Assembly: GCA_017472925.1 (NCBI GenBank)
Contig: JAFUNS010000027.1
Span: 1-54,315, forward strand
Origin: Bacteroides sp.
GTDB taxonomy: Bacteria > Bacteroidota > Bacteroidia > Bacteroidales > Bacteroidaceae
Length of the DNA stretch: 54,315 bases
Direction of reading: 5' to 3'
The notes under the pieces were generated by a model, which was given only the letters and a program-made list of their open reading frames with translations, was not told the DNA's origin and made no database searches. Made by a program: the position numbers and the translations under genes. Shown here one piece after another: positions 1-54,315 of the stretch (position 1 is its first letter; every line of letters starts with the position of its first letter).

Positions 1-1578
1 CCAGGTAGCCCAGAAGTCCACCAGGATAGGCTTTCCGCTGAACTTGCTGATGATGGATGCAAAGAGGTCTTCGTTGGCCACCTCGCCCGCCTCGTTGATG
101 CGGAATCCCGACTTCTTCTTGTTGGCTTCGATAGTGGCAAGGAGCTTTTCGTTAGCCGCGCTGAGGTATTGCTGGCAGGCTTCGGGTAAGGTCTTCATCT
201 CTTCCTTCTGAGCCTCGGTCAAGGGTTGGAATTCGTTGATGCCAAGGTTAATCTTTGCGGTAGCCATCAACTGAGCAAAGAGTCCTTCTTCCAATCCCTT
301 AGGCAACTTGCCGCCCATGGAGTAGCGTATCATGTATCCATAATCGTTAGTGAGCATAGTTTGCGGCTGGTTCAGGAACTGACATAAATCGGAGGGCAGA
401 GGATCGGGGATGGAAGCCATTTCCTTGGCAAGTTTCTGGTAATAGGCACTGGCAGCTTCATTGGTCGCCTTATCGCCCAAGTCTCTTATGTAATACGAAA
501 CCATATTACTGGGCAGTTCTTTTATGTTGCAAAGCGTGGACACCAATGCGTAATTGGTACAGAAAGTCTTGACGGCATCGCTCGCTTCCATTTGGGCAAA
601 GCTATCCTTCATTGCCTGAAACGAATCCAACATCAGTTGGCGGGATTCTGTCAGAGATAGTTCGGCACGTTTTTCGCTTGGTAAAACGCTTTCATTGATT
701 TCGTGCATCTTCTTCTGTATTTCGGGGAATATGCGCACTGCATCGGCCAACGGCCCATTGAAATAAAAGTCCTTTCCATAGGGTTCGGCATCGGCATGGA
801 ACTTGGAAACCTTGCGGCTCTGTTCGCGGATATTGATGCACACTTCGTTGGTTTGGCCGGGCAGCATAAAGGAAGATACACTCCTTTCATTATAGACAAG
901 AAAGGCCGACAAGGCACCGAGCACATCGAGAGTTTGGCTGAACGAGCCATCGGGAGCAATCTTCAGGCTATATTCACCATGTCCACTCATGAGGTCGATG
1001 GTACGGAGGGTGATTTCATCGGGCATTCCTTCGCGATAGTCAAGCACATGACCCTTGATGGTAGCTTGTCCGTAAGTAAGCTTCACATCGGGAAGCGGAG
1101 CATCCTTGTCCACCTCGGTTTCCTTGAAGCCTTTAGGCATACGGAGTTCGGGGAGCTGGTTAGCCTTCAGTTGGATGCCCCAGATAATGAATCCGCCTTC
1201 CACATCGGGAGCTTCGATGTAATCGATGTACTTGGCGCCACGCTTCAACGGAGGGAAGACAATCTGGAACTCTGCCTCACCCGATTCGGGCATCCAGAAT
1301 TCCTTGTCGAGTTCCACTCCAATGCCTGCCTGTATGGGGTATGTGTTTCCCTTGTCGTCTGCCAAATAACCGGTAGAGGCAATCTTTATCCACCACCCCG
1401 GACGGAAGCGTGCAAAGATATCGAGCACGGTGGTAGAGTCGGTCAAGCTTACCTTGCTCACTTCGATGGAGGTTGTGTTACTGGCCAGGAATACCGGCTT
1501 TTCAATCACTCGGTTTTCGGGGGTACATCCACTTAATACAAGTAGTACACCCATAATGAACAAATAAATGTTTTTCAT
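1..1578 (-). CDS. TlpA/DUF4369-type thioredoxin-fold lipoprotein (3' end outside window)
   Basis: Reading from ATG at 1578, 526 codons are open to the window edge, so the gene is cut at its C-terminus. The N-terminus is a lipoprotein signal peptide with lipobox L-S-G-C at about residues 17-20. A beta-rich DUF4369-like region follows, then a helical middle. The last visible residues, K-P-I-L-V-D-F-W-A-T-W, are the strand that directly precedes the CxxC of TlpA/ResA-like thioredoxins, so the active site lies just outside the window. The family reduces or isomerises disulfides in the periplasm. It is the last visible member of a minus-strand cluster, 36 bp after the next TlpA-like gene, and has the same type of 5' leader. 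The large plus-strand open frame across it is a shadow. Family call is secure; substrate unknown. Confidence 0.85.
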   Translation of the reverse strand, partial: MKNIYLFIMGVLLVLSGCTPENRVIEKPVFLASNTTSIEVSKVSLTDSTTVLDIFARFRPGWWIKIASTGYLADDKGNTYPIQAGIGVELDKEFWMPESGEAEFQIVFPPLKRGAKYIDYIEAPDVEGGFIIWGIQLKANQLPELRMPKGFKETEVDKDAPLPDVKLTYGQATIKGHVLDYREGMPDEITLRTIDLMSGHGEYSLKIAPDGSFSQTLDVLGALSAFLVYNERSVSSFMLPGQTNEVCINIREQSRKVSKFHADAEPYGKDFYFNGPLADAVRIFPEIQKKMHEINESVLPSEKRAELSLTESRQLMLDSFQAMKDSFAQMEASDAVKTFCTNYALVSTLCNIKELPSNMVSYYIRDLGDKATNEAASAYYQKLAKEMASIPDPLPSDLCQFLNQPQTMLTNDYGYMIRYSMGGKLPKGLEEGLFAQLMATAKINLGINEFQPLTEAQKEEMKTLPEACQQYLSAANEKLLATIEANKKKSGFRINEAGEVANEDLFASIISKFSGKPILVDFWATW

Positions 1579-1614
1579 GATAATATGTTTTTCTTCGTTT
1601 TTTATATCCTGTGA

Positions 1615-2802
1615 TTATTCATTTATTAATTTCTCTAAAGTGCCATTGAATAACATGGAATCATTTAAACGTTCTTTATAGATACCTTCAGGAGAAATAA
1701 GAATGTAGGTGGGCAAAGCTTTTATGTCGTAGCTATATGCAATTCCTCCATGAATACCACCACCGTCATTCATGTTGAGCCACGAAATGTTTCGGATATG
1801 AGGTGATGCCTTCCATGTATTAACCTTATCCACACTAATGCTGATAATAACTAAGCGGTCTGCATATTGTTCTTGTATCTTCTTGATGTGTGGAAAAGCA
1901 GCAAGGCACGCTCCACAATAGTTTGCCCAAAAATCAAGTAATATGTATTTCCCTCGGAAGTCTGCTAATTGAAATTCGTTTCCGTTTGTATCAAACAATT
2001 TAGTATCTATACACATCTTTCCTCGTTCAGCCTTTACGGACGAAGGGAATATCTTTGAGATAACCTGCTTGCCGTCAGGATGTTGGTTAATTCGTTTCGC
2101 ATGCATGGCATATACATCTTTAGTCGCCTGTTCCAGTTCCTTGAAAGAAGATTGGTTCATATATAGGATGGTTGTCAAGTGGTCCATCCAAAAATCTGTA
2201 AAAGGAAGATGTTTCATAACTTCCAATTGTTTTTTATACCAAAGGGTACTGGTTTGTTTGACTATCGAATCTTTTTGGGCGAGTATAATACTTGTTTTGT
2301 CCCATTCTTCTTCATTCATTTCGGTATTCCGACGATATGACCGATATGTTTCGTAGTCCCAAATAGCTTGTTGATGGGTTTCCAACTCTTGTTCACATTT
2401 TCTGCGAATTAAGTCCCATTCTTTTTGCTCGGTAGCATCGGATTGTACTTCCCAATTCCCCAACAAATTACCTTTTCCTTTTATGTATACTGTATCTCCT
2501 TGGTTTGCCCAAAAATCCAGTTCGATTCTTTGAGAAAATCCTTTAGAAGAGGAAGTCAAAGAAAAATGACGACTATCCGTTCTACTACATTTATACACCA
2601 ATATAAAACGTCCGTTTATTACTCGTCCATTGTTGTCGTCGTTGGTGTAGATGGCAGTCGCTCCCGTCCCATCTGTTTCCATTAAGTCAAAAACGGTACT
2701 ATCTGCCACATTCTCCACCTCGCCAATAACTGTTATTCTTTTTTGTGCCTGCACGCTTAGAGCCATAGCGACCAGCAGGCTGATAATAAATGTTCTTTTC
2801 AT
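1615..2802 (-). CDS. TlpA-family thiol-disulfide oxidoreductase, exported
   Basis: About 395 aa. An upstream in-frame start exists at 2838, but ATG 2802 is chosen because it begins a clean signal peptide (M-K-R-T-F-I-I-S-L-L ... V-Q-A-Q) and follows the conserved leader. The N-terminal 120 residues are a DUF4369-like beta domain and the middle is helical and charged. The C-terminal about 130 residues are a thioredoxin fold with L-L-D-F-W-A-N-Y-C-G-A-C; the CGAC redox pair is intact, and a downstream A-L-P-T gives the cis-Pro. In Bacteroidetes such proteins act in periplasmic disulfide reduction, sometimes in cytochrome c maturation or respiration; the partner here is unknown. It starts 19 bp after the stop of the DUF4221 gene and is probably in the same transcript. 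Confidence 0.88.
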   Translation of the reverse strand: MKRTFIISLLVAMALSVQAQKRITVIGEVENVADSTVFDLMETDGTGATAIYTNDDNNGRVINGRFILVYKCSRTDSRHFSLTSSSKGFSQRIELDFWANQGDTVYIKGKGNLLGNWEVQSDATEQKEWDLIRRKCEQELETHQQAIWDYETYRSYRRNTEMNEEEWDKTSIILAQKDSIVKQTSTLWYKKQLEVMKHLPFTDFWMDHLTTILYMNQSSFKELEQATKDVYAMHAKRINQHPDGKQVISKIFPSSVKAERGKMCIDTKLFDTNGNEFQLADFRGKYILLDFWANYCGACLAAFPHIKKIQEQYADRLVIISISVDKVNTWKASPHIRNISWLNMNDGGGIHGGIAYSYDIKALPTYILISPEGIYKERLNDSMLFNGTLEKLINE

Positions 2803-2821
2803 GATAGTATGTTTTTCTTGA

Positions 2822-3919
2822 TCATTTATCCTGTCCAATCATTTCTAAACTAATCCTAACTACATTAAAAGAAGTATCATTACTACTTCTACAAGCAAAA
2901 TACAATGTATCTTGAAAAAAGAAATATTGTTCTGAAAAATGTGATGGAAGCAGATACTCTTTGAGAGAGTTCCCTTTTTTATCAAATATCATCAAATATA
3001 TTCCTCTTAATGTCCCTTTTCCTTCTTCTCTCATTGTCCAATGTATACGATAATATTTTCCTGTAGATAAGCTATAATAAACCTTGCCAAACCGGGACAT
3101 ATAGAGTTCCTGCTTAACTTTATCAACAACGTTAAGACCTTTCCACTTCTCAAAATCGATATTGTTTTCAATAGTTTTAGTTTGGATATCAAGAATTTCG
3201 GTTGTTGCAGTCTTCGTATCATACAAATATACCAGCGAAGAGAAAGGGTAATTATAAACTATTTTGTCTGTACCATACATGTTTATGTCTGGAACAGAAA
3301 GGCTGCCCAAATATTGCGTATAACCAACAATTTCTGTCGGGTAATATGGAGGTAAGAATTCCAATGAACGTTGCGATATGTCATATATTTTACCTATATG
3401 AACCTTTTCACCTTTTGGGGTAGGTGATAAGGGAATAAAAATTTTACTGCCCCAATTATTCATATACAGAAAATTACCCAGACTAGCTCCTAATGGACGG
3501 ACAGAATATTCTTCAGGTGGGGCAACCAATTCCTTTACAGGCAGACGGTCTATGACGTTTCCATCCATGTCCAATGTCAGAATACCGCTTTCATCCTTAC
3601 ATACAATTTTATCTGCTGCAAAACAATAATCTTGTACCGGAAGGACACCATTAGAGCCTTCATGTTGAAGCGGAATGATAAAATGTTCTCCGTCTGCCAA
3701 ATTGATAAAATCTATGGAATGTTCATAATGATTATATCCCGTTATATAAACAGAATCACCATTGCAATAAGGTTTCAATTTTGTATATTGAGAAAGTATC
3801 GGGAAATCTATTGGTATCGAAATCGAGTCATAAATGGACAACTCGCCTATTTCGTTAATCTTTTTTCCCGAACAGGAAAAAAGACATATCGATAAACATA
3901 GGAAAATAAGATGTTTCAT
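2822..3919 (-). CDS. DUF4221-like lipoprotein (predicted beta-propeller)
   Basis: About 365 aa. ATG 3919 is preferred over the in-frame GTG just before it. The start is a lipoprotein signal peptide with lipobox L-F-S-C at residues 14-17, followed by S-G-K-K. The rest is rich in short beta strands with aromatic turns, as in the Bacteroidetes DUF4221 family; I recognise the pattern but the family has no known function. It sits between two TlpA-like genes on the same strand. Its stop codon lies inside the TGATCA of the conserved leader of the next gene, so the two are tightly packed. A 6-bladed propeller fold is inference. No catalytic residues are visible. Confidence 0.7.
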   Translation of the reverse strand: MKHLIFLCLSICLFSCSGKKINEIGELSIYDSISIPIDFPILSQYTKLKPYCNGDSVYITGYNHYEHSIDFINLADGEHFIIPLQHEGSNGVLPVQDYCFAADKIVCKDESGILTLDMDGNVIDRLPVKELVAPPEEYSVRPLGASLGNFLYMNNWGSKIFIPLSPTPKGEKVHIGKIYDISQRSLEFLPPYYPTEIVGYTQYLGSLSVPDINMYGTDKIVYNYPFSSLVYLYDTKTATTEILDIQTKTIENNIDFEKWKGLNVVDKVKQELYMSRFGKVYYSLSTGKYYRIHWTMREEGKGTLRGIYLMIFDKKGNSLKEYLLPSHFSEQYFFFQDTLYFACRSSNDTSFNVVRISLEMIGQDK

Positions 3920-3988
3920 CACTGATAATTAAAAATTTGAAGGTATACTTTTATAATATTCACATATAAGGAGTATGAGTCTCAATGT

Positions 3989-5167
3989 TTATAATTCCTT
4001 TTCCAAAATATCCTTTACTTCTTGATAAACTTCCGTATAGCCACGAGCCAAAGTAATACCTTCCGGAGATATGAACATCAAAATGGGGACTCCCGATAAA
4101 TAAAGTTCGTCGTTAATAAAAGTGTTGGCTTCTTCTGATGTATAGCAAGTAGTCCATGGGTGGTTTAACAAACCTTTTATCTCTTCCAAATTTCTGAATT
4201 CTTCTCCACGTTGAAATATCAATTTGTTTAAATCCTCTCTTGTAAGTCCGAGTACTTCGAATCCCTTGTCATGATACTTCTCATAAAGTTCCATGATTTT
4301 AGGATTCACCCAAAACGTACCTGGGCATAGCCCCCAATGATAAATCAGAGTATACTTTCCTTTGTAGTTCGATAAAGAAACTTTGTTTCCGTCCTTATCC
4401 GTTATGGTGAAATCCTTGGGAGATTCTCCAACTTCGATATTCTTTAAAATGGTCAATTGTCTGTCAAGAATTTGTCCAAAAGAAGACTGGCGGACTTCGG
4501 GAGTAAACAGTTCAAGGCGCTCCTTTAATTGGGAGTAAGTCTTGTCAAATAAGTTTCGGACATACATAAATGCCGCATATTCTGTATCGTTTATTCTATA
4601 AGTCAAACTATCACGGTAAGTCTTCATTTCTTTCGGTGATTGGTAGGAATTATACATTTGCCCATATTTGTTTACACTGTCTGTTTGTTCCTCTTTTTGA
4701 TATTTGATAGCTTGGCGATAGATATCAATCATTTCCTTATCCGCTATGGTAGTCAAACTATCCAAATTCTTGACCACTTCATCATCATACGAACCGCCCG
4801 AATGGTGTAGTGCGCCTAAATACTCCAATGACCCTTTCAGTGTGATGTGGTCGTTTATGCGGGCAAAGATTTCTTCACCCCGGATACAACTTTCTAACGG
4901 TTGCCCCACTTTGGGTTTGTAATCCAATAAATAGAAAGTGGTATGCTCCATAGGAATATGAGCCGAGAAGCGTCCTGCTTCCTTTACAATTAGCGTATCT
5001 ACTTTTCCGTCTTGCCATCGTGGCATAATCATTTCGGTAAGTAGGAGTGTATCACCTGTTTGCAAACCTTCTATTTCTCCCGAAAGTTGGAAGCCCGGTT
5101 GCTGGGGAGCTGTTGCGCAAGCCGTCATCAGGGCGGTCAATGCGCTTGCAATAAATGTTCTTTTCAT
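3989..5167 (-). CDS. TlpA-like thioredoxin-fold lipoprotein lacking the second active-site Cys
   Basis: 392 aa. The N-terminus M-K-R-T-F-I-A-S-A-L-T-A-L-M-T-A-C is a lipoprotein signal with Cys about residue 17. A DUF4369-like domain follows (about 25-125), then a long helical segment, then a redoxin domain from about residue 255 (D-F-T-I-T-D-K-D-G-N). The position normally occupied by W-C-x-x-C reads H-W-G-L-C-P-G-T, so only the first cysteine is kept and a Thr replaces the resolving one. That fits a monothiol or peroxidase-like mechanism, or loss of redox function. The cis-Pro region G-V-P-I-L-M is kept. The start follows the shared leader. It lies 110 bp downstream of the Sel1 gene. Confidence 0.85.
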   Translation of the reverse strand: MKRTFIASALTALMTACATAPQQPGFQLSGEIEGLQTGDTLLLTEMIMPRWQDGKVDTLIVKEAGRFSAHIPMEHTTFYLLDYKPKVGQPLESCIRGEEIFARINDHITLKGSLEYLGALHHSGGSYDDEVVKNLDSLTTIADKEMIDIYRQAIKYQKEEQTDSVNKYGQMYNSYQSPKEMKTYRDSLTYRINDTEYAAFMYVRNLFDKTYSQLKERLELFTPEVRQSSFGQILDRQLTILKNIEVGESPKDFTITDKDGNKVSLSNYKGKYTLIYHWGLCPGTFWVNPKIMELYEKYHDKGFEVLGLTREDLNKLIFQRGEEFRNLEEIKGLLNHPWTTCYTSEEANTFINDELYLSGVPILMFISPEGITLARGYTEVYQEVKDILEKEL

Positions 5168-5277
5168 GATAGTATGTTTTTCTTGATCATTTGCAAATAA
5201 CGTGATTTAATTTTATAAACAACTGATTCAAACGGTTAATATTAGTGAACAACTGAATCATGCAATAATCATTTCCG

Positions 5278-6240
5278 TCAATTCGCCATTACTTTCAAAT
5301 CCATGATTGAATCGGCCGGAGTAAATCGTTTTTCTTCTAACTTCAATAGATAGCTTGTGGCATACTTGTGTCCTTGGGCTGATGCCTGACGGAACAACCG
5401 TTCAGCCTGAAGGGAATCTCGTTCCACTCCTCTGCCTAAAAGATACATCATTCCTAAATTGAATTCTGCTGCCGGTAAGCCTTGTGCGGCTGATAGGGCT
5501 AACCATTCAGCCCCTTTTGATAAATCTTTTTTGAATCCATGTCCTTCGATATGGAGAACGGCCATGTTGTATTGAGCGTAGCTGTTGTTCATAGCTGCCG
5601 ATTTTTGGAACCAATGAATGGCATCCTTGATGCTGGTGGGTGTTCCGAATCCGTTTCTGTACATATAGCCCAAGTTGTTCATGGCATCCGAATTGTTATG
5701 TGCTGCTGCCCGTTTGTATAGCTTAAAGGCTTCGGTGAGGCTTTTGTCCACTCCCCAACCTCTTCTGTATAGACTGGCCAGTCCTACTTGAGCCTGTGAA
5801 TGACCTTGTGCCGAAGCCATGGCCAACCACTTTCTTGCCAAATAGAAATCTGTTTTCAATCCTATGCCGAAAGTGTACATATAACCTAAATTGTTTTGTG
5901 CATCGGCATTGCCGGATTCTGCCGATTGCTCGAAATACTTCCGGGCCTTTAGATAATCTTGTTCGCCTCCTTTCCCTTGAAAGTACATATCGCCCAATCT
6001 GTATTGGCATTGCTTGGCAGAATCGATTTTTGCCAAGCGTTCGTATTCTTTTCTTGCCTCCTCATATTTTTTTTCTTTATAATGTTGTTCCGCCTGTTGG
6101 TATAAAGAATTGATGTCTCCCAAAGACCACATATAAATTTCGTTCCTATAAATCAAGGCGGTTATTCCTATAATCAATATAGCGGATATCCCTATCCCGA
6201 TTGCATAATTCTTGATGTTTTGTTTTTCCATAATTACCAT
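5278..6240 (-). CDS. Sel1-repeat protein with N-terminal membrane anchor
   Basis: 320 aa. One hydrophobic segment (about residues 12-32, N-Y-A-I-G-I-G-I-S-A) acts as signal anchor, leaving the repeats probably in the periplasm. From residue 75 there are about six Sel1-like repeats of 36 aa, each with the hallmark A-Q-x-x-L-G-x-M-Y-x-x-G-x-G and A-x-x-W-x-x-x-A-A. Sel1 repeats form alpha-solenoids that scaffold protein complexes. It lies 26 bp below the last FtsX permease and above the TlpA/DUF4221 genes, so it is probably part of that envelope operon. The start could also be the ATG three codons in (6231). Confidence 0.88.
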   Translation of the reverse strand: MVIMEKQNIKNYAIGIGISAILIIGITALIYRNEIYMWSLGDINSLYQQAEQHYKEKKYEEARKEYERLAKIDSAKQCQYRLGDMYFQGKGGEQDYLKARKYFEQSAESGNADAQNNLGYMYTFGIGLKTDFYLARKWLAMASAQGHSQAQVGLASLYRRGWGVDKSLTEAFKLYKRAAAHNNSDAMNNLGYMYRNGFGTPTSIKDAIHWFQKSAAMNNSYAQYNMAVLHIEGHGFKKDLSKGAEWLALSAAQGLPAAEFNLGMMYLLGRGVERDSLQAERLFRQASAQGHKYATSYLLKLEEKRFTPADSIMDLKVMAN

Positions 6241-6266
6241 ATTTTCTTTTAAAATTTTTCTTTTGA

Positions 6267-8621
6267 TTATTCACTCTTCACCACATCTGCCGGATTGATG
6301 TTGGCTGCTTTATGCACTTGCCAGAACAAGGTGCCGAGCGAAATGATACTTACCACCAGCAAGGCGATGATAAAGATGCCGATGCCTATCGGAGCCTTTA
6401 CCACAAAATCTTGGGTGTATAGCGTGATGAGGTAATAGGCTATAGGAATGGCTACCACAAATGCCACTACCAATACCACTACATATTTGCGGAAAAGCAA
6501 GCGGTACAAGTCCTTGATTTTAGCTCCATTCACCTTGCGGATACCAATTTCGCGATAACGGCGACGTATGTCGAACAAGGAGATGCCGAACAGGCCGAGG
6601 CACGATATGGCTATGGCTATGAAGGCAAAGATAGTGTAGATGGTGGCCACGGTGCGATCGTTTTTGTATAACTTTTCGACATCATTTTCCAATAGCGTAT
6701 AGTCAAAGTCTGGGTTTCCGAATATATCCTGCTGTATTTGGTGGAGAGCAGTTACCAGTTCATCCAATCGTCCCGGCTTGTAGGCTATCTGATATGTGCC
6801 CATTGCCATGAAACTGATGTCCTCACGCACTTGATAGAGTATTGGTTTGACTCCTTTCGTCAAGTGGCCACCATAATGGTTTTCCACCACTCCGATGATA
6901 GATGAGGCTTCTGCATAACTATCCTTTGTCTTAGTCGACTTTTCCATTATCTTACCGTCCCTTCTCGATGTATATCCCAAGACTTTCATCGCTTCTTTGT
7001 TGGCTACAAAATGTTGGAATTCGCCCCAACCTTCATCGCCTTTGGCTTGCGGCAACTTGCCTTCCACAAAACGGATGCCGTGCATACGGAAGAATTCTGG
7101 CGAAGCCCAATAACGATAAAGGTTACACGTTTCACCCTTGTCGTTGAGGTAGGGCACTTGCCAACTCTGCGGATGTAAGATGTCTGTAGGCTCTACATAT
7201 TCTACTTCGGGGCATTGCCTTATCTGTTCCATCAATGTTTGTATGTGGGCGAGGCCAAAAAAGGGATTGGCCTTTTGCTCCGGAGTGATGTTTGCCCACA
7301 CCTTGCCCAAATGGGCTATCATGACATCCTTCGTCCGAAAACCTGGATGAGTGTCCAGCATCAGGGAAAGCTGGCCGTTGAAATATCCTGCCATTATCAC
7401 TAACAAAAAAGTTAGAATGTATTGCACAAACAGAAAAGCCATACGCCCTCTAACACCCTGCTGTTCGTTGCCGATGCTCCGGATAGAGGTAATGGACGGA
7501 GCATAGTTGTTTTTGAAAAACGGATACAGGCAAGTGAGCAAGGGGAGTAGCAGAACAGAACCGCACAATATCCATATATCGAACTTTGAGTAGGCGTAAG
7601 GGAGATTGAGTAGCTGTTCTACGGACACTTGGGTGACTTCCACCAACAAACCGGCTACCAACAGGGCAGCTATTGCCATGAGCAGATTTTCCATCCAAAA
7701 ATGGAGGAACAGCGAACGGGAACTGATGCCGAACACCTTTCGAAGCCCGAAATCCTTGCGCCGTTTTTGTGTGGTAATGAGGTAAAGGTTCACGAAGTTA
7801 ATGATGCCCGTCAAGCCTATCAGTAGACAGATGCCTCCAATAATGGATAGTTGTCCACGGTCGCCTTTTACAAACAAGGTATTCTCGGTTAATAGGTCGT
7901 CCCAATATAAGTCTTTGACGGACATTAGTTGATAAGTATGAGGATGAGGATTTTGGTCATAATGGGTATAGCGTATCTCACCAAACAATTCCTTCATTCG
8001 CTTTATGTCCGTTTGGGGAGGGAAACGGAGTAAGTCCAATTGAGTGCCAATTTTGTTGTATTGGGCCAATACTGCATCAAAACGGAGGAAACTTTTGTTT
8101 TCCGGCCTCTCGATGATACCAGTCACTACGGCTTCTTGTCCGTTGGAAGTGTGGAGTACCTTCCCTATGGGATTATCATTACCGAACAACCTATGGGCAT
8201 AGTCGGCCATTAGTACCGCCGCATCGGGAGCCTTCTGCCACACATTGCCTTGTATCACCTCGTACGGAAATAATTGGAAGAAAATGCTGTCCGCCACCAA
8301 TACATCGGCAGGGTACAATTCTTGGTTGTATGTCAAATACTCTTTTTCCACTAATTTCAAGCTGACGTGCGTTGCTCCTTGAAGTATTTCGTTTTTCAAG
8401 TCATCGTTTGCAAGGAAAAAATTCCGATGCCCCTCTTCATCATTTATCACCGCATACACATTCTCCCTATCCACACAATGTGTATCCACCGTCAGCTCCC
8501 GATGAATATAGCGCATCAGGATGATGCAACAAGCCAGGCTGAAGGCCAAGCCCAATAGATTGATAAGGGTGTACGATTTGGTACGTATCAAGAAGCGTGC
8601 AGCATACTTCAATGTTTTCAT
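6267..8621 (-). CDS. MacB/FtsX-type ABC transporter permease (tandem paralogue 1)
   Basis: 784 aa. Layout is the Bacteroidetes type: TM1 (about 18-40), periplasmic MacB-like core (to about 255), three TM helices (about 258-370), a fourth after a short loop (about 393-414), a second periplasmic core, then three TM helices at the C-terminus ending N-P-A-D-V-V-K-S-E. The cytoplasmic R-R-Y-R-E-I-G-I-R-K-V-N-G-A loop is the ATPase-coupling element of FtsX domains. The first 50 and last about 130 residues are nearly identical to the next two genes; the periplasmic cores differ. Such permeases need a partner LolD/MacB-type ATPase, none of which is in this window. Substrate unknown. The 24-bp spacer to the next gene is the same as at the following junction. 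Confidence 0.9.
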   Translation of the reverse strand: MKTLKYAARFLIRTKSYTLINLLGLAFSLACCIILMRYIHRELTVDTHCVDRENVYAVINDEEGHRNFFLANDDLKNEILQGATHVSLKLVEKEYLTYNQELYPADVLVADSIFFQLFPYEVIQGNVWQKAPDAAVLMADYAHRLFGNDNPIGKVLHTSNGQEAVVTGIIERPENKSFLRFDAVLAQYNKIGTQLDLLRFPPQTDIKRMKELFGEIRYTHYDQNPHPHTYQLMSVKDLYWDDLLTENTLFVKGDRGQLSIIGGICLLIGLTGIINFVNLYLITTQKRRKDFGLRKVFGISSRSLFLHFWMENLLMAIAALLVAGLLVEVTQVSVEQLLNLPYAYSKFDIWILCGSVLLLPLLTCLYPFFKNNYAPSITSIRSIGNEQQGVRGRMAFLFVQYILTFLLVIMAGYFNGQLSLMLDTHPGFRTKDVMIAHLGKVWANITPEQKANPFFGLAHIQTLMEQIRQCPEVEYVEPTDILHPQSWQVPYLNDKGETCNLYRYWASPEFFRMHGIRFVEGKLPQAKGDEGWGEFQHFVANKEAMKVLGYTSRRDGKIMEKSTKTKDSYAEASSIIGVVENHYGGHLTKGVKPILYQVREDISFMAMGTYQIAYKPGRLDELVTALHQIQQDIFGNPDFDYTLLENDVEKLYKNDRTVATIYTIFAFIAIAISCLGLFGISLFDIRRRYREIGIRKVNGAKIKDLYRLLFRKYVVVLVVAFVVAIPIAYYLITLYTQDFVVKAPIGIGIFIIALLVVSIISLGTLFWQVHKAANINPADVVKSE

Positions 8622-8645
8622 ATTTCTATATTTTTTGTTTCTTTC

Positions 8646-11012
8646 TTATTCACTCTTCACCACATCTGCCGGATTGATGTTGGCTGCTTTATGCACTTGC
8701 CAGAACAAGGTGCCGAGCGAAATGATACTTACCACCAGCAAGGCGATGATAAAGATGCCAATGCCTATAGGAGCCTTTACCACAAAATCTTGGGTGTATA
8801 GTGTGATGAGGTAATGGGCAATAGGAATGGCTACTACAAATGCCGCTACCAATACCACCACATATTTGCGGAAAAGCAAGCGGTACAGGTCCTTGATTTT
8901 AGCTCCATTCACCTTGCGGATACCAATCTCACGATAACGTTGGCGGGTGTCGAACAAGGAGATGCCGAACAGGCCGAGGCACGATATGGCTATGGCAATG
9001 AAGGCAAAGACAAAGTAGATGATGGTAATCTGACGGTCTTTTTTATAAATGTCCAATACATCATCTTTCAGCCAAGTATAAGAGAAATCTTCAGTATTGT
9101 AAATCTCTTGTGTGACTTTCTTCAGGTAATCTATACAATCCTTTTCCTGTCCAGGACGGATACGAATATTGGCTGTTCCCATATCTTGATCTCCCATCAA
9201 GACAAAGGCCATGGGCTTGATTCCTTGAGTTAGATGTCCGCTATAGTAATCTTCCACTACGGCAGTAACTGGCATCAATTGCTTTCCGCCTTCCACTATT
9301 TTCCCGTCTTTGGAGTAAATCCATTGTGTGCTCTCCCAACGGATGAAAGCCTCATCAAGCGACTGATAACCGAATGCTTTCATTGCAGCCCGGTTCAATA
9401 CTACCCTATAATCATATTTGTTTTCTCTTTGAGGAATCTTTCCTTCGATGACTGGTATATCAAATATTTCGAAGAATTTATCGGAAATAAACATCGTGAT
9501 ACAATTTACCATCTGTTCCTTATCGTTGAAGACTTTGGAATCATTCCCTTTAAACAAATTAGCGCCATACATGTGATTCTCAATATGCGGACATTCCTTT
9601 AACTTGGATTCTACCTGTCCGACACGTGCCCATATCGCCTTAATTTCTTCCATAGTAGCACCTCCATAGCTTTTTCTTTCATGTTGCAAATTAGCCATCA
9701 GGATACCTTCCGTACGAAATCCTGGCGATGTGTTTTGTAGAAAGGACAGATGTTTGCCTAAGTAAAGCGACACGATTATAATGCAGACTGTCAGCATATA
9801 TTGCACAAACAAGAACCCCATTCTCACCTTTACTGATTGACGATTGGTGCCGATAGTTCTCATAGAGGTGATGGCCGTCTTGTAGTTGTAGCGAATATAT
9901 GGATAGATGGATGTACACAAAGGCATCAGTAATACAAAGCCCAATGACAACCAGAGATCGAACCAAGTATAATTGAAAGTTTCCTGGAACAAGTGGCTGA
10001 CTGGTATTTGGGTGATTTCAATCAAGAACCAAGCTACATATATGGCAGGGATGACCAACAATAGATTCTCCAACCAGATTTGTACAAAGAGTCTATACCC
10101 TTTCAATCCAAATACTTTCTTGATACCAAATTCCTTACCACGGGTCATCATCAGCACCATGTAGATGTTGACAAAGTTCAGTATACCTACCAAGAACAGC
10201 AACAAAGCCACACCGGCAAGAAGGTAAATATATGTCATGTTGGTATGAAGGAAAAGTTCGTTATTAAAAGGATTTGTCCGTTCATAAGCTTGGCGTAAAG
10301 TCATGAGTTCATAACGCCAGTTGCTGTCTCCCTCTTTACGGAATACATTTGTTTCCGCATTGATAGCTTTCAAGTCAACATAAGGGGAAAGATGAATGAA
10401 TTCACCGATAAGCTGTCCCCAATCCTTCATCAAGTGAATGGAAAGCAAAGCATCAATTTCCATGGAAGTCTTACAATTCGGCAAATCTATGATACCACGC
10501 ACAGTTACCACATTATTATTATAAGTCATGCTTTTGCCGATAGGATTTGTTTCCCCAAATACCTTCTCTGCATAACTACGTGTCAGAATAGCATCATCCG
10601 GAGCATTCAAACGACATTCTCCTTCCACTAACGGATAGTTAAAGAAATGGAAGAACGTAGAATCTGCTATCCATACATTAGTGTTATTACTTTGCTCTTT
10701 GTATATCAGATTATCTTTTCTTCTGTCAATGAACGAACATCGCTGGATTATGTCGTCTTTACGAATCTTCTCTTTTTTCGTGAACGCATGCACATCGTCT
10801 ATAGAGGATACGAAGCGGCTATTATTGATATCACGGATGGCAACAACAACCCGTTCCCTATCCACACAATGTGTATCCACCGTCAGCTCCCGGTGGATGT
10901 ATCGCATCAGAATGATGCAACAAGCCAGGCTGAAGGCCAAGCCCAACAGATTGATAAGGGTGTACGATTTGGCACGTATCAAGAAGCGTGCGGCATACTT
11001 CAATGTTTTCAT
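8646..11012 (-). CDS. MacB/FtsX-type ABC transporter permease (tandem paralogue 2)
   Basis: 788 aa, same eight-helix double MacB-PCD/FtsX layout as its neighbours. The N-terminal 50 residues (T-L-K-Y-A-A-R-F-L-I-R) and the C-terminal 130 (from about A-F-I-A-I-A-I-S-C-L-G-L-F-G-I-S) match paralogues 1 and 3 almost residue for residue, with only scattered base changes in the DNA. The two periplasmic cores (about 55-260 and 430-650) are only distantly similar. That pattern fits tandem duplication followed by diversification of the periplasmic parts, with gene conversion keeping the ends alike. Role by family is export or lipoprotein/peptide handling powered by a separate ATPase. Confidence 0.9.
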   Translation of the reverse strand: MKTLKYAARFLIRAKSYTLINLLGLAFSLACCIILMRYIHRELTVDTHCVDRERVVVAIRDINNSRFVSSIDDVHAFTKKEKIRKDDIIQRCSFIDRRKDNLIYKEQSNNTNVWIADSTFFHFFNYPLVEGECRLNAPDDAILTRSYAEKVFGETNPIGKSMTYNNNVVTVRGIIDLPNCKTSMEIDALLSIHLMKDWGQLIGEFIHLSPYVDLKAINAETNVFRKEGDSNWRYELMTLRQAYERTNPFNNELFLHTNMTYIYLLAGVALLLFLVGILNFVNIYMVLMMTRGKEFGIKKVFGLKGYRLFVQIWLENLLLVIPAIYVAWFLIEITQIPVSHLFQETFNYTWFDLWLSLGFVLLMPLCTSIYPYIRYNYKTAITSMRTIGTNRQSVKVRMGFLFVQYMLTVCIIIVSLYLGKHLSFLQNTSPGFRTEGILMANLQHERKSYGGATMEEIKAIWARVGQVESKLKECPHIENHMYGANLFKGNDSKVFNDKEQMVNCITMFISDKFFEIFDIPVIEGKIPQRENKYDYRVVLNRAAMKAFGYQSLDEAFIRWESTQWIYSKDGKIVEGGKQLMPVTAVVEDYYSGHLTQGIKPMAFVLMGDQDMGTANIRIRPGQEKDCIDYLKKVTQEIYNTEDFSYTWLKDDVLDIYKKDRQITIIYFVFAFIAIAISCLGLFGISLFDTRQRYREIGIRKVNGAKIKDLYRLLFRKYVVVLVAAFVVAIPIAHYLITLYTQDFVVKAPIGIGIFIIALLVVSIISLGTLFWQVHKAANINPADVVKSE

Positions 11013-11036
11013 ATTTCTATATTTTTTGTTTCTTTC

Positions 11037-13397
11037 TTATTCACTCTTCACCACATCTGCCGGATTGATGTTGGCTGCTTTATGCACTTGCCAGAACAAG
11101 GTGCCGAGCGAAATGATACTTACCACCAGCAAAGCGATGATAAAGATGCCGATGCCTATCGGAGCCTTTACCACAAAATCTTGGGTGTATAGCGTGATGA
11201 GGTAATAGGCTATAGGAATGGCTACCACAAATGCAGCAATCAATACCATCACATATTTGCGGAAAAGCAAGCGGTACAAGTCCTTGATTTTAGCTCCATT
11301 CACCTTGCGGATACCAATTTCGCGATAACGTTGGCGGATGTCGAACAAGGAGATGCCGAACAGGCCGAGGCACGATATGGCTATGGCTATCAAGGCAAAG
11401 ATAGTGTAGATGGTGGCCACCTTGCGGTCTTCGTTGTAAAGGGCTTTTATATCATCTTCCAGGAAGGTGTATTCCAAATTCTCCACTCCATATATCTCTT
11501 TCATTGTTTCTTTTATGGATGCCAACAGATTTTGTAAGTTCCCTTCTTGGTAAGCAATATAGCTGTATTCACCACCAAACCTGTCAATCTCGTAAATGGT
11601 TGGCTGTGCACCGGCCGAAAGATGTCCGGCATAATAATCTTCAACAACTGCTTCAATGGGGTATAATGTAGTCTGTTTGTTCTTTCTGAATCTGTCGGCT
11701 TCTACTACTTTTGCTTCTTCTAAAGACGAAAAGCCAAAAGCTTTCATGGCCGAACGGTTCAATACGTGATATCTCTTCTCTGTTGATTTTTCAAGTAAGG
11801 CACCTTCTTCAATGTCTATATTGAACATCTTGAAAAACGAGGGCGATATGCGTTTCATACTCAGAAAAACGGTTTTTCCTTCTTCATTTACATAATCCTG
11901 ACCGTATCCGCCTATCAATGGATCAAAATAAGACTCCTGATATTCTATGTAGGGACAAGCCGCTATTTTATCTCGCAACAATTTTCGTTGTGCATTGTCG
12001 GCCTTCCATTTCTCTTCTGAAAAGTTACTGAAGTCTTTCGATTGATAAAGCAACTTGATGTTGATGATGTTTTCTGTACGGAAGCCCGGCTCGGTATTCA
12101 GCATCAACCCTAACTGACGGTCGAAATATAGGGCAAACACAACCAAAAGGAAAGTCAACACATATTGAATACCTAAGAACATCATGCGCGAGTGTACCGA
12201 ACGGCTGCTCCAACCAATGGATTGGATGGAACGGACAGGCGGTGCATAGTTATACTTTATGAATGGATAGATGGAGGTAACCAAAGGAAGAATAACCAAC
12301 AATCCTAAAGATAACCAACCGTCGAATGGAGTATAGAAGAAAGGCATATTCAGTAGTCTGCCGACAGGAATTTGCGTTACTTCTACAATGAGCCAGGCTG
12401 CCATCAAAGCCCAGAATATCAACAAGAAGTTTTCCATTCCTATTTGTAGGAAAATTCTGAAGCCACTGGCACCATATACTTTCTTCAAACCGTATTCCTT
12501 GCCACGACGGAGCATGGCTACCAAGTAAAGGTTTACAAAATTCAGTATGCCCGTCAACAGCATCAGCAAGCAAACTCCCGACAGAATCAGAATATGCGAA
12601 CGGATTCCCGAAAGAGTCATTGTCTTCTCTAAATCATCATGCAAGTTTCCTTGCCAATAGAGTTCTTTTATGGGTAGGAAACTGAATGTATATTGTCGGG
12701 TATCCCATTGAGGGTCGTTCAAATATCGTGGCTTGCTTCCTATGGCATTCATGGCCTTCATGTCTGTATTTGGCATGAAACGATACAGCTCGGTGGCCAT
12801 TCGTTCCCATTGAGTGGACAATTCATAAGACAATACCATATCAAACTGAAGGCTTGTTTTGCAGGAGGGGTTGTCCAATATACCTTCCACTACCAAATCC
12901 TTTCCGTTGGAATGTCGGATTACTTTCCCTATCGGGCTTTCATTGCCAAAAATCTTTTGGGCAAAGTCTTTTTTCAGTAATACTGATTCCGGCTTGTCCA
13001 ACTTAATCTTTCCTTGGACGACCGGATAAGGGAATAATTGAAAATATACGCTATCCGTTACCAAGGTTCGCAATGCGAAGCGTTGGCCATTAACATCGAT
13101 AAAGTCTTCGACCAACGGAGTATAGTGGGTTGCTTTATCAATATATCTCTTGTCGAGATTTATCGAATCGTACGAATAATGGGAAAAGCCACCGATGTAT
13201 TCTCCTCCTTCCATGGAAACCTTGACCGCATATACTTGCTCCCTATCCACACAATGTGTATCCACAGACAGCTCCCGATGGATGTATCGCATCAGAATGA
13301 TGCAACAAGCCAGGCTGAAGGCCAAGCCCAACAGATTAATAAGGGTGTACGATTTGGCACGTATCAAGAAGCGTGCGGCATACTTCAATGTTTTCAT
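11037..13397 (-). CDS. MacB/FtsX-type ABC transporter permease (tandem paralogue 3)
   Basis: 786 aa, the most upstream of the three near-identical-ended permeases. TM1 at about 20-40, a periplasmic core, a three-helix bundle near 265-375, a further helix at about 400, a second core and three C-terminal helices; it ends N-P-A-D-V-V-K-S-E. The cytoplasmic loop R-Q-R-Y-R-E-I-G-I-R-K-V-N-G-A is intact. Unlike paralogues 1 and 2, its start is preceded by the TGATCAAG A-rich leader used by several TlpA-like genes, not by the T-rich spacer. Together with the 41-bp gap to the upstream permease this makes it the likely founder of the array. Confidence 0.9.
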   Translation of the reverse strand: MKTLKYAARFLIRAKSYTLINLLGLAFSLACCIILMRYIHRELSVDTHCVDREQVYAVKVSMEGGEYIGGFSHYSYDSINLDKRYIDKATHYTPLVEDFIDVNGQRFALRTLVTDSVYFQLFPYPVVQGKIKLDKPESVLLKKDFAQKIFGNESPIGKVIRHSNGKDLVVEGILDNPSCKTSLQFDMVLSYELSTQWERMATELYRFMPNTDMKAMNAIGSKPRYLNDPQWDTRQYTFSFLPIKELYWQGNLHDDLEKTMTLSGIRSHILILSGVCLLMLLTGILNFVNLYLVAMLRRGKEYGLKKVYGASGFRIFLQIGMENFLLIFWALMAAWLIVEVTQIPVGRLLNMPFFYTPFDGWLSLGLLVILPLVTSIYPFIKYNYAPPVRSIQSIGWSSRSVHSRMMFLGIQYVLTFLLVVFALYFDRQLGLMLNTEPGFRTENIINIKLLYQSKDFSNFSEEKWKADNAQRKLLRDKIAACPYIEYQESYFDPLIGGYGQDYVNEEGKTVFLSMKRISPSFFKMFNIDIEEGALLEKSTEKRYHVLNRSAMKAFGFSSLEEAKVVEADRFRKNKQTTLYPIEAVVEDYYAGHLSAGAQPTIYEIDRFGGEYSYIAYQEGNLQNLLASIKETMKEIYGVENLEYTFLEDDIKALYNEDRKVATIYTIFALIAIAISCLGLFGISLFDIRQRYREIGIRKVNGAKIKDLYRLLFRKYVMVLIAAFVVAIPIAYYLITLYTQDFVVKAPIGIGIFIIALLVVSIISLGTLFWQVHKAANINPADVVKSE

Positions 13398-13438
13398 ATT
13401 GATGTGTTTTTCTTGATCATTTACAAATATATAATAAA

Positions 13439-15808
13439 TTATTCACTCTTCACTACATCCGCAGGATTCTCGTTGGCAGCTTTCCAAACCCGATAGCCGA
13501 TGCTTAGTGCTATGATTATAGCGATGCCAAAGAATATCAAAGCAAAAGGTAATATGCCTATTTCTGCTTGACGGCTATAAGATTGTATCCATGTCTTCAT
13601 GATGCCATAAGCTATGGGGAAAGCCACGCATGAAGATATAACCAGCAGAGTCAAGTATTCCTTGGCAAACATTTGCAGGATGGTATTTATATGGGCACCG
13701 TTTACTTTACGAATGGCAATCTCTTTGCGACGCTGCTCGCAAGTCATGGTAACCAGTGAGTAGATGCCGAATATGGATATAAGTATACAAACCAATGAAA
13801 CAAATTCAAGAAGTCTCATCAACGTATTCTCCGATTGGAGGTATTGGTTGAATGCTTCCTCTTCGTTATAAAGGCGAAGCCATTTGTCCGGACAAGTTTC
13901 TTCATACATCTTTTCAATGGCTTGCCTACATTCATTCCATGTGCCTTCCTTGAATCTGAACAATACGGCTCCATTGCTTCTGCTGGGTTGTTTTACTGCA
14001 TTTACAAAAGCGGTGTAAGGTGTGGGCATGGACGGAGAAGAATATATGCAATCCTTTACCACCCCTTCTACCGTTTGATAGAATCCTTTGCTCATATGGA
14101 AATAGACTTTCTTTCCGATGGCTTCTTCCGGAGTCCATCCAAATGCTTCAGCTGTACTTTCGGTTATATAAAGTCTGCCTACACCGGTTTCCGAAGTAAG
14201 GGGCTCTCCGCAAATCTGTTGGATATGATACAAATCCATAAAGTCTTTCCCGGCAAGAATCAATGACAGGTTCACATTCCCTTCATCTGTACCCCCTTGT
14301 GTATTGTCCCAACTGCCGGCCAAAAAGCTTCCATAACTTCCCATGGCTACCAAGGGATTATAGAGAGGGGGCAATACTTCCTCCACCATCGGGAGTGAGG
14401 CTATCTTTTCTTTCCATACATTCATATCCTCTTCATACCAAACGGATACGCTGGCTATGTTGTGATGCACCATTCCCAAATCACTGTTTCTGAGGTGGTT
14501 AAGTTGCTTGTTGACCAATGTAGTACAAACCATAAAGAACAGACATACTCCCAATTGTACGATGACACTTCCTTTCCGTAACCACTTTTCCCTTCGGGCA
14601 GACAACAGGTTCTGTTGCACCTGCTGATTTAAGAACGGACGTACAATTACCAGCATCAGCAATAAAACGATGATGGCGATGATTGTAAAACAGGTAGCCG
14701 CTTCCAGATACATGCTCAGTTGTGTCATTTCGATGTGGGCATAGTTGCTGAAAGGAGCGAAGGCTATTTCGGTTATCATCATGCCTAAGAACATGGAAAA
14801 GAAGAGCATCACCATGATTTCTGTTGCCAATAAAGCGACAAGCGATAACCGGGAAGCACCATTCACTTTGCGCAAGGCCATTTCTTTTTGGCGGACGCGG
14901 ATGCGGTTCACAAAGATAGTCAGATAATTCACCAATGCACAAGTTATAATCAGCAGCCCCGTACCTGCGAAGTACATGATGTAATGAATGCTGATATGCC
15001 CTGTGTAATAAGAAGAAGCCGATGCTCCGAAGTATCCCTCTTCAAAATGGATTTCGTTTACAGGCACCAAATTGAATGCTTTTTTGGAGTTTTCTCGCAC
15101 GTTGTCCGTAATCTCTTTCGGGAAGTTGGCGTTCATCTTTTGTTGTAATTCATCAGGATTTACCCCCTCTCTTAATTTGATTAGTATGCGGAACATGTGG
15201 AAGTCCCACATTTCCGGATAATTCAAATCGCCCATAAAGTCGTAATGCAAGTGAGAATGTTTCCCCCATCCCGTTACAATGGCTCCGATGGTTCTCTTTT
15301 CATTGTCGAGCTCTACCTCTTTACCTAAAGGTGAATGATTGCCGTACAATTCTTCGGCCATTTGTTCGGTTATGGCTACTTCTTTGCTGCCTTTCATCAT
15401 GAAATGGGTATTGCCGGCAACTATTTTAATATGCATGAAGTTCATGAAGGAACTGTCCGCCGAAATGAAGTTCACTTCCTTTCTTACATTACCGGTATAC
15501 AATCGGTTGGGTACTCTATTGAATACGGCATAGTCTTCTATTTCCGGGTGATTGTCTTTCAGACGTTTCCCTAAAGGATAGGGTAAGACAAACTCTCTGT
15601 TTGAAGCAATGGAAGACGAGTCGGCTTTCACGTAATACAGTCGTTCTGCATCTTCATGAAATACATCGTATGATTGTTCATATTTCACCCATAGGGTAGC
15701 CAGGGCAAAACATGCCAAACCGATGGCCAATCCTAAGATACTAATGACGCTCTGTGTCTTGTACTTTAATAAGTTGCGCACGGCAATTTTCAGGTAATGT
15801 AGTAGCAT
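13439..15808 (-). CDS. MacB/FtsX-type ABC transporter permease (divergent member)
   Basis: 789 aa. Same double MacB-PCD/FtsX topology, but the N-terminus (M-L-L-H-Y-L-K-I-A-V-R-N-L-L-K-Y-K) and the rest are clearly different from the three following paralogues. It still ends N-P-A-D-V-V-K-S-E and keeps the loop R-R-K-E-I-A-I-R-K-V-N-G-A, so it is the same family. It is first in the permease operon and lies directly below the 870-bp repeat-rich region that probably carries the promoter. An upstream in-frame start is not available. Family certain; substrate unknown. Confidence 0.9.
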   Translation of the reverse strand: MLLHYLKIAVRNLLKYKTQSVISILGLAIGLACFALATLWVKYEQSYDVFHEDAERLYYVKADSSSIASNREFVLPYPLGKRLKDNHPEIEDYAVFNRVPNRLYTGNVRKEVNFISADSSFMNFMHIKIVAGNTHFMMKGSKEVAITEQMAEELYGNHSPLGKEVELDNEKRTIGAIVTGWGKHSHLHYDFMGDLNYPEMWDFHMFRILIKLREGVNPDELQQKMNANFPKEITDNVRENSKKAFNLVPVNEIHFEEGYFGASASSYYTGHISIHYIMYFAGTGLLIITCALVNYLTIFVNRIRVRQKEMALRKVNGASRLSLVALLATEIMVMLFFSMFLGMMITEIAFAPFSNYAHIEMTQLSMYLEAATCFTIIAIIVLLLMLVIVRPFLNQQVQQNLLSARREKWLRKGSVIVQLGVCLFFMVCTTLVNKQLNHLRNSDLGMVHHNIASVSVWYEEDMNVWKEKIASLPMVEEVLPPLYNPLVAMGSYGSFLAGSWDNTQGGTDEGNVNLSLILAGKDFMDLYHIQQICGEPLTSETGVGRLYITESTAEAFGWTPEEAIGKKVYFHMSKGFYQTVEGVVKDCIYSSPSMPTPYTAFVNAVKQPSRSNGAVLFRFKEGTWNECRQAIEKMYEETCPDKWLRLYNEEEAFNQYLQSENTLMRLLEFVSLVCILISIFGIYSLVTMTCEQRRKEIAIRKVNGAHINTILQMFAKEYLTLLVISSCVAFPIAYGIMKTWIQSYSRQAEIGILPFALIFFGIAIIIALSIGYRVWKAANENPADVVKSE

Positions 15809-15937
15809 ACTAAAAATATTTTATTGTTTTTTCTTTCGTTAAATTATTATTACACGCATTTATTCCTCTATATAAATTATACTACAAAAACCGTGCCAGA
15901 ATGATAACGCACTGATTAATAAGGATGAAACATTTTT

Positions 15938-15945
15938 TAACTTTG
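15938..15945 (+). promoter_or_regulatory. TAnnTTTG -7 element facing the operators
   Basis: TAACTTTG matches the Bacteroides -7 consensus exactly on the plus strand. The expected start, about 7 bp downstream, would fall on the first base of the GTGCGA palindrome, which would suit repression. No clear -33 TTTG is seen. The only frame it could serve is the 27-codon ORF at 16030. Confidence 0.4.
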
Positions 15946-15952
15946 TTAAAAG

Positions 15953-15988
15953 TGTGCGATATCGCACAAAAAACGTGCGAATTCGCAC
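15953..15988. promoter_or_regulatory. Twin palindromic operators, GTGCGAWWTCGCAC
   Basis: TGTGCGATATCGCACA (15953-15968) and GTGCGAATTCGCAC (15975-15988) are both perfect palindromes sharing GTGCGA-WW-TCGCAC. Their centres are 21 bp apart, two helical turns, so two dimers would sit on the same face of the helix. This is the expected design of a cooperative repressor or activator site. They lie about 145-180 bp upstream of the first permease gene. The protein that binds is unknown. Confidence 0.65.
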
Positions 15989-16029
15989 ATACAACACATG
16001 CTTTTTTTTTGAGAGGAATTGAAAAAAGA

Positions 16030-16113
16030 ATGAATAAAATAATAAATATATACAAATTAGTACTTTTCGTCATGAGTATCCTCTCTTACAAAAAGTTTTT
16101 TTCGCAATTTTAG
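16030..16113 (+). CDS. Possible 27-aa hydrophobic peptide
   Basis: ATG at 16030 follows a GAGGA-like purine stretch and opens 27 codons (M-N-K-I-I-N-I-Y-K-L-V-L-F-V-M-S-I-L-S-Y-K-K-F-F-S-Q-F). The centre is hydrophobic enough for one short membrane helix with basic ends. It is the only frame downstream of the plus-strand -7 element at 15938 and the twin operators. A frame this short in AT-rich DNA can arise by chance, so this is a weak call with no family match. Confidence 0.2.
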   Translation: MNKIINIYKLVLFVMSILSYKKFFSQF

Positions 16114-16175
16114 TTACATAGTTACAGCGGCATTGATAATCAGTATATTAACCCTGTAACTAACCATGTAGCTAA
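16109..16175. repeat. Imperfect inverted repeat, TTAGTTACAT...
   Basis: TTAGTTACATAGTTACAG (16109-16126) is mirrored by CTGTAACTAACCATGTAGC (from 16154), with a few mismatches and a 27-bp loop; a third TTAGTTACAT follows at 16181. It could be a set of GTTAC half-sites for a regulator. No function can be read from the sequence. Confidence 0.4.
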
Positions 16176-16308
16176 CTTTTTTAGTTACATTATACTTTCT
16201 TTGTACTTCAATATGCTTGTGAATTCCTTGTTAATTTATTGATATATAGGGAGTAATGTTTGATTAAAATGCATTGTTTATTTGTACACAATGCTTTGTA
16301 CAATAAAA

Positions 16309-16370
16309 CGCAATACTTTGGTTATATAACCGCAATACTTTGGTTATATAACCGCAATGTTTTGTTTATA
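16309..16370. repeat. 22-bp tandem repeat with GGTTATATAACC palindromes
   Basis: Two identical 22-bp units (16309-16330 and 16331-16352) and a third, decayed one (16353-16370) abut without spacers; similar AATGCTTTG/ATGCATTG pieces precede them from about 16270. Each junction forms the perfect palindrome GGTTATATAACC (16320-16331 and 16342-16353), 22 bp apart. The arrangement resembles an iteron or multi-site operator. No replication gene is nearby, so a regulatory array is more likely. Confidence 0.6.
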
Positions 16371-16536
16371 GTTTGCGAATGTAGGTAAATCCTTTTGCCT
16401 GCGCTATTTTAACGTTTTTTAGACTGGAATATGGCATTTTTCTGTCCGTAACCTACACAAATCAGTCCTTTATTCACGCTATATCGTGTCATTTCATTGT
16501 TTATGTATCAAGAATGTTGGGAAAATACCATTCTTT

Positions 16537-16587
16537 GTGTGTAAGTAAAGTGTGTAAGGAAATTCCCTACACACTTTACCTACACAC
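16537..16587. repeat. 51-bp near-perfect palindrome
   Basis: Two 25-bp arms around a single central A (16562) are complementary at all but two positions; the core is GTAAAGTGTGTA ... TACACACTTTAC. Within each arm GTGTGTA occurs twice. It lies 93 bp beyond the stop of the TlpA gene at 16680. It lacks a T-tract on either side, so it is not a standard terminator; a protein-binding dyad or cruciform site is more likely. Confidence 0.6.
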
Positions 16588-16679
16588 TTTAACTTGCTGA
16601 TATTCAGTGGTGAGTGTAAGATGCAAGTAAAATCGAAAAAAACTTTTTTTGAAAATGGATTGGAGGGAGCCTTTTTCGC

Positions 16680-17765
16680 TTATTTTGAGAATGCCTTTTC
16701 CAACTGTTCCCGAATCAATGGTCCTCGCAAATCGTTATGTAGAATAATGCCGTTAGGGTCAATGAGCATGATGCGTGGGATGCCATTAAAACCATAAAGT
16801 TCCATGGGCTTCATGCCTACGTTGACAATACTCTTCCATTGTACGTCGAATTCCTTCAACATTTTCTTGGAGGCTTCGAGTCTATCCCAAACCATGACTG
16901 TAACCATGTCGAAACGGTCGCCTTTGTAGGTGTTGTAAATGTTGGCCAAGTTAGGCATTTCGGCTTTGCATGGCCCACACCAACTGGCGCTATAATCTAC
17001 AATGACATATTTCCCTTTTCCTACGTAATCCGACAACCTGACTTTATTACCGTTGACATCTTCTCCTTCAAAATCGATGAAAGGTTGGCCGGATGCCATT
17101 TTCTTCGATTGCTCTATTTGCGCTATCATTTCCTTTATATGTTGTCGGGAAAGAATCCACTCGCCTAAATACGGATAGATTTCATCCAATAGCTGGGGAG
17201 TACCCATCGATAGTAGGTTCTGGCAAGCAGCTACGCCTACTTCATCGTTGGAGTGTTTCTGTAAAAAAGGCATAAGGAGTTTTTTCTGCAATTCACGTCT
17301 TATGCTAAAATTATATTCCAACTCATTGAGTCTTTTGATGCGGGTCTCTCTATCCATGTCTCCTTGGATGATACTTTTCCTGATGGAGTCAAGGGCTACT
17401 CCAATTTGTTGATTTAAATGGGTTAGCTCTGCGTATGCTTCGTTTAAAGGTGTTCCCGAAGGATAACCATGTGTTTTCATATCTACCCATATTGTTCCTT
17501 CTTCGATAATGAAATTGGCAAATTCAGTTCCTGCATCAATTCTACAGTACATGGTACTATCGGCAGTTCCATGATATTCGAATTGGTTCCCTTTGAGCTT
17601 GATTTTCCCGATGTGTTTATGGTTGTCATAACGCATAATGGGAAATTCATATCCATTAAAGCCTGTAGTGTTTAACGTCCCTTTCAAAGTGAATGAAAAA
17701 GGCTTTTGTGCCTGCATACCAAGAACCATAGCAGTGAGCAGACTGATAATAAATAATCTTTTCAT
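16680..17765 (-). CDS. TlpA-family thiol-disulfide oxidoreductase, exported
   Basis: 361 aa. Signal peptide M-K-R-L-F-I-I-S-L-L-T-A-M-V-L-G-M-Q-A-Q (cleavage after Q-A-Q is likely) is very close to that of the gene at 1615. An N-terminal DUF4369-like beta domain (about 24-125) precedes a helical linker and a thioredoxin domain from about residue 225. The active site is D-Y-S-A-S-W-C-G-P-C-K, the canonical CGPC, and G-I-P-R-I provides the cis-Pro. Probably periplasmic and reducing by analogy to ResA/TlpA. The upstream TlpA gene ends 19 bp away and is likely co-transcribed. Confidence 0.9.
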   Translation of the reverse strand: MKRLFIISLLTAMVLGMQAQKPFSFTLKGTLNTTGFNGYEFPIMRYDNHKHIGKIKLKGNQFEYHGTADSTMYCRIDAGTEFANFIIEEGTIWVDMKTHGYPSGTPLNEAYAELTHLNQQIGVALDSIRKSIIQGDMDRETRIKRLNELEYNFSIRRELQKKLLMPFLQKHSNDEVGVAACQNLLSMGTPQLLDEIYPYLGEWILSRQHIKEMIAQIEQSKKMASGQPFIDFEGEDVNGNKVRLSDYVGKGKYVIVDYSASWCGPCKAEMPNLANIYNTYKGDRFDMVTVMVWDRLEASKKMLKEFDVQWKSIVNVGMKPMELYGFNGIPRIMLIDPNGIILHNDLRGPLIREQLEKAFSK

Positions 17766-17784
17766 GATAGCTTGTTTTCGTTGT

Positions 17785-18978
17785 TTATTTTAACATATCA
17801 TTAATCGCAACTTTGATTTTATTCTTGTTGTTCTCGTTATATCCAAAGAATACTTTACGGACAATTCGTTTTTCGTCCAACAGGAAGAAGTAGGGGGCAG
17901 CCCTGCCCGTATGATAATCATCCAACACCTTTTCGTCGGCACCGAGGAAGGTATAATTGATTCCTTTCTGCTTGACATAATGTGTCCGTGCCGAATGGCT
18001 TCCGCTCCAACTCTCAATGGCTATCAGTTCGAAATCGTCTGCGGAATATTGTCCTTTCAATTCCTTCAGGAAAGGTATGGCCATTTGACAAGGGCCGCAA
18101 CCTATACCCGTAAAATTCAGTAAAATGACTTTATCTTTCAGATTATAGAGAGCCACCATTTCTTCGTTGATGTCTGGCAATATCCATTCGGGTGCCTGCT
18201 TGCCTATCAGTTCATGGGCTTCCTCCTTCTTTTTCTTTTCTCCATATTTCCTCATTTCATAACCTTCGGGGATATAACTGTGTAGATTGAAGTCCGATAG
18301 CTTCAGTTGGTTGAATGTAGGGCTGATGCAGATTTCCATGTTTGCACCTTGTTCCATATCCCGTTTGTATTTGAAGGGGAGGTCGTCCGATTTATTGATC
18401 CATATCTCGTACCGCGAAGTGGGGTCGATAATATGCGGATATTCGGGGATGCGATGTGCCTTTCCGAAGAATTCAATCTGGTTTTCTTCGTGAATAACCA
18501 AAGACAGATGATAGCAACTGTCTTCGTCCACCATGTTTACTTCAATGCTATCTGTGGTTTCGGTAATGTATTGCAAGATATTACGAGTATAATTGAAGAA
18601 AGGCCCTGCAATGGGACGGAAAGGAAGTTTGCGATAGGTGAAATCGTCTTCAACTACTCCCTTTACATCATGATAGGTTGACAAATAGACTTTACCGTTG
18701 TAACCACTTTCAAGACGCATGTTGTTCTGTGGGTCGAGCCTCACGAAGCTGGCACCAATTGTGGTGTCGGCCGGATTGTGGTATTCCTCTACATAGTTTG
18801 GTGGATAGACTCTTGGGGTAGTTTCTCCCGGAAACCAATGGTGTTCTTCTATCTGGTAACTTGCTGTTTCAATGTTTTCCAGATTGGCTATCACTTCCTT
18901 TAAATAACTCTTTGTATCTGTGGGTTGACAGGATGCCAAAGTGATACCTAACAGCATTGTTTTTAAAATGTTTTTCAT
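17785..18978 (-). CDS. Lipoprotein with C-terminal TlpA-type thioredoxin domain
   Basis: 397 aa. Lipoprotein signal with lipobox L-A-S-C at about residues 14-17. Residues 20-250 form a beta-rich domain beginning S-Y-L-K-E-V-I-A-N-L-E, which I do not recognise; its order of strands is reminiscent of LolA-like folds, but that is a guess. The thioredoxin domain starts near residue 260 (I-G-K-Q-A-P-E-W) with active site T-G-I-G-C-G-P-C. The start follows the TGATCA-less variant of the shared leader. It sits between the TPR gene and another TlpA gene on the same strand. Confidence 0.85.
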   Translation of the reverse strand: MKNILKTMLLGITLASCQPTDTKSYLKEVIANLENIETASYQIEEHHWFPGETTPRVYPPNYVEEYHNPADTTIGASFVRLDPQNNMRLESGYNGKVYLSTYHDVKGVVEDDFTYRKLPFRPIAGPFFNYTRNILQYITETTDSIEVNMVDEDSCYHLSLVIHEENQIEFFGKAHRIPEYPHIIDPTSRYEIWINKSDDLPFKYKRDMEQGANMEICISPTFNQLKLSDFNLHSYIPEGYEMRKYGEKKKKEEAHELIGKQAPEWILPDINEEMVALYNLKDKVILLNFTGIGCGPCQMAIPFLKELKGQYSADDFELIAIESWSGSHSARTHYVKQKGINYTFLGADEKVLDDYHTGRAAPYFFLLDEKRIVRKVFFGYNENNKNKIKVAINDMLK

Positions 18979-19022
18979 GATAATATGTTTTTCTTGATCT
19001 TCTACAAAAAAAGTAATGATTA

Positions 19023-20393
19023 TTATTCTATTCTTACCGCCCTTACCGGCAAGCCATCAGCGGGATTCTCTTTCTTTCCGTTTCGGAAGAAATCTTCGGC
19101 TTTGATTTTCTCTATCCGCTTTTGTGCCAACTGATAATAGGTCTGTACATCTTTCAGCATCTTTCCATCTTCATCTACGGCCATTTGTTCCTGTTTGGGT
19201 ACCATCGACATGTATTTTTCATAATAGTGTACGGCGTTGGCATAGTCTTCCTGATGGTCGTATATTTGAGCTATCCGATAGTACACTACCCGATGCTTGT
19301 TCCATTTATACAATTCCTTCAACGCATCGATGCGTTTGTATGGTTGGGCGGCATAATCATGGCATTCGGCCAGTCCTTCATAAAGTCGTGCCATCAGGCT
19401 ATCGGTCGGGATAGCGGTGTCGATAGCCTTTTGCATATAATCCACTCCTTCTTGCTTGTAGGATGAACGGGCACACGATTTTGCCAGATAATATAGGATA
19501 TTGATATCCGTCGGAGCCTTTTGATGTGCGAGTTTCAGATTATCATACCCTCCATACGGCCAATTGTTCTGCAAATGGCTTACTCCCAAATAATACAAGG
19601 TCGTGAAACTATGGTCGCCCATAGCCTTCAATGCTTCGTATCGGTCTACAGCCTGTTTGTAATCCTTCGACAGGCAATAGGCTTTGGCATTCTGACGGTT
19701 CACATCCATATTCAAGGTATCGGTCTGCCGATAGGTCTCCGTTACACTGATAGCATCAGTGTATTGCTGGTTGTTGTTGAAGATATTGGCTATGCGGGCT
19801 ACCGTCTGTGCATCGAGCGAATCACGGCGATAAGCTGCATTGTAACTGGTAAAAGCATACATTACGGCATTGGAATCGACCGGAGCCAAGCCTTCGTATG
19901 CTTGTCCCAAATACTTGTATCCTGTGGCCGAAAGACTATCCATCGCCAACCATTCGTGACAAGCGGCCTTTGCCCCTTCGTATTCCTCAGCACCGAGTAG
20001 GGTACGGATATATTGCAAACGGAAATAACGGTTGTCCGGCTTCAACGCTGTAGCCTTGCGGTAACAAGCAACCGCTTTCAGTGTTACACCCATCTGCCGG
20101 TAACATTCTGCCAACTCAACGACTGCTTTCAGATGGGTACTGTCTTCGGGAAGCAAGGAGTTCCATTCGCCAATGGTTTCGGGCAAGCGGTTCATGCTTT
20201 TCAAAGCTTGCGCCCGTAAGGGGGTAAGCAGAGAATCTCCCGAAGCAGGTGCAATACCATTGATGACCGTTTCGTAATCGTATTGCTCCATCGCTTTTTG
20301 AAAATCGGCCAAGGTCTGGGCATACATTCCCATAGGAAGAATGCATAAACAAAGTACCGCAACAGTTTTCATTACTTTTCTCATCATTTTCAT
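19023..20393 (-). CDS. Exported TPR-repeat protein
   Basis: 456 aa. Signal peptide about residues 1-26 ending M-G-M-Y-A-Q; several ATGs lie close together, the first is used. The rest is an array of tetratricopeptide repeats of about 34 aa (A-x-x-Y-x-x-A ... patterns, for example A-V-A-C-Y-R-K-A-T-A-L-K-P-D). TPR solenoids bind proteins or peptides. It ends A-V-R-I-E. It sits directly below the BlaR1/TonB-like gene and above the TlpA pair, suggesting a periplasmic adaptor role in the same locus; this is inference. Confidence 0.85.
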   Translation of the reverse strand: MKMMRKVMKTVAVLCLCILPMGMYAQTLADFQKAMEQYDYETVINGIAPASGDSLLTPLRAQALKSMNRLPETIGEWNSLLPEDSTHLKAVVELAECYRQMGVTLKAVACYRKATALKPDNRYFRLQYIRTLLGAEEYEGAKAACHEWLAMDSLSATGYKYLGQAYEGLAPVDSNAVMYAFTSYNAAYRRDSLDAQTVARIANIFNNNQQYTDAISVTETYRQTDTLNMDVNRQNAKAYCLSKDYKQAVDRYEALKAMGDHSFTTLYYLGVSHLQNNWPYGGYDNLKLAHQKAPTDINILYYLAKSCARSSYKQEGVDYMQKAIDTAIPTDSLMARLYEGLAECHDYAAQPYKRIDALKELYKWNKHRVVYYRIAQIYDHQEDYANAVHYYEKYMSMVPKQEQMAVDEDGKMLKDVQTYYQLAQKRIEKIKAEDFFRNGKKENPADGLPVRAVRIE

Positions 20394-20424
20394 GGTAGTT
20401 GTTTGGGAGGGTTAAAATTATTGT

Positions 20425-20505
20425 TGTGTCATCCCGAACGAAGTGAAGGATCTGGCGACATAAAGTGGATGGTTTTAGATGCTTTGCGATGTTCAGGATG
20501 ACACA
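20425..20505. repeat. REP-like inverted repeat TGTGTCATCC ... GGATGACACA
   Basis: Ten-base perfect arms at 20425-20434 and 20496-20505 bracket AACGAAGTGAAGGATCT-type DNA. Similar 'GTCATCCCGAAC...GAAGTGAAGGATCT' repeats are, as I recall, dispersed in many Bacteroidetes genomes. It fills the gap between the TPR and BlaR1-like genes and could act as a weak terminator or processing hairpin. Confidence 0.5.
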
Positions 20506-20551
20506 TTAAAAAAGGATTCCTATTTTAAAATAGCTTTATAGAATAGGTAAT

Positions 20552-22249
20552 TTATTGCTGGTTGGTTTTCGGTTGTTCTTTGTTCTTGTTTAAATTGAAC
20601 ATCACTGGCATAGTATATTTCACTTTGACTACTTTACCTCTCTGCATACCCGGTTTCCATTTAGGCATGGCGCTTGCTACACGGAGAGCTTCGGCATCCA
20701 AGATGGGAGAAACGCTGCGTGCCACTTTTACTTCGGTGATGCTACCGTCTTTTTCTACAATGAATTGCACAATAACCCGGCCTTGTTCTCCCTTGTCCTG
20801 TGCTTCCTTGGGATACTTCATGTTGGCTTGCAACCACTTCATGCATTCTCCCATACCACCGGGAAATTCCGGCATTTGTTCTACTACTTGGAAGACTACA
20901 TCTGTCTTTACTTCTCCCTCTGAATCAACGGGTACAGCACTAACCGATGCAGAGGTAACAGCTTCTTTCTTTTCCAATCTGAACATCACGGGTATTGTAT
21001 ATTTTACTCTTACCACTTTACCTCTTTGCATAGCTGGTTTCCATTTAGGCATGGTACTTGCTACACGGATGGCTTCTGCATCCAAATCAGGAGAAACACT
21101 ACGCACTACTTTTACGTCGGTGATACTACCGTCTTTTTCCACTATAAATTGGAGGATTACCCGACCTTGTTCTCCCTTTTCTTTGGCTTCCTTGGGGTAC
21201 TTGATGTTGGCTTGAAGCCACTTCATACACTCACCCATTCCTCCCGGGAATTCCGGCATTTGTTCAACCACTTGGAAGACGGGGTCGTCTTGGTCGATGG
21301 TTGGAGTGGTCTTGACCTCCTCGGTAAGTGTGGTGCTTACCTTTTCGGCAATGCGCTCTGTGGTGCGTGCCACAGCTTCGATGTTGCTGACCAAAAGTAG
21401 AGCGGCGGTCAGCGGTGCAAACAAGGCATACTTGATGCGGCCTGTTGTGCGGGTTCTTTTCTTGTTCATCATAACAATTCTGTTTTTTAAATGTGAGACA
21501 TTAAAATGATTGTATAAACCGGTTTGTCTGTTCTGGTTGGCAAGGCCCAATAAATGGTATTGGTATTGCTTGGTGTTACAAAGGCTTTCGGCCACCTTGT
21601 TGTCGGCCAAGTATTCCAGGTTAAGGCGTATTTCGGCTTTCATGAGCCACATGAACGGATTCATCCAACAAACAATGTTAACGAGCTCGCTGAACACTAC
21701 ATCGATAGAATGGCGTTGGCGCACATGGGTAAGCTCGTGCGTAAGGATTTCTTTTCCTCCTTCGCCTTGCAAATCGGGCAGATAGGCGAATATCCAATGG
21801 AAGAAAGAGAACGGATTGGCCTCATCGGATAGACTGATGACACGTACTCCGTTGACGGTGACCGATTGCCCTTTCCTTACCAATCGGAAGATGCTGACCA
21901 ATTGTATCAGGAAACGTATACCGAGTACTACTACACCAATTATATAAAGATAGGAGAGGAGTGTCAACGCATCGGGAGTAGGATAGGTGGAAGCCGTTTC
22001 GGTAACGGTGATTTCTTCCATATCGATGAAGGTGGCATAGTAATCGGCCAGTTCGTTCATGGAGGGCTGTTCTTGTACCCAATGCTGGATGTTGAGGAAA
22101 GGGTAGAGAAAAGAGATACCCAAAAAACTCAATAGAGCCACGCGTCGCCAATGGAAGAACGTATCGCGACAACAGAATAATTTATAGAAGGCATAGAACA
22201 GGGCGATGCCTACATTTACTTTCAACAGATAAATCCATTCGGGAGCCAT
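20552..22249 (-). CDS. BlaR1/MecR1-like M56 membrane peptidase with two TonB C-terminal domains
   Basis: 565 aa. Three to four TM helices occupy the N-terminus (about 5-25, 37-53, 97-122), followed by the cytoplasmic M56 zinc peptidase site H-E-L-T-H at 171-175 and a further Glu in E-Y-L-A-D. A TM near 274-292 leads to the periplasmic part. Instead of a beta-lactam sensor it has two tandem TonB_C domains (about 324-426 and 452-553), each opening with V-V-E-Q-M-P-E-F-P-G-G. The two copies are highly similar, so a recent internal duplication. Paired with an adjacent BlaI-type repressor it should sense an envelope signal and relieve repression by proteolysis. Substrate of the TonB domains unknown. 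Confidence 0.9.
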   Translation of the reverse strand: MAPEWIYLLKVNVGIALFYAFYKLFCCRDTFFHWRRVALLSFLGISFLYPFLNIQHWVQEQPSMNELADYYATFIDMEEITVTETASTYPTPDALTLLSYLYIIGVVVLGIRFLIQLVSIFRLVRKGQSVTVNGVRVISLSDEANPFSFFHWIFAYLPDLQGEGGKEILTHELTHVRQRHSIDVVFSELVNIVCWMNPFMWLMKAEIRLNLEYLADNKVAESLCNTKQYQYHLLGLANQNRQTGLYNHFNVSHLKNRIVMMNKKRTRTTGRIKYALFAPLTAALLLVSNIEAVARTTERIAEKVSTTLTEEVKTTPTIDQDDPVFQVVEQMPEFPGGMGECMKWLQANIKYPKEAKEKGEQGRVILQFIVEKDGSITDVKVVRSVSPDLDAEAIRVASTMPKWKPAMQRGKVVRVKYTIPVMFRLEKKEAVTSASVSAVPVDSEGEVKTDVVFQVVEQMPEFPGGMGECMKWLQANMKYPKEAQDKGEQGRVIVQFIVEKDGSITEVKVARSVSPILDAEALRVASAMPKWKPGMQRGKVVKVKYTMPVMFNLNKNKEQPKTNQQ

Positions 22250-22267
22250 GGTGATAGGAGTTTAAGG

Positions 22268-22633
22268 TTATTCTTCTTTTCCTTTTTCAATCAAACTGAT
22301 GATGTCTTTCAAATCGTCGGCAGAGAGTTTCTGCTCCTTGGCGAAGAACGAAACCATTTCTTTATAAGAGTTGGCAAAGTAGTTGCGCACTACACCTCCC
22401 ATGAAGTTCCGTTTGTATTCGCTTTGCTTCACGGCCGGACTATATAAATAGGTATTGCCATAGCGCTTGGCATGTACATAACCTTTCCGCTTCAAATTGT
22501 TTACGATAGAGGCTACGGTTGTATAAGGGGGTTGAGGCTCGGGGAAACGAGTGACAATGTCTTTCACTACACATTCGTTCAGTTCCCAAATGAAGAGCAT
22601 CACTTCTTCTTCTTGCATCGTTAGTTTTTCCAT
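22268..22633 (-). CDS. BlaI/MecI-family transcriptional repressor
   Basis: 121 aa, the usual size. The N-terminal winged helix is clear (T-M-Q-E-E-E-V-M-L-F-I-W-E-L ... P-P-Y-T-T-V-A-S-I-V-N-N-L-K-R-K-G), followed by a C-terminal dimerisation region. It is the first gene of a pair with the M56 peptidase 18 bp downstream, as in bla/mec systems, where the peptidase leads to cleavage of the repressor. A palindrome TACGAA-GTT-TTCGTA overlaps its -7 element, so autoregulation is likely. It probably controls the genes below as well. Confidence 0.92.
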   Translation of the reverse strand: MEKLTMQEEEVMLFIWELNECVVKDIVTRFPEPQPPYTTVASIVNNLKRKGYVHAKRYGNTYLYSPAVKQSEYKRNFMGGVVRNYFANSYKEMVSFFAKEQKLSADDLKDIISLIEKGKEE

Positions 22634-22646
22634 ATAGCAACGAGTT

Positions 22647-22683
22647 GTTTACGATTTCTTCGCAAATCTACGAAGTTTTCGTA
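22647..22683 (-). promoter_or_regulatory. blaI-like promoter with overlapping operator dyads
   Basis: On the minus strand TAGATTTG (22663-22670) is an exact TAnnTTTG -7 element 30 bp before the start codon. The dyad TACGAA-GTT-TTCGTA (22669-22683) overlaps its upstream edge, and an imperfect dyad TTTGCGA...TCGTAAA (about 22648-22666) covers it downstream. Two repressor dimers here would block polymerase. Confidence 0.6.
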
Positions 22684-22746
22684 ATGATGCAAATATTATG
22701 AAGTTAAAGAAGTTTAAAGAGGCGATTTTCTCTTTTTGAAGTGTGC

Positions 22747-22783
22747 CTAAAAAAAGTGGATGCATATTTTGATGCATCCACTT
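22747..22783 (-). terminator. prfC: Rho-independent terminator after prfC
   Basis: AAGTGGATGCAT and ATGCATCCACTT (22754-22765, 22772-22783) form a perfect 12-bp stem with a 6-base loop; on the minus strand a T-tract follows. It lies 8 bp below the prfC stop. Confidence 0.85.
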
Positions 22784-22790
22784 ATATGAT

Positions 22791-24359
22791 TTAAAATTCC
22801 GAAGTAAAATGGAATTTGATGTGCTTGAAGTCCATTTGGGCCATTTGAAGTACATAACCGCTATCGGCCAGGAATACATCGCGGCCTTCGCGATCCTTCG
22901 CCATGTATTGGTACTTTCGTTTCTTGAAGGCTTCGAGTTCGGCGGCATCGTCGCTCTCTATCCAACAAGCTTTATAAAGGCTGACAGGTTCCCAACGGCA
23001 CTTGGCATTGTATTCGTTTTCCAAGCGATACTGGATAACTTCGAACTGAAGCTGACCTACCGTACCGATTATCTTGCGACCATTGAACTGGTTGACGAAC
23101 AACTGGGCTACCCCTTCGTCCATCAATTGGTCGATGCCTTTGGCCAATTGCTTTTGCTTCATCGGGTCGGCATTCTCGATGTACTTGAACATTTCCGGCG
23201 AGAAGCTCGGCAATCCCTTGAAGTGAAGCTTTTCGCCTTCGGTCAAAGTGTCGCCAATCTTGAAGGTTCCGTTATCCGGCAAACCGATGATGTCGCCCGC
23301 CCATGCTTCGTCTACCGTAGTCTTCCGTTGAGCCATGAATTGGGTCGGCGATGAGAAGCGCATGGTCTTGTCGTGACGCACATGATAGTAAGGAGTGTTA
23401 CGCGAGAACTTACCCGAGCATACCTTACAGAAGGCAATACAAGAACGATGGTTAGGGTCGATGTTGGCGGTAATCTTGAAGATAAAGCCGGTGAACTTCT
23501 GTTCGTCGGGTTGCACATCGCGTTCCTCTGCCTTTACCGGACGAGGGCTGGGGGCTATTTCTACAAAGGTGTTCAGCAATTCTTCTACACCAAAGTTGTT
23601 CAGGGCCGAACCGAAGAATACAGGTGCCAATTCACCACGCAAATATTCTTGTACATCGAATTCTGGATATACTCCTTCGATGAGTTCCAATTCGCTACGG
23701 AGCTTGTCGGCCAAATCCGAACCGATTTGATTGTCGAGTTCTTCGGTGTTGATGTCTACTTCTACCTTTTCGGCCACCACTTGCTTGGAAGGTTGGAAAA
23801 GGTTGAGGTTCTGTTCGTAGATGTTGTATACCCCTTTGAAACGAGGACCGCTTTCGATAGGCCAAGTCAACGGGCGTACACCAATCACGAGTTCTTCTTC
23901 CAACTCGTCGAGCAAATCGAACGGGTCTTTGGCTTCACGGTCCATCTTGTTCACGAAGATGATAACCGGTGTATTACGCATACGGCAGACTTCCATCAGC
24001 TTGCGTGTTTGGGTTTCCACCCCTTTGGCACCATCCACTACAATGATAACCGAATCGACGGCGGTCAGTGTACGATAGGTATCTTCCGCAAAGTCCTGGT
24101 GACCCGGTGTATCGAGGATGTTGATTTTATAGTCGTGGTAATCGAACTCCATCACGGAGGTAGTTACCGAGATACCACGTTGCTTTTCGATGTCCATCCA
24201 GTCGGATGTAGCTGTCTTCTTGATCTTATTGCTTTTTACGGCACCGGCTACCTGTATCTGTCCCCCGAAGAGCAACAACTTTTCGGTCAACGAAGTCTTA
24301 CCGGCATCCGGGTGTGCGATAATCGCAAACGTTCTTCTTCTTGAAATTTCGCTATCCAT
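22791..24359 (-). CDS. prfC: Peptide chain release factor 3
   Basis: 522 aa. A GTG seven codons upstream is in frame but lies inside a repeat, so ATG 24359 is chosen; it gives the usual start [11 protein letters not shown]. GTPase motifs: A-H-P-D-A-G-K-T-S (G1), D-T-P-G-H-Q-D-F (G3), N-K-M-D (G4). Domains II and III follow. RF3 uses GTP to release RF1/RF2 from the ribosome after termination; cytosolic. The 3' end has a clear terminator, and the 5' side borders the GxxExxY element. Confidence 0.97.
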
Positions 24360-24370
24360 ATTCTTTATTA

Positions 24371-24402
24371 TTTTAGGCACGGATTACACGGATTTCACGG
24401 AT
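24371..24402 (+). repeat. CACGGATTN inverted repeat, left arm
   Basis: TTTTAGG plus three CACGGATT units with 9-bp period. Perfect inverted partner at 24796-24827. Confidence 0.9.
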
Positions 24403-24403
24403 T

Positions 24404-24769
24404 TTAGTATGTGAAAATCTTACGTTTCATTTCAGCTGATAATCCAAAGTTTAAAAGTAATCCCACTCTCAAGCCTGTTCCTTTTAAATAATTAATTAAC
24501 TGCCATTCGTGCTCGGGACGAAGTTTGGATACAGCTTTTAATTCTAAAATTACTTTATCTTCTACTATGATATCCGGTTTGTACGTACCAACTATTTCAT
24601 TTTTATAATATACATTTAATTCCTTCTGACACTCACACTTCAGTCCTCTACGAATTAATTCTTTAAACATGGCATTTTGGTATACTTGTTCTAAGAAACC
24701 AAATCCTAATATTTTATGAACTTCATAAAATGCATTTATTATTTCTTTTGTTAGTTCTTCGTGTATCAT
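24404..24769 (-). CDS. GxxExxY-family protein, PD-(D/E)XK nuclease fold
   Basis: 121 aa from ATG 24769; a longer frame reaches into the repeat but its first 23 codons merely translate the repeat. The signature G-F-L-E-Q-V-Y (24-30) matches the family's GxxExxY. K-P-D-I-I-V-E-D-K-V-I-L-E-L-K (64-78) gives a PD-(D/E)XK set: D66, E76, K78. The family is small, widespread and of unknown role, often in several copies per genome. The catalytic residues are all present, so an active metal-dependent nuclease is plausible. The gene is alone inside the repeat-bounded unit. Confidence 0.88.
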   Translation of the reverse strand: MIHEELTKEIINAFYEVHKILGFGFLEQVYQNAMFKELIRRGLKCECQKELNVYYKNEIVGTYKPDIIVEDKVILELKAVSKLRPEHEWQLINYLKGTGLRVGLLLNFGLSAEMKRKIFTY

Positions 24770-24795
24770 AAATTCTTTGTTCGTGTGTTTAATTA

Positions 24796-24827
24796 ATCCG
24801 TGAAATCCGTGTAATCCGTGCCTAAAA
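24796..24827 (-). repeat. CACGGATTN inverted repeat, right arm
   Basis: Exact reverse complement of 24371-24402. It touches the stop codon of rfbD (24828-24830). Confidence 0.9.
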
Positions 24828-25691
24828 CTATATTTCAACTATCATTTGGGAAATGCAGTTCCCCAACGAATCTTCCCAATACGGGATTTCAATACCATAC
24901 GTGGCTTTAATTTTCGTCTTATCCAAGACTGAATAGTGCGGACGCTTGGCGGGAGTAGGGTACTCCTCAGTATGAAGCGGATTGACTTTGCAATCCTTGA
25001 TGCCGGCCAAACGGTGGATGGCCTTGGTGAAATCATACCAAGAGCAGACTCCTTCGTTGCTGAAATGGTACACTCCCGGTGTTACTCCCTGACGGATGGC
25101 CGCATAGATGGCACGAGCCAAATCGCGGGCATAAGTAGGAGTGCCAATCTGGTCGAAGATAACTCCCAATGTATCGCGTTCCTTACCCAAACGGATCATG
25201 GTCTTGACAAAATTATTGCCAAAAGTGGAATATAACCATGCGGTACGGATAACCATGGAACGGCTACAAAGTGTCAAGGCATTTTGTTCGCCAGCCAACT
25301 TGGTGCTTCCGTATACCGAATTGGGACAAGTGGGTTCTGTTTCGCGATAGGGTGTATGTGCCGTACCATCGAACACATAGTCGGTGGAGATTTGGATAAA
25401 TTCTGCTTGGTTGGCTTCGGCGGCTTTTGCCAGATAGCCTACCGCATCGGCATTCAGCTTGGTGCAGAACTCGATGTTTTCTTCAGCCTTGTCAACAGCT
25501 GTATAGGCCGCACAATTCACAATGACGTGTATGTCGTTGGCCTTTACATAATCCATTACGGCTTGTTCGTTGCAGATGTCCAGTTCGGCGACATCGGTAA
25601 AGAAATAAGTGTATTCCTTGTTTTCTTCCGACAATACACGCATTTCATTGCCCAATTGTCCGTTAGCACCAGTTATTAAAATGTTCTTCAT
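24828..25691 (-). CDS. rfbD: dTDP-4-dehydrorhamnose reductase
   Basis: 287 aa, normal length. Rossmann start N-I-L-I-T-G-A-N-G-Q-L-G-N-E-M, then S-T-D-Y-V-F-D-G and the Y-x-x-x-K catalytic pair in V-Y-G-S-T-K-L-A-G-E. It catalyses the last step of dTDP-L-rhamnose synthesis (NADPH-dependent ketone reduction) for surface polysaccharides. No other rml genes are next to it. The stop codon TAG directly borders the GxxExxY repeat arm. Confidence 0.95.
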   Translation of the reverse strand: MKNILITGANGQLGNEMRVLSEENKEYTYFFTDVAELDICNEQAVMDYVKANDIHVIVNCAAYTAVDKAEENIEFCTKLNADAVGYLAKAAEANQAEFIQISTDYVFDGTAHTPYRETEPTCPNSVYGSTKLAGEQNALTLCSRSMVIRTAWLYSTFGNNFVKTMIRLGKERDTLGVIFDQIGTPTYARDLARAIYAAIRQGVTPGVYHFSNEGVCSWYDFTKAIHRLAGIKDCKVNPLHTEEYPTPAKRPHYSVLDKTKIKATYGIEIPYWEDSLGNCISQMIVEI

Positions 25692-25706
25692 CTTTTTCTA
25701 TGTCAA

Positions 25707-25827
25707 TTTAGGCACGGATTTCACGGATTTCACGGTTTTCGCTTTATATTTCCGTGTCATCTACATAAGCCAAAGGCTTAAAACCAAAGGACGGGTTCCG
25801 TGTAATCCGCGTAATCCGTGCCTAAAA
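25707..25827. repeat. Coding-free inverted pair of the CACGGATTN repeat
   Basis: Arms at 25707-25735 and 25798-25827 carry the same TTTAGGCACGGATT-type units as the GxxExxY element, with a few mismatches (CACGGTTTT, CGCGGATT). The 62-bp interior holds a small hairpin TAAGCC-AAA-GGCTTA and no gene. The unit fills the gap between DUF4924 and rfbD. It looks like a non-autonomous, decayed derivative. Confidence 0.75.
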
Positions 25828-25834
25828 TAATTAA

Positions 25835-26380
25835 TTATAATTCAAGTTCTCCTTTTTTATCCTCTATATAATAGGTGGAAAGCATGGAGAGCAAAGCGGT
25901 GATGCTCTCTTGGGCCTTCTTGGTTTCTTCGCTGATTTCTTTTTTCTGTAATCTTAGTAAAAGAATACCATACAAGGCATCAAAACAAGTTTCCAATTCG
26001 GGCTTCTCTTTGTCGGCTCCTTTAGCGCGGAGCTCTACGATGAAGGGCAATGCCTTGTAGTAGGCAGCATTGTAATATGGGAACTTGGACGATGCCATCA
26101 GTTGTAAATGCAAGTCGGTCAGCCAAACAATGATGTTCTTGTTGATTTGCAGATGACCTTGTTGCATCACTTCTTCGCGACGCATCATTTCTATCAAGTC
26201 TTCGTACCATTGTGACAACTCGTCGCGTTGCTCATCGGAAAGCGATGGATAGTTATCGACAACACATCGTTTTATCCGTTCGATATCGCATCCGTTGGCA
26301 CGAATCAAATCCTCTACCTGCCACATATATATCAGGTATTCGGCGATGTTTTTCTGTTTCAGTTGATGGGAAATAAACAT
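25835..26380 (-). CDS. DUF4924 family protein
   Basis: 181 aa, all-helical, no signal peptide or TM segment, so cytosolic. The sequence (F-I-S-H-Q-L-K-Q-K-N-I-A-E-Y-L-I-Y-M-W-Q) fits the Bacteroidetes DUF4924 family, which has no known function. It lies between the LysE-type exporter (12 bp upstream) and rfbD and is probably co-transcribed with both. Confidence 0.75.
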   Translation of the reverse strand: MFISHQLKQKNIAEYLIYMWQVEDLIRANGCDIERIKRCVVDNYPSLSDEQRDELSQWYEDLIEMMRREEVMQQGHLQINKNIIVWLTDLHLQLMASSKFPYYNAAYYKALPFIVELRAKGADKEKPELETCFDALYGILLLRLQKKEISEETKKAQESITALLSMLSTYYIEDKKGELEL

Positions 26381-26392
26381 CTCAAGAATCGG

Positions 26393-27052
26393 TTAATAGA
26401 TTGTTTTTCCTAAAATAGTATAGACAATGCTCACAATGGAGGCCAGCATTACGATGGAACCGATGACACGATTCAGTATCCAGATGCCTCGTACATTGAA
26501 TCGGGTACGCACTTTGTTGACAAAGTATGTGATGCCGAACCACCATGTCCAAGCCCCCAACACAATGGCCAGGTAACCGGTGAATTGTAATTCCAACGGA
26601 CTATCGGGCATGACAAATGAGAATCGGGCAAACAGACCGATAAACAGGAAGATAATCAGTGGATTGGATAGGGTGACAAAAAAGGCCGTCACAAAATTAT
26701 GAAGGTATGTTCCGGGAGTGGAAGATACCGGTCGGATGGATTGGACGGGATTGCTACGGAAGGTATAGACACCGAATACAAAAAGCATTATACTACCGAT
26801 GATTTGTAGAAGAATTTGATTCTTCATCAAGAACTCATCCATAAAACTCATCCCATATCCGGTTATCAGTGCATAGATAATGTCGCTCAAACAGGCACCC
26901 AACCCTGTAACGAAACCATACCAACGTCCCTTATTGAGCGTACGCTGTATACAAAGCACGCCCACAGGCCCCAAGGGCGCAGAAACTACCACGCCTATAA
27001 TAAGCCCTTTCACCAATAAATCGAGTATGGTTACTTGTTCAATCCAATTCAT
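26393..27052 (-). CDS. LysE/RhtB-family amino-acid exporter
   Basis: 219 aa with six hydrophobic segments. The N-terminal motif G-L-I-I-G-V-V-V-S-A-P-L-G-P-V-G-V-L-C is the LysE/RhtB signature (G-x-x-x-x-x-x-P-G-P), and the loop G-x-x-x-G-L-G-A-C follows. Members export amino acids or derivatives across the inner membrane; substrate here unknown. Divergent from purL across a 140-bp region, and 12 bp above DUF4924. Confidence 0.85.
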   Translation of the reverse strand: MNWIEQVTILDLLVKGLIIGVVVSAPLGPVGVLCIQRTLNKGRWYGFVTGLGACLSDIIYALITGYGMSFMDEFLMKNQILLQIIGSIMLFVFGVYTFRSNPVQSIRPVSSTPGTYLHNFVTAFFVTLSNPLIIFLFIGLFARFSFVMPDSPLELQFTGYLAIVLGAWTWWFGITYFVNKVRTRFNVRGIWILNRVIGSIVMLASIVSIVYTILGKTIY

Positions 27053-27106
27053 GGGTGCAAAGATGCTACTTTTTTGTGAAAGTACCTATATTTACTTGCA
27101 AAATTC

Positions 27107-27137
27107 TTTTGTAGAATGTGTCTTTTATTTAACTTTG
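27107..27137 (+). promoter_or_regulatory. purL: purL promoter
   Basis: TAACTTTG (27130-27137) is an exact -7 element; TTTTG at 27107-27111 with an 18-bp spacer serves as -33. The transcript would have a leader of about 50 nt. No purine riboswitch fold was recognised. Confidence 0.65.
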
Positions 27138-27193
27138 CACCTTATTAATAAGCTATAAAAGATTATAATTAACAAAACAAGTATAAAAGTGCT

Positions 27194-30100
27194 ATGATTT
27201 TATTTTTCAGAACACCGAATCAGAATGTCATTGCTACCGAAGTGAAACAAACACTGTCAGCTGAAGACATTCAAAAGTTATGCTGGCTTTATGGCGAAGC
27301 CACCGTTGAAAAAGAAGAAAATCTGCAAGGTTGCTTTGTGGGACCGCGCCGTGAAATGATTACTCCATGGAGTACCAATGCTGTAGAAATCACTCAAAAT
27401 ATGGGATTGGAAGGTATTCTCCGCATTGAAGAGTATTTCCCGGTGAAGGATGAAAACGCTGAATATGACCCGATGCTTCAACGCATGTACAAGGGATTGA
27501 ATCAGGACATCTTTACTGTAAACATCAAGCCGCAACCTATTCTTTATATTGAAAACTTGGAAGAGTACAATGAACAGGAAGGTTTGGCACTCTCGCAAGA
27601 AGAAATGGACTACTTGAAGAAGGTAGAACAGGATTTGGGACGCAAGCTTACCGACTCGGAAGTGTTTGGCTTTGCACAAATCAACTCGGAGCACTGCCGT
27701 CATAAAATCTTCGGCGGTACATTTATTATTGACGGAGTGGAAATGGAATCTTCACTTTTCCAGATGATCAAGAAGACTACCCAGGAAAACCCCAATAAGA
27801 TTATATCTGCCTATAAGGATAATGTGGCCTTTGCGGAAGGACCTGAAATAGAACAATTCGCTCCGCGCGACCATTCTACTGCCGATTATTTTGTTATCAA
27901 GAACGTGAAATCGGTTATCTCTTTGAAGGCAGAAACTCATAACTTCCCTACAACCGTAGAGCCTTTCAATGGTGCATCTACCGGTACCGGTGGTGAAATT
28001 CGCGACCGTATGGGTGGTGGTAAGGGCTCTTGGCCGATTGCTGGTACAGCTGTGTACATGACTTCTTATCCGCGTAGCGAAGAAGGTCGTGAATGGGAAG
28101 ACATTCTCCCTGTCCGCAAATGGTTGTATCAAACACCCGAACAAATCCTGATCAAGGCATCGAACGGTGCTTCTGATTTCGGTAACAAGTTCGGCCAACC
28201 GTTGATTTGTGGTTCTGTACTTACTTTCGAACACCAGGAAAACAACGAGAAGTATGCCTACGATAAGGTAATCATGTTGGCCGGTGGTGTGGGTTATGGT
28301 ACTCAACGCGATTGCTTGAAAGGTACTCCCGAAGCCGGTAATAAGGTGGTTGTTTTAGGTGGTGATAACTATCGTATCGGTTTGGGCGGTGGCTCGGTTT
28401 CTTCAGTAGAAACTGGCCGTTATTCTTCGGGCATTGAATTGAATGCCGTTCAGCGTGCCAATGCCGAAATGCAGAAGCGTGCTTATAACGTAGTGCGTGC
28501 GCTTTGCGAAGAAGATGAAAACCCAATCGTTTCTATTCACGACCATGGCTCGGCCGGTCACGTAAACTGTCTGTCGGAATTGGTGGAAGAATGTGGTGGT
28601 TTGATTCACATGGACAAACTCCCTATTGGCGACGAAACTTTGAGCGCCAAGGAAATCATTGCCAACGAAAGTCAGGAACGTATGGGCTTGCTCATTGACG
28701 AAAAGGCTATCGAACATGTACAAAAGATTGCAGAACGTGAACGCGCTCCGATGTATACCGTAGGTGAAACTACCGGCGACCATCGTTTTGCTTTCGAACA
28801 AGCCGATGGCGTTCGTCCGTTCGACTTGGCCGTTGACCAGATGTTCGGTTCTTCGCCCAAGACTTATATGGTAGACAAAACCGTAGAACGTAAATACGAT
28901 GTGGTGACTTACGACATCACTAAGTTGGATGAATATATCGAACGTGTACTCCAGTTGGAAGCCGTAGCATGTAAAGACTGGTTGACTAACAAGGTAGACC
29001 GTTGTGTAACCGGTCGTATCGGTCGCCAGCAATGTCAGGGCGAAATCCAGTTGCCGCTTAGCGACTGTGGTGCGGTTACTTTGGATTACCGTGGAAAGAA
29101 GGGTATCGCTACTTCTATCGGTCATGCTCCTCAAGCAGCTTTGGCCAATCCGGAAGCAGGTTCGGTATTGGCCGTCAGCGAAGCGTTGACAAACTTGGTA
29201 TGGGCACCAATGGCCGAAGGTCTGGACAGTGTATCCTTGTCGGCCAACTGGATGTGGCCTTGCCGTGCTCAGGAAGGTGAAGACGCCCGTCTGTATAAAG
29301 CAGTGAAGGCCTTGTCTGATTTCTGCTGCGCCCTTCAAATCAATGTGCCTACCGGTAAGGACTCCTTGTCCATGACACAGAAGTATCCTGACGGAGAAAA
29401 GATTATCAGCCCGGGAACCGTTATCGTTTCGGCCGGTGGTGAAGTGTCGGACATCAAGAAGATTGTTTCGCCGGTAATGCAGAACAACTCAAAGAGCCGT
29501 TTCTACCACATCGACTTCTCGTTCGATAACTTGCAATTAGGTGGTTCGGCATTCGCCCAATCATTAAATAAGGTGGGTAGCGATGTTCCTACGGTGAAGA
29601 ATCCGGAATATTTCCGTGATGCCTTCCTTGCTGTACAGCAATTGGTAGAAGAAGGTTTGATTATGGCCGGTCACGATATCTCGGCCGGTGGTTTGATCAC
29701 TACTTTACTTGAAATGTGTTTCGGTAATGCAGAAGGTGGTATGGAAGTAACTTTGGACAAGATGAAAGATACTGATATCGTGAAATGTCTGTTTGCTGAA
29801 AACCCGGGCGTAGTGATTCAGGTATCCGATAAGGATGCTCCGAGAGTAAAGAAGATTTTGGACGATGCAGGTGTGGGTTACATTAAGATTGGTGTTCCTA
29901 CAGATGAACGTCATCTTCTTATTAATAAGGATAGTGTGACTTATCACTTTGGAATCGACCATTTGCGTGATGTATGGTATGCCACTTCATACTTGCTTGA
30001 CCGCAAGCAAAGCTTCAACGGTTGTGCCAAGAAGCGTTTTGAAAACTATAAGCAACAACCGTTGGAATTGGTGTTCGGTCCAGAATTTACCGGTAAGTTG

Positions 30101-30904
30101 TCTCAATATGGTTTGAATCCTGACCGTCGTGAACCGAGTGGCCTCAAGGCTGCCGTTATCCGTGAAAAGGGTACCAACTCTGAACGTGAAATGGCTTACT
30201 CTTTCTGGTTGGCCGGTTTTGATGTGAAGGACGTTACCATGACCGACCTTATCAGTGGTCGTGAAACATTGGAAGATGTGAATGTTATCGCCTTCTGTGG
30301 TGGTTTCTCCAACTCCGACGTACTTGGTTCTGCTAAGGGATGGGCTGGCGCCTTCCTCTTCAACCCGAAAGCCAAGGCTGCGCTCGATAACTTCTATGCA
30401 CGTGAAGATACCTTGTCACTCGGTGTATGTAATGGTTGTCAGTTGATGATTGAATTGGGATTGATCAATCCGGAACATCCGGCAGATAAGAAAGCGAAGA
30501 TGGAACACAATGATTCACACAAGTTCGAAAGCAACTTTGTATCCTTGACTATTCCAACCAATCGTAGCGTGATGTTTGGTTCGCTCAGCGGATTTAAGAT
30601 TGGTACTTGGGTTGCTCATGGTGAAGGTAAGTTCAATTTGCCGTTGCCGGAAGATGAATACAATGTGGTTGCCAAGTATTCGTATGATGAATATCCTGCC
30701 AATCCGAACGGCTCATCTTATAGCGTAGCAGCTATCGCCAGCAAGGATGGTCGTCATTTGGCCATCATGCCGCACCCGGAACGTACCATCTTCCCATGGC
30801 AATGTGGTCACTATCCTGCTGAACGTAAGGGTAATGATGAAATTACTCCATGGATTGAAGCATTTGTCAATGCACGTAAGTGGGTAGAACAACATAAGAA
30901 ATAA
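27194..30904 (+). CDS. purL: Phosphoribosylformylglycinamidine synthase (single-chain)
   Basis: 1236 aa, the large single-chain form. It makes FGAM from FGAR, ATP and glutamine in step 4 of purine synthesis; cytosolic. The N-terminal domain and two AIRS-like synthetase halves are evident (F-A-Q-I-N-S-E-H-C-R-H, K-A-E-T-H-N-F-P-T-T, G-A-S-T-G-T-G-G-E-I-R-D). The C-terminal glutaminase has the nucleophile in L-G-V-C-N-G-C-Q-L and the H/E pair in M-P-H-P-E-R-T. Monocistronic: own promoter upstream and terminator just after the stop. Confidence 0.98.
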   Translation: MILFFRTPNQNVIATEVKQTLSAEDIQKLCWLYGEATVEKEENLQGCFVGPRREMITPWSTNAVEITQNMGLEGILRIEEYFPVKDENAEYDPMLQRMYKGLNQDIFTVNIKPQPILYIENLEEYNEQEGLALSQEEMDYLKKVEQDLGRKLTDSEVFGFAQINSEHCRHKIFGGTFIIDGVEMESSLFQMIKKTTQENPNKIISAYKDNVAFAEGPEIEQFAPRDHSTADYFVIKNVKSVISLKAETHNFPTTVEPFNGASTGTGGEIRDRMGGGKGSWPIAGTAVYMTSYPRSEEGREWEDILPVRKWLYQTPEQILIKASNGASDFGNKFGQPLICGSVLTFEHQENNEKYAYDKVIMLAGGVGYGTQRDCLKGTPEAGNKVVVLGGDNYRIGLGGGSVSSVETGRYSSGIELNAVQRANAEMQKRAYNVVRALCEEDENPIVSIHDHGSAGHVNCLSELVEECGGLIHMDKLPIGDETLSAKEIIANESQERMGLLIDEKAIEHVQKIAERERAPMYTVGETTGDHRFAFEQADGVRPFDLAVDQMFGSSPKTYMVDKTVERKYDVVTYDITKLDEYIERVLQLEAVACKDWLTNKVDRCVTGRIGRQQCQGEIQLPLSDCGAVTLDYRGKKGIATSIGHAPQAALANPEAGSVLAVSEALTNLVWAPMAEGLDSVSLSANWMWPCRAQEGEDARLYKAVKALSDFCCALQINVPTGKDSLSMTQKYPDGEKIISPGTVIVSAGGEVSDIKKIVSPVMQNNSKSRFYHIDFSFDNLQLGGSAFAQSLNKVGSDVPTVKNPEYFRDAFLAVQQLVEEGLIMAGHDISAGGLITTLLEMCFGNAEGGMEVTLDKMKDTDIVKCLFAENPGVVIQVSDKDAPRVKKILDDAGVGYIKIGVPTDERHLLINKDSVTYHFGIDHLRDVWYATSYLLDRKQSFNGCAKKRFENYKQQPLELVFGPEFTGKLSQYGLNPDRREPSGLKAAVIREKGTNSEREMAYSFWLAGFDVKDVTMTDLISGRETLEDVNVIAFCGGFSNSDVLGSAKGWAGAFLFNPKAKAALDNFYAREDTLSLGVCNGCQLMIELGLINPEHPADKKAKMEHNDSHKFESNFVSLTIPTNRSVMFGSLSGFKIGTWVAHGEGKFNLPLPEDEYNVVAKYSYDEYPANPNGSSYSVAAIASKDGRHLAIMPHPERTIFPWQCGHYPAERKGNDEITPWIEAFVNARKWVEQHKK

Positions 30905-30926
30905 CGCTTTAATGTTATAAAATATT

Positions 30927-30963
30927 AAAAAGGTGGCAATCCGTAAGGAATGTCACCTTTTTT
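30927..30963 (+). terminator. purL: Rho-independent terminator of purL
   Basis: A 16-bp stem (30927-30942 / 30947-30962) with one mismatch, one G-T pair and a GTAA loop, ending in six T. It lies 23 bp below the stop. Confidence 0.9.
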
Positions 30964-31035
30964 GTTTGTTACTTGTTTTGAGGTTTTGCATTTTTTTTTG
31001 ATTTTTGCAAGCGAAATGCCTTTATAACATAAGCT

Positions 31036-34000
31036 ATGAGAAGATTTCTCGTTCTATTATGCGTAGCACTTCTATGGGCGGTTCCTACATCTGCCCAATT
31101 CTTCAAATATCTGGATACTCAAGATGGATTGAGTAGCCGAAGAGTCTTATCCATTGAAAAAGACAAGAAAGGATACATGTGGTTCCTTACCCATGAGGGG
31201 ATAGATAAATATAATGGAAAGCAATACGTTCATTACAAGTTGATGGACAAGGATAAGATTATTATGCAATTCCCTAATCTTAATACACTACAGACAGATA
31301 GTGATGGAACCATATGGGCATTAGGGAAAGATGGACGGATGTTTCATTACAATTCCTTGAAGGATCAATTCGAATTGGAGTTTAAATTCTCTGATGTCGT
31401 ACCAACCGGTAGACGTTTGCCTCTCACTTTAGCTAAGTTGGACAGCAATGACCGATTGTGGTTATGCACCAAAGCATCGCAATACATCTATGAAATTAAG
31501 ACCCGTAAAGTCTATCAGTTGGATAGTCCCATTAAAGAAGAAATAACTTCTATATCGCAAGTGGACAGTACACGTTATTATATAGGTACATCACGCAACA
31601 TATATAAGGTACGTCTAAATGGACAAGCACTTCAAGCTCAAAGTGATTCCTTGCTCGAAAATTTTCATGTAGTGCAGCATCTTCATTTCCATACTCCTAC
31701 TCGTACTTTACTTATCGGAACCCTGATGGATGGTTTCTATTTGTACAATCCCCAAATTAGGACGTTGGAGAGCATAGGCCAAATGAATGATGTAAATATC
31801 AATGCTGTTATACCTTATCATGGCTCAGAAGAAGAACTTTTATTGGCTACCGATGGGAACGGTGTCTATAAGCTGAATATTGCAACCAAAGAACTGACTC
31901 AATTACTTTCTACCAATTATCATTATTCAAACAAGATGAATGGGGATATAATCAAAGATATTTATGAAGATGAAGAACATAGGCTTTGGATGGCCATTTA
32001 TCCTTTAAGTATTACCGTATGTTCTGACAAATATCCCAGTTATGAACTCCTGAAACATTCACAAGAAAATCTGAACTCATTAATAAGTAACCAAATCACA
32101 TACGTCCTGGAAGATTCTGATGGCGATATTTGGTTTGCAACAAGCAATGGAGTATGTTGTTATCATGTCAAGACGAAGAAATGGACGAGTTTTCTTTCAA
32201 GCTATCATGATGATGCTGATGGAAAGAACTATGTCTATATCTCTTTGTGTGAAGCAAGACCGGGTACAATATTGGTGGGAGGATATTTGTCGGGTATGTA
32301 TCGTATCGATAAGAATGACATGACTCCTCGTTACATTTCTCCTCAAAAACTCGGTTACAGTCATATTCGTCCCGATAAATATATCCGGAGTATCTATCGG
32401 GATGAAGACGGGTACGTATGGTCTGGCGGATATTATAATTTAAAGCGATTGGATCCTGTCACTTATTCCATGGAACATTATTCGATGGAGTTTCCTATAA
32501 CGTTCATTACATCGAAAAACAAAAATGAATTGTGGATAGGGACAACCAATGGATTATATACTTTCAGTAAATTGCAGAAGAAAGTTCTTCAAGCTAATCT
32601 ATCCGATGATATAGGTAGTATAAATACCATTTATCAAGTTGAAGATAATTGGACTTATATAGGCACTAGTGGTAACGGATTATGGATATACAACAATCAA
32701 ACTCAACAACTGAAGAATTTCAATACTTCCAATTCTGCTTTGATTTCCGACAACATTTATTGCATACTTCCCGGTGATAATAAGGACGAGTTGGTTCTCA
32801 GTACGGAAAATGAATTGGTCTGTTATAAATTGAATGAAGAAATCTTTTTGAATTGGACGAAGGAACAAGGCTTGTTTGCGACTAAGTTCAATACAGCTTC
32901 AGGAGTTCGGACAAAAAGTGGGGTGGTTATTTTTGGTAGTGGAAATGGAGCGGTTATTTTGAGAGATTCTATCAACTTGCCTGCTTCCTTTGAATCGAAA
33001 ATGGTGTTTTCAGATTTTAAAATCCACTATCGGGATATTTTGCCCAACCATGAGTCATCTCCTTTAAGGAATATTATAGATGAAACCGAAGAGATCGTTC
33101 TTTCTCATGACCAGAATATTTTTTCATTGAATGTATCCTCCATTAATTATGATTGTCCTTCTCGTGTGTTGTACTCTTGGAAATTGGAAGGCTTTTATGA
33201 AAAATGGACCAAACCTGGTGGAAACAACTTGATTCGCTATACCAACCTTGCACCGGGGGATTATACTCTAAGGGTACGGAGTATTCTTTTGGATGACGGA
33301 CATATCATAGAGGAACGAAATATACGGATTGTTATCACTCCTCCATTCACCCAATCTGTATGGGCCGCATTGATTTATATTATCATTGCATTATTGATTG
33401 TGTTTGCCATCATGCGTTTTATTTGGTTGCGAAAAGACAGAAACCTTTCGAAAGAAAAGATACAGTTTTTTATCAATACGGCTCATGATATCCGTACCCC
33501 TCTGACGTTGATAAAGGCTCCTTTGAGTGATATTAGCCGTAACGAAGAATTGAGCGAACAAGGTAGGGCGAATTTGCAGTTGGCCATTCGGAGTACCGAC
33601 AAACTATCTGATTTGGCAACCAAATTGATAGATTTCCAGAAGGAAGAATTGTATAATTCGGATATAAATGTGATATGTTGTGACGTGAATAGTTATGTAG
33701 AAGGCTTTCTTGAACAATTCAAGCCTTATGCGGAAAAGAAGAATATTGAATTGACATTTGAGGGAAGCAATGATGAATTGGAAGCATGGATTGACCGTAA
33801 CAAACTCGATTCGATTATTCATAATTTGGTAAGCAATGCCTTGAAATATACTCCCGAAGAAGGAAAGATAAAGGTAAGAGTATCGCATAATAAGAGCCAT
33901 TGGTTCTTGAAGATAGCCGATACGGGTATAGGTATTTCGGCAGAAGACCAGAAAAAGATGTTCAAACGCTTGTTCCGAGGGGATAATGCGGTAAATCTGC

Positions 34001-35001
34001 AAATAACGGGTACAGGTATTGGTATGTTGCAAACCTATAAATTGGTGAAAAGACATAAAGGAAAGATATCGGTAACCAGTAAAGAGAATGAGGGAAGTAT
34101 TTTCCGTTTACGTTTCCCAATTAATGACAGACGGTATAAACCCCATGTGGAGCATCACGATGAAGGAGGCCAACAAATCCCTTTGGTGGAAGGGGAAGCT
34201 CTGAATGTGTCTGTCCGTAAAATGAGTGTATCGACAGCATCCTTGTTAATTGTAGAAGACAATACCGATTTGAGAAATTTCTTGGCTCAAAGTTTGTCGG
34301 AAGAATATAGTGTAAGAGAAGCAGGTAATGGTCAAGAAGCGTTGGACCTCATTAAAGAGCAACAACCGGATTTGGTACTTTCGGATATCATGATGCCTGT
34401 CATGCGGGGAGATGATTTGTGTAGGGTACTGAAGAATAATGTGGAGACCAGTCATATCCCTATTATTCTTCTTACGGCCTTGAATGATAGAGACAGTATT
34501 ATTCATGGATTGGAAACAAAAGCCGACAATTATTTGGTGAAACCGTTTGATATTGAAATATTGAAAGCAAGTATCGCCAATGTTCTTGCCAATAAAGAAC
34601 TTGTAAGGCAGCGTTTCTCTCAATTGAACTATCATACCAGTGATATCCGTGAGGAGGTTCCGGGTATTGACCTTGATCAGGAATTTTTGATAAAGGTAAC
34701 GGATATAGTAAAACAACATTTGGATCATGAATTCAATGTAGATACGCTTTGTGGCAAATTACACATGAGCCGTAGTAGTTTCTATAATAAAATAAAGGTT
34801 TTGACAGGGATTTCTCCAAGCGATTTTGTTCGTCAGATACGTATGAATGAAGCAGCTTTGTTATTGAAGAGCAGAAAATATACGGTTGCTGAAGTCTCTG
34901 ATAAATTAGGATACGGTGATCCGAAATACTTTACTGATACATTCAAGAAGCATTATGGAGTTACTCCAAGTGCTTATATGAAACAAGAGAACGCATCATG
35001 A
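31036..35001 (+). CDS. Hybrid two-component sensor/regulator (HTCS)
   Basis: 1321 aa. Signal peptide (R-F-L-V-L-L-C-V-A-L-L-W-A ... T-S-A-Q), then about 14 Reg_prop-type beta-propeller repeats, a Y_Y_Y domain (about 705-765), one TM (777-797), HisKA with phospho-His 817 in N-T-A-H-D-I-R-T-P, HATPase_c (N-box N-L-V-S-N-A-L-K-Y-T, D-T-G-I-G-I), receiver with Asp 1117 in V-L-S-D-I-M-M-P, and a C-terminal AraC helix-turn-helix (about 1215-1317). Such one-protein systems bind a glycan in the periplasm and activate a polysaccharide locus. Here no susC/D lies adjacent; instead the stop overlaps the start of a chromate-type transporter by 4 bp. Confidence 0.95.
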   Translation: MRRFLVLLCVALLWAVPTSAQFFKYLDTQDGLSSRRVLSIEKDKKGYMWFLTHEGIDKYNGKQYVHYKLMDKDKIIMQFPNLNTLQTDSDGTIWALGKDGRMFHYNSLKDQFELEFKFSDVVPTGRRLPLTLAKLDSNDRLWLCTKASQYIYEIKTRKVYQLDSPIKEEITSISQVDSTRYYIGTSRNIYKVRLNGQALQAQSDSLLENFHVVQHLHFHTPTRTLLIGTLMDGFYLYNPQIRTLESIGQMNDVNINAVIPYHGSEEELLLATDGNGVYKLNIATKELTQLLSTNYHYSNKMNGDIIKDIYEDEEHRLWMAIYPLSITVCSDKYPSYELLKHSQENLNSLISNQITYVLEDSDGDIWFATSNGVCCYHVKTKKWTSFLSSYHDDADGKNYVYISLCEARPGTILVGGYLSGMYRIDKNDMTPRYISPQKLGYSHIRPDKYIRSIYRDEDGYVWSGGYYNLKRLDPVTYSMEHYSMEFPITFITSKNKNELWIGTTNGLYTFSKLQKKVLQANLSDDIGSINTIYQVEDNWTYIGTSGNGLWIYNNQTQQLKNFNTSNSALISDNIYCILPGDNKDELVLSTENELVCYKLNEEIFLNWTKEQGLFATKFNTASGVRTKSGVVIFGSGNGAVILRDSINLPASFESKMVFSDFKIHYRDILPNHESSPLRNIIDETEEIVLSHDQNIFSLNVSSINYDCPSRVLYSWKLEGFYEKWTKPGGNNLIRYTNLAPGDYTLRVRSILLDDGHIIEERNIRIVITPPFTQSVWAALIYIIIALLIVFAIMRFIWLRKDRNLSKEKIQFFINTAHDIRTPLTLIKAPLSDISRNEELSEQGRANLQLAIRSTDKLSDLATKLIDFQKEELYNSDINVICCDVNSYVEGFLEQFKPYAEKKNIELTFEGSNDELEAWIDRNKLDSIIHNLVSNALKYTPEEGKIKVRVSHNKSHWFLKIADTGIGISAEDQKKMFKRLFRGDNAVNLQITGTGIGMLQTYKLVKRHKGKISVTSKENEGSIFRLRFPINDRRYKPHVEHHDEGGQQIPLVEGEALNVSVRKMSVSTASLLIVEDNTDLRNFLAQSLSEEYSVREAGNGQEALDLIKEQQPDLVLSDIMMPVMRGDDLCRVLKNNVETSHIPIILLTALNDRDSIIHGLETKADNYLVKPFDIEILKASIANVLANKELVRQRFSQLNYHTSDIREEVPGIDLDQEFLIKVTDIVKQHLDHEFNVDTLCGKLHMSRSSFYNKIKVLTGISPSDFVRQIRMNEAALLLKSRKYTVAEVSDKLGYGDPKYFTDTFKKHYGVTPSAYMKQENAS

Positions 35002-35537
35002 ATTTTTATATCAACTCATTCGGAACTTTCTTTAAGATAGGTCTTTTTACCATTGGTGGAGGATATGCCATGGTACCGCTTATCGAGGAAGAGATAGTCA
35101 ATAAAAAACAATGGATAGCCAAAGAAGATTTTATCGATTTGTTGGCTATAGCCCAATCGGTACCAGGGGTGTTTGCTGTCAATCTTTCTATCTTTATAGG
35201 TTATAAATTGCGTAAATTTCCAGGTGCATTAGCCATGGCTTTGGGCACCATTCTTCCTTCTTTTCTCATTATATTGGGAATAGCCTTGTTCTTTCAACGC
35301 TTTAAAGAGTATGAGGCAGTAGAAAATATTTTTAAAGGTATTCGTCCGGCTGTTGTAGCATTGATTGCGGCGCCTACATTCAGTATGGCTAAATCGGCAA
35401 AGATTAATAAATATAATGTATGGATTCCAATTGTATCAGCTCTATTGATATGGTTGTTGGGCGTTTCTCCTGTCTATATTATCGCTTTGGCGGGAGTAGG
35501 GGGATTTATATTCGGAAAATTAAAACATAGTTGTTAG
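34998..35537 (+). CDS. Chromate transporter family protein, half 1
   Basis: 179 aa, a single CHR domain with about 5-6 helices. The motif G-L-F-T-I-G-G-G-Y-A-M-V-P-L-I-E-E-E is the CHR signature. Short CHR proteins work as pairs of homologous, oppositely inserted halves. ATG overlaps the HTCS stop (ATGA), so translation is coupled. Members transport chromate in some species but in gut anaerobes the natural substrate is uncertain (another oxyanion is possible). Confidence 0.9.
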   Translation: MNFYINSFGTFFKIGLFTIGGGYAMVPLIEEEIVNKKQWIAKEDFIDLLAIAQSVPGVFAVNLSIFIGYKLRKFPGALAMALGTILPSFLIILGIALFFQRFKEYEAVENIFKGIRPAVVALIAAPTFSMAKSAKINKYNVWIPIVSALLIWLLGVSPVYIIALAGVGGFIFGKLKHSC

Positions 35538-35543
35538 TAGGAT

Positions 35544-36116
35544 ATGATATTTTTAGAACTTTTTCTAACGTTTCTTCAGATAGGACTCTTTGGCTTTGGG
35601 GGTGGATATGCCATGCTTTCCATGATTCAGGGCGAAGTGGTAACCCGTTACGGATGGATATCGTCGAGTGAATTTACCGATATAGTTGCCATCAGTCAAA
35701 TGACTCCAGGACCGATAGGAATAAATTCGGCCACTTATGTGGGGTATACAGCGGTTATAAATGCCGGATATAGTCAAGCATGGGCTGTATTAGGTAGTGT
35801 TACGGCTACATTGGCCATGGTACTCCCGTCGTTTATATTAATGATAGCTATCAGTCGTTTTTTCTTGAAGTATCAGAAGCATCCTTTGGTTGAGTCGGTA
35901 TTTAAAGGACTTCGACCAGCTGTTGTTGGTTTGTTGGCCGCTGCGGCTTTAGTATTGATGACAGCAGATAATTTTGGTAATTATCGTACGGATATGTATC
36001 AGTTTATAATCAGTGTGGTGATATTCCTGATAGCCTTTATCGGTACGCGTAAATACAAGGTCAGCCCCATTCTGATGATTGTTCTTTGTGGGGCTGCCGG
36101 TTGGTTGTTGTATTAA
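35544..36116 (+). CDS. Chromate transporter family protein, half 2
   Basis: 190 aa, second short CHR half, 6 bp after the first. Signature G-L-F-G-F-G-G-G-Y-A-M-L-S-M-I-Q and the later S-Q-M-T-P-G-P-I-G-I-N are typical. Together the two halves form one transporter. Its stop codon overlaps the convergent stop of the hydrolase gene by 3 bases, so no terminator fits between them. Confidence 0.9.
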   Translation: MIFLELFLTFLQIGLFGFGGGYAMLSMIQGEVVTRYGWISSSEFTDIVAISQMTPGPIGINSATYVGYTAVINAGYSQAWAVLGSVTATLAMVLPSFILMIAISRFFLKYQKHPLVESVFKGLRPAVVGLLAAAALVLMTADNFGNYRTDMYQFIISVVIFLIAFIGTRKYKVSPILMIVLCGAAGWLLY

Positions 36117-37600
36117 AGCTTCACTTTCTTTTTTGCTGCTTTGGATTCGTTATGTAAACGGTCTAAAGCGGTTACTACGTATTGATACTTCGTTTTACCG
36201 TCATCGTAAGGGAGTGGGTAATAAGTATTGCGAGTGATGGTAACAATTTTGGATGCATCTTCCAAATTGACTTTTTCTCCTTGTGCAAAGCGATACACTA
36301 CATATTGTATGGCTTTATCCATTTCTTTCTTGGCTTTAGGAGCAGTCCAAAACAGGATGTATCCGTCGGCTGTCCATACGGGTTTCAATTTCTTAACCTT
36401 CGCAGGAGCTTTGTCATCCATGAATGGAGAAGTAGGTATCAATGCTGGAAAGCGGTGATAATTCTTTTGTAACATGGTATGATAGTTGCCCGGATTATCT
36501 ACTACAGCAGCGGCATACCATTGGCAACTTCCTTGTACGGTAGGGAGTGAACGTTGTAACTTCATCTTGGCGTCGAGCTGATGAACGGAAGGATTCTTAA
36601 GGTCTGCATTCTTCACCGTGCGGAGTACATCTTGTCCAATAAACAAAGGACGTTCGGAAGCATGCTTGGCCCACCAGCGGACTAAAGTGTCATAGTCGGC
36701 AGCTTTGTGACCTATTTCCCAATATACTTGAGGTATGTTGTAATCTACCCAGCCGTTGTTAACCCACATCAATACATCGGCATAAAGGTCATCGTAGTTT
36801 TGCAGACCGTTAGTGGCACTTCCGTTAGGGTCACTTTTTTGGTTGCGATAAATACCGAACGGACTTACACCAAATTTTACCCATGGCTTGCATTCACGGA
36901 CGGTTTCGTGTATTTCTTTAATGAGTATATTTACATTGTCTCTACGCCAATCGGCTTTGTTGGCATATCCACGGCCATATTGGGCGAAACTTGCATTGTC
37001 AGGAAAATCTTCCCCGGGGTTAGGGTAAGGATAGAAATAATCATCCATGTGGATGGCATCAATGTCATAACGATTAACAATATCGCGAACAATCTTGCAA
37101 ATGTATTTGCGATTTTCGGGTAAGGCAGGATCAAAGTATAATTGTCCGGCGTATGTAACAAATTGTTTGGGATATTTGTTATAGGGATGAATCGGTGATA
37201 ATACAGCTGTTCCTTTGGTCTTGGCGCGATAAGGATTAATCCATGCATGAAGTTCCATGTTGCGTTGGTGGCATTCGTCAATCATCCATTGCAACGGATC
37301 CCATCCGGGATTTTTACCCTGAACACCTGTAAGGAAACGGCTCCATGGCTCATAACTCGAATGATAAAGAGCATCGGCTTCAGCACGTATCTGGAAGATG
37401 ATGGCATTGATTCCAGCTTGTTGCAATGCATCGAGTTGTGATGCAAGGGTTTTCTGCATGGTTTCCTTGCTCAAACCTTGAAATTGTCCGTTCACGCATT
37501 GAATCCATGCGCCACGGAATTCCCGTTTGGGCGATTGTGCCATGCCGGTTGTTGTAACTAATAATAAAACGAATGAAAGGAATATAGATTTTATTTTCAT
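36113..37600 (-). CDS. Glycosyl hydrolase-like 10 (DUF187) family exported protein
   Basis: 495 aa from ATG 37600, chosen because it begins the signal peptide (M-K-I-K-S-I-F-L-S-F-V-L-L-L ... G-M-A-Q); an upstream frame exists but lacks sense. The GHL10 core starts R-E-F-R-G-A-W-I-Q-C-V and contains F-Q-I-R-A-E-A-D-A and I-H-M-D-D-Y-F-Y-P-Y, the pattern of the barrel's catalytic face. A C-terminal fibronectin-III-like domain (about 405-495) follows. Members probably cleave peptidoglycan glycan strands or related sugars; activity here unproven. Confidence 0.88.
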   Translation of the reverse strand: MKIKSIFLSFVLLLVTTTGMAQSPKREFRGAWIQCVNGQFQGLSKETMQKTLASQLDALQQAGINAIIFQIRAEADALYHSSYEPWSRFLTGVQGKNPGWDPLQWMIDECHQRNMELHAWINPYRAKTKGTAVLSPIHPYNKYPKQFVTYAGQLYFDPALPENRKYICKIVRDIVNRYDIDAIHMDDYFYPYPNPGEDFPDNASFAQYGRGYANKADWRRDNVNILIKEIHETVRECKPWVKFGVSPFGIYRNQKSDPNGSATNGLQNYDDLYADVLMWVNNGWVDYNIPQVYWEIGHKAADYDTLVRWWAKHASERPLFIGQDVLRTVKNADLKNPSVHQLDAKMKLQRSLPTVQGSCQWYAAAVVDNPGNYHTMLQKNYHRFPALIPTSPFMDDKAPAKVKKLKPVWTADGYILFWTAPKAKKEMDKAIQYVVYRFAQGEKVNLEDASKIVTITRNTYYPLPYDDGKTKYQYVVTALDRLHNESKAAKKKVKL

Positions 37601-37626
37601 GACGATTGTATTTCTGATAATGGTTG

Positions 37627-37634
37627 CAAAGATA
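37627..37634 (-). promoter_or_regulatory. -7 element of the GHL10 gene
   Basis: TATCTTTG on the minus strand, 27 bp before the start codon, exact TAnnTTTG. Confidence 0.55.
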
Positions 37635-37677
37635 GAAAGAAATGCCATTCTATACGAGATTTCATTAAGATTTTTCT

Positions 37678-37685
37678 TACTTTTG
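37678..37685 (+). promoter_or_regulatory. -7 element of the YrdC/ClC/fmt operon
   Basis: TACTTTTG on the plus strand, 30 bp before ATG 37715, exact TAnnTTTG. Divergent from the GHL10 promoter 50 bp away. Confidence 0.55.
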
Positions 37686-37714
37686 CAATTCATTGTCATA
37701 AAAAGTAGAAAACC

Positions 37715-38290
37715 ATGAACGAAACAATGAAGGAAGACATAAAGAAGGCCTGTGAAGTAATGCAGAAGGGCGGTGTGATTCTATATCCTACCGATACCAT
37801 TTGGGGGATAGGATGTGATGCAACCAATGAAGAGGCCGTAAAACGGGTGTATGAAATCAAGAAGCGGGCAGATAGTAAAGCGATGCTTGTATTGGTGGAC
37901 AATGCCGTGAAGATTGATTTCTATGTAAAGGATGCACCGGAGGTAGCTTTCGATTTGATAGAATGTGCCACCAAACCGATGACCATTATTTATGATGATG
38001 CACGCAATTTGGCATCCAACTTGTTGGCAGAGGATGGGAGCGTGGGAATCCGGGTTACTTCCGAAGAATTCTCCAAGCAATTGTGTTTCCGTTTTCGTAA
38101 GGCTATTGTGTCTACTTCGGCAAACATTAGTGGCGAGCCCTCACCCGCAAATTTTAGTGAAATAAGTGAGGAGATAAAACAAGCCGTGGATTATGTGGTG
38201 GGTTATCGACAAGATGAAACGGTAAAGCCCAAGCCATCGAGCATTATCAAGCTTGGTAAAGGAGGATTGGTTAAGGTCATTAGAGAGTAA
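37715..38290 (+). CDS. L-threonylcarbamoyladenylate synthase (Sua5/YciO/YrdC family)
   Basis: 191 aa, YrdC domain only, without the Sua5 C-terminal domain. Key pieces: G-G-V-I-L-Y-P-T-D-T-I-W-G-I-G-C-D-A-T-N, then K-K-R-A-D-S-K-A-M and S-T-S-A-N-I-S-G. The enzyme makes threonylcarbamoyl-AMP for the t6A37 base of tRNAs; cytosolic. First gene of an operon with the ClC channel (8 bp) and fmt (11 bp), mixing translation genes with a transporter. Confidence 0.92.
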   Translation: MNETMKEDIKKACEVMQKGGVILYPTDTIWGIGCDATNEEAVKRVYEIKKRADSKAMLVLVDNAVKIDFYVKDAPEVAFDLIECATKPMTIIYDDARNLASNLLAEDGSVGIRVTSEEFSKQLCFRFRKAIVSTSANISGEPSPANFSEISEEIKQAVDYVVGYRQDETVKPKPSSIIKLGKGGLVKVIRE

Positions 38291-38298
38291 AATAAGAA

Positions 38299-40110
38299 AT
38301 GGATAACATGGACGAGAATAAGAAAACGTTACTTCAACGCTTTATCTTATGGCGTGAAAAAAATATTAAAGAGAAGCAGTTTGTCTTGATACTGAGTTTT
38401 GCGGTGGGTGTCTTGACCGCATTGGCTGCTTGCTTGCTGAAGTTTCTGATAGAATATGTAAAGGAATTCCTGACAGAAAATTTTGATACCACAGGGGCTA
38501 ACTGGTTGTATTTGGTATATCCGGTTATTGGTATTTTCCTGACTGGACTTTTCATTCGCTATGTGGTGAAGGATGATATCAGTCATGGGGTGACCAAGAT
38601 ATTGTATGCCATATCTCGTAGGCAGAGCCGTATCAAGCGTCATAATATCTGGTCGTCTTTGTTTGCCAGTTCCATTACCATCGGTTTTGGGGGGTCGGTA
38701 GGGGCCGAAGCGCCGATTGTGCTGACCGGTTCGGCTATTGGTTCCAATTTGGGAAGCGTCTTTAAAATGGAACACCGTACCTTGATGTTGTTGGTGGGAT
38801 GTGGGGCTGCAGGTGCCGTATCGGGCATTTTTAAAGCGCCTATTGCCGGATTGGTGTTTACCTTGGAAGTGTTGATGATAGACATGACAATGGGCTCGTT
38901 GGTGCCTTTGCTCATTTCGTGCGTAACGGCAGCTACGGTATCGTATATTCTGACAGGTACACAGGCGATGTTTGAATTCCACATGGATGAGCCTTTCCTG
39001 ATGGAACGCATCCCTGCGGTAATGATTCTGGGTATTTTATGTGGATTGGTGTCCTTGTACTTTACTCGCACCATGAATTGGATAGAAGGCATTTTCCGTA
39101 AATATAGCAATCCGTATGTCAAATTGCTCATAGGGGGCAGTATGCTGAGTGTACTTATCTTCCTTTTCCCCTCTTTGTATGGTGAAGGATATGATACTAT
39201 CCACCTGTTGCTCAACGGTACCAACGATGCCGCTTGGGATAAAGTAATGGACAACTCTATATTCTATGGATATGGTGGCTTGTTGTTGGTGTACTTGTCT
39301 TTGGTTGTATTGTTCAAGGTGTTTGCTACCAGTGCCACCAATGGAGGTGGAGGTTGTGGGGGGACTTTTGCACCCAGTTTGTTCCTGGGATGTATCACCG
39401 GTTTTGTCTTTGCCCATTTCTGTAATGGGTATGATATGGCACCCATCGTTTCCGATGATATCCCCGAAAAGAATTTTGCCTTATTAGGAATGGCAGGGGT
39501 AATGTCGGGAGTCATGCATGCCCCGCTAACAGGTGTATTCCTCATTGCCGAATTGACGGGTGGATATGATTTGTTCTTGCCTTTGATGATGGTGTCGGTC
39601 AGCGCCTATCTGACTATTATGATATTCGAGCCTCATAGTATTTATTCGATGCGTTTGGCCAAGAAAGGCGAGCTGATTACCCACCATAAGGACAAAGCGA
39701 TGCTCACGTTGATGAATATTGAAAGCGTGGTGGAAACGGATTTCGAAAAGGTGGCGCCCGATATGGATTTGGGAGCCATGGTTAGAGTCATTTCCAAGGC
39801 ACGGCGCAACTTGTTTCCCGTAGTCGATGCACGAGGTGTATTGTTGGGGGTTGTGATATTGGATGATATCCGTAACATCATGTTCCGCCAGGAGTTGTAT
39901 CATCGGTTTTATGTGGCTCGCTTCATGACCTCTCCTCCGGCCCGGATTAATATAGAAGATTCGATGGAAGAGGTAATGAGGAAGTTTGATGATACCAAGG
40001 CATGGAATTTGCCCGTAGTGGATAAAGAAGGAAAGTATAAAGGATTCCTTTCCAAGTCAAGAATATTTAATACATATCGCCAGATGCTGGTCGATTTTTC
40101 GGAAGATTAA
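38299..40110 (+). CDS. ClC-type chloride channel/antiporter with CBS pair
   Basis: 603 aa. N-terminal ClC domain of 10 or more helices, with the gating-Glu motif in G-S-V-G-A-E-A-P and the G-x-F-x-P motif in C-G-G-T-F-A-P-S. The C-terminal about 130 residues are two CBS domains (L-D-D-I-R-N-I-M ... F-D-D-T-K-A-W-N-L-P-V-V-D), which usually bind nucleotides. It moves Cl- across the inner membrane, by antiport with H+ in most bacteria; which mode cannot be read. Between yrdC and fmt in one operon. Confidence 0.93.
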   Translation: MDNMDENKKTLLQRFILWREKNIKEKQFVLILSFAVGVLTALAACLLKFLIEYVKEFLTENFDTTGANWLYLVYPVIGIFLTGLFIRYVVKDDISHGVTKILYAISRRQSRIKRHNIWSSLFASSITIGFGGSVGAEAPIVLTGSAIGSNLGSVFKMEHRTLMLLVGCGAAGAVSGIFKAPIAGLVFTLEVLMIDMTMGSLVPLLISCVTAATVSYILTGTQAMFEFHMDEPFLMERIPAVMILGILCGLVSLYFTRTMNWIEGIFRKYSNPYVKLLIGGSMLSVLIFLFPSLYGEGYDTIHLLLNGTNDAAWDKVMDNSIFYGYGGLLLVYLSLVVLFKVFATSATNGGGGCGGTFAPSLFLGCITGFVFAHFCNGYDMAPIVSDDIPEKNFALLGMAGVMSGVMHAPLTGVFLIAELTGGYDLFLPLMMVSVSAYLTIMIFEPHSIYSMRLAKKGELITHHKDKAMLTLMNIESVVETDFEKVAPDMDLGAMVRVISKARRNLFPVVDARGVLLGVVILDDIRNIMFRQELYHRFYVARFMTSPPARINIEDSMEEVMRKFDDTKAWNLPVVDKEGKYKGFLSKSRIFNTYRQMLVDFSED

Positions 40111-40121
40111 TACAATAAGTG

Positions 40122-41096
40122 ATGGAAAAGAAAGATTTGAAGATAGTATATATGGGAACTCCCGAATTTGCCGTGGAAAGTTTGAAGCGGTTGGTAGAGG
40201 GAGGATATAATGTAGTAGGCGTAATTACCATGCCCGACAAGCCGATGGGACGCCATGGAAGTGTATTGCAGGCAAGTCCCGTTAAGCAATATGCCGTATC
40301 GCAAGGATTGAAGGTATTGCAACCCGAGAAACTGAAGGATGAGGCTTTCTTGGAAGAACTACGTGCTTTGCAAGCCGATTTGCAGATTGTAGTGGCTTTC
40401 CGCATGTTGCCCGAAGTGGTGTGGAATATGCCTCCTATGGGTACTTTCAATCTACATGCAGCTTTGTTGCCCCAATATAGAGGGGCGGCTCCTATCAATT
40501 GGGCGGTTATCAATGGGGATACAGAAACGGGCATCACCACTTTCTTCTTGAAGCATGAGATAGATACAGGCGACATTATCCAGCAGGTACGTGTTCCTAT
40601 AGCCGATACCGATAATGTAGAAATCGTTTATGATAAGCTCATGATGTTAGGGGGTGATTTGGTACTTGAAACGGTGGATGCCATCTTGGCGGGAACTATC
40701 CATCCTATTCCTCAAGATGAACTGATCATGCCCGAAACGGAACTTCGTCCGGCTCCGAAAATTTTCAAGGAAACTTGTCGGATTGATTGGAATAAAGGGG
40801 TGAAGCGAGTGTACGATTTTGTGCGTGGCTTGTCGCCTTATCCTGCCGCATGGACGGAATTGGTATTACCCGATGGCAATCGTCAAGTCGTGAAGATTTA
40901 CGAAACGGAAAAGCAATTTGCTACCCATTCCTTGCCTATAGGTCAAGTGGATACCGATGGCAAGACTTATTTCCGTATAGCAGTGCCCGATGGATATGTC
41001 AATTTGCATTCTCTTCAGATGGCGGGAAAGAAACGTATGGGAGTAGGCGATTTCCTTCGCGGTTATCGGCATGTAGAGGGAAGCAAGGTAGAATGA
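40122..41096 (+). CDS. fmt: Methionyl-tRNA formyltransferase
   Basis: 324 aa from ATG 40122 (a GTG just before is in frame but unneeded). Start K-I-V-Y-M-G-T-P-E-F-A-V, catalytic loop N-L-H-A-A-L-L-P-Q-Y-R-G-A-A-P-I-N-W-A and D-T-G-D-I; C-terminal OB-like domain with F-V-R-G-L-S-P-Y-P-A-A-W. It formylates initiator Met-tRNA. Last gene of its operon, followed by a strong terminator. Confidence 0.97.
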   Translation: MEKKDLKIVYMGTPEFAVESLKRLVEGGYNVVGVITMPDKPMGRHGSVLQASPVKQYAVSQGLKVLQPEKLKDEAFLEELRALQADLQIVVAFRMLPEVVWNMPPMGTFNLHAALLPQYRGAAPINWAVINGDTETGITTFFLKHEIDTGDIIQQVRVPIADTDNVEIVYDKLMMLGGDLVLETVDAILAGTIHPIPQDELIMPETELRPAPKIFKETCRIDWNKGVKRVYDFVRGLSPYPAAWTELVLPDGNRQVVKIYETEKQFATHSLPIGQVDTDGKTYFRIAVPDGYVNLHSLQMAGKKRMGVGDFLRGYRHVEGSKVE

Positions 41097-41114
41097 CCGA
41101 TAATAAATAAAATG

Positions 41115-41156
41115 CTGCATCTTCAAAAAAAAGTGTTTTGAAGATGCAGTCTTTTT
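41115..41156 (+). terminator. fmt: Rho-independent terminator of fmt
   Basis: Perfect 14-bp stem CTGCATCTTCAAAA / TTTTGAAGATGCAG (41115-41128, 41136-41149) and a T-run. About 18 bp below the stop. Confidence 0.92.
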
Positions 41157-41194
41157 AGATTTCTTCATTTATATAGCAGAAAGTGTCACATGTC

Positions 41195-41746
41195 ATGAAC
41201 GAAACGGAGTTGGTCAAACGTTGTGGTAAGGGTGATAACCTTGCCCGCAAGCAATTGTACGAGCGATATGCCGGACAATTGTTGGCTGTCTGTATCCGTT
41301 ATACAGGTGACAGAGAAGTGGCACAAGACATTTTGCATGACTCTTTCTTGAATGTTTTTCGTTCCATTGGCCACTTTGTATATCAAGGTGAAGGCTCTTT
41401 GAAGGCATGGCTCCATCGTATCGTAGTGAATGAGGCGTTGGGGTATTTGCGCCAACAATCCGTTTCCTTGTCGCACGAAGTGGTCATGGATGATATTCCC
41501 GATGTAGAAGATTCGGAGGAGGATGATTGGGAGACGATTCCCCCGAAGGTCATTCTACAATTCGTTCAAGAGCTCCCCTCGGGGTACAGAACGGTGTTTA
41601 ACTTGTATGTGTTCGAGGAGAAAGGACATAAGGAAATAGCCCGCTTGTTAGGAATCAGTGAGCATAGCTCTTCTTCCCAGTTGTCAAGGGCAAGGGCATT
41701 GTTAATGAAGAAAGTGAATCAGTATAGAAAACAAATGAGGAGATGA
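41195..41746 (+). CDS. ECF-type RNA polymerase sigma factor
   Basis: 183 aa from ATG 41195; a GTG at 41183 is less likely. Region 2 is clear (L-Y-E-R-Y-A-G-Q-L-L-A-V-C-I-R-Y ... A-Q-D-I-L-H-D-S-F-L-N-V-F), then region 4 (L-P-S-G-Y-R-T-V-F-N-L-Y-V-F-E-E-K-G-H-K-E-I-A-R-L-L-G-I-S). It directs transcription in response to an envelope signal, normally held by an anti-sigma factor. The next gene overlaps it by 4 bp, which is where anti-sigma genes sit. Confidence 0.94.
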   Translation: MNETELVKRCGKGDNLARKQLYERYAGQLLAVCIRYTGDREVAQDILHDSFLNVFRSIGHFVYQGEGSLKAWLHRIVVNEALGYLRQQSVSLSHEVVMDDIPDVEDSEEDDWETIPPKVILQFVQELPSGYRTVFNLYVFEEKGHKEIARLLGISEHSSSSQLSRARALLMKKVNQYRKQMRR

Positions 41747-42987
41747 TGAAAGAAGATAAATGGTTGGACGGCTTGCGGGATCGGATGAAGGATTACTCCG
41801 AACCGGTTCCTGATAATCTATGGGCAGACATAGAGAAGGATTTGGAGGTAACTCCGAAGGTTATCCCTATGAGAGGACGTTGGCAGATGGTGGCAGCTGT
41901 AGCCTTGTTGCTCGTAGTGTCTTCGCTTACCTTATGGTTCTGGCATTCTCCTGCCGTAGAATATATGGAACAACAATCGGCCAAGGTAGAAGAGGTGCTT
42001 CCTGTAATTTCGGAGGTAACCCCACAACCGTTGTTGGCTGAAGAAAAGAAAGAAACACCCTCAAAGGCTATTGTTAAAAGAAAAGCATCCGATTCTGTCT
42101 TTAGCATAATCCATGAGTGTGGCATTTATGAGGATATGACGCTTGTTCAGGAAGAGGCGGAAAAAGATTCGGTGGATGCTCCTGTTGTGGTGCCCGAAGA
42201 GAAAAACGATCCAAAAGAAGAACATCCTTTGATACGTAGAAAAGCCTTGATTGCGGAAAATGTCACAACAAGTCCCAAGAAGAAATCTTCTTCGTTGAAT
42301 TTAGGCATTTCGGTAGGAAATGGTTTGATGGGTTCGGGGGGGATATCTGGTGTTTCCGATTTTATAAATGTACAAACTCCCGAGATATCTATTCCTGGTG
42401 ATTCTACCAATCATTCTACTGATAACCGGAAGCAGGCTGCTTTACATGCAAGAAGTGCATCGAAAATAAATAGCTTGGATTATCAGGCTTTGGAGAAGAA
42501 GCATCGTATTCCGTTGGTAGTAGGGGTTTCTTTGCGATGGGCCTTGAATGAGAAATGGGCATTGGAAAGTGGATTGACCTATACTATGCTATCAACAGAC
42601 TTGTCGTTGGGTAATCAGAACGGTGAACAGAAACTCCATTATGTGGGTATACCTTTGAAGGTCAGTCGGGAGCTTTGGAGTGACAAACGCTGGCATGTAT
42701 ACGCCATGGCCGGTGGAGCCGTAGAGAAATGTGTATATGGAAGTTTGAAGATGAATGACAAGTGGAATATGTCCGATGTAAACCAACGCTTGGAGGTGGA
42801 CGAACTTCAATGGTCGATCCAAGCATCGGTAGGCGCCCAATATCGGTTGGCCGAACGGGTAGGAGTGTATGTAGAACCGGGGGTAGCCTATTATTTTGAA
42901 GATGGAAGCAAAATAGAGACCATACGCAAGGATAAACCGCTTAATTTCAATTTGCAAGTAGGGCTTCGGCTTACCTTGAAAAAATAA
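41743..42987 (+). CDS. Membrane-anchored protein with C-terminal outer-membrane beta-barrel-like domain (possible sigma regulator)
   Basis: 414 aa. Residues 1-45 are cytoplasmic and acidic (W-L-D-G-L-R-D-R-M ... V-P-D-N-L-W-A-D-I-E), one TM follows (about 47-66), then a long low-complexity E/K/S/P-rich linker (about 75-240). The last about 150 residues are a PorT/OmpW-like beta-barrel pattern (W-A-L-E-S-G-L-T-Y, Y-V-G-I-P-L-K-V, V-G-A-Q-Y-R, Y-V-E-P-G-V-A-Y-Y), ending L-R-L-T-L-K-K. Overlap with the sigma gene suggests the N-terminus binds it. A protein spanning both membranes is unusual; the whole layout is common in Bacteroidetes but its role is not settled. Confidence 0.75.
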   Translation: MMKEDKWLDGLRDRMKDYSEPVPDNLWADIEKDLEVTPKVIPMRGRWQMVAAVALLLVVSSLTLWFWHSPAVEYMEQQSAKVEEVLPVISEVTPQPLLAEEKKETPSKAIVKRKASDSVFSIIHECGIYEDMTLVQEEAEKDSVDAPVVVPEEKNDPKEEHPLIRRKALIAENVTTSPKKKSSSLNLGISVGNGLMGSGGISGVSDFINVQTPEISIPGDSTNHSTDNRKQAALHARSASKINSLDYQALEKKHRIPLVVGVSLRWALNEKWALESGLTYTMLSTDLSLGNQNGEQKLHYVGIPLKVSRELWSDKRWHVYAMAGGAVEKCVYGSLKMNDKWNMSDVNQRLEVDELQWSIQASVGAQYRLAERVGVYVEPGVAYYFEDGSKIETIRKDKPLNFNLQVGLRLTLKK

Positions 42988-43023
42988 AATGATGTTTTCC
43001 GAGGGTTATATACAAAATATGTC

Positions 43024-43031
43024 TATCTTTG
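43024..43031 (+). promoter_or_regulatory. rpe: -7 element of rpe-comEC
   Basis: TATCTTTG, exact TAnnTTTG. The start would lie near 43038, so of the three in-frame ATGs (43043, 43049, 43055) the last gives the most normal leader. Confidence 0.6.
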
Positions 43032-43054
43032 TACATGTCTAAATGCTAATGTAT

Positions 43055-43708
43055 ATGAAAGAACCCATCATATCTCCGTCATTGTTGTCGGCCGATTTTG
43101 CAAACTTGAAGGCCGATTTGGAAAGTATCAATTGTAGCGGTGCCGATTGGTTGCACATCGATATTATGGACGGGGTATTTGTCCCCAATATATCTTTTGG
43201 CTTCCCCGTTTTGAAGTATGTGGCACAGCTTTCTGAAAAGCCGCTCGATGTACACCTGATGATTGTACAACCCGAAAAGTTCATCAACGAGGTGAAGGCA
43301 TTGGGAGCCATGATGATGAATGTGCATTACGAGGCTTGTCCGCATTTGCATCGGGTTATCCAACAAATAAAGGATGCAGGCATGAAGGCAGGCGTAACTC
43401 TGAATCCCGCCACTCCTGTATCATTGTTGGCCGATATCATTGCCGATGTGGATATGGTGTTGCTGATGAGCGTGAATCCGGGCTTTGGCGGACAGAAATT
43501 CATTCCTCATACCCTTGATAAGATTCGTGAATTGCGGGCATTGATAGAACGTACGGGTTCTCATGCCTTGATTGAAGTGGATGGAGGCGTGAATGAAGAA
43601 ACGGCCAAGGCATTGGTAGAGGCTGGCGCAGATATTTTGGTGGCCGGAAGCTATGTTTTCGGAGCTGCCGATCGGAAAGAAGCCGTACGCCAATTGAAGC
43701 AAGCATAG
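43055..43708 (+). CDS. rpe: Ribulose-phosphate 3-epimerase
   Basis: 217 aa from ATG 43055 (two ATGs just upstream are in frame). TIM-barrel motifs S-P-S-L-L-S-A-D-F, H-I-D-I-M-D-G-V-F-V-P-N (metal and acid/base residues), N-P-G-F-G-G-Q-K-F and V-D-G-G-V-N. It interconverts ribulose-5-P and xylulose-5-P in the pentose phosphate pathway. comEC follows 7 bp after. Confidence 0.97.
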   Translation: MKEPIISPSLLSADFANLKADLESINCSGADWLHIDIMDGVFVPNISFGFPVLKYVAQLSEKPLDVHLMIVQPEKFINEVKALGAMMMNVHYEACPHLHRVIQQIKDAGMKAGVTLNPATPVSLLADIIADVDMVLLMSVNPGFGGQKFIPHTLDKIRELRALIERTGSHALIEVDGGVNEETAKALVEAGADILVAGSYVFGAADRKEAVRQLKQA

Positions 43709-43715
43709 ATTGTAC

Positions 43716-45275
43716 ATGGAACATCCCTCCATACAGACATATCCCATACTCCGGTTGGCCATACCTTTGGCAATCGGAGTCTTTTTTGCCGGTAATTTCC
43801 CCGATTTCCTCCCCATTGGGGCATATATTGGGGGAATTTTGGGAGTATTTGTGTTCTTGGGTTGGCTGATGTTTGGCAAACGGTACGATTGGCGCTGGAT
43901 GTTTGGTGGAGGCATATTCCTTTTGTTCTTCTTGATAGGCGGATTGCGGATGTCGCACCAATGGCGACAAGTGAATAAGGTTTGGCCCGAGGAAAAGCGG
44001 ATTTATCAAGGGATAGTACAGGAAATGCCCGAAGAAAAGCCTAAGACCATTCAGTGTAAAACGACGCTTTCTGATGGACAAAACGTCATTTTATACCTCG
44101 CAAAAGATAGTTTTTCAACGACATTGGCCACGGGCGACCGTTTGTGGCTATACACCCAAATCCGTCCACCGATGAATACCGGCTATACAGGAACGTTTGA
44201 CTATGCCTCTTATTTGTTGCACAAGGGGGTGAGTGGCACGTCGTATATCCCCTCGGGGAGTTGGATGAAAAGCGGACGATCCGCCCCATTGACGTGGAAA
44301 CAACGGGCTTTGCAAGTGCGTCAACAGATAGTGGACAAGTATAGGGAATGGGGAATAGGCGAGGGACAATTGCCTGTCCTTTCGGCTCTTACGGTGGGCT
44401 TTAAAGGCGATTTAAGCGATGATGTAAGGCAGACCTATGCCGTGGCGGGTATTGCTCATGTATTGGCCTTGTCGGGCATGCATATCGGCTTTCTATGGAT
44501 GCTGGTCAGTGTATTGTTGCGCCCCTTGGGAAACGCTCTTTTCATGCGTGTTCTGCGTTGGATATTGGCAACCGTTTTGTTATGGATATTTGCGTTTATC
44601 GCGGGGTTGGAGGCATCAGTAGTTCGTGCGGTAGTGATGTGTATGCTCATGGAATTGGGACGTATGGCGGGCGGGAAAACACTGTCTATGAATACGCTGG
44701 CTATTGCCGCACTCTTCATGCTGTTGTACAATCCTTCTTATTTGTTCGATGTCAGTTTCCAATTGTCCTTTTTGGCTGTTCTTTTCATCCTGTTGCTCTA
44801 TCCGTTGCTCAGTAGGGCATGTCCTTCTCAGCATCGTTGGGTGAAGGCGATATGGAATGTCATGGCTGTATCGATAGCTGCGCAAGTGGGTACGGCTCCG
44901 TTGGTGATGTATTATTTCCACAACTTCTCGGTTTATTTTTTGTTGGCCAATTTAGGGGTAGCCTTGTGGGTTCCTTGCATCATTTATACCGCTTTGGGAA
45001 CGATGGCGCTTTCTTTCATTCCGCTTCTGCAGGGATGGGGAATCAAGTTGCTCGATGGGTTGGTGGCTATGTTCAATGCCTTTGCCTCGTGGATAAGTCA
45101 GTTGCCGGGCTCCTCCCTTATTTCGTTCCATCCGCATCTGGTAGATGTGTGTGGAGCGTATTTGCTCATGGCTATCGGATTTTGGTATATCCTGACGCGT
45201 AAACGGAAAGTCATTCTTGTTTTTATGGGGTGTATGGCCGGTTGGTTGGGGTTGCATTGCTGTATGTTCCTTTGA
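43716..45275 (+). CDS. ComEC/Rec2-family membrane protein, short form
   Basis: 519 aa from ATG 43716. N-terminal DUF4131-like part with TM helices, an OB-like beta region (about 90-170), then the Competence domain (G-I-A-H-V-L-A-L-S-G-M-H-I-G-F, about 245-265) and many TM helices to the end. The metallo-beta-lactamase domain of full-length ComEC (about 750 aa) is missing; the frame simply ends after the last helices. It forms the inner-membrane DNA channel in competent bacteria; use in a gut anaerobe is unclear. Confidence 0.88.
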   Translation: MEHPSIQTYPILRLAIPLAIGVFFAGNFPDFLPIGAYIGGILGVFVFLGWLMFGKRYDWRWMFGGGIFLLFFLIGGLRMSHQWRQVNKVWPEEKRIYQGIVQEMPEEKPKTIQCKTTLSDGQNVILYLAKDSFSTTLATGDRLWLYTQIRPPMNTGYTGTFDYASYLLHKGVSGTSYIPSGSWMKSGRSAPLTWKQRALQVRQQIVDKYREWGIGEGQLPVLSALTVGFKGDLSDDVRQTYAVAGIAHVLALSGMHIGFLWMLVSVLLRPLGNALFMRVLRWILATVLLWIFAFIAGLEASVVRAVVMCMLMELGRMAGGKTLSMNTLAIAALFMLLYNPSYLFDVSFQLSFLAVLFILLLYPLLSRACPSQHRWVKAIWNVMAVSIAAQVGTAPLVMYYFHNFSVYFLLANLGVALWVPCIIYTALGTMALSFIPLLQGWGIKLLDGLVAMFNAFASWISQLPGSSLISFHPHLVDVCGAYLLMAIGFWYILTRKRKVILVFMGCMAGWLGLHCCMFL

Positions 45276-45286
45276 GGCTGGATTTT

Positions 45287-45365
45287 ATAGGAAAACGCAT
45301 CTTTTTAAGGGCTTGTTTTATTGGAAAACGCAGTTTTTTACGGTGGTTTTTCATTGGAAAACGCA
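45287..45365 (+). repeat. Three copies of ATWGGAAAACGCA at exact 33-bp spacing
   Basis: Copies start at 45287, 45320 and 45353. The 13-bp motif is conserved; the 20 bp between copies are T-rich but differ. 33 bp is about three helical turns. It ends 18 bp before a -7-like box, so an activator array upstream of a now lost gene is possible. Confidence 0.65.
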
Positions 45366-45560
45366 CCTCGCATCAAAAAATGTACTATCTTTTGCACTAA
45401 CAAAAAGGCAGTAACATGAAATGATTAATTAAATTTATTTTAATTCCGCAAACATCAATATCGGGTTTAGTTTTTTCTATACCTTACATTAGGCTGACAC
45501 CTTTTGCTTGTGCCTACAAAAATACAATTCCTTCTTCAACCTTCCAAAGATACCATTTAA

Positions 45561-45622
45561 CTTCTTACTCAAGCTCAAGAATCACGGTGAAGGTCTCGAA
45601 GGTAGTCAAGAATTCGCCGGTA
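45561..45622 (-). pseudogene. C-terminal remnant of the duplicated lipoprotein gene
   Basis: On the minus strand it reads E-F-L-T-T-F-E-T-F-T-V-I-L-E-L-E-stop, matching the end of the protein at 47570 (E-F-L-T-T-F-D-T-F-T-V-I-L-S-L-S). About 55 bp align with one inserted base near the stop. The rest of that gene copy is absent. Confidence 0.75.
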
Positions 45623-45643
45623 TATATTTAAAAAGTTTATGAT

Positions 45644-47428
45644 TCATTCTATTCTTTCACTCTGAAACTCCGCAAACACCACATTCTGCCCATACATGTA
45701 CTTATGCGAGAGCGTGGTACAAACGCTGTTCACCAACGCCAAGCCTAAGGATACATCGCTGTCCTCCAGGTTGAAGTCGTGCGACTGCAAAACCGGATTG
45801 AACGGACGGCCGGCATCTTTCAGCGCCAGGCTCACCTTCCCTCCTCCCACGGCTACACGGAGGTCCATGTACGGATGGTGCTTGTGCGACTGGTGACGGA
45901 CAATGTTCAGCATCAGCTCCTCACAACAGATGCTCACCGCCATGACCGCCACACCATTTACTGCCCTACGCTCCAGAAACTCGCATACCTGACCGATGGC
46001 GTCGACCACCGGCTTCGTTTCGTACCCCACCGAGAGTTCCACCACCTCATGCTCCTCGTTGTCCAGCACCAGCAGTTGGCCACCGCCACGCTTCATCCGC
46101 AGATAGGCGATGATGCCCGACTGCACCGCCAGCAACAGAAAGGCCGACAGCGGAAAGCTCCACCACACCCACGAAGGCGCCCCGTGCGATACCGCCCACA
46201 CACCCGCCACCATGAACAATGTCTGCAGCGACGAAAACAGCACGGACCACCAGCGACGGTCCATCACCTGAAAGTAACTGCGCAAGAACAGACTCAGCGC
46301 ATGCGGTACGAGCATCAACGAGAAGATGCGGGCCACTGCCGGCCACTCTGGCGGCATCGCTATTCCCTCGCTGAATATTCCGGCCACCCCGTCGGGAAAG
46401 CAACAGACCACCAGCACGATGACCGCTACCAACCCTGCTATCAGGATGACCAGCTGGCGTATCAGCATATAGAAACCCTTGCCGTCTTTCTCGCCTATGA
46501 GCATACCGCCGATGGAAAGTACCGCTCCCTCGGCACCATCTACCACGACCAGCACCAGCATGAGTATCTGTATGCAGATGGCCCATTGGAACAATCCCTG
46601 ATCGCCCAGTGAAGCGCCTATCAGGCCGTTTAGCCAGAAGAGCATCAGGCTGTACATCAGCTCGTTTACCAGCATGGGCGTACCTTCCTTCAGTCCGGCC
46701 AGGGTGACGTTCATAATGTTCTTCTTCGGCCACTGCCAGCGGTATGACACGCCCTGCCTGCGCATGCACAAGGCAAAGACGAGGATGACCAGCAGGCTGT
46801 TGACCAGCATGGCATAGGCCGCTCCCCGTATACCCATATCCAGATAGCCCACGCACAGCACTTCGGAGCACACGTGGCACACACCGCCCACCAGTAACGC
46901 CTTGGTAACCAACTGCGGCTGCCCGTCGGCTTCGACCAGGCTCACCAGCGATGAAACCAGGATGGTGAAACCGAAGCACCACGGAAGCACCTGCAGATAG
47001 TCGGTGAGGTAGGCCAACAGATGTCCGTTGCCACCCAGCAGGGAAGCTATCCGGTCGGCGAATTGCCAGCAGGCTACCCCAATGCATCCGCCGATAATCA
47101 CTGCCTGAAAGACGGCCGAGGTGAAAACCATGTTTACCTTCGCAAACTGGCGGTTGCCGATGGCTTTCGATGCCATGATGGCCGGCCCCACCCCTATCAG
47201 TGTACTGATGGCAGATACCAGCATCGTTAGCGGCATCACCAGGCTGATGGCCGATAGAGCGTCGCTACCTACATAATGCCCCAGGATGATGGCATCGACG
47301 GTGACCGTGAGCTGCATGACGGCCGACGAAACCAACGATGCCCACAGGTAGTTCCGGAAGGCATGTGATATGAGGTAGGAGTTTCTTACATTCATCGCTA
47401 TAGGGTGGTTTTCATGAGAGTGTGTCAT
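45644..47428 (-). CDS. MATE-type efflux transporter fused to an RsbW-like ATPase domain
   Basis: 594 aa. Residues 1-440 form 12 TM helices of the MATE/MOP type (Q-L-T-V-T-V-D-A-I-I-L-G-H-Y-V-G, P-L-T-M-L-V-S-A). Residues about 465-590 are a Bergerat-fold HATPase: N-box E-E-L-M-L-N (E504, N508), L-K-D-A-G-R-P-F (D538, G540), L-G-L-A-L-V-N near 562. This type of domain is seen in anti-sigma kinases such as RsbW/SpoIIAB. The transporter exports drugs or cations; the added domain may couple it to a phosphorylation switch. The gene is clearly richer in G+C than its neighbours, and has a repeat pair just upstream, which suggests recent arrival. Confidence 0.88.
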   Translation of the reverse strand: MTHSHENHPIAMNVRNSYLISHAFRNYLWASLVSSAVMQLTVTVDAIILGHYVGSDALSAISLVMPLTMLVSAISTLIGVGPAIMASKAIGNRQFAKVNMVFTSAVFQAVIIGGCIGVACWQFADRIASLLGGNGHLLAYLTDYLQVLPWCFGFTILVSSLVSLVEADGQPQLVTKALLVGGVCHVCSEVLCVGYLDMGIRGAAYAMLVNSLLVILVFALCMRRQGVSYRWQWPKKNIMNVTLAGLKEGTPMLVNELMYSLMLFWLNGLIGASLGDQGLFQWAICIQILMLVLVVVDGAEGAVLSIGGMLIGEKDGKGFYMLIRQLVILIAGLVAVIVLVVCCFPDGVAGIFSEGIAMPPEWPAVARIFSLMLVPHALSLFLRSYFQVMDRRWWSVLFSSLQTLFMVAGVWAVSHGAPSWVWWSFPLSAFLLLAVQSGIIAYLRMKRGGGQLLVLDNEEHEVVELSVGYETKPVVDAIGQVCEFLERRAVNGVAVMAVSICCEELMLNIVRHQSHKHHPYMDLRVAVGGGKVSLALKDAGRPFNPVLQSHDFNLEDSDVSLGLALVNSVCTTLSHKYMYGQNVVFAEFQSERIE

Positions 47429-47434
47429 GATGTA

Positions 47435-47526
47435 TTTTAGGCACGGATTACACGGATTGCACGGATATATTTGATGGACACATACACTAAAAAACCGTGT
47501 TAATCCGTGTAATCCGTGCCAAAAAA
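47435..47526. repeat. Short coding-free inverted pair of the CACGGATTN repeat
   Basis: Arms at 47435-47466 and 47495-47526 share GGCACGGATTACACGGATT (19 bp) perfectly; loop 28 bp. Same family as the GxxExxY element arms. It lies between the MATE start and the terminator of the lipoprotein gene, at the edge of the GC-rich segment. Confidence 0.8.
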
Positions 47527-47556
47527 ATAAGTGGATGCGTATTTTGACACATCCAC
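47521..47556 (-). terminator. Rho-independent terminator of the duplicated lipoprotein gene
   Basis: 10-bp stem GTGGATGCGT / ACACATCCAC (one mismatch, 47531-47556) with T-tract on the minus strand. Nearly the same hairpin as the prfC terminator at 22754. 13 bp below the stop. Confidence 0.8.
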
Positions 47557-47569
47557 ATAAATAGTAGAC

Positions 47570-49312
47570 TTACTTCTTGCTCAAGCTCAAGATAACGGTG
47601 AAGGTATCGAAGGTAGTCAAGAATTCGGTTTCCAGCTCCTTGATTTGTGCTTCGGTCATCTTCAATCCTGCGTTCTCTTTCTCAATGAGTTCTACGAAGC
47701 CACCCATCCAGGCACCCTGCTTCGGCATGATGATGAAGAGGCGGTCGCCATCTTCATCCGGGAAGGCAGTGGCATTTACCTTATATACTTCGCTGCCTTC
47801 GTAGAGGTTGAACACCAACGAGTTTCCATCGAGGGTGTAATTCTTGTGCTTGGTTTCGCCACCCATTTGGTGTTCCAACTTGCCATCGGCTGCAAAAGTA
47901 GCATCGGCAAAGAATGCTTTCGATGCTTCGATGATGCGTTCACCGTGCAACATCTCTACCGGAATGGAGTTCTTTCCTTGGAAAGTGATACCTTCAGGAA
48001 GTTGAAGAGCGGTTTTGCCTGCTTCAGCATCTACTCTCACTGCAGAGTTCAGATAGGTGTATTTACCGGCAATGTCGAAAGATTCCTTTACGCGATAATT
48101 AACACGGTCGCCCGTTGCATCATTCCTCATTTGTATGAACTTATCTGCGGTAACTTCGATTACCTCCGTCTTGGTCACACTCTCACCATCTTCTACATAC
48201 TCACGAGTCAGCTTGTTGCCTTCCATTCGATAAGTACCTCTTCGTTCTCTCCAACCATTGCTTACTCCATAACCCACCTGAGAATAAGAGTTGTCCGACT
48301 CAAAAACCAGATACATGCTCGATTGTGGAGTAAAGTCGAACCATTGTCCCACAATCAGCTGCGGATAGTCCTTATAAGGATCCACATCCTCTGCAGCATT
48401 GTATTCGCCAGTCTTCGAGAGGCTGAGCACTACGGTAAAGGTTTCGAAAGTATCCATAAACTCTTTTTCGAGCGCTGCAACCACTTCGTCGGTTATTACG
48501 TTGGCTGGATTTTCCTTGCGGATGACATCCGCCAAACCACCTACCCAGGCTTCCTGCTTCGGAATAATGATAAAGAGACGGTCGCCATCTTCGTCCGGGA
48601 ACGAAGTAGCATTCAGCTCATGACCCTTATTGAGTTCGAACGAGAGGTTGTTGCCATCGAGCGCATAGTCCTTGTACATCACAGTACCATCTACGGTATG
48701 TCTCAACTTGGCATTCGGTGTAAACATGGCATCGGCAAAGAAAGACTTCATTTGCTCTACAATGCGGTCGCCGTGCAATGTTTCTACCGAGATAGTATTC
48801 TTTCCTCCAAAGGTGATGCCTTCCGGAAGCTTTATTTCGGTCTTTCCTGCTTTAGCATCTACTCTTACGGCAGAATTCAAGTAAGAGTATTTACCGGTGA
48901 TGTCAAATTGTTCTTTTGCACGATATAAAATGATTTCACCAAACTCAGGATGTTCTAGATTGCCACCAGCTTTATAGACTAGCTTTTCAGGAGTTATCTC
49001 TACAATGTTGCTATACTCTTTGGAATTCGACATTGTATTAATCAATCTATTTCCGTCAAGGCGATAAGTTCCAGCGCTTTCCGTCCAACCGATTTTGTTA
49101 TTATGACCAACCTCTTTATATGTGCCATCTGCTTGAAAATCGATATATCCACTCGCCTCCGGCGTAAAGTTAAACCACTTACCCACAATCAGTCGGGAGT
49201 ATTCCTTCTCCAACTCCTTTAAATAATCGTCGTCGTCATCGCTACAAGCACTCATAGCGAAGCAGAGCATCACAGCCACTAAGGCCATACCTATGATTCT
49301 GAATGTCTTCAT
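47570..49312 (-). CDS. Surface lipoprotein with two tandem copies of a lipocalin-like domain
   Basis: 580 aa. Signal peptide with lipobox M-S-A-C and then S-D-D-D-D-D, matching the acidic surface-export signal of Bacteroides lipoproteins. The mature part is a tandem duplication of about 275 aa: each half opens L-I-V-G-x-W-F-(N/D)-F-T-P and ends M/L-x-T-F-(E/D)-T-F-T-V-(V/I)-L-S-L-S-K. The opening, with G-T-Y-R-(L/M)-(D/E)-G-N, resembles lipocalin-like DUF4923/DUF5640 domains. Likely ligand-binding or structural; not an enzyme I recognise. Shares its signal cassette with the next two genes upstream. Confidence 0.8.
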   Translation of the reverse strand: MKTFRIIGMALVAVMLCFAMSACSDDDDDYLKELEKEYSRLIVGKWFNFTPEASGYIDFQADGTYKEVGHNNKIGWTESAGTYRLDGNRLINTMSNSKEYSNIVEITPEKLVYKAGGNLEHPEFGEIILYRAKEQFDITGKYSYLNSAVRVDAKAGKTEIKLPEGITFGGKNTISVETLHGDRIVEQMKSFFADAMFTPNAKLRHTVDGTVMYKDYALDGNNLSFELNKGHELNATSFPDEDGDRLFIIIPKQEAWVGGLADVIRKENPANVITDEVVAALEKEFMDTFETFTVVLSLSKTGEYNAAEDVDPYKDYPQLIVGQWFDFTPQSSMYLVFESDNSYSQVGYGVSNGWRERRGTYRMEGNKLTREYVEDGESVTKTEVIEVTADKFIQMRNDATGDRVNYRVKESFDIAGKYTYLNSAVRVDAEAGKTALQLPEGITFQGKNSIPVEMLHGERIIEASKAFFADATFAADGKLEHQMGGETKHKNYTLDGNSLVFNLYEGSEVYKVNATAFPDEDGDRLFIIMPKQGAWMGGFVELIEKENAGLKMTEAQIKELETEFLTTFDTFTVILSLSKK

Positions 49313-49344
49313 AATTTCTTTATTTTTAATGTTATTATTACCGA

Positions 49345-49370
49345 CGTTACCATTTTACAAAGCTTTGTTA
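49345..49370 (-). promoter_or_regulatory. Shared upstream element, copy 1
   Basis: CGTTACCATTTTACAAA followed by GCTTTGTT; the core ACAAAGCTTTGT (49357-49368) is a perfect 12-bp palindrome. A near-identical copy lies upstream of the MACPF gene at 52767. It is 33-58 bp before the start of the duplicated lipoprotein. Confidence 0.55.
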
Positions 49371-49380
49371 CAATTTCTGG

Positions 49381-50376
49381 TTATTTGCCCAAAAACTTAT
49401 TGATTCGTTTCTTTGCATTCTCACGGATATTGTAATAATACAACTTGTAGTCGCTGCCATGGAGGGCATACTCGCCGATGCCTTGTTCGTCGGCAGGCTG
49501 TTCGGGTATACCCACAATCAGCACTTCGTATTGACGGACCGGGTCGTACATCACCTGAGTGGAATAGCGCTCACGAGTGTTCAAAGCTCCCAAGTGGCGC
49601 GGGTCGTCGGCTTCCACCTTTTCATAATCGTGCTTCCACGATACCGGATTGATGGACAACGCTCCTTCGTGGCACACCAAGTTGTAGGAGCTGAACTTGC
49701 CGTCCTCCATGCGCTCACAATTCCACGAGATGACAACTTGCGTATCAGTCTCTCCCTCGGCAAACTTAAGGTGAGTGTACTTCGCAAAGTAGTCCTTGGA
49801 GTAAGAATATCCCAACGGATAAGCCGCAATCATACGGCTATATACCTCGAGATGCTCCGCCATGTAGTCCGACAAGAGGAACTTCAGCACGTTGGAACCT
49901 TGTGAGTGTCCTGCCAAGATGAACGGACGACCGTTGTTGTAATGCTTCAGATAATACTCGAATGCCGCCAACGCATCGTGGTAAGGCACATCGGCCACCA
50001 GCTGTTCCTGCTCCTCCAATGAGTAGCTCAACGACTTCATGGCATTGAGCTGGCGGTAATAGGGTGCAAAGACATTCGCCACTCCCTCGAAGCAAGAAGC
50101 CTGCCCGTCATACACTCCGGGCACTTTCGCACGCATTGAAGCATTGTCGATGGTGTTTACCAAGCCGTCGGCATCGGTCGGATCCCAAGCCGTGGGATAC
50201 AGGTAGAACACATCCGCTTCATGCTCTACGGCGGAAATCTTCACCCAGTTGGTCGTATCGGAGTAGTCTATTTCGTAATTCTGTTCCTCCACTTTTTCAT
50301 TGTCATTGCAAGCAGTCATGCTTACACCTGACATAACAGCTATAAGGGCTGCTCCTATAGTTCTGAATGTTTTCAT
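49381..50376 (-). CDS. DUF3089-family alpha/beta-hydrolase lipoprotein
   Basis: 331 aa. Lipoprotein signal with lipobox M-T-A-C (about 20-23), then N-D-N-E. The hydrolase core opens A-D-V-F-Y-L-Y-P-T-A-W and has the nucleophile elbow A-G-H-S-Q-G-S (Ser158), characteristic of DUF3089. D and H of the triad are expected near the C-terminus. Probably an esterase or lipase at the cell surface; substrate unknown. Between MACPF and the duplicated lipoprotein on one strand, 22 bp below the MACPF stop. Confidence 0.85.
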   Translation of the reverse strand: MKTFRTIGAALIAVMSGVSMTACNDNEKVEEQNYEIDYSDTTNWVKISAVEHEADVFYLYPTAWDPTDADGLVNTIDNASMRAKVPGVYDGQASCFEGVANVFAPYYRQLNAMKSLSYSLEEQEQLVADVPYHDALAAFEYYLKHYNNGRPFILAGHSQGSNVLKFLLSDYMAEHLEVYSRMIAAYPLGYSYSKDYFAKYTHLKFAEGETDTQVVISWNCERMEDGKFSSYNLVCHEGALSINPVSWKHDYEKVEADDPRHLGALNTRERYSTQVMYDPVRQYEVLIVGIPEQPADEQGIGEYALHGSDYKLYYYNIRENAKKRINKFLGK

Positions 50377-50398
50377 CTTGTTCTTTTTTTACACTTGA

Positions 50399-52693
50399 TT
50401 ATTCACCCCATCTCTTCGGATGCCATACACTCTCTTGCGTACTCCGGTTGATGCGCAACTTCTTGTTGGAAACAACCGGCTGAAGCTGATGATAGTGGAT
50501 ACCGCCACCCTTGTAGAAGTAATTGTCCTTGCTATTGTGGAGCTTGATACTGTCCTTTTCGAGGGTCTTGTCCGCATCCACTTTCCAGAAATTGTTGAAT
50601 GTATCAATCTCACTCTGGTAAGCATTGGCACGCAGTTCAGAACCACCGGTAGAGGCGATAATCTTTTCAGTATCTTTATCACGGATAGCAAAAGCGGTAA
50701 GGCGCTTCTTTCTCAGTGCATCTGCATCTTTGTCTCCTTCGTCCAACGGTTTCACAACCACATAGCGTTTCTGTACACTCAAGCCAATATCCGTGCGTGC
50801 ACACTCACCTCGCTTGTAATATCCTGTATCTACATCCTCTTCGTGTACGAAAGTGACATCCAACAATCCATAATTACAGTCTCTTTCCGAAGCCAAGGCA
50901 TAGTACCAATAGTGGTCGGAACGGTCAATACCCACATTGTATTCGTCTTGCGAAGTTTCCAATGCATAGTAGATGTCCTCCTTTACCGGACTGTAGGCAT
51001 TGGCCATCATCGGATAGTACATGCGCCATTCTCCACGGTAGTCCTTGGCACAGAAAGGTTTCGGTTCACCCTTTTGCTTGCCATTCTTTCCAGACTTCAT
51101 CATGACATCCACCAGGAACATGGCACTCCGCTTTTCTACCACCAAACTGTTCTTATCTATATAGTCAGGCTTTGCATTACTGATGGCATTGACATTGGCT
51201 AAATAGTTCTGAAATGTCTTCATATGGTCTCCCTTATCCGTCAATGTAGTATCATTCATTGTTCTCTGGTAGTACATAACCAATAGGTTGTACGCCATAT
51301 CTTCGATCGGATAAATCTTGTGTCCTTCATCAATATCTTCTTCTGTTTCTGTATCGCCGGAGAGTCTGTAACTCATTAGTGTCCAAAGGGCAGGATTCGT
51401 TTCGATACCGTTGGTAAACTCAGACCATTCGGATTTACCCAAATGTCCGCCATAAGTCAATTTTGCCGTGAGAGACTTGGTCGTTTCCTGATAATTCTCT
51501 TTCATGTAACTGTACTTCGCATCCACTTGTGTACCATCCACACCGGCCATCTTCATGGCAAAGATTTGGGCCATGTTTTTGATTTCTGTATTTTGAGGAT
51601 GAGTCACACTTACCGCTACATGAGCATCATAATTCTGTGTAGTTTCATAGATGTTCTGCTTGCGGCCGTAGATATATACCCAGCTGGCACCAAAGGCACC
51701 TCGGGTAATGACATCGGTTCCCCATCTATCCATAAACTTCACCGGATCAAACTTAGTGGAATCTACTTTCAGTTGGTCTACAAAATCCGGATTGACCAGA
51801 GTGAAGAGCAGTGTATCAACCTTAGCATTGTTTCCACCCCATTCGTATCGTTCCATATCCATACTGATTTCACTGCAATGTGCTTTGGCAATATTCAGAC
51901 TAAACTCGTAGTCCACCGCTTCCTTGATCGAAACATCCACTCCTAAATCGACAGAAACATTCAGTTTAGACTTGATTTCTTCTGTCTCCACCCACTTCGG
52001 TCTCAGTGTCACCAGGTCTAGTGTCTGAAATTTCTTTTTAAATTTCTTCTGAAGATCCAATCCCAATTCACCTGTCCAATTCTTGAAGGTTTCTTCCTTA
52101 TCCTGACAATTCAAGCTGATAAACTTTTCGTGATATGCCGGATTGATAGTAACATGAGTTTCGGGAAGATGCTTGATGGCATCGTAGAGAAGTACGCTTT
52201 GGGTGGTATTTCCCAACTTGCCGAATGAGTTAGTTCCCTTACCCAACACACTGCTGTATTCGGAATCCAAACCGCTTTGCGAACGTGTATTTACATCATC
52301 CTTATAGAAAACGAGGAAAACAACACGTGTTCTTTCCGGTTCGTCCTTCAACGATGCTTTCAGCTTGACGATGTGGGCATAGTCGGGTTGCACAGCTTTG
52401 GCTACCGGAATGATGTAACGTGTTCCGCCAATTACTTCCTGCTTGAACTCATAATAGTCACTTTGGTACTCGAAATCCAGATTCCGCAATGTAGATACCG
52501 GAATGTGGTATTGGTCCAAATTGTTGGCGTCAAGTCGGAACAATAACTTGCCGTCCATGATGTCCTTACGACCTTCGATGACTGCCGGTTCGTCGGCATA
52601 CGGATCGAAGTCATCATCATCGTTGCACGCGCTCATTCCGAATGCGAACGTTACAGCCATAAGGGCTGTTCCAATCATCCTAAATGTCTTCAT
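50399..52693 (-). CDS. MAC/perforin (MACPF) domain lipoprotein
   Basis: 764 aa. Lipoprotein signal with lipobox M-S-A-C and N-D-D-D-D after it. The MACPF domain lies in the middle; its signature is F-M-D-R-W-G-T-D-V-I-T-R-G-A-F-G (about 320-340), corresponding to the Y-G-T-H-Y-I-T ... G-G pattern. The C-terminal part is beta-rich. MACPF proteins insert pores; Bacteroidales examples include the BSAP antimicrobial proteins that kill related strains, and others of unknown target. Whether this one is a toxin cannot be told, but the surface lipoprotein signal fits. Own promoter upstream. Confidence 0.85.
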   Translation of the reverse strand: MKTFRMIGTALMAVTFAFGMSACNDDDDFDPYADEPAVIEGRKDIMDGKLLFRLDANNLDQYHIPVSTLRNLDFEYQSDYYEFKQEVIGGTRYIIPVAKAVQPDYAHIVKLKASLKDEPERTRVVFLVFYKDDVNTRSQSGLDSEYSSVLGKGTNSFGKLGNTTQSVLLYDAIKHLPETHVTINPAYHEKFISLNCQDKEETFKNWTGELGLDLQKKFKKKFQTLDLVTLRPKWVETEEIKSKLNVSVDLGVDVSIKEAVDYEFSLNIAKAHCSEISMDMERYEWGGNNAKVDTLLFTLVNPDFVDQLKVDSTKFDPVKFMDRWGTDVITRGAFGASWVYIYGRKQNIYETTQNYDAHVAVSVTHPQNTEIKNMAQIFAMKMAGVDGTQVDAKYSYMKENYQETTKSLTAKLTYGGHLGKSEWSEFTNGIETNPALWTLMSYRLSGDTETEEDIDEGHKIYPIEDMAYNLLVMYYQRTMNDTTLTDKGDHMKTFQNYLANVNAISNAKPDYIDKNSLVVEKRSAMFLVDVMMKSGKNGKQKGEPKPFCAKDYRGEWRMYYPMMANAYSPVKEDIYYALETSQDEYNVGIDRSDHYWYYALASERDCNYGLLDVTFVHEEDVDTGYYKRGECARTDIGLSVQKRYVVVKPLDEGDKDADALRKKRLTAFAIRDKDTEKIIASTGGSELRANAYQSEIDTFNNFWKVDADKTLEKDSIKLHNSKDNYFYKGGGIHYHQLQPVVSNKKLRINRSTQESVWHPKRWGE

Positions 52694-52726
52694 AATCTTT
52701 ATTATTTATACGAAATTAATTTAGAA

Positions 52727-52758
52727 CAAAAGTATAGACGATGAAATTGGCTGCCAAA
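52727..52758 (-). promoter_or_regulatory. Promoter of the MACPF-DUF3089 operon
   Basis: Minus strand TACTTTTG (52727-52734, exact -7) and TTTG (52755-52758, -33) with a 20-bp spacer, 34 bp before the MACPF start. The shared TTACCATTTTACAAA element abuts it upstream. Confidence 0.75.
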
Positions 52759-52766
52759 TTATCAGC

Positions 52767-52792
52767 GTTACCATTTTACAAATCTTTGTTTC
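52767..52792 (-). promoter_or_regulatory. Shared upstream element, copy 2
   Basis: GCGTTACCATTTTACAAA followed by TCTTTGTTT, almost the same as 49345-49370. It lies right above the -33 box, the usual place for an activator, possibly the AraC protein encoded next door. Confidence 0.55.
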
Positions 52793-52854
52793 ATATTTAC
52801 AATTTCAGACAAAACATCCATTCTTGAAGGGTAAAAAAATACCCCTAAAATGCA

Positions 52855-52890
52855 AAAATCGCCCATTTCATCGAAGAAATGAGCGATTTT
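52855..52890 (-). terminator. Terminator of the AraC-type gene
   Basis: 15-bp stem AAAATCGCCCATTTC / GAAATGAGCGATTTT with one mismatch, loop ATCGAA. 25 bp below the stop. Confidence 0.8.
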
Positions 52891-52914
52891 CTATAGCTGT
52901 GCGCTAAAAATCCA

Positions 52915-53985
52915 TCATTGGGGAGAAGATGACCTCAATTGCTCTACAAACTCAGCGGGTGTGATGCCGGTAACTTTATGAAAATTTCGCCAAGCGGTGG
53001 AGCGGTTGCGATAACCTACCTCGGTGAGGAGCTGGTTTATGTCGGCATCGGGATGGCTTTTCATGACTTCCATCACATAATCGATACGGAGATTCGTGAT
53101 GTATTCGATGAACGTCTGTCCGACATTACGGCGGAAAGCTTCGCCTACATACGTGCGGTTGGAGCCCAACTCTACGCAAAGCTTATTCAAGCTCAAATCA
53201 GGACTACACCATTGCTCTTGGTCTAACAAGAAATGTGAAATTTTATCCCAAATTTCATCGTCGGGAGTCGTTGGTATATTTACCGCTACCGGCTGTATGG
53301 AAGACGGCATGACCAACAGACGCTCTTTCAATTCGTAATATGTAACGGACAAAAAGAACCCAAACCATGCCACCTGATGCAAAAGCACCAGCACATAGGC
53401 ATGCGACATCTGAATGGAAAAATGAATCACCCCTATGAGACAGAACCCGCAAGCGTAACGGGTGATGAACTTCTTGTCGGCACTGCTCCTGCGCCAATCA
53501 TAGGGCACCAGAAACAGGGAGAAAGCATAAAAAAGCATCACCAGAAGGGCAAGTAAACGAAACCATACATTGAATTCACCCAAATGCGACCACAAGTCGG
53601 CATAGGTATAGATGGGAGTGTACACAATACCCGTACACAAACCGATGAACACCAGCAGCAACAAAGGGGAAAATAAAAGCGCATAAACCAGAGTGCGACT
53701 GACGGTAGGACGCATAACCTCCAGCGGATAGAGGAAAAATGTCATCTGCATCAGAAAAGGCACAAACGTGTGCTCCGGCTCGAAGAAAGCGCTATCGGCC
53801 GTAGTAGTACCCAACCAGGTACGGAAGATGAATGTCAAAGTAAAAAAGGCAGACACCCAGCTGAAGAGTGCCTGAATGGTACGTGAGTAATCCTGCGGTT
53901 CATGCCGGCGTCTCCACAACAGAAAGCCGCAGACCACAAACGCTAGGGTCATCAGTACTAAAAATAGGGTAGCTATGTATTTCAT
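52915..53985 (-). CDS. Membrane-bound AraC-family transcriptional regulator
   Basis: 356 aa. Seven hydrophobic segments fill residues 1-220 (first about 4-23). After a linker, the C-terminal about 100 residues are an AraC/HTH_18 domain: S-L-N-K-L-C-V-E-L-G-S-N-R-T-Y-V-G-E-A-F-R then T-E-V-G-Y-R-N-R-S-T-A-W-R-N-F-H-K-V-T-G-I-T-P-A-E-F. So the DNA-binding part is tethered to the inner membrane and may sense a lipid-soluble or membrane signal. It stands upstream of the MACPF cluster on the same strand and is the likely local regulator; a terminator and a separate promoter part them. Confidence 0.9.
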   Translation of the reverse strand: MKYIATLFLVLMTLAFVVCGFLLWRRRHEPQDYSRTIQALFSWVSAFFTLTFIFRTWLGTTTADSAFFEPEHTFVPFLMQMTFFLYPLEVMRPTVSRTLVYALLFSPLLLLVFIGLCTGIVYTPIYTYADLWSHLGEFNVWFRLLALLVMLFYAFSLFLVPYDWRRSSADKKFITRYACGFCLIGVIHFSIQMSHAYVLVLLHQVAWFGFFLSVTYYELKERLLVMPSSIQPVAVNIPTTPDDEIWDKISHFLLDQEQWCSPDLSLNKLCVELGSNRTYVGEAFRRNVGQTFIEYITNLRIDYVMEVMKSHPDADINQLLTEVGYRNRSTAWRNFHKVTGITPAEFVEQLRSSSPQ

Positions 53986-54060
53986 TGTCCGAATTATTTC
54001 ATATTCTTCTCACTTATAAACTTTGCCTTAATGATGGCCTATAAACCACCTTTGCGGCAA

Positions 54061-54093
54061 CAAAATTAATAAAAACTCGGATAAAACGCCAAA
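54061..54093 (-). promoter_or_regulatory. Promoter of the AraC-type gene
   Basis: Minus strand TAATTTTG (54061-54068) fits -7, TTTG (54090-54093) fits -33, spacer 21 bp. Leader of about 70 nt. Confidence 0.65.
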
Positions 54094-54266
54094 TTCAAGA
54101 CACTATATTTTCACCCAGATGATGGCAGATGGCAGTTCATTTGAAATGGGAGAAAAATATAGAAAAAAATCTTTAACTATTCACCCCTCCCGAGAATAAA
54201 ACTCAAATGTTCATTCTACAAACAATCTTCTAACTTTTACCTATATAAATTTCACCTACTGACTAA

Positions 54267-54315
54267 TCATTCTACAGTTACTGATTTTGCTAAATTACGA
54301 GGCTGATCAACATCC
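54267..54315 (-). CDS. glmS: Glutamine-fructose-6-phosphate aminotransferase, last 15 codons
   Basis: On the minus strand the window end reads D-V-D-Q-P-R-N-L-A-K-S-V-T-V-E-stop, the highly conserved C-terminus of GlmS. The rest of the gene is outside the window. The enzyme makes glucosamine-6-phosphate for cell-wall precursors. About 280 bp separate it from the AraC gene. Confidence 0.88.
   Translation of the reverse strand, partial: DVDQPRNLAKSVTVE

Follow-up and report, generated by a model that had tools for sequence, protein, structure and literature searches.

The element and its arms

The stretch of DNA analysed here (the window; 54,315 nucleotides of a Bacteroides sp. genome, contig JAFUNS010000027.1) carries a small GxxExxY gene enclosed by two inverted arms, together with two gene-free elements. 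The features are the following:

24371..24827, no strand assigned: gene-bearing element of 457 bp, consisting of the two inverted arms and the GxxExxY gene
24371..24403, plus strand: left arm, 33 bp, TTTTAGG followed by CACGGATTA CACGGATTT CACGGATT
24404..24769, minus strand: GxxExxY gene, 121 amino acids from the Met at 24769, in a frame that is open to 24838
24795..24827, minus strand: right arm, exact reverse complement of the left arm
25707..25826, no strand assigned: gene-free element with imperfect inverted arms, about 120 bp
47435..47524, no strand assigned: gene-free element, a hairpin of about 90 bp, with a second hairpin, GTGGATGCGTATTTTGACACATCCAC, next to it at 47531

The exact inverted repeats described around the gene in an earlier, sequence-only reading were found to be real, each arm being made of CACGGATTN units; the exactness of the repeat was confirmed, and the arm length was corrected from 32 bp to 33 bp. 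The same reading had placed two gene-free pairs of the same repeat at 25707 and 47435. Both pairs exist, and both are imperfect rather than intact copies. They were found to fold into hairpins far better than shuffled sequences, with z values of −6.8 (25707-25826) and −9.0 (47435-47524), respectively. For CACGGATT, 1.94 copies would be expected in the window and 13 are present, a count that 0 of 100 shuffles reached. The 47435 element is intergenic when judged by start-to-stop frames, though it lies inside a long stop-to-stop frame.

The GxxExxY protein

The window protein matched TIGR04256 (E 3.5e-41, 140.2 bits, curated cut-off 35) and PF13366 (PDDEXK_3; E 1.5e-41, 141.9 bits, curated cut-off 22). 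With the Met at 24769 as residue 1, D66, E76 and K78 are intact, as had been read from the sequence, and are invariant in an alignment of 50 sequences composed of the window protein and 49 of the 80 relative loci described below; a Q and a Y, three residues apart and located after the E-x-K, are invariant as well. An AlphaFold2 model of the protein (mean pLDDT 93.5) has a predicted PD-(D/E)XK nuclease fold resembling those of Cas4 and lambda-type exonucleases. With this model, Foldseek returned SSO0001, which we take to be a Cas4 (E 5e-4), LHK-Exo (E 8e-4) and lambda exonuclease (E 6e-3); of all the matches, three have an E value of 0.001 or better; tRNA-splicing endonucleases, which act on RNA, were also among the matches, with E values of about 0.01. 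At the level of sequence, the Cas_Cas4 Pfam model scored 16.7 bits, under its 22.7-bit cut-off, the best match among the PADLOC models was to a Cas4 model (E 0.001, 17.4 bits), and a search of solved structures at E values up to 10 gave zero matches. The Pfam scan yielded PDDEXK_3 and weak Cas4/endonuclease matches and none to Y1_Tnp (HUH-Y1), and no known transposase (DDE, HUH, serine/tyrosine recombinase) was found when this sole enclosed gene was scanned against Pfam and NCBIfam. Membership of the window protein in the RAYT family was ruled out by its protein family and fold.

Copies of the repeat in the genome of the window

The genome to which the window belongs (G000; 2.81-Mb assembly, 79 contigs, 79.7% complete) contains 97 matches to CACGGATTNCACGGATT, the reversed control giving 0. 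In the stretches of G000 that were examined, with two mismatches allowed, the matches form 67 clusters, most of which span about 90 bp between their outer ends. PF13366 has a single match in this genome, and one of the 67 clusters holds the GxxExxY gene; the gene-free copies were shown to be short hairpins made of the same arms as the gene-bearing unit. Five loci (L007, L018, L037, L066 and L074) present an extra ACGTGTTGTTGAGCAAAGCGAAAAAATCCGTG-like module between two units, as if a smaller repeat were nested in the arm. Among the 63 elements with enough flank for their placement to be assessed, 26 were located in convergent, 28 in tandem and 3 in divergent gaps, 4 lie within a long stop-to-stop frame and 2 were left unjudged.

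A second hairpin (AGTGGATGYGYATTTCGACACATCCACT-like, with up to 6 mismatches) was found within 95 bp on one side of 26 of the 67 elements. This hairpin, which flanks many elements and occupies 47531-47556 in the window, is terminator-like. DNA matches between G000 and its congener G255 run about 135-150 bp, a length suggesting that the element and the second hairpin are copied together.

Three gene-free elements of G000, L041 (about 1398-1526), L067 (about 1500-1682) and L073, were found inserted in frame in a linker (RHGLHG...NPCNPCNPC) of three paralogous open frames, two of about 800 amino acids and the third cut by a contig end. The frames stay open because the nine-bp units equal three codons. 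The homologue in G255 (L379) has a different linker at the position of the insertion.

Arms around GxxExxY genes in other phyla

The flanks of 80 loci were evaluated for the presence of arms. These were the best 80 of 550 confirmed for the subfamily of the window protein, with one genome per species, and were picked by protein alone, the flanks being unused; according to the record titles, they span Bacteroidota, Ignavibacteria, Desulfobacteraceae, Chloroflexi, Planctomycetes, Methylococcaceae and others. A 44-bp arm model was cross-validated by training on one half and testing on the other, with a threshold score of 10. An inward arm scoring at least 10 was present in 67 of 79 left flanks and 66 of 77 right flanks; in the wrong orientation, 16 of 79 left and 20 of 77 right flanks reached this score. 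Control scans, run strand by strand on 250-bp windows located 1 kb or more away, reached it in 38 of 2,074. Both arms were present in 61 of 76 loci, 4 of the 80 having no long enough flank on one side, whereas 8 loci had one arm and 7 had none; the GxxExxY genes of this subfamily are thus generally flanked by repeats, in agreement with the earlier reading of gene and arms as one package. Several of the 15 loci below threshold present other units when inspected by eye, and L121 does not. Similarly, when the two flanks of a locus were aligned with each other, a score of 20 was reached in 59 of 76 loci in inverted orientation, against 26 of 76 in direct orientation and 41 of 200 for mispaired inverted flanks. 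Element length ranged from about 434 to 743 bp, with a median of 500 (65 loci).

Alignment of the 55 best arms gave the consensus NNAATAGAACACGGATNACACGGATTNAACNGATTTNCACNGAT. The best period of the flanks was 9 in 80 of 156 and 10 in 18, compared with an even spread in 114 control flanks, and the conserved arm columns C, G, A and T (40 loci) are 11 and 13-15, 20 and 22-24, and 29 and 31-33, followed by a less strict fourth core at columns 39 and 41-43. These C-N-GAT cores are spaced 9, 9 and 10 bp, an arm consisting of three or four C-N-G-A-T cores that lie 9-10 bp, or about one helical turn, apart. At the conserved positions, the same bases recur from locus to locus (0.89). In the variable column in the middle of each of the four cores, the left and right arms of an element matched at 0.62, 0.38, 0.50 and 0.40, compared with 0.40, 0.39, 0.37 and 0.28, respectively, between loci, and the two arms of one locus are 72% identical on average, compared with 56% between loci. 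The middle-column matches indicate that pairing or common origin leaves some trace, far from strict, and the base identity kept in the cores can be read as recognition of bases on one DNA face, with pairing secondary.

The simplest alternative is that AT-rich palindromes happened to lie between genes and beside a small gene. The unit strings are short, and mispaired flanks do align somewhat (the 41 of 200 at a score of 20), which they do because the motif is common to the loci; nevertheless, the cross-validated scores, the orientation rule, the control scans and the 0 matches of the reversed pattern against 97 all speak against chance, which is extremely improbable and was ruled out by the shuffles (0 of 100), the reversed pattern and the control scans.

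Correspondence between unit type and protein

Two unit types, AT (C[AG]CN[AG]AT) and AG (C[AG]CN[AG]AG), were counted in the flanks of 139 loci, of which 9 were dropped for having no protein by pattern. Proteins with GxGFLExVY (class A) were accompanied by AT units in 80 loci, AG units in 0 and neither in 8, whereas those with GPGLLES (class C) had AT units in 5, AG units in 23 and neither in 3; the comparison of the two classes (80:0 vs 5:23, p 5e-19) leaves aside 7 loci classed as 'other' and 4 of class B, and its loci include orthologs and are not all independent. By a looser count on a wider set, two or more inward units were present both left and right of the gene in 57 of 85 class A and 23 of 34 class C loci; when one side sufficed, the counts were 70 of 85 and 32 of 34, respectively, single control scans giving 150 of 2,430. 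For a GPGLLES-rich set, in which 24 of 30 loci had enough flank, an inverted flank score of at least 20 was found in 14 of 24 loci vs 14 of 72 mispaired ones and the arm model was found on both sides in 3 of 24, unit counts being clearer than flank alignment in this set. In genomes with different kinds of the gene (L341/L342 and L345/L346), each gene was seen by eye to have its own unit type. Protein distance and arm distance were correlated (Mantel r 0.56, n = 63, with 0 of 2,000 permutations as high), a correlation of which co-inheritance alone could yield part.

Multiple gene-bearing copies were also evaluated. One genome (G012) holds 12 family members, two of which, L328 and L329, encode proteins that are 95% identical; their DNA likeness starts at the outer end of the unit palindrome left of the gene, the DNA beyond it being different, and L328 has a further arm left of the shared palindrome, its right side running off the contig. 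Among extra gene copies, the gene was found in 15 of 20, with one pair above 75% identity and the others at 72% or less, and from these low identities gene-bearing copies seem to multiply rarely.

Distribution among 247 genomes of the order

PF13366 was found in 138 and the arm model in 129 of 247 genomes of the order, in a survey that scores about 25 arm candidates per genome and whose filters lose weak matches. Arms were present in 99 of 138 GxxExxY-positive vs 30 of 109 negative genomes (odds ratio 6.7, p 5e-12), at least 10 arms were found in 53 positive vs 8 negative genomes, and arm count followed the number of gene copies (Spearman 0.56). The repeats are therefore commoner where GxxExxY occurs, which is the relation that the sequence-only reading had anticipated. 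When each family was represented by one genome, p had a median of 2e-5 and reached 0.027 in the worst of 200 draws. In 17 of 28 mixed families, the genomes with the gene had the higher arm counts, against 4 families with lower and 7 with tied counts (p 0.007), and arm presence was up in 11, down in 5 and tied in 12, a difference that was not significant (p 0.21). For the window-type pattern, GxxExxY was present in 31 of 41 genomes with the pattern vs 107 of 206 without it (p 0.006).

At least 3 arms were held by 19 of the 109 GxxExxY-negative genomes. The 16 stretches read in negative genomes revealed six 86-bp hairpins in G112, 92-93-bp hairpins along with one wider pair and some single arms in G115, and single arms in G031. 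Gene-free units of 91-154 bp were found in the positive genomes G203, G037 and G156.

A protein of a different kind was found in a comparable setting. PF05635 (23S_rRNA_IVP), a four-helix bundle and no nuclease, is present in 187 of the 247 genomes. From 30 of its loci in the order (L246-L275), 28 were tested, and an inverted own-flank score of at least 20 was reached in 23 of 28 vs 6 of 84 mispaired ones, so that PF05635 genes also lie in inverted arms; the best period of their flanks was 7 in 27 of 52, 14 in 14 and 8 in 9. Their arm units include TTAGGCA, TTTTCAG and others. The occurrence of PF05635 in analogous arms means that packaging of this type does not need the GxxExxY nuclease; it may be a solution of general use, or both kinds of gene may be moved by a third party.

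The latter idea can be put more broadly: another enzyme, such as a RAYT/TnpA-REP, an IS200/IS605-like transposase or a reverse transcriptase, would move the repeats, and GxxExxY, like the PF05635 protein, would be a passenger or a guard. Besides the PF05635 loci, the persistence of repeats in GxxExxY-negative genomes agrees with this, as does the TnpA-REP subclass with atypical repeats reported for Bacteroidetes (PMC6006769). However, both the sequence of the arms and their unit type go with the GxxExxY subfamily, the presence of GxxExxY predicts arms, and the 28 PF05635 loci gave zero matches to the GxxExxY arm model; a different mover is considered unlikely.

Filled and empty sites within the genus

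The number of pattern hits was 135 in G000 and 107 in G255, the other 11 of 12 congeners having 0-4. Matches to PF13366 were found in G247 (2), G249 (2), G254 (2, plus one below cut-off), G253 (1), G256 (1) and G258 (one weak), with none in G248, G250, G251, G252, G255 and G257; G255 thus has 107 hits yet no gene was found in its assembly, which is 54% complete. All eight strong congener genes read sit in arms whose units differ, as judged by eye:

Unit CACAGATTT: L186, L187
Unit CGCAGATTT: L194
Unit CGCAGAGAC: L188, L192, L193
Unit CGCAAATGA: L189
Unit GAACAAAA: L190, then gene-free copies

Two insertion sites recur. L186, L187 and L194 lie between radA and a FAD-dependent gene, these names being taken from the annotation of a Bacteroides finegoldii record, and L188, L192 and L193 lie between the two methylmalonyl-CoA mutase genes (mutB and mutA), named from their sequence.

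Comparison of closely related genomes, which the sequence-only reading had proposed, does show empty sites at element positions. At the first window site (24371-24827), the element is absent in 11 of 12 congeners, the site not being located in the twelfth, G253. At the second (25707-25826), no arms were found in 10 of 11 congeners examined, a set that leaves out G251; the site was not located in G250. The mutB-mutA site is filled in G247, G249 and G254 and empty, with a gap of a few tens of bases, in G248, G250, G251, G252, G253, G256 and G257; it was not located in G258, the G000 contig breaks there and G255 gave no match. In G252, a plain terminator hairpin takes the place of one C5 element of G000, another G000 element (L025) is present at the same site in G255, and the 47435 element has a near-identical copy with its near flanks in G255 (L230), the farther flanks matching no examined G000 locus. 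At the sites read for target duplication, which were both window sites, mutB-mutA and one C5 site, the flanks have diverged too far to fix exact ends or a duplication.

The arms of the G249 mutB-mutA element match about 30 separate places in G247, besides the same element, which G247 also carries at mutB-mutA, 2 in G254 and zero in the other 10 genomes searched, and those of the window element match mainly G255, with few matches in G252, G248 and G256. These patterns indicate that the dispersed family tends to follow the resident gene; the exceptions are G255, G252 and G248, where no gene was found. In the comparison across loci, distal gene-free arms fell within the top 5% for likeness to the resident arms in 7 of 17 loci. 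Gene-free copies resemble the resident arms in some places, namely those 7 loci and G247, which favours the earlier idea of them as non-autonomous copies.

The placement of the elements bears on another reading, by which the arms act at the RNA level, as terminators, structures that protect mRNA ends or hairpins cut by RNase III in the manner of 23S rRNA intervening sequences, the protein binds its own transcript and the spread is slow and incidental. The scarcity of elements in divergent gaps (3 of 63, against 26 convergent and 28 tandem) suits such a role, as do the plain terminator hairpin at the empty G252 site, the strong folding of the elements, the RNA-cutting tRNA-splicing endonucleases among the fold matches (E about 0.01) and the fact that three of four variable middle columns match more between the arms of an element than between loci. 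On the other hand, the two arms of an element average only 72% identity while the core bases are kept, the 135 pattern hits of G000 vs 0-4 in 11 congeners need dispersal, and the best fold matches are DNA exonucleases and Cas4. This reading was judged improbable.

Phage, viral and plasmid records

A tblastn search (cut-off 1e-5) of 50,697 phage records gave no match to the window protein, and none of the 374 stretches of viral_contigs that match the peptide pattern encodes a relative; hence, the protein is not visibly phage-borne. In a plasmid collection, 8 of 72,556 records matched, and in the one opened, H7, the gene order looks chromosomal. Locus L326, from Bacteroides finegoldii 'plasmid 50' (NZ_OY725952.1), has its GxxExxY gene between radA and the FAD-dependent gene, as do three genomes of the window's genus, and looks chromosomal. 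Gene-free elements were found in 8 phage-collection records (H13-H20), 4 plasmid-collection records and 4 viral contigs (L388-L391). The phage-collection records include faecal phage scaffolds, and the four opened are marked unverified. Another hairpin gave no match in the plasmid collection, and for the two elements looked up there was no near-identical empty contig in viral_contigs.

Proposed mechanism and significance

The arms were shown to accompany the gene across phyla, the unit type to track the protein subfamily and the sites to be filled or empty within one genus. These features suggest, with moderate confidence, that the unit is a minimal mobile element, in which one small Cas4/RecB-like PD-(D/E)XK gene lies between two inward arms and the gene-free copies are mobilised in trans. 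The protein would bind to its cognate arm units, probably forming an oligomer along one face of the DNA. Once the palindrome is extruded or single-stranded, the protein may cut it at its outer ends or close to them; the hairpin, released or copied, could then enter new intergenic sites via replication or repair. The gene-free copies would be non-autonomous derivatives mobilised in trans, as REPINs are thought to be by RAYTs, and those left without a gene, as seems to be so in several genomes, may persist as relics or as terminators of the host. The comparison with RAYTs had already been drawn from the sequence. As an association between gene and repeats, it stands, since both the flanking of the gene and the counts over genomes favour it; that the protein is the disperser is what we infer.

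A wider proposal is put forward tentatively, with less than even confidence: GxxExxY proteins may be the catalytic part of an unrecognised, multi-phylum class of elements that reads helically phased C-N-GAT units and mobilises short palindromes, and PF05635 proteins may head another, convergent class whose units measure 7 bp. The GxxExxY family is widespread, with members in 138 of the 247 genomes sampled, and has hardly been studied, being named in 2 papers of the literature searched; its cognate repeats provide a testable role, a substrate and a subfamily-specific recognition code. The link might also account for a class of palindromes that lie dispersed in Bacteroidota and other phyla; beside the HUH enzymes, there would be a PD-(D/E)XK enzyme that disperses small repeats on its own. 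Searches by family name, unit string and related repeat class found no description of the linkage between GxxExxY and repeats in the literature covered, which excludes most subscription-journal papers and all bioRxiv preprints.

Comparison with known systems

Several known systems share features with these elements. Cas4, RecB and lambda exonuclease have the fold predicted for GxxExxY, its catalytic residues and the invariant Q and Y that follow the E-x-K, whereas GxxExxY has only 121 amino acids and is packaged in cognate repeats. Insertion sequences and their MITEs are similar in having one gene between terminal inverted repeats, gene-free miniatures and orthologous sites that are filled or empty, but the GxxExxY unit carries no known transposase family, its ends are internally repetitive and its full copies are rarely alike. 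The palindromic elements of Rickettsia are small palindromes, some of which lie in frame in protein-coding genes, as in L041, L067 and L073; they differ in sequence and host, and we know of no autonomous gene that has been linked to them. The intervening sequences of 23S rRNA contain a small S23 ORF (PF05635) in a stem of inverted arms, an arrangement that the PF05635 relatives of this order share and that GxxExxY elements resemble, although the protein family is unrelated and the units are of 7 bp rather than 9-10 bp.

REP systems consist of palindromic intergenic repeats that frame a low-copy gene and occur in more numerous gene-free copies, with the protein matched to its repeat. Likewise, the GxxExxY gene is mostly low-copy and framed by its own repeats, the gene-free copies outnumber it and the protein type matches the repeat. 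The differences lie in the enzyme, which by profile and fold is a PD-(D/E)XK nuclease with no HUH-Y1 match, in the arms, which are 33-44 bp long and composed of three or four units of 9-10 bp, and in the core, which is C-N-GAT or C-N-RAG rather than a GTAG-tagged REP. In their behaviour, the elements described here therefore resemble the REPIN-RAYT systems more closely than any other known kind, with a nuclease of a different fold in place of the enzyme that defines the RAYTs.
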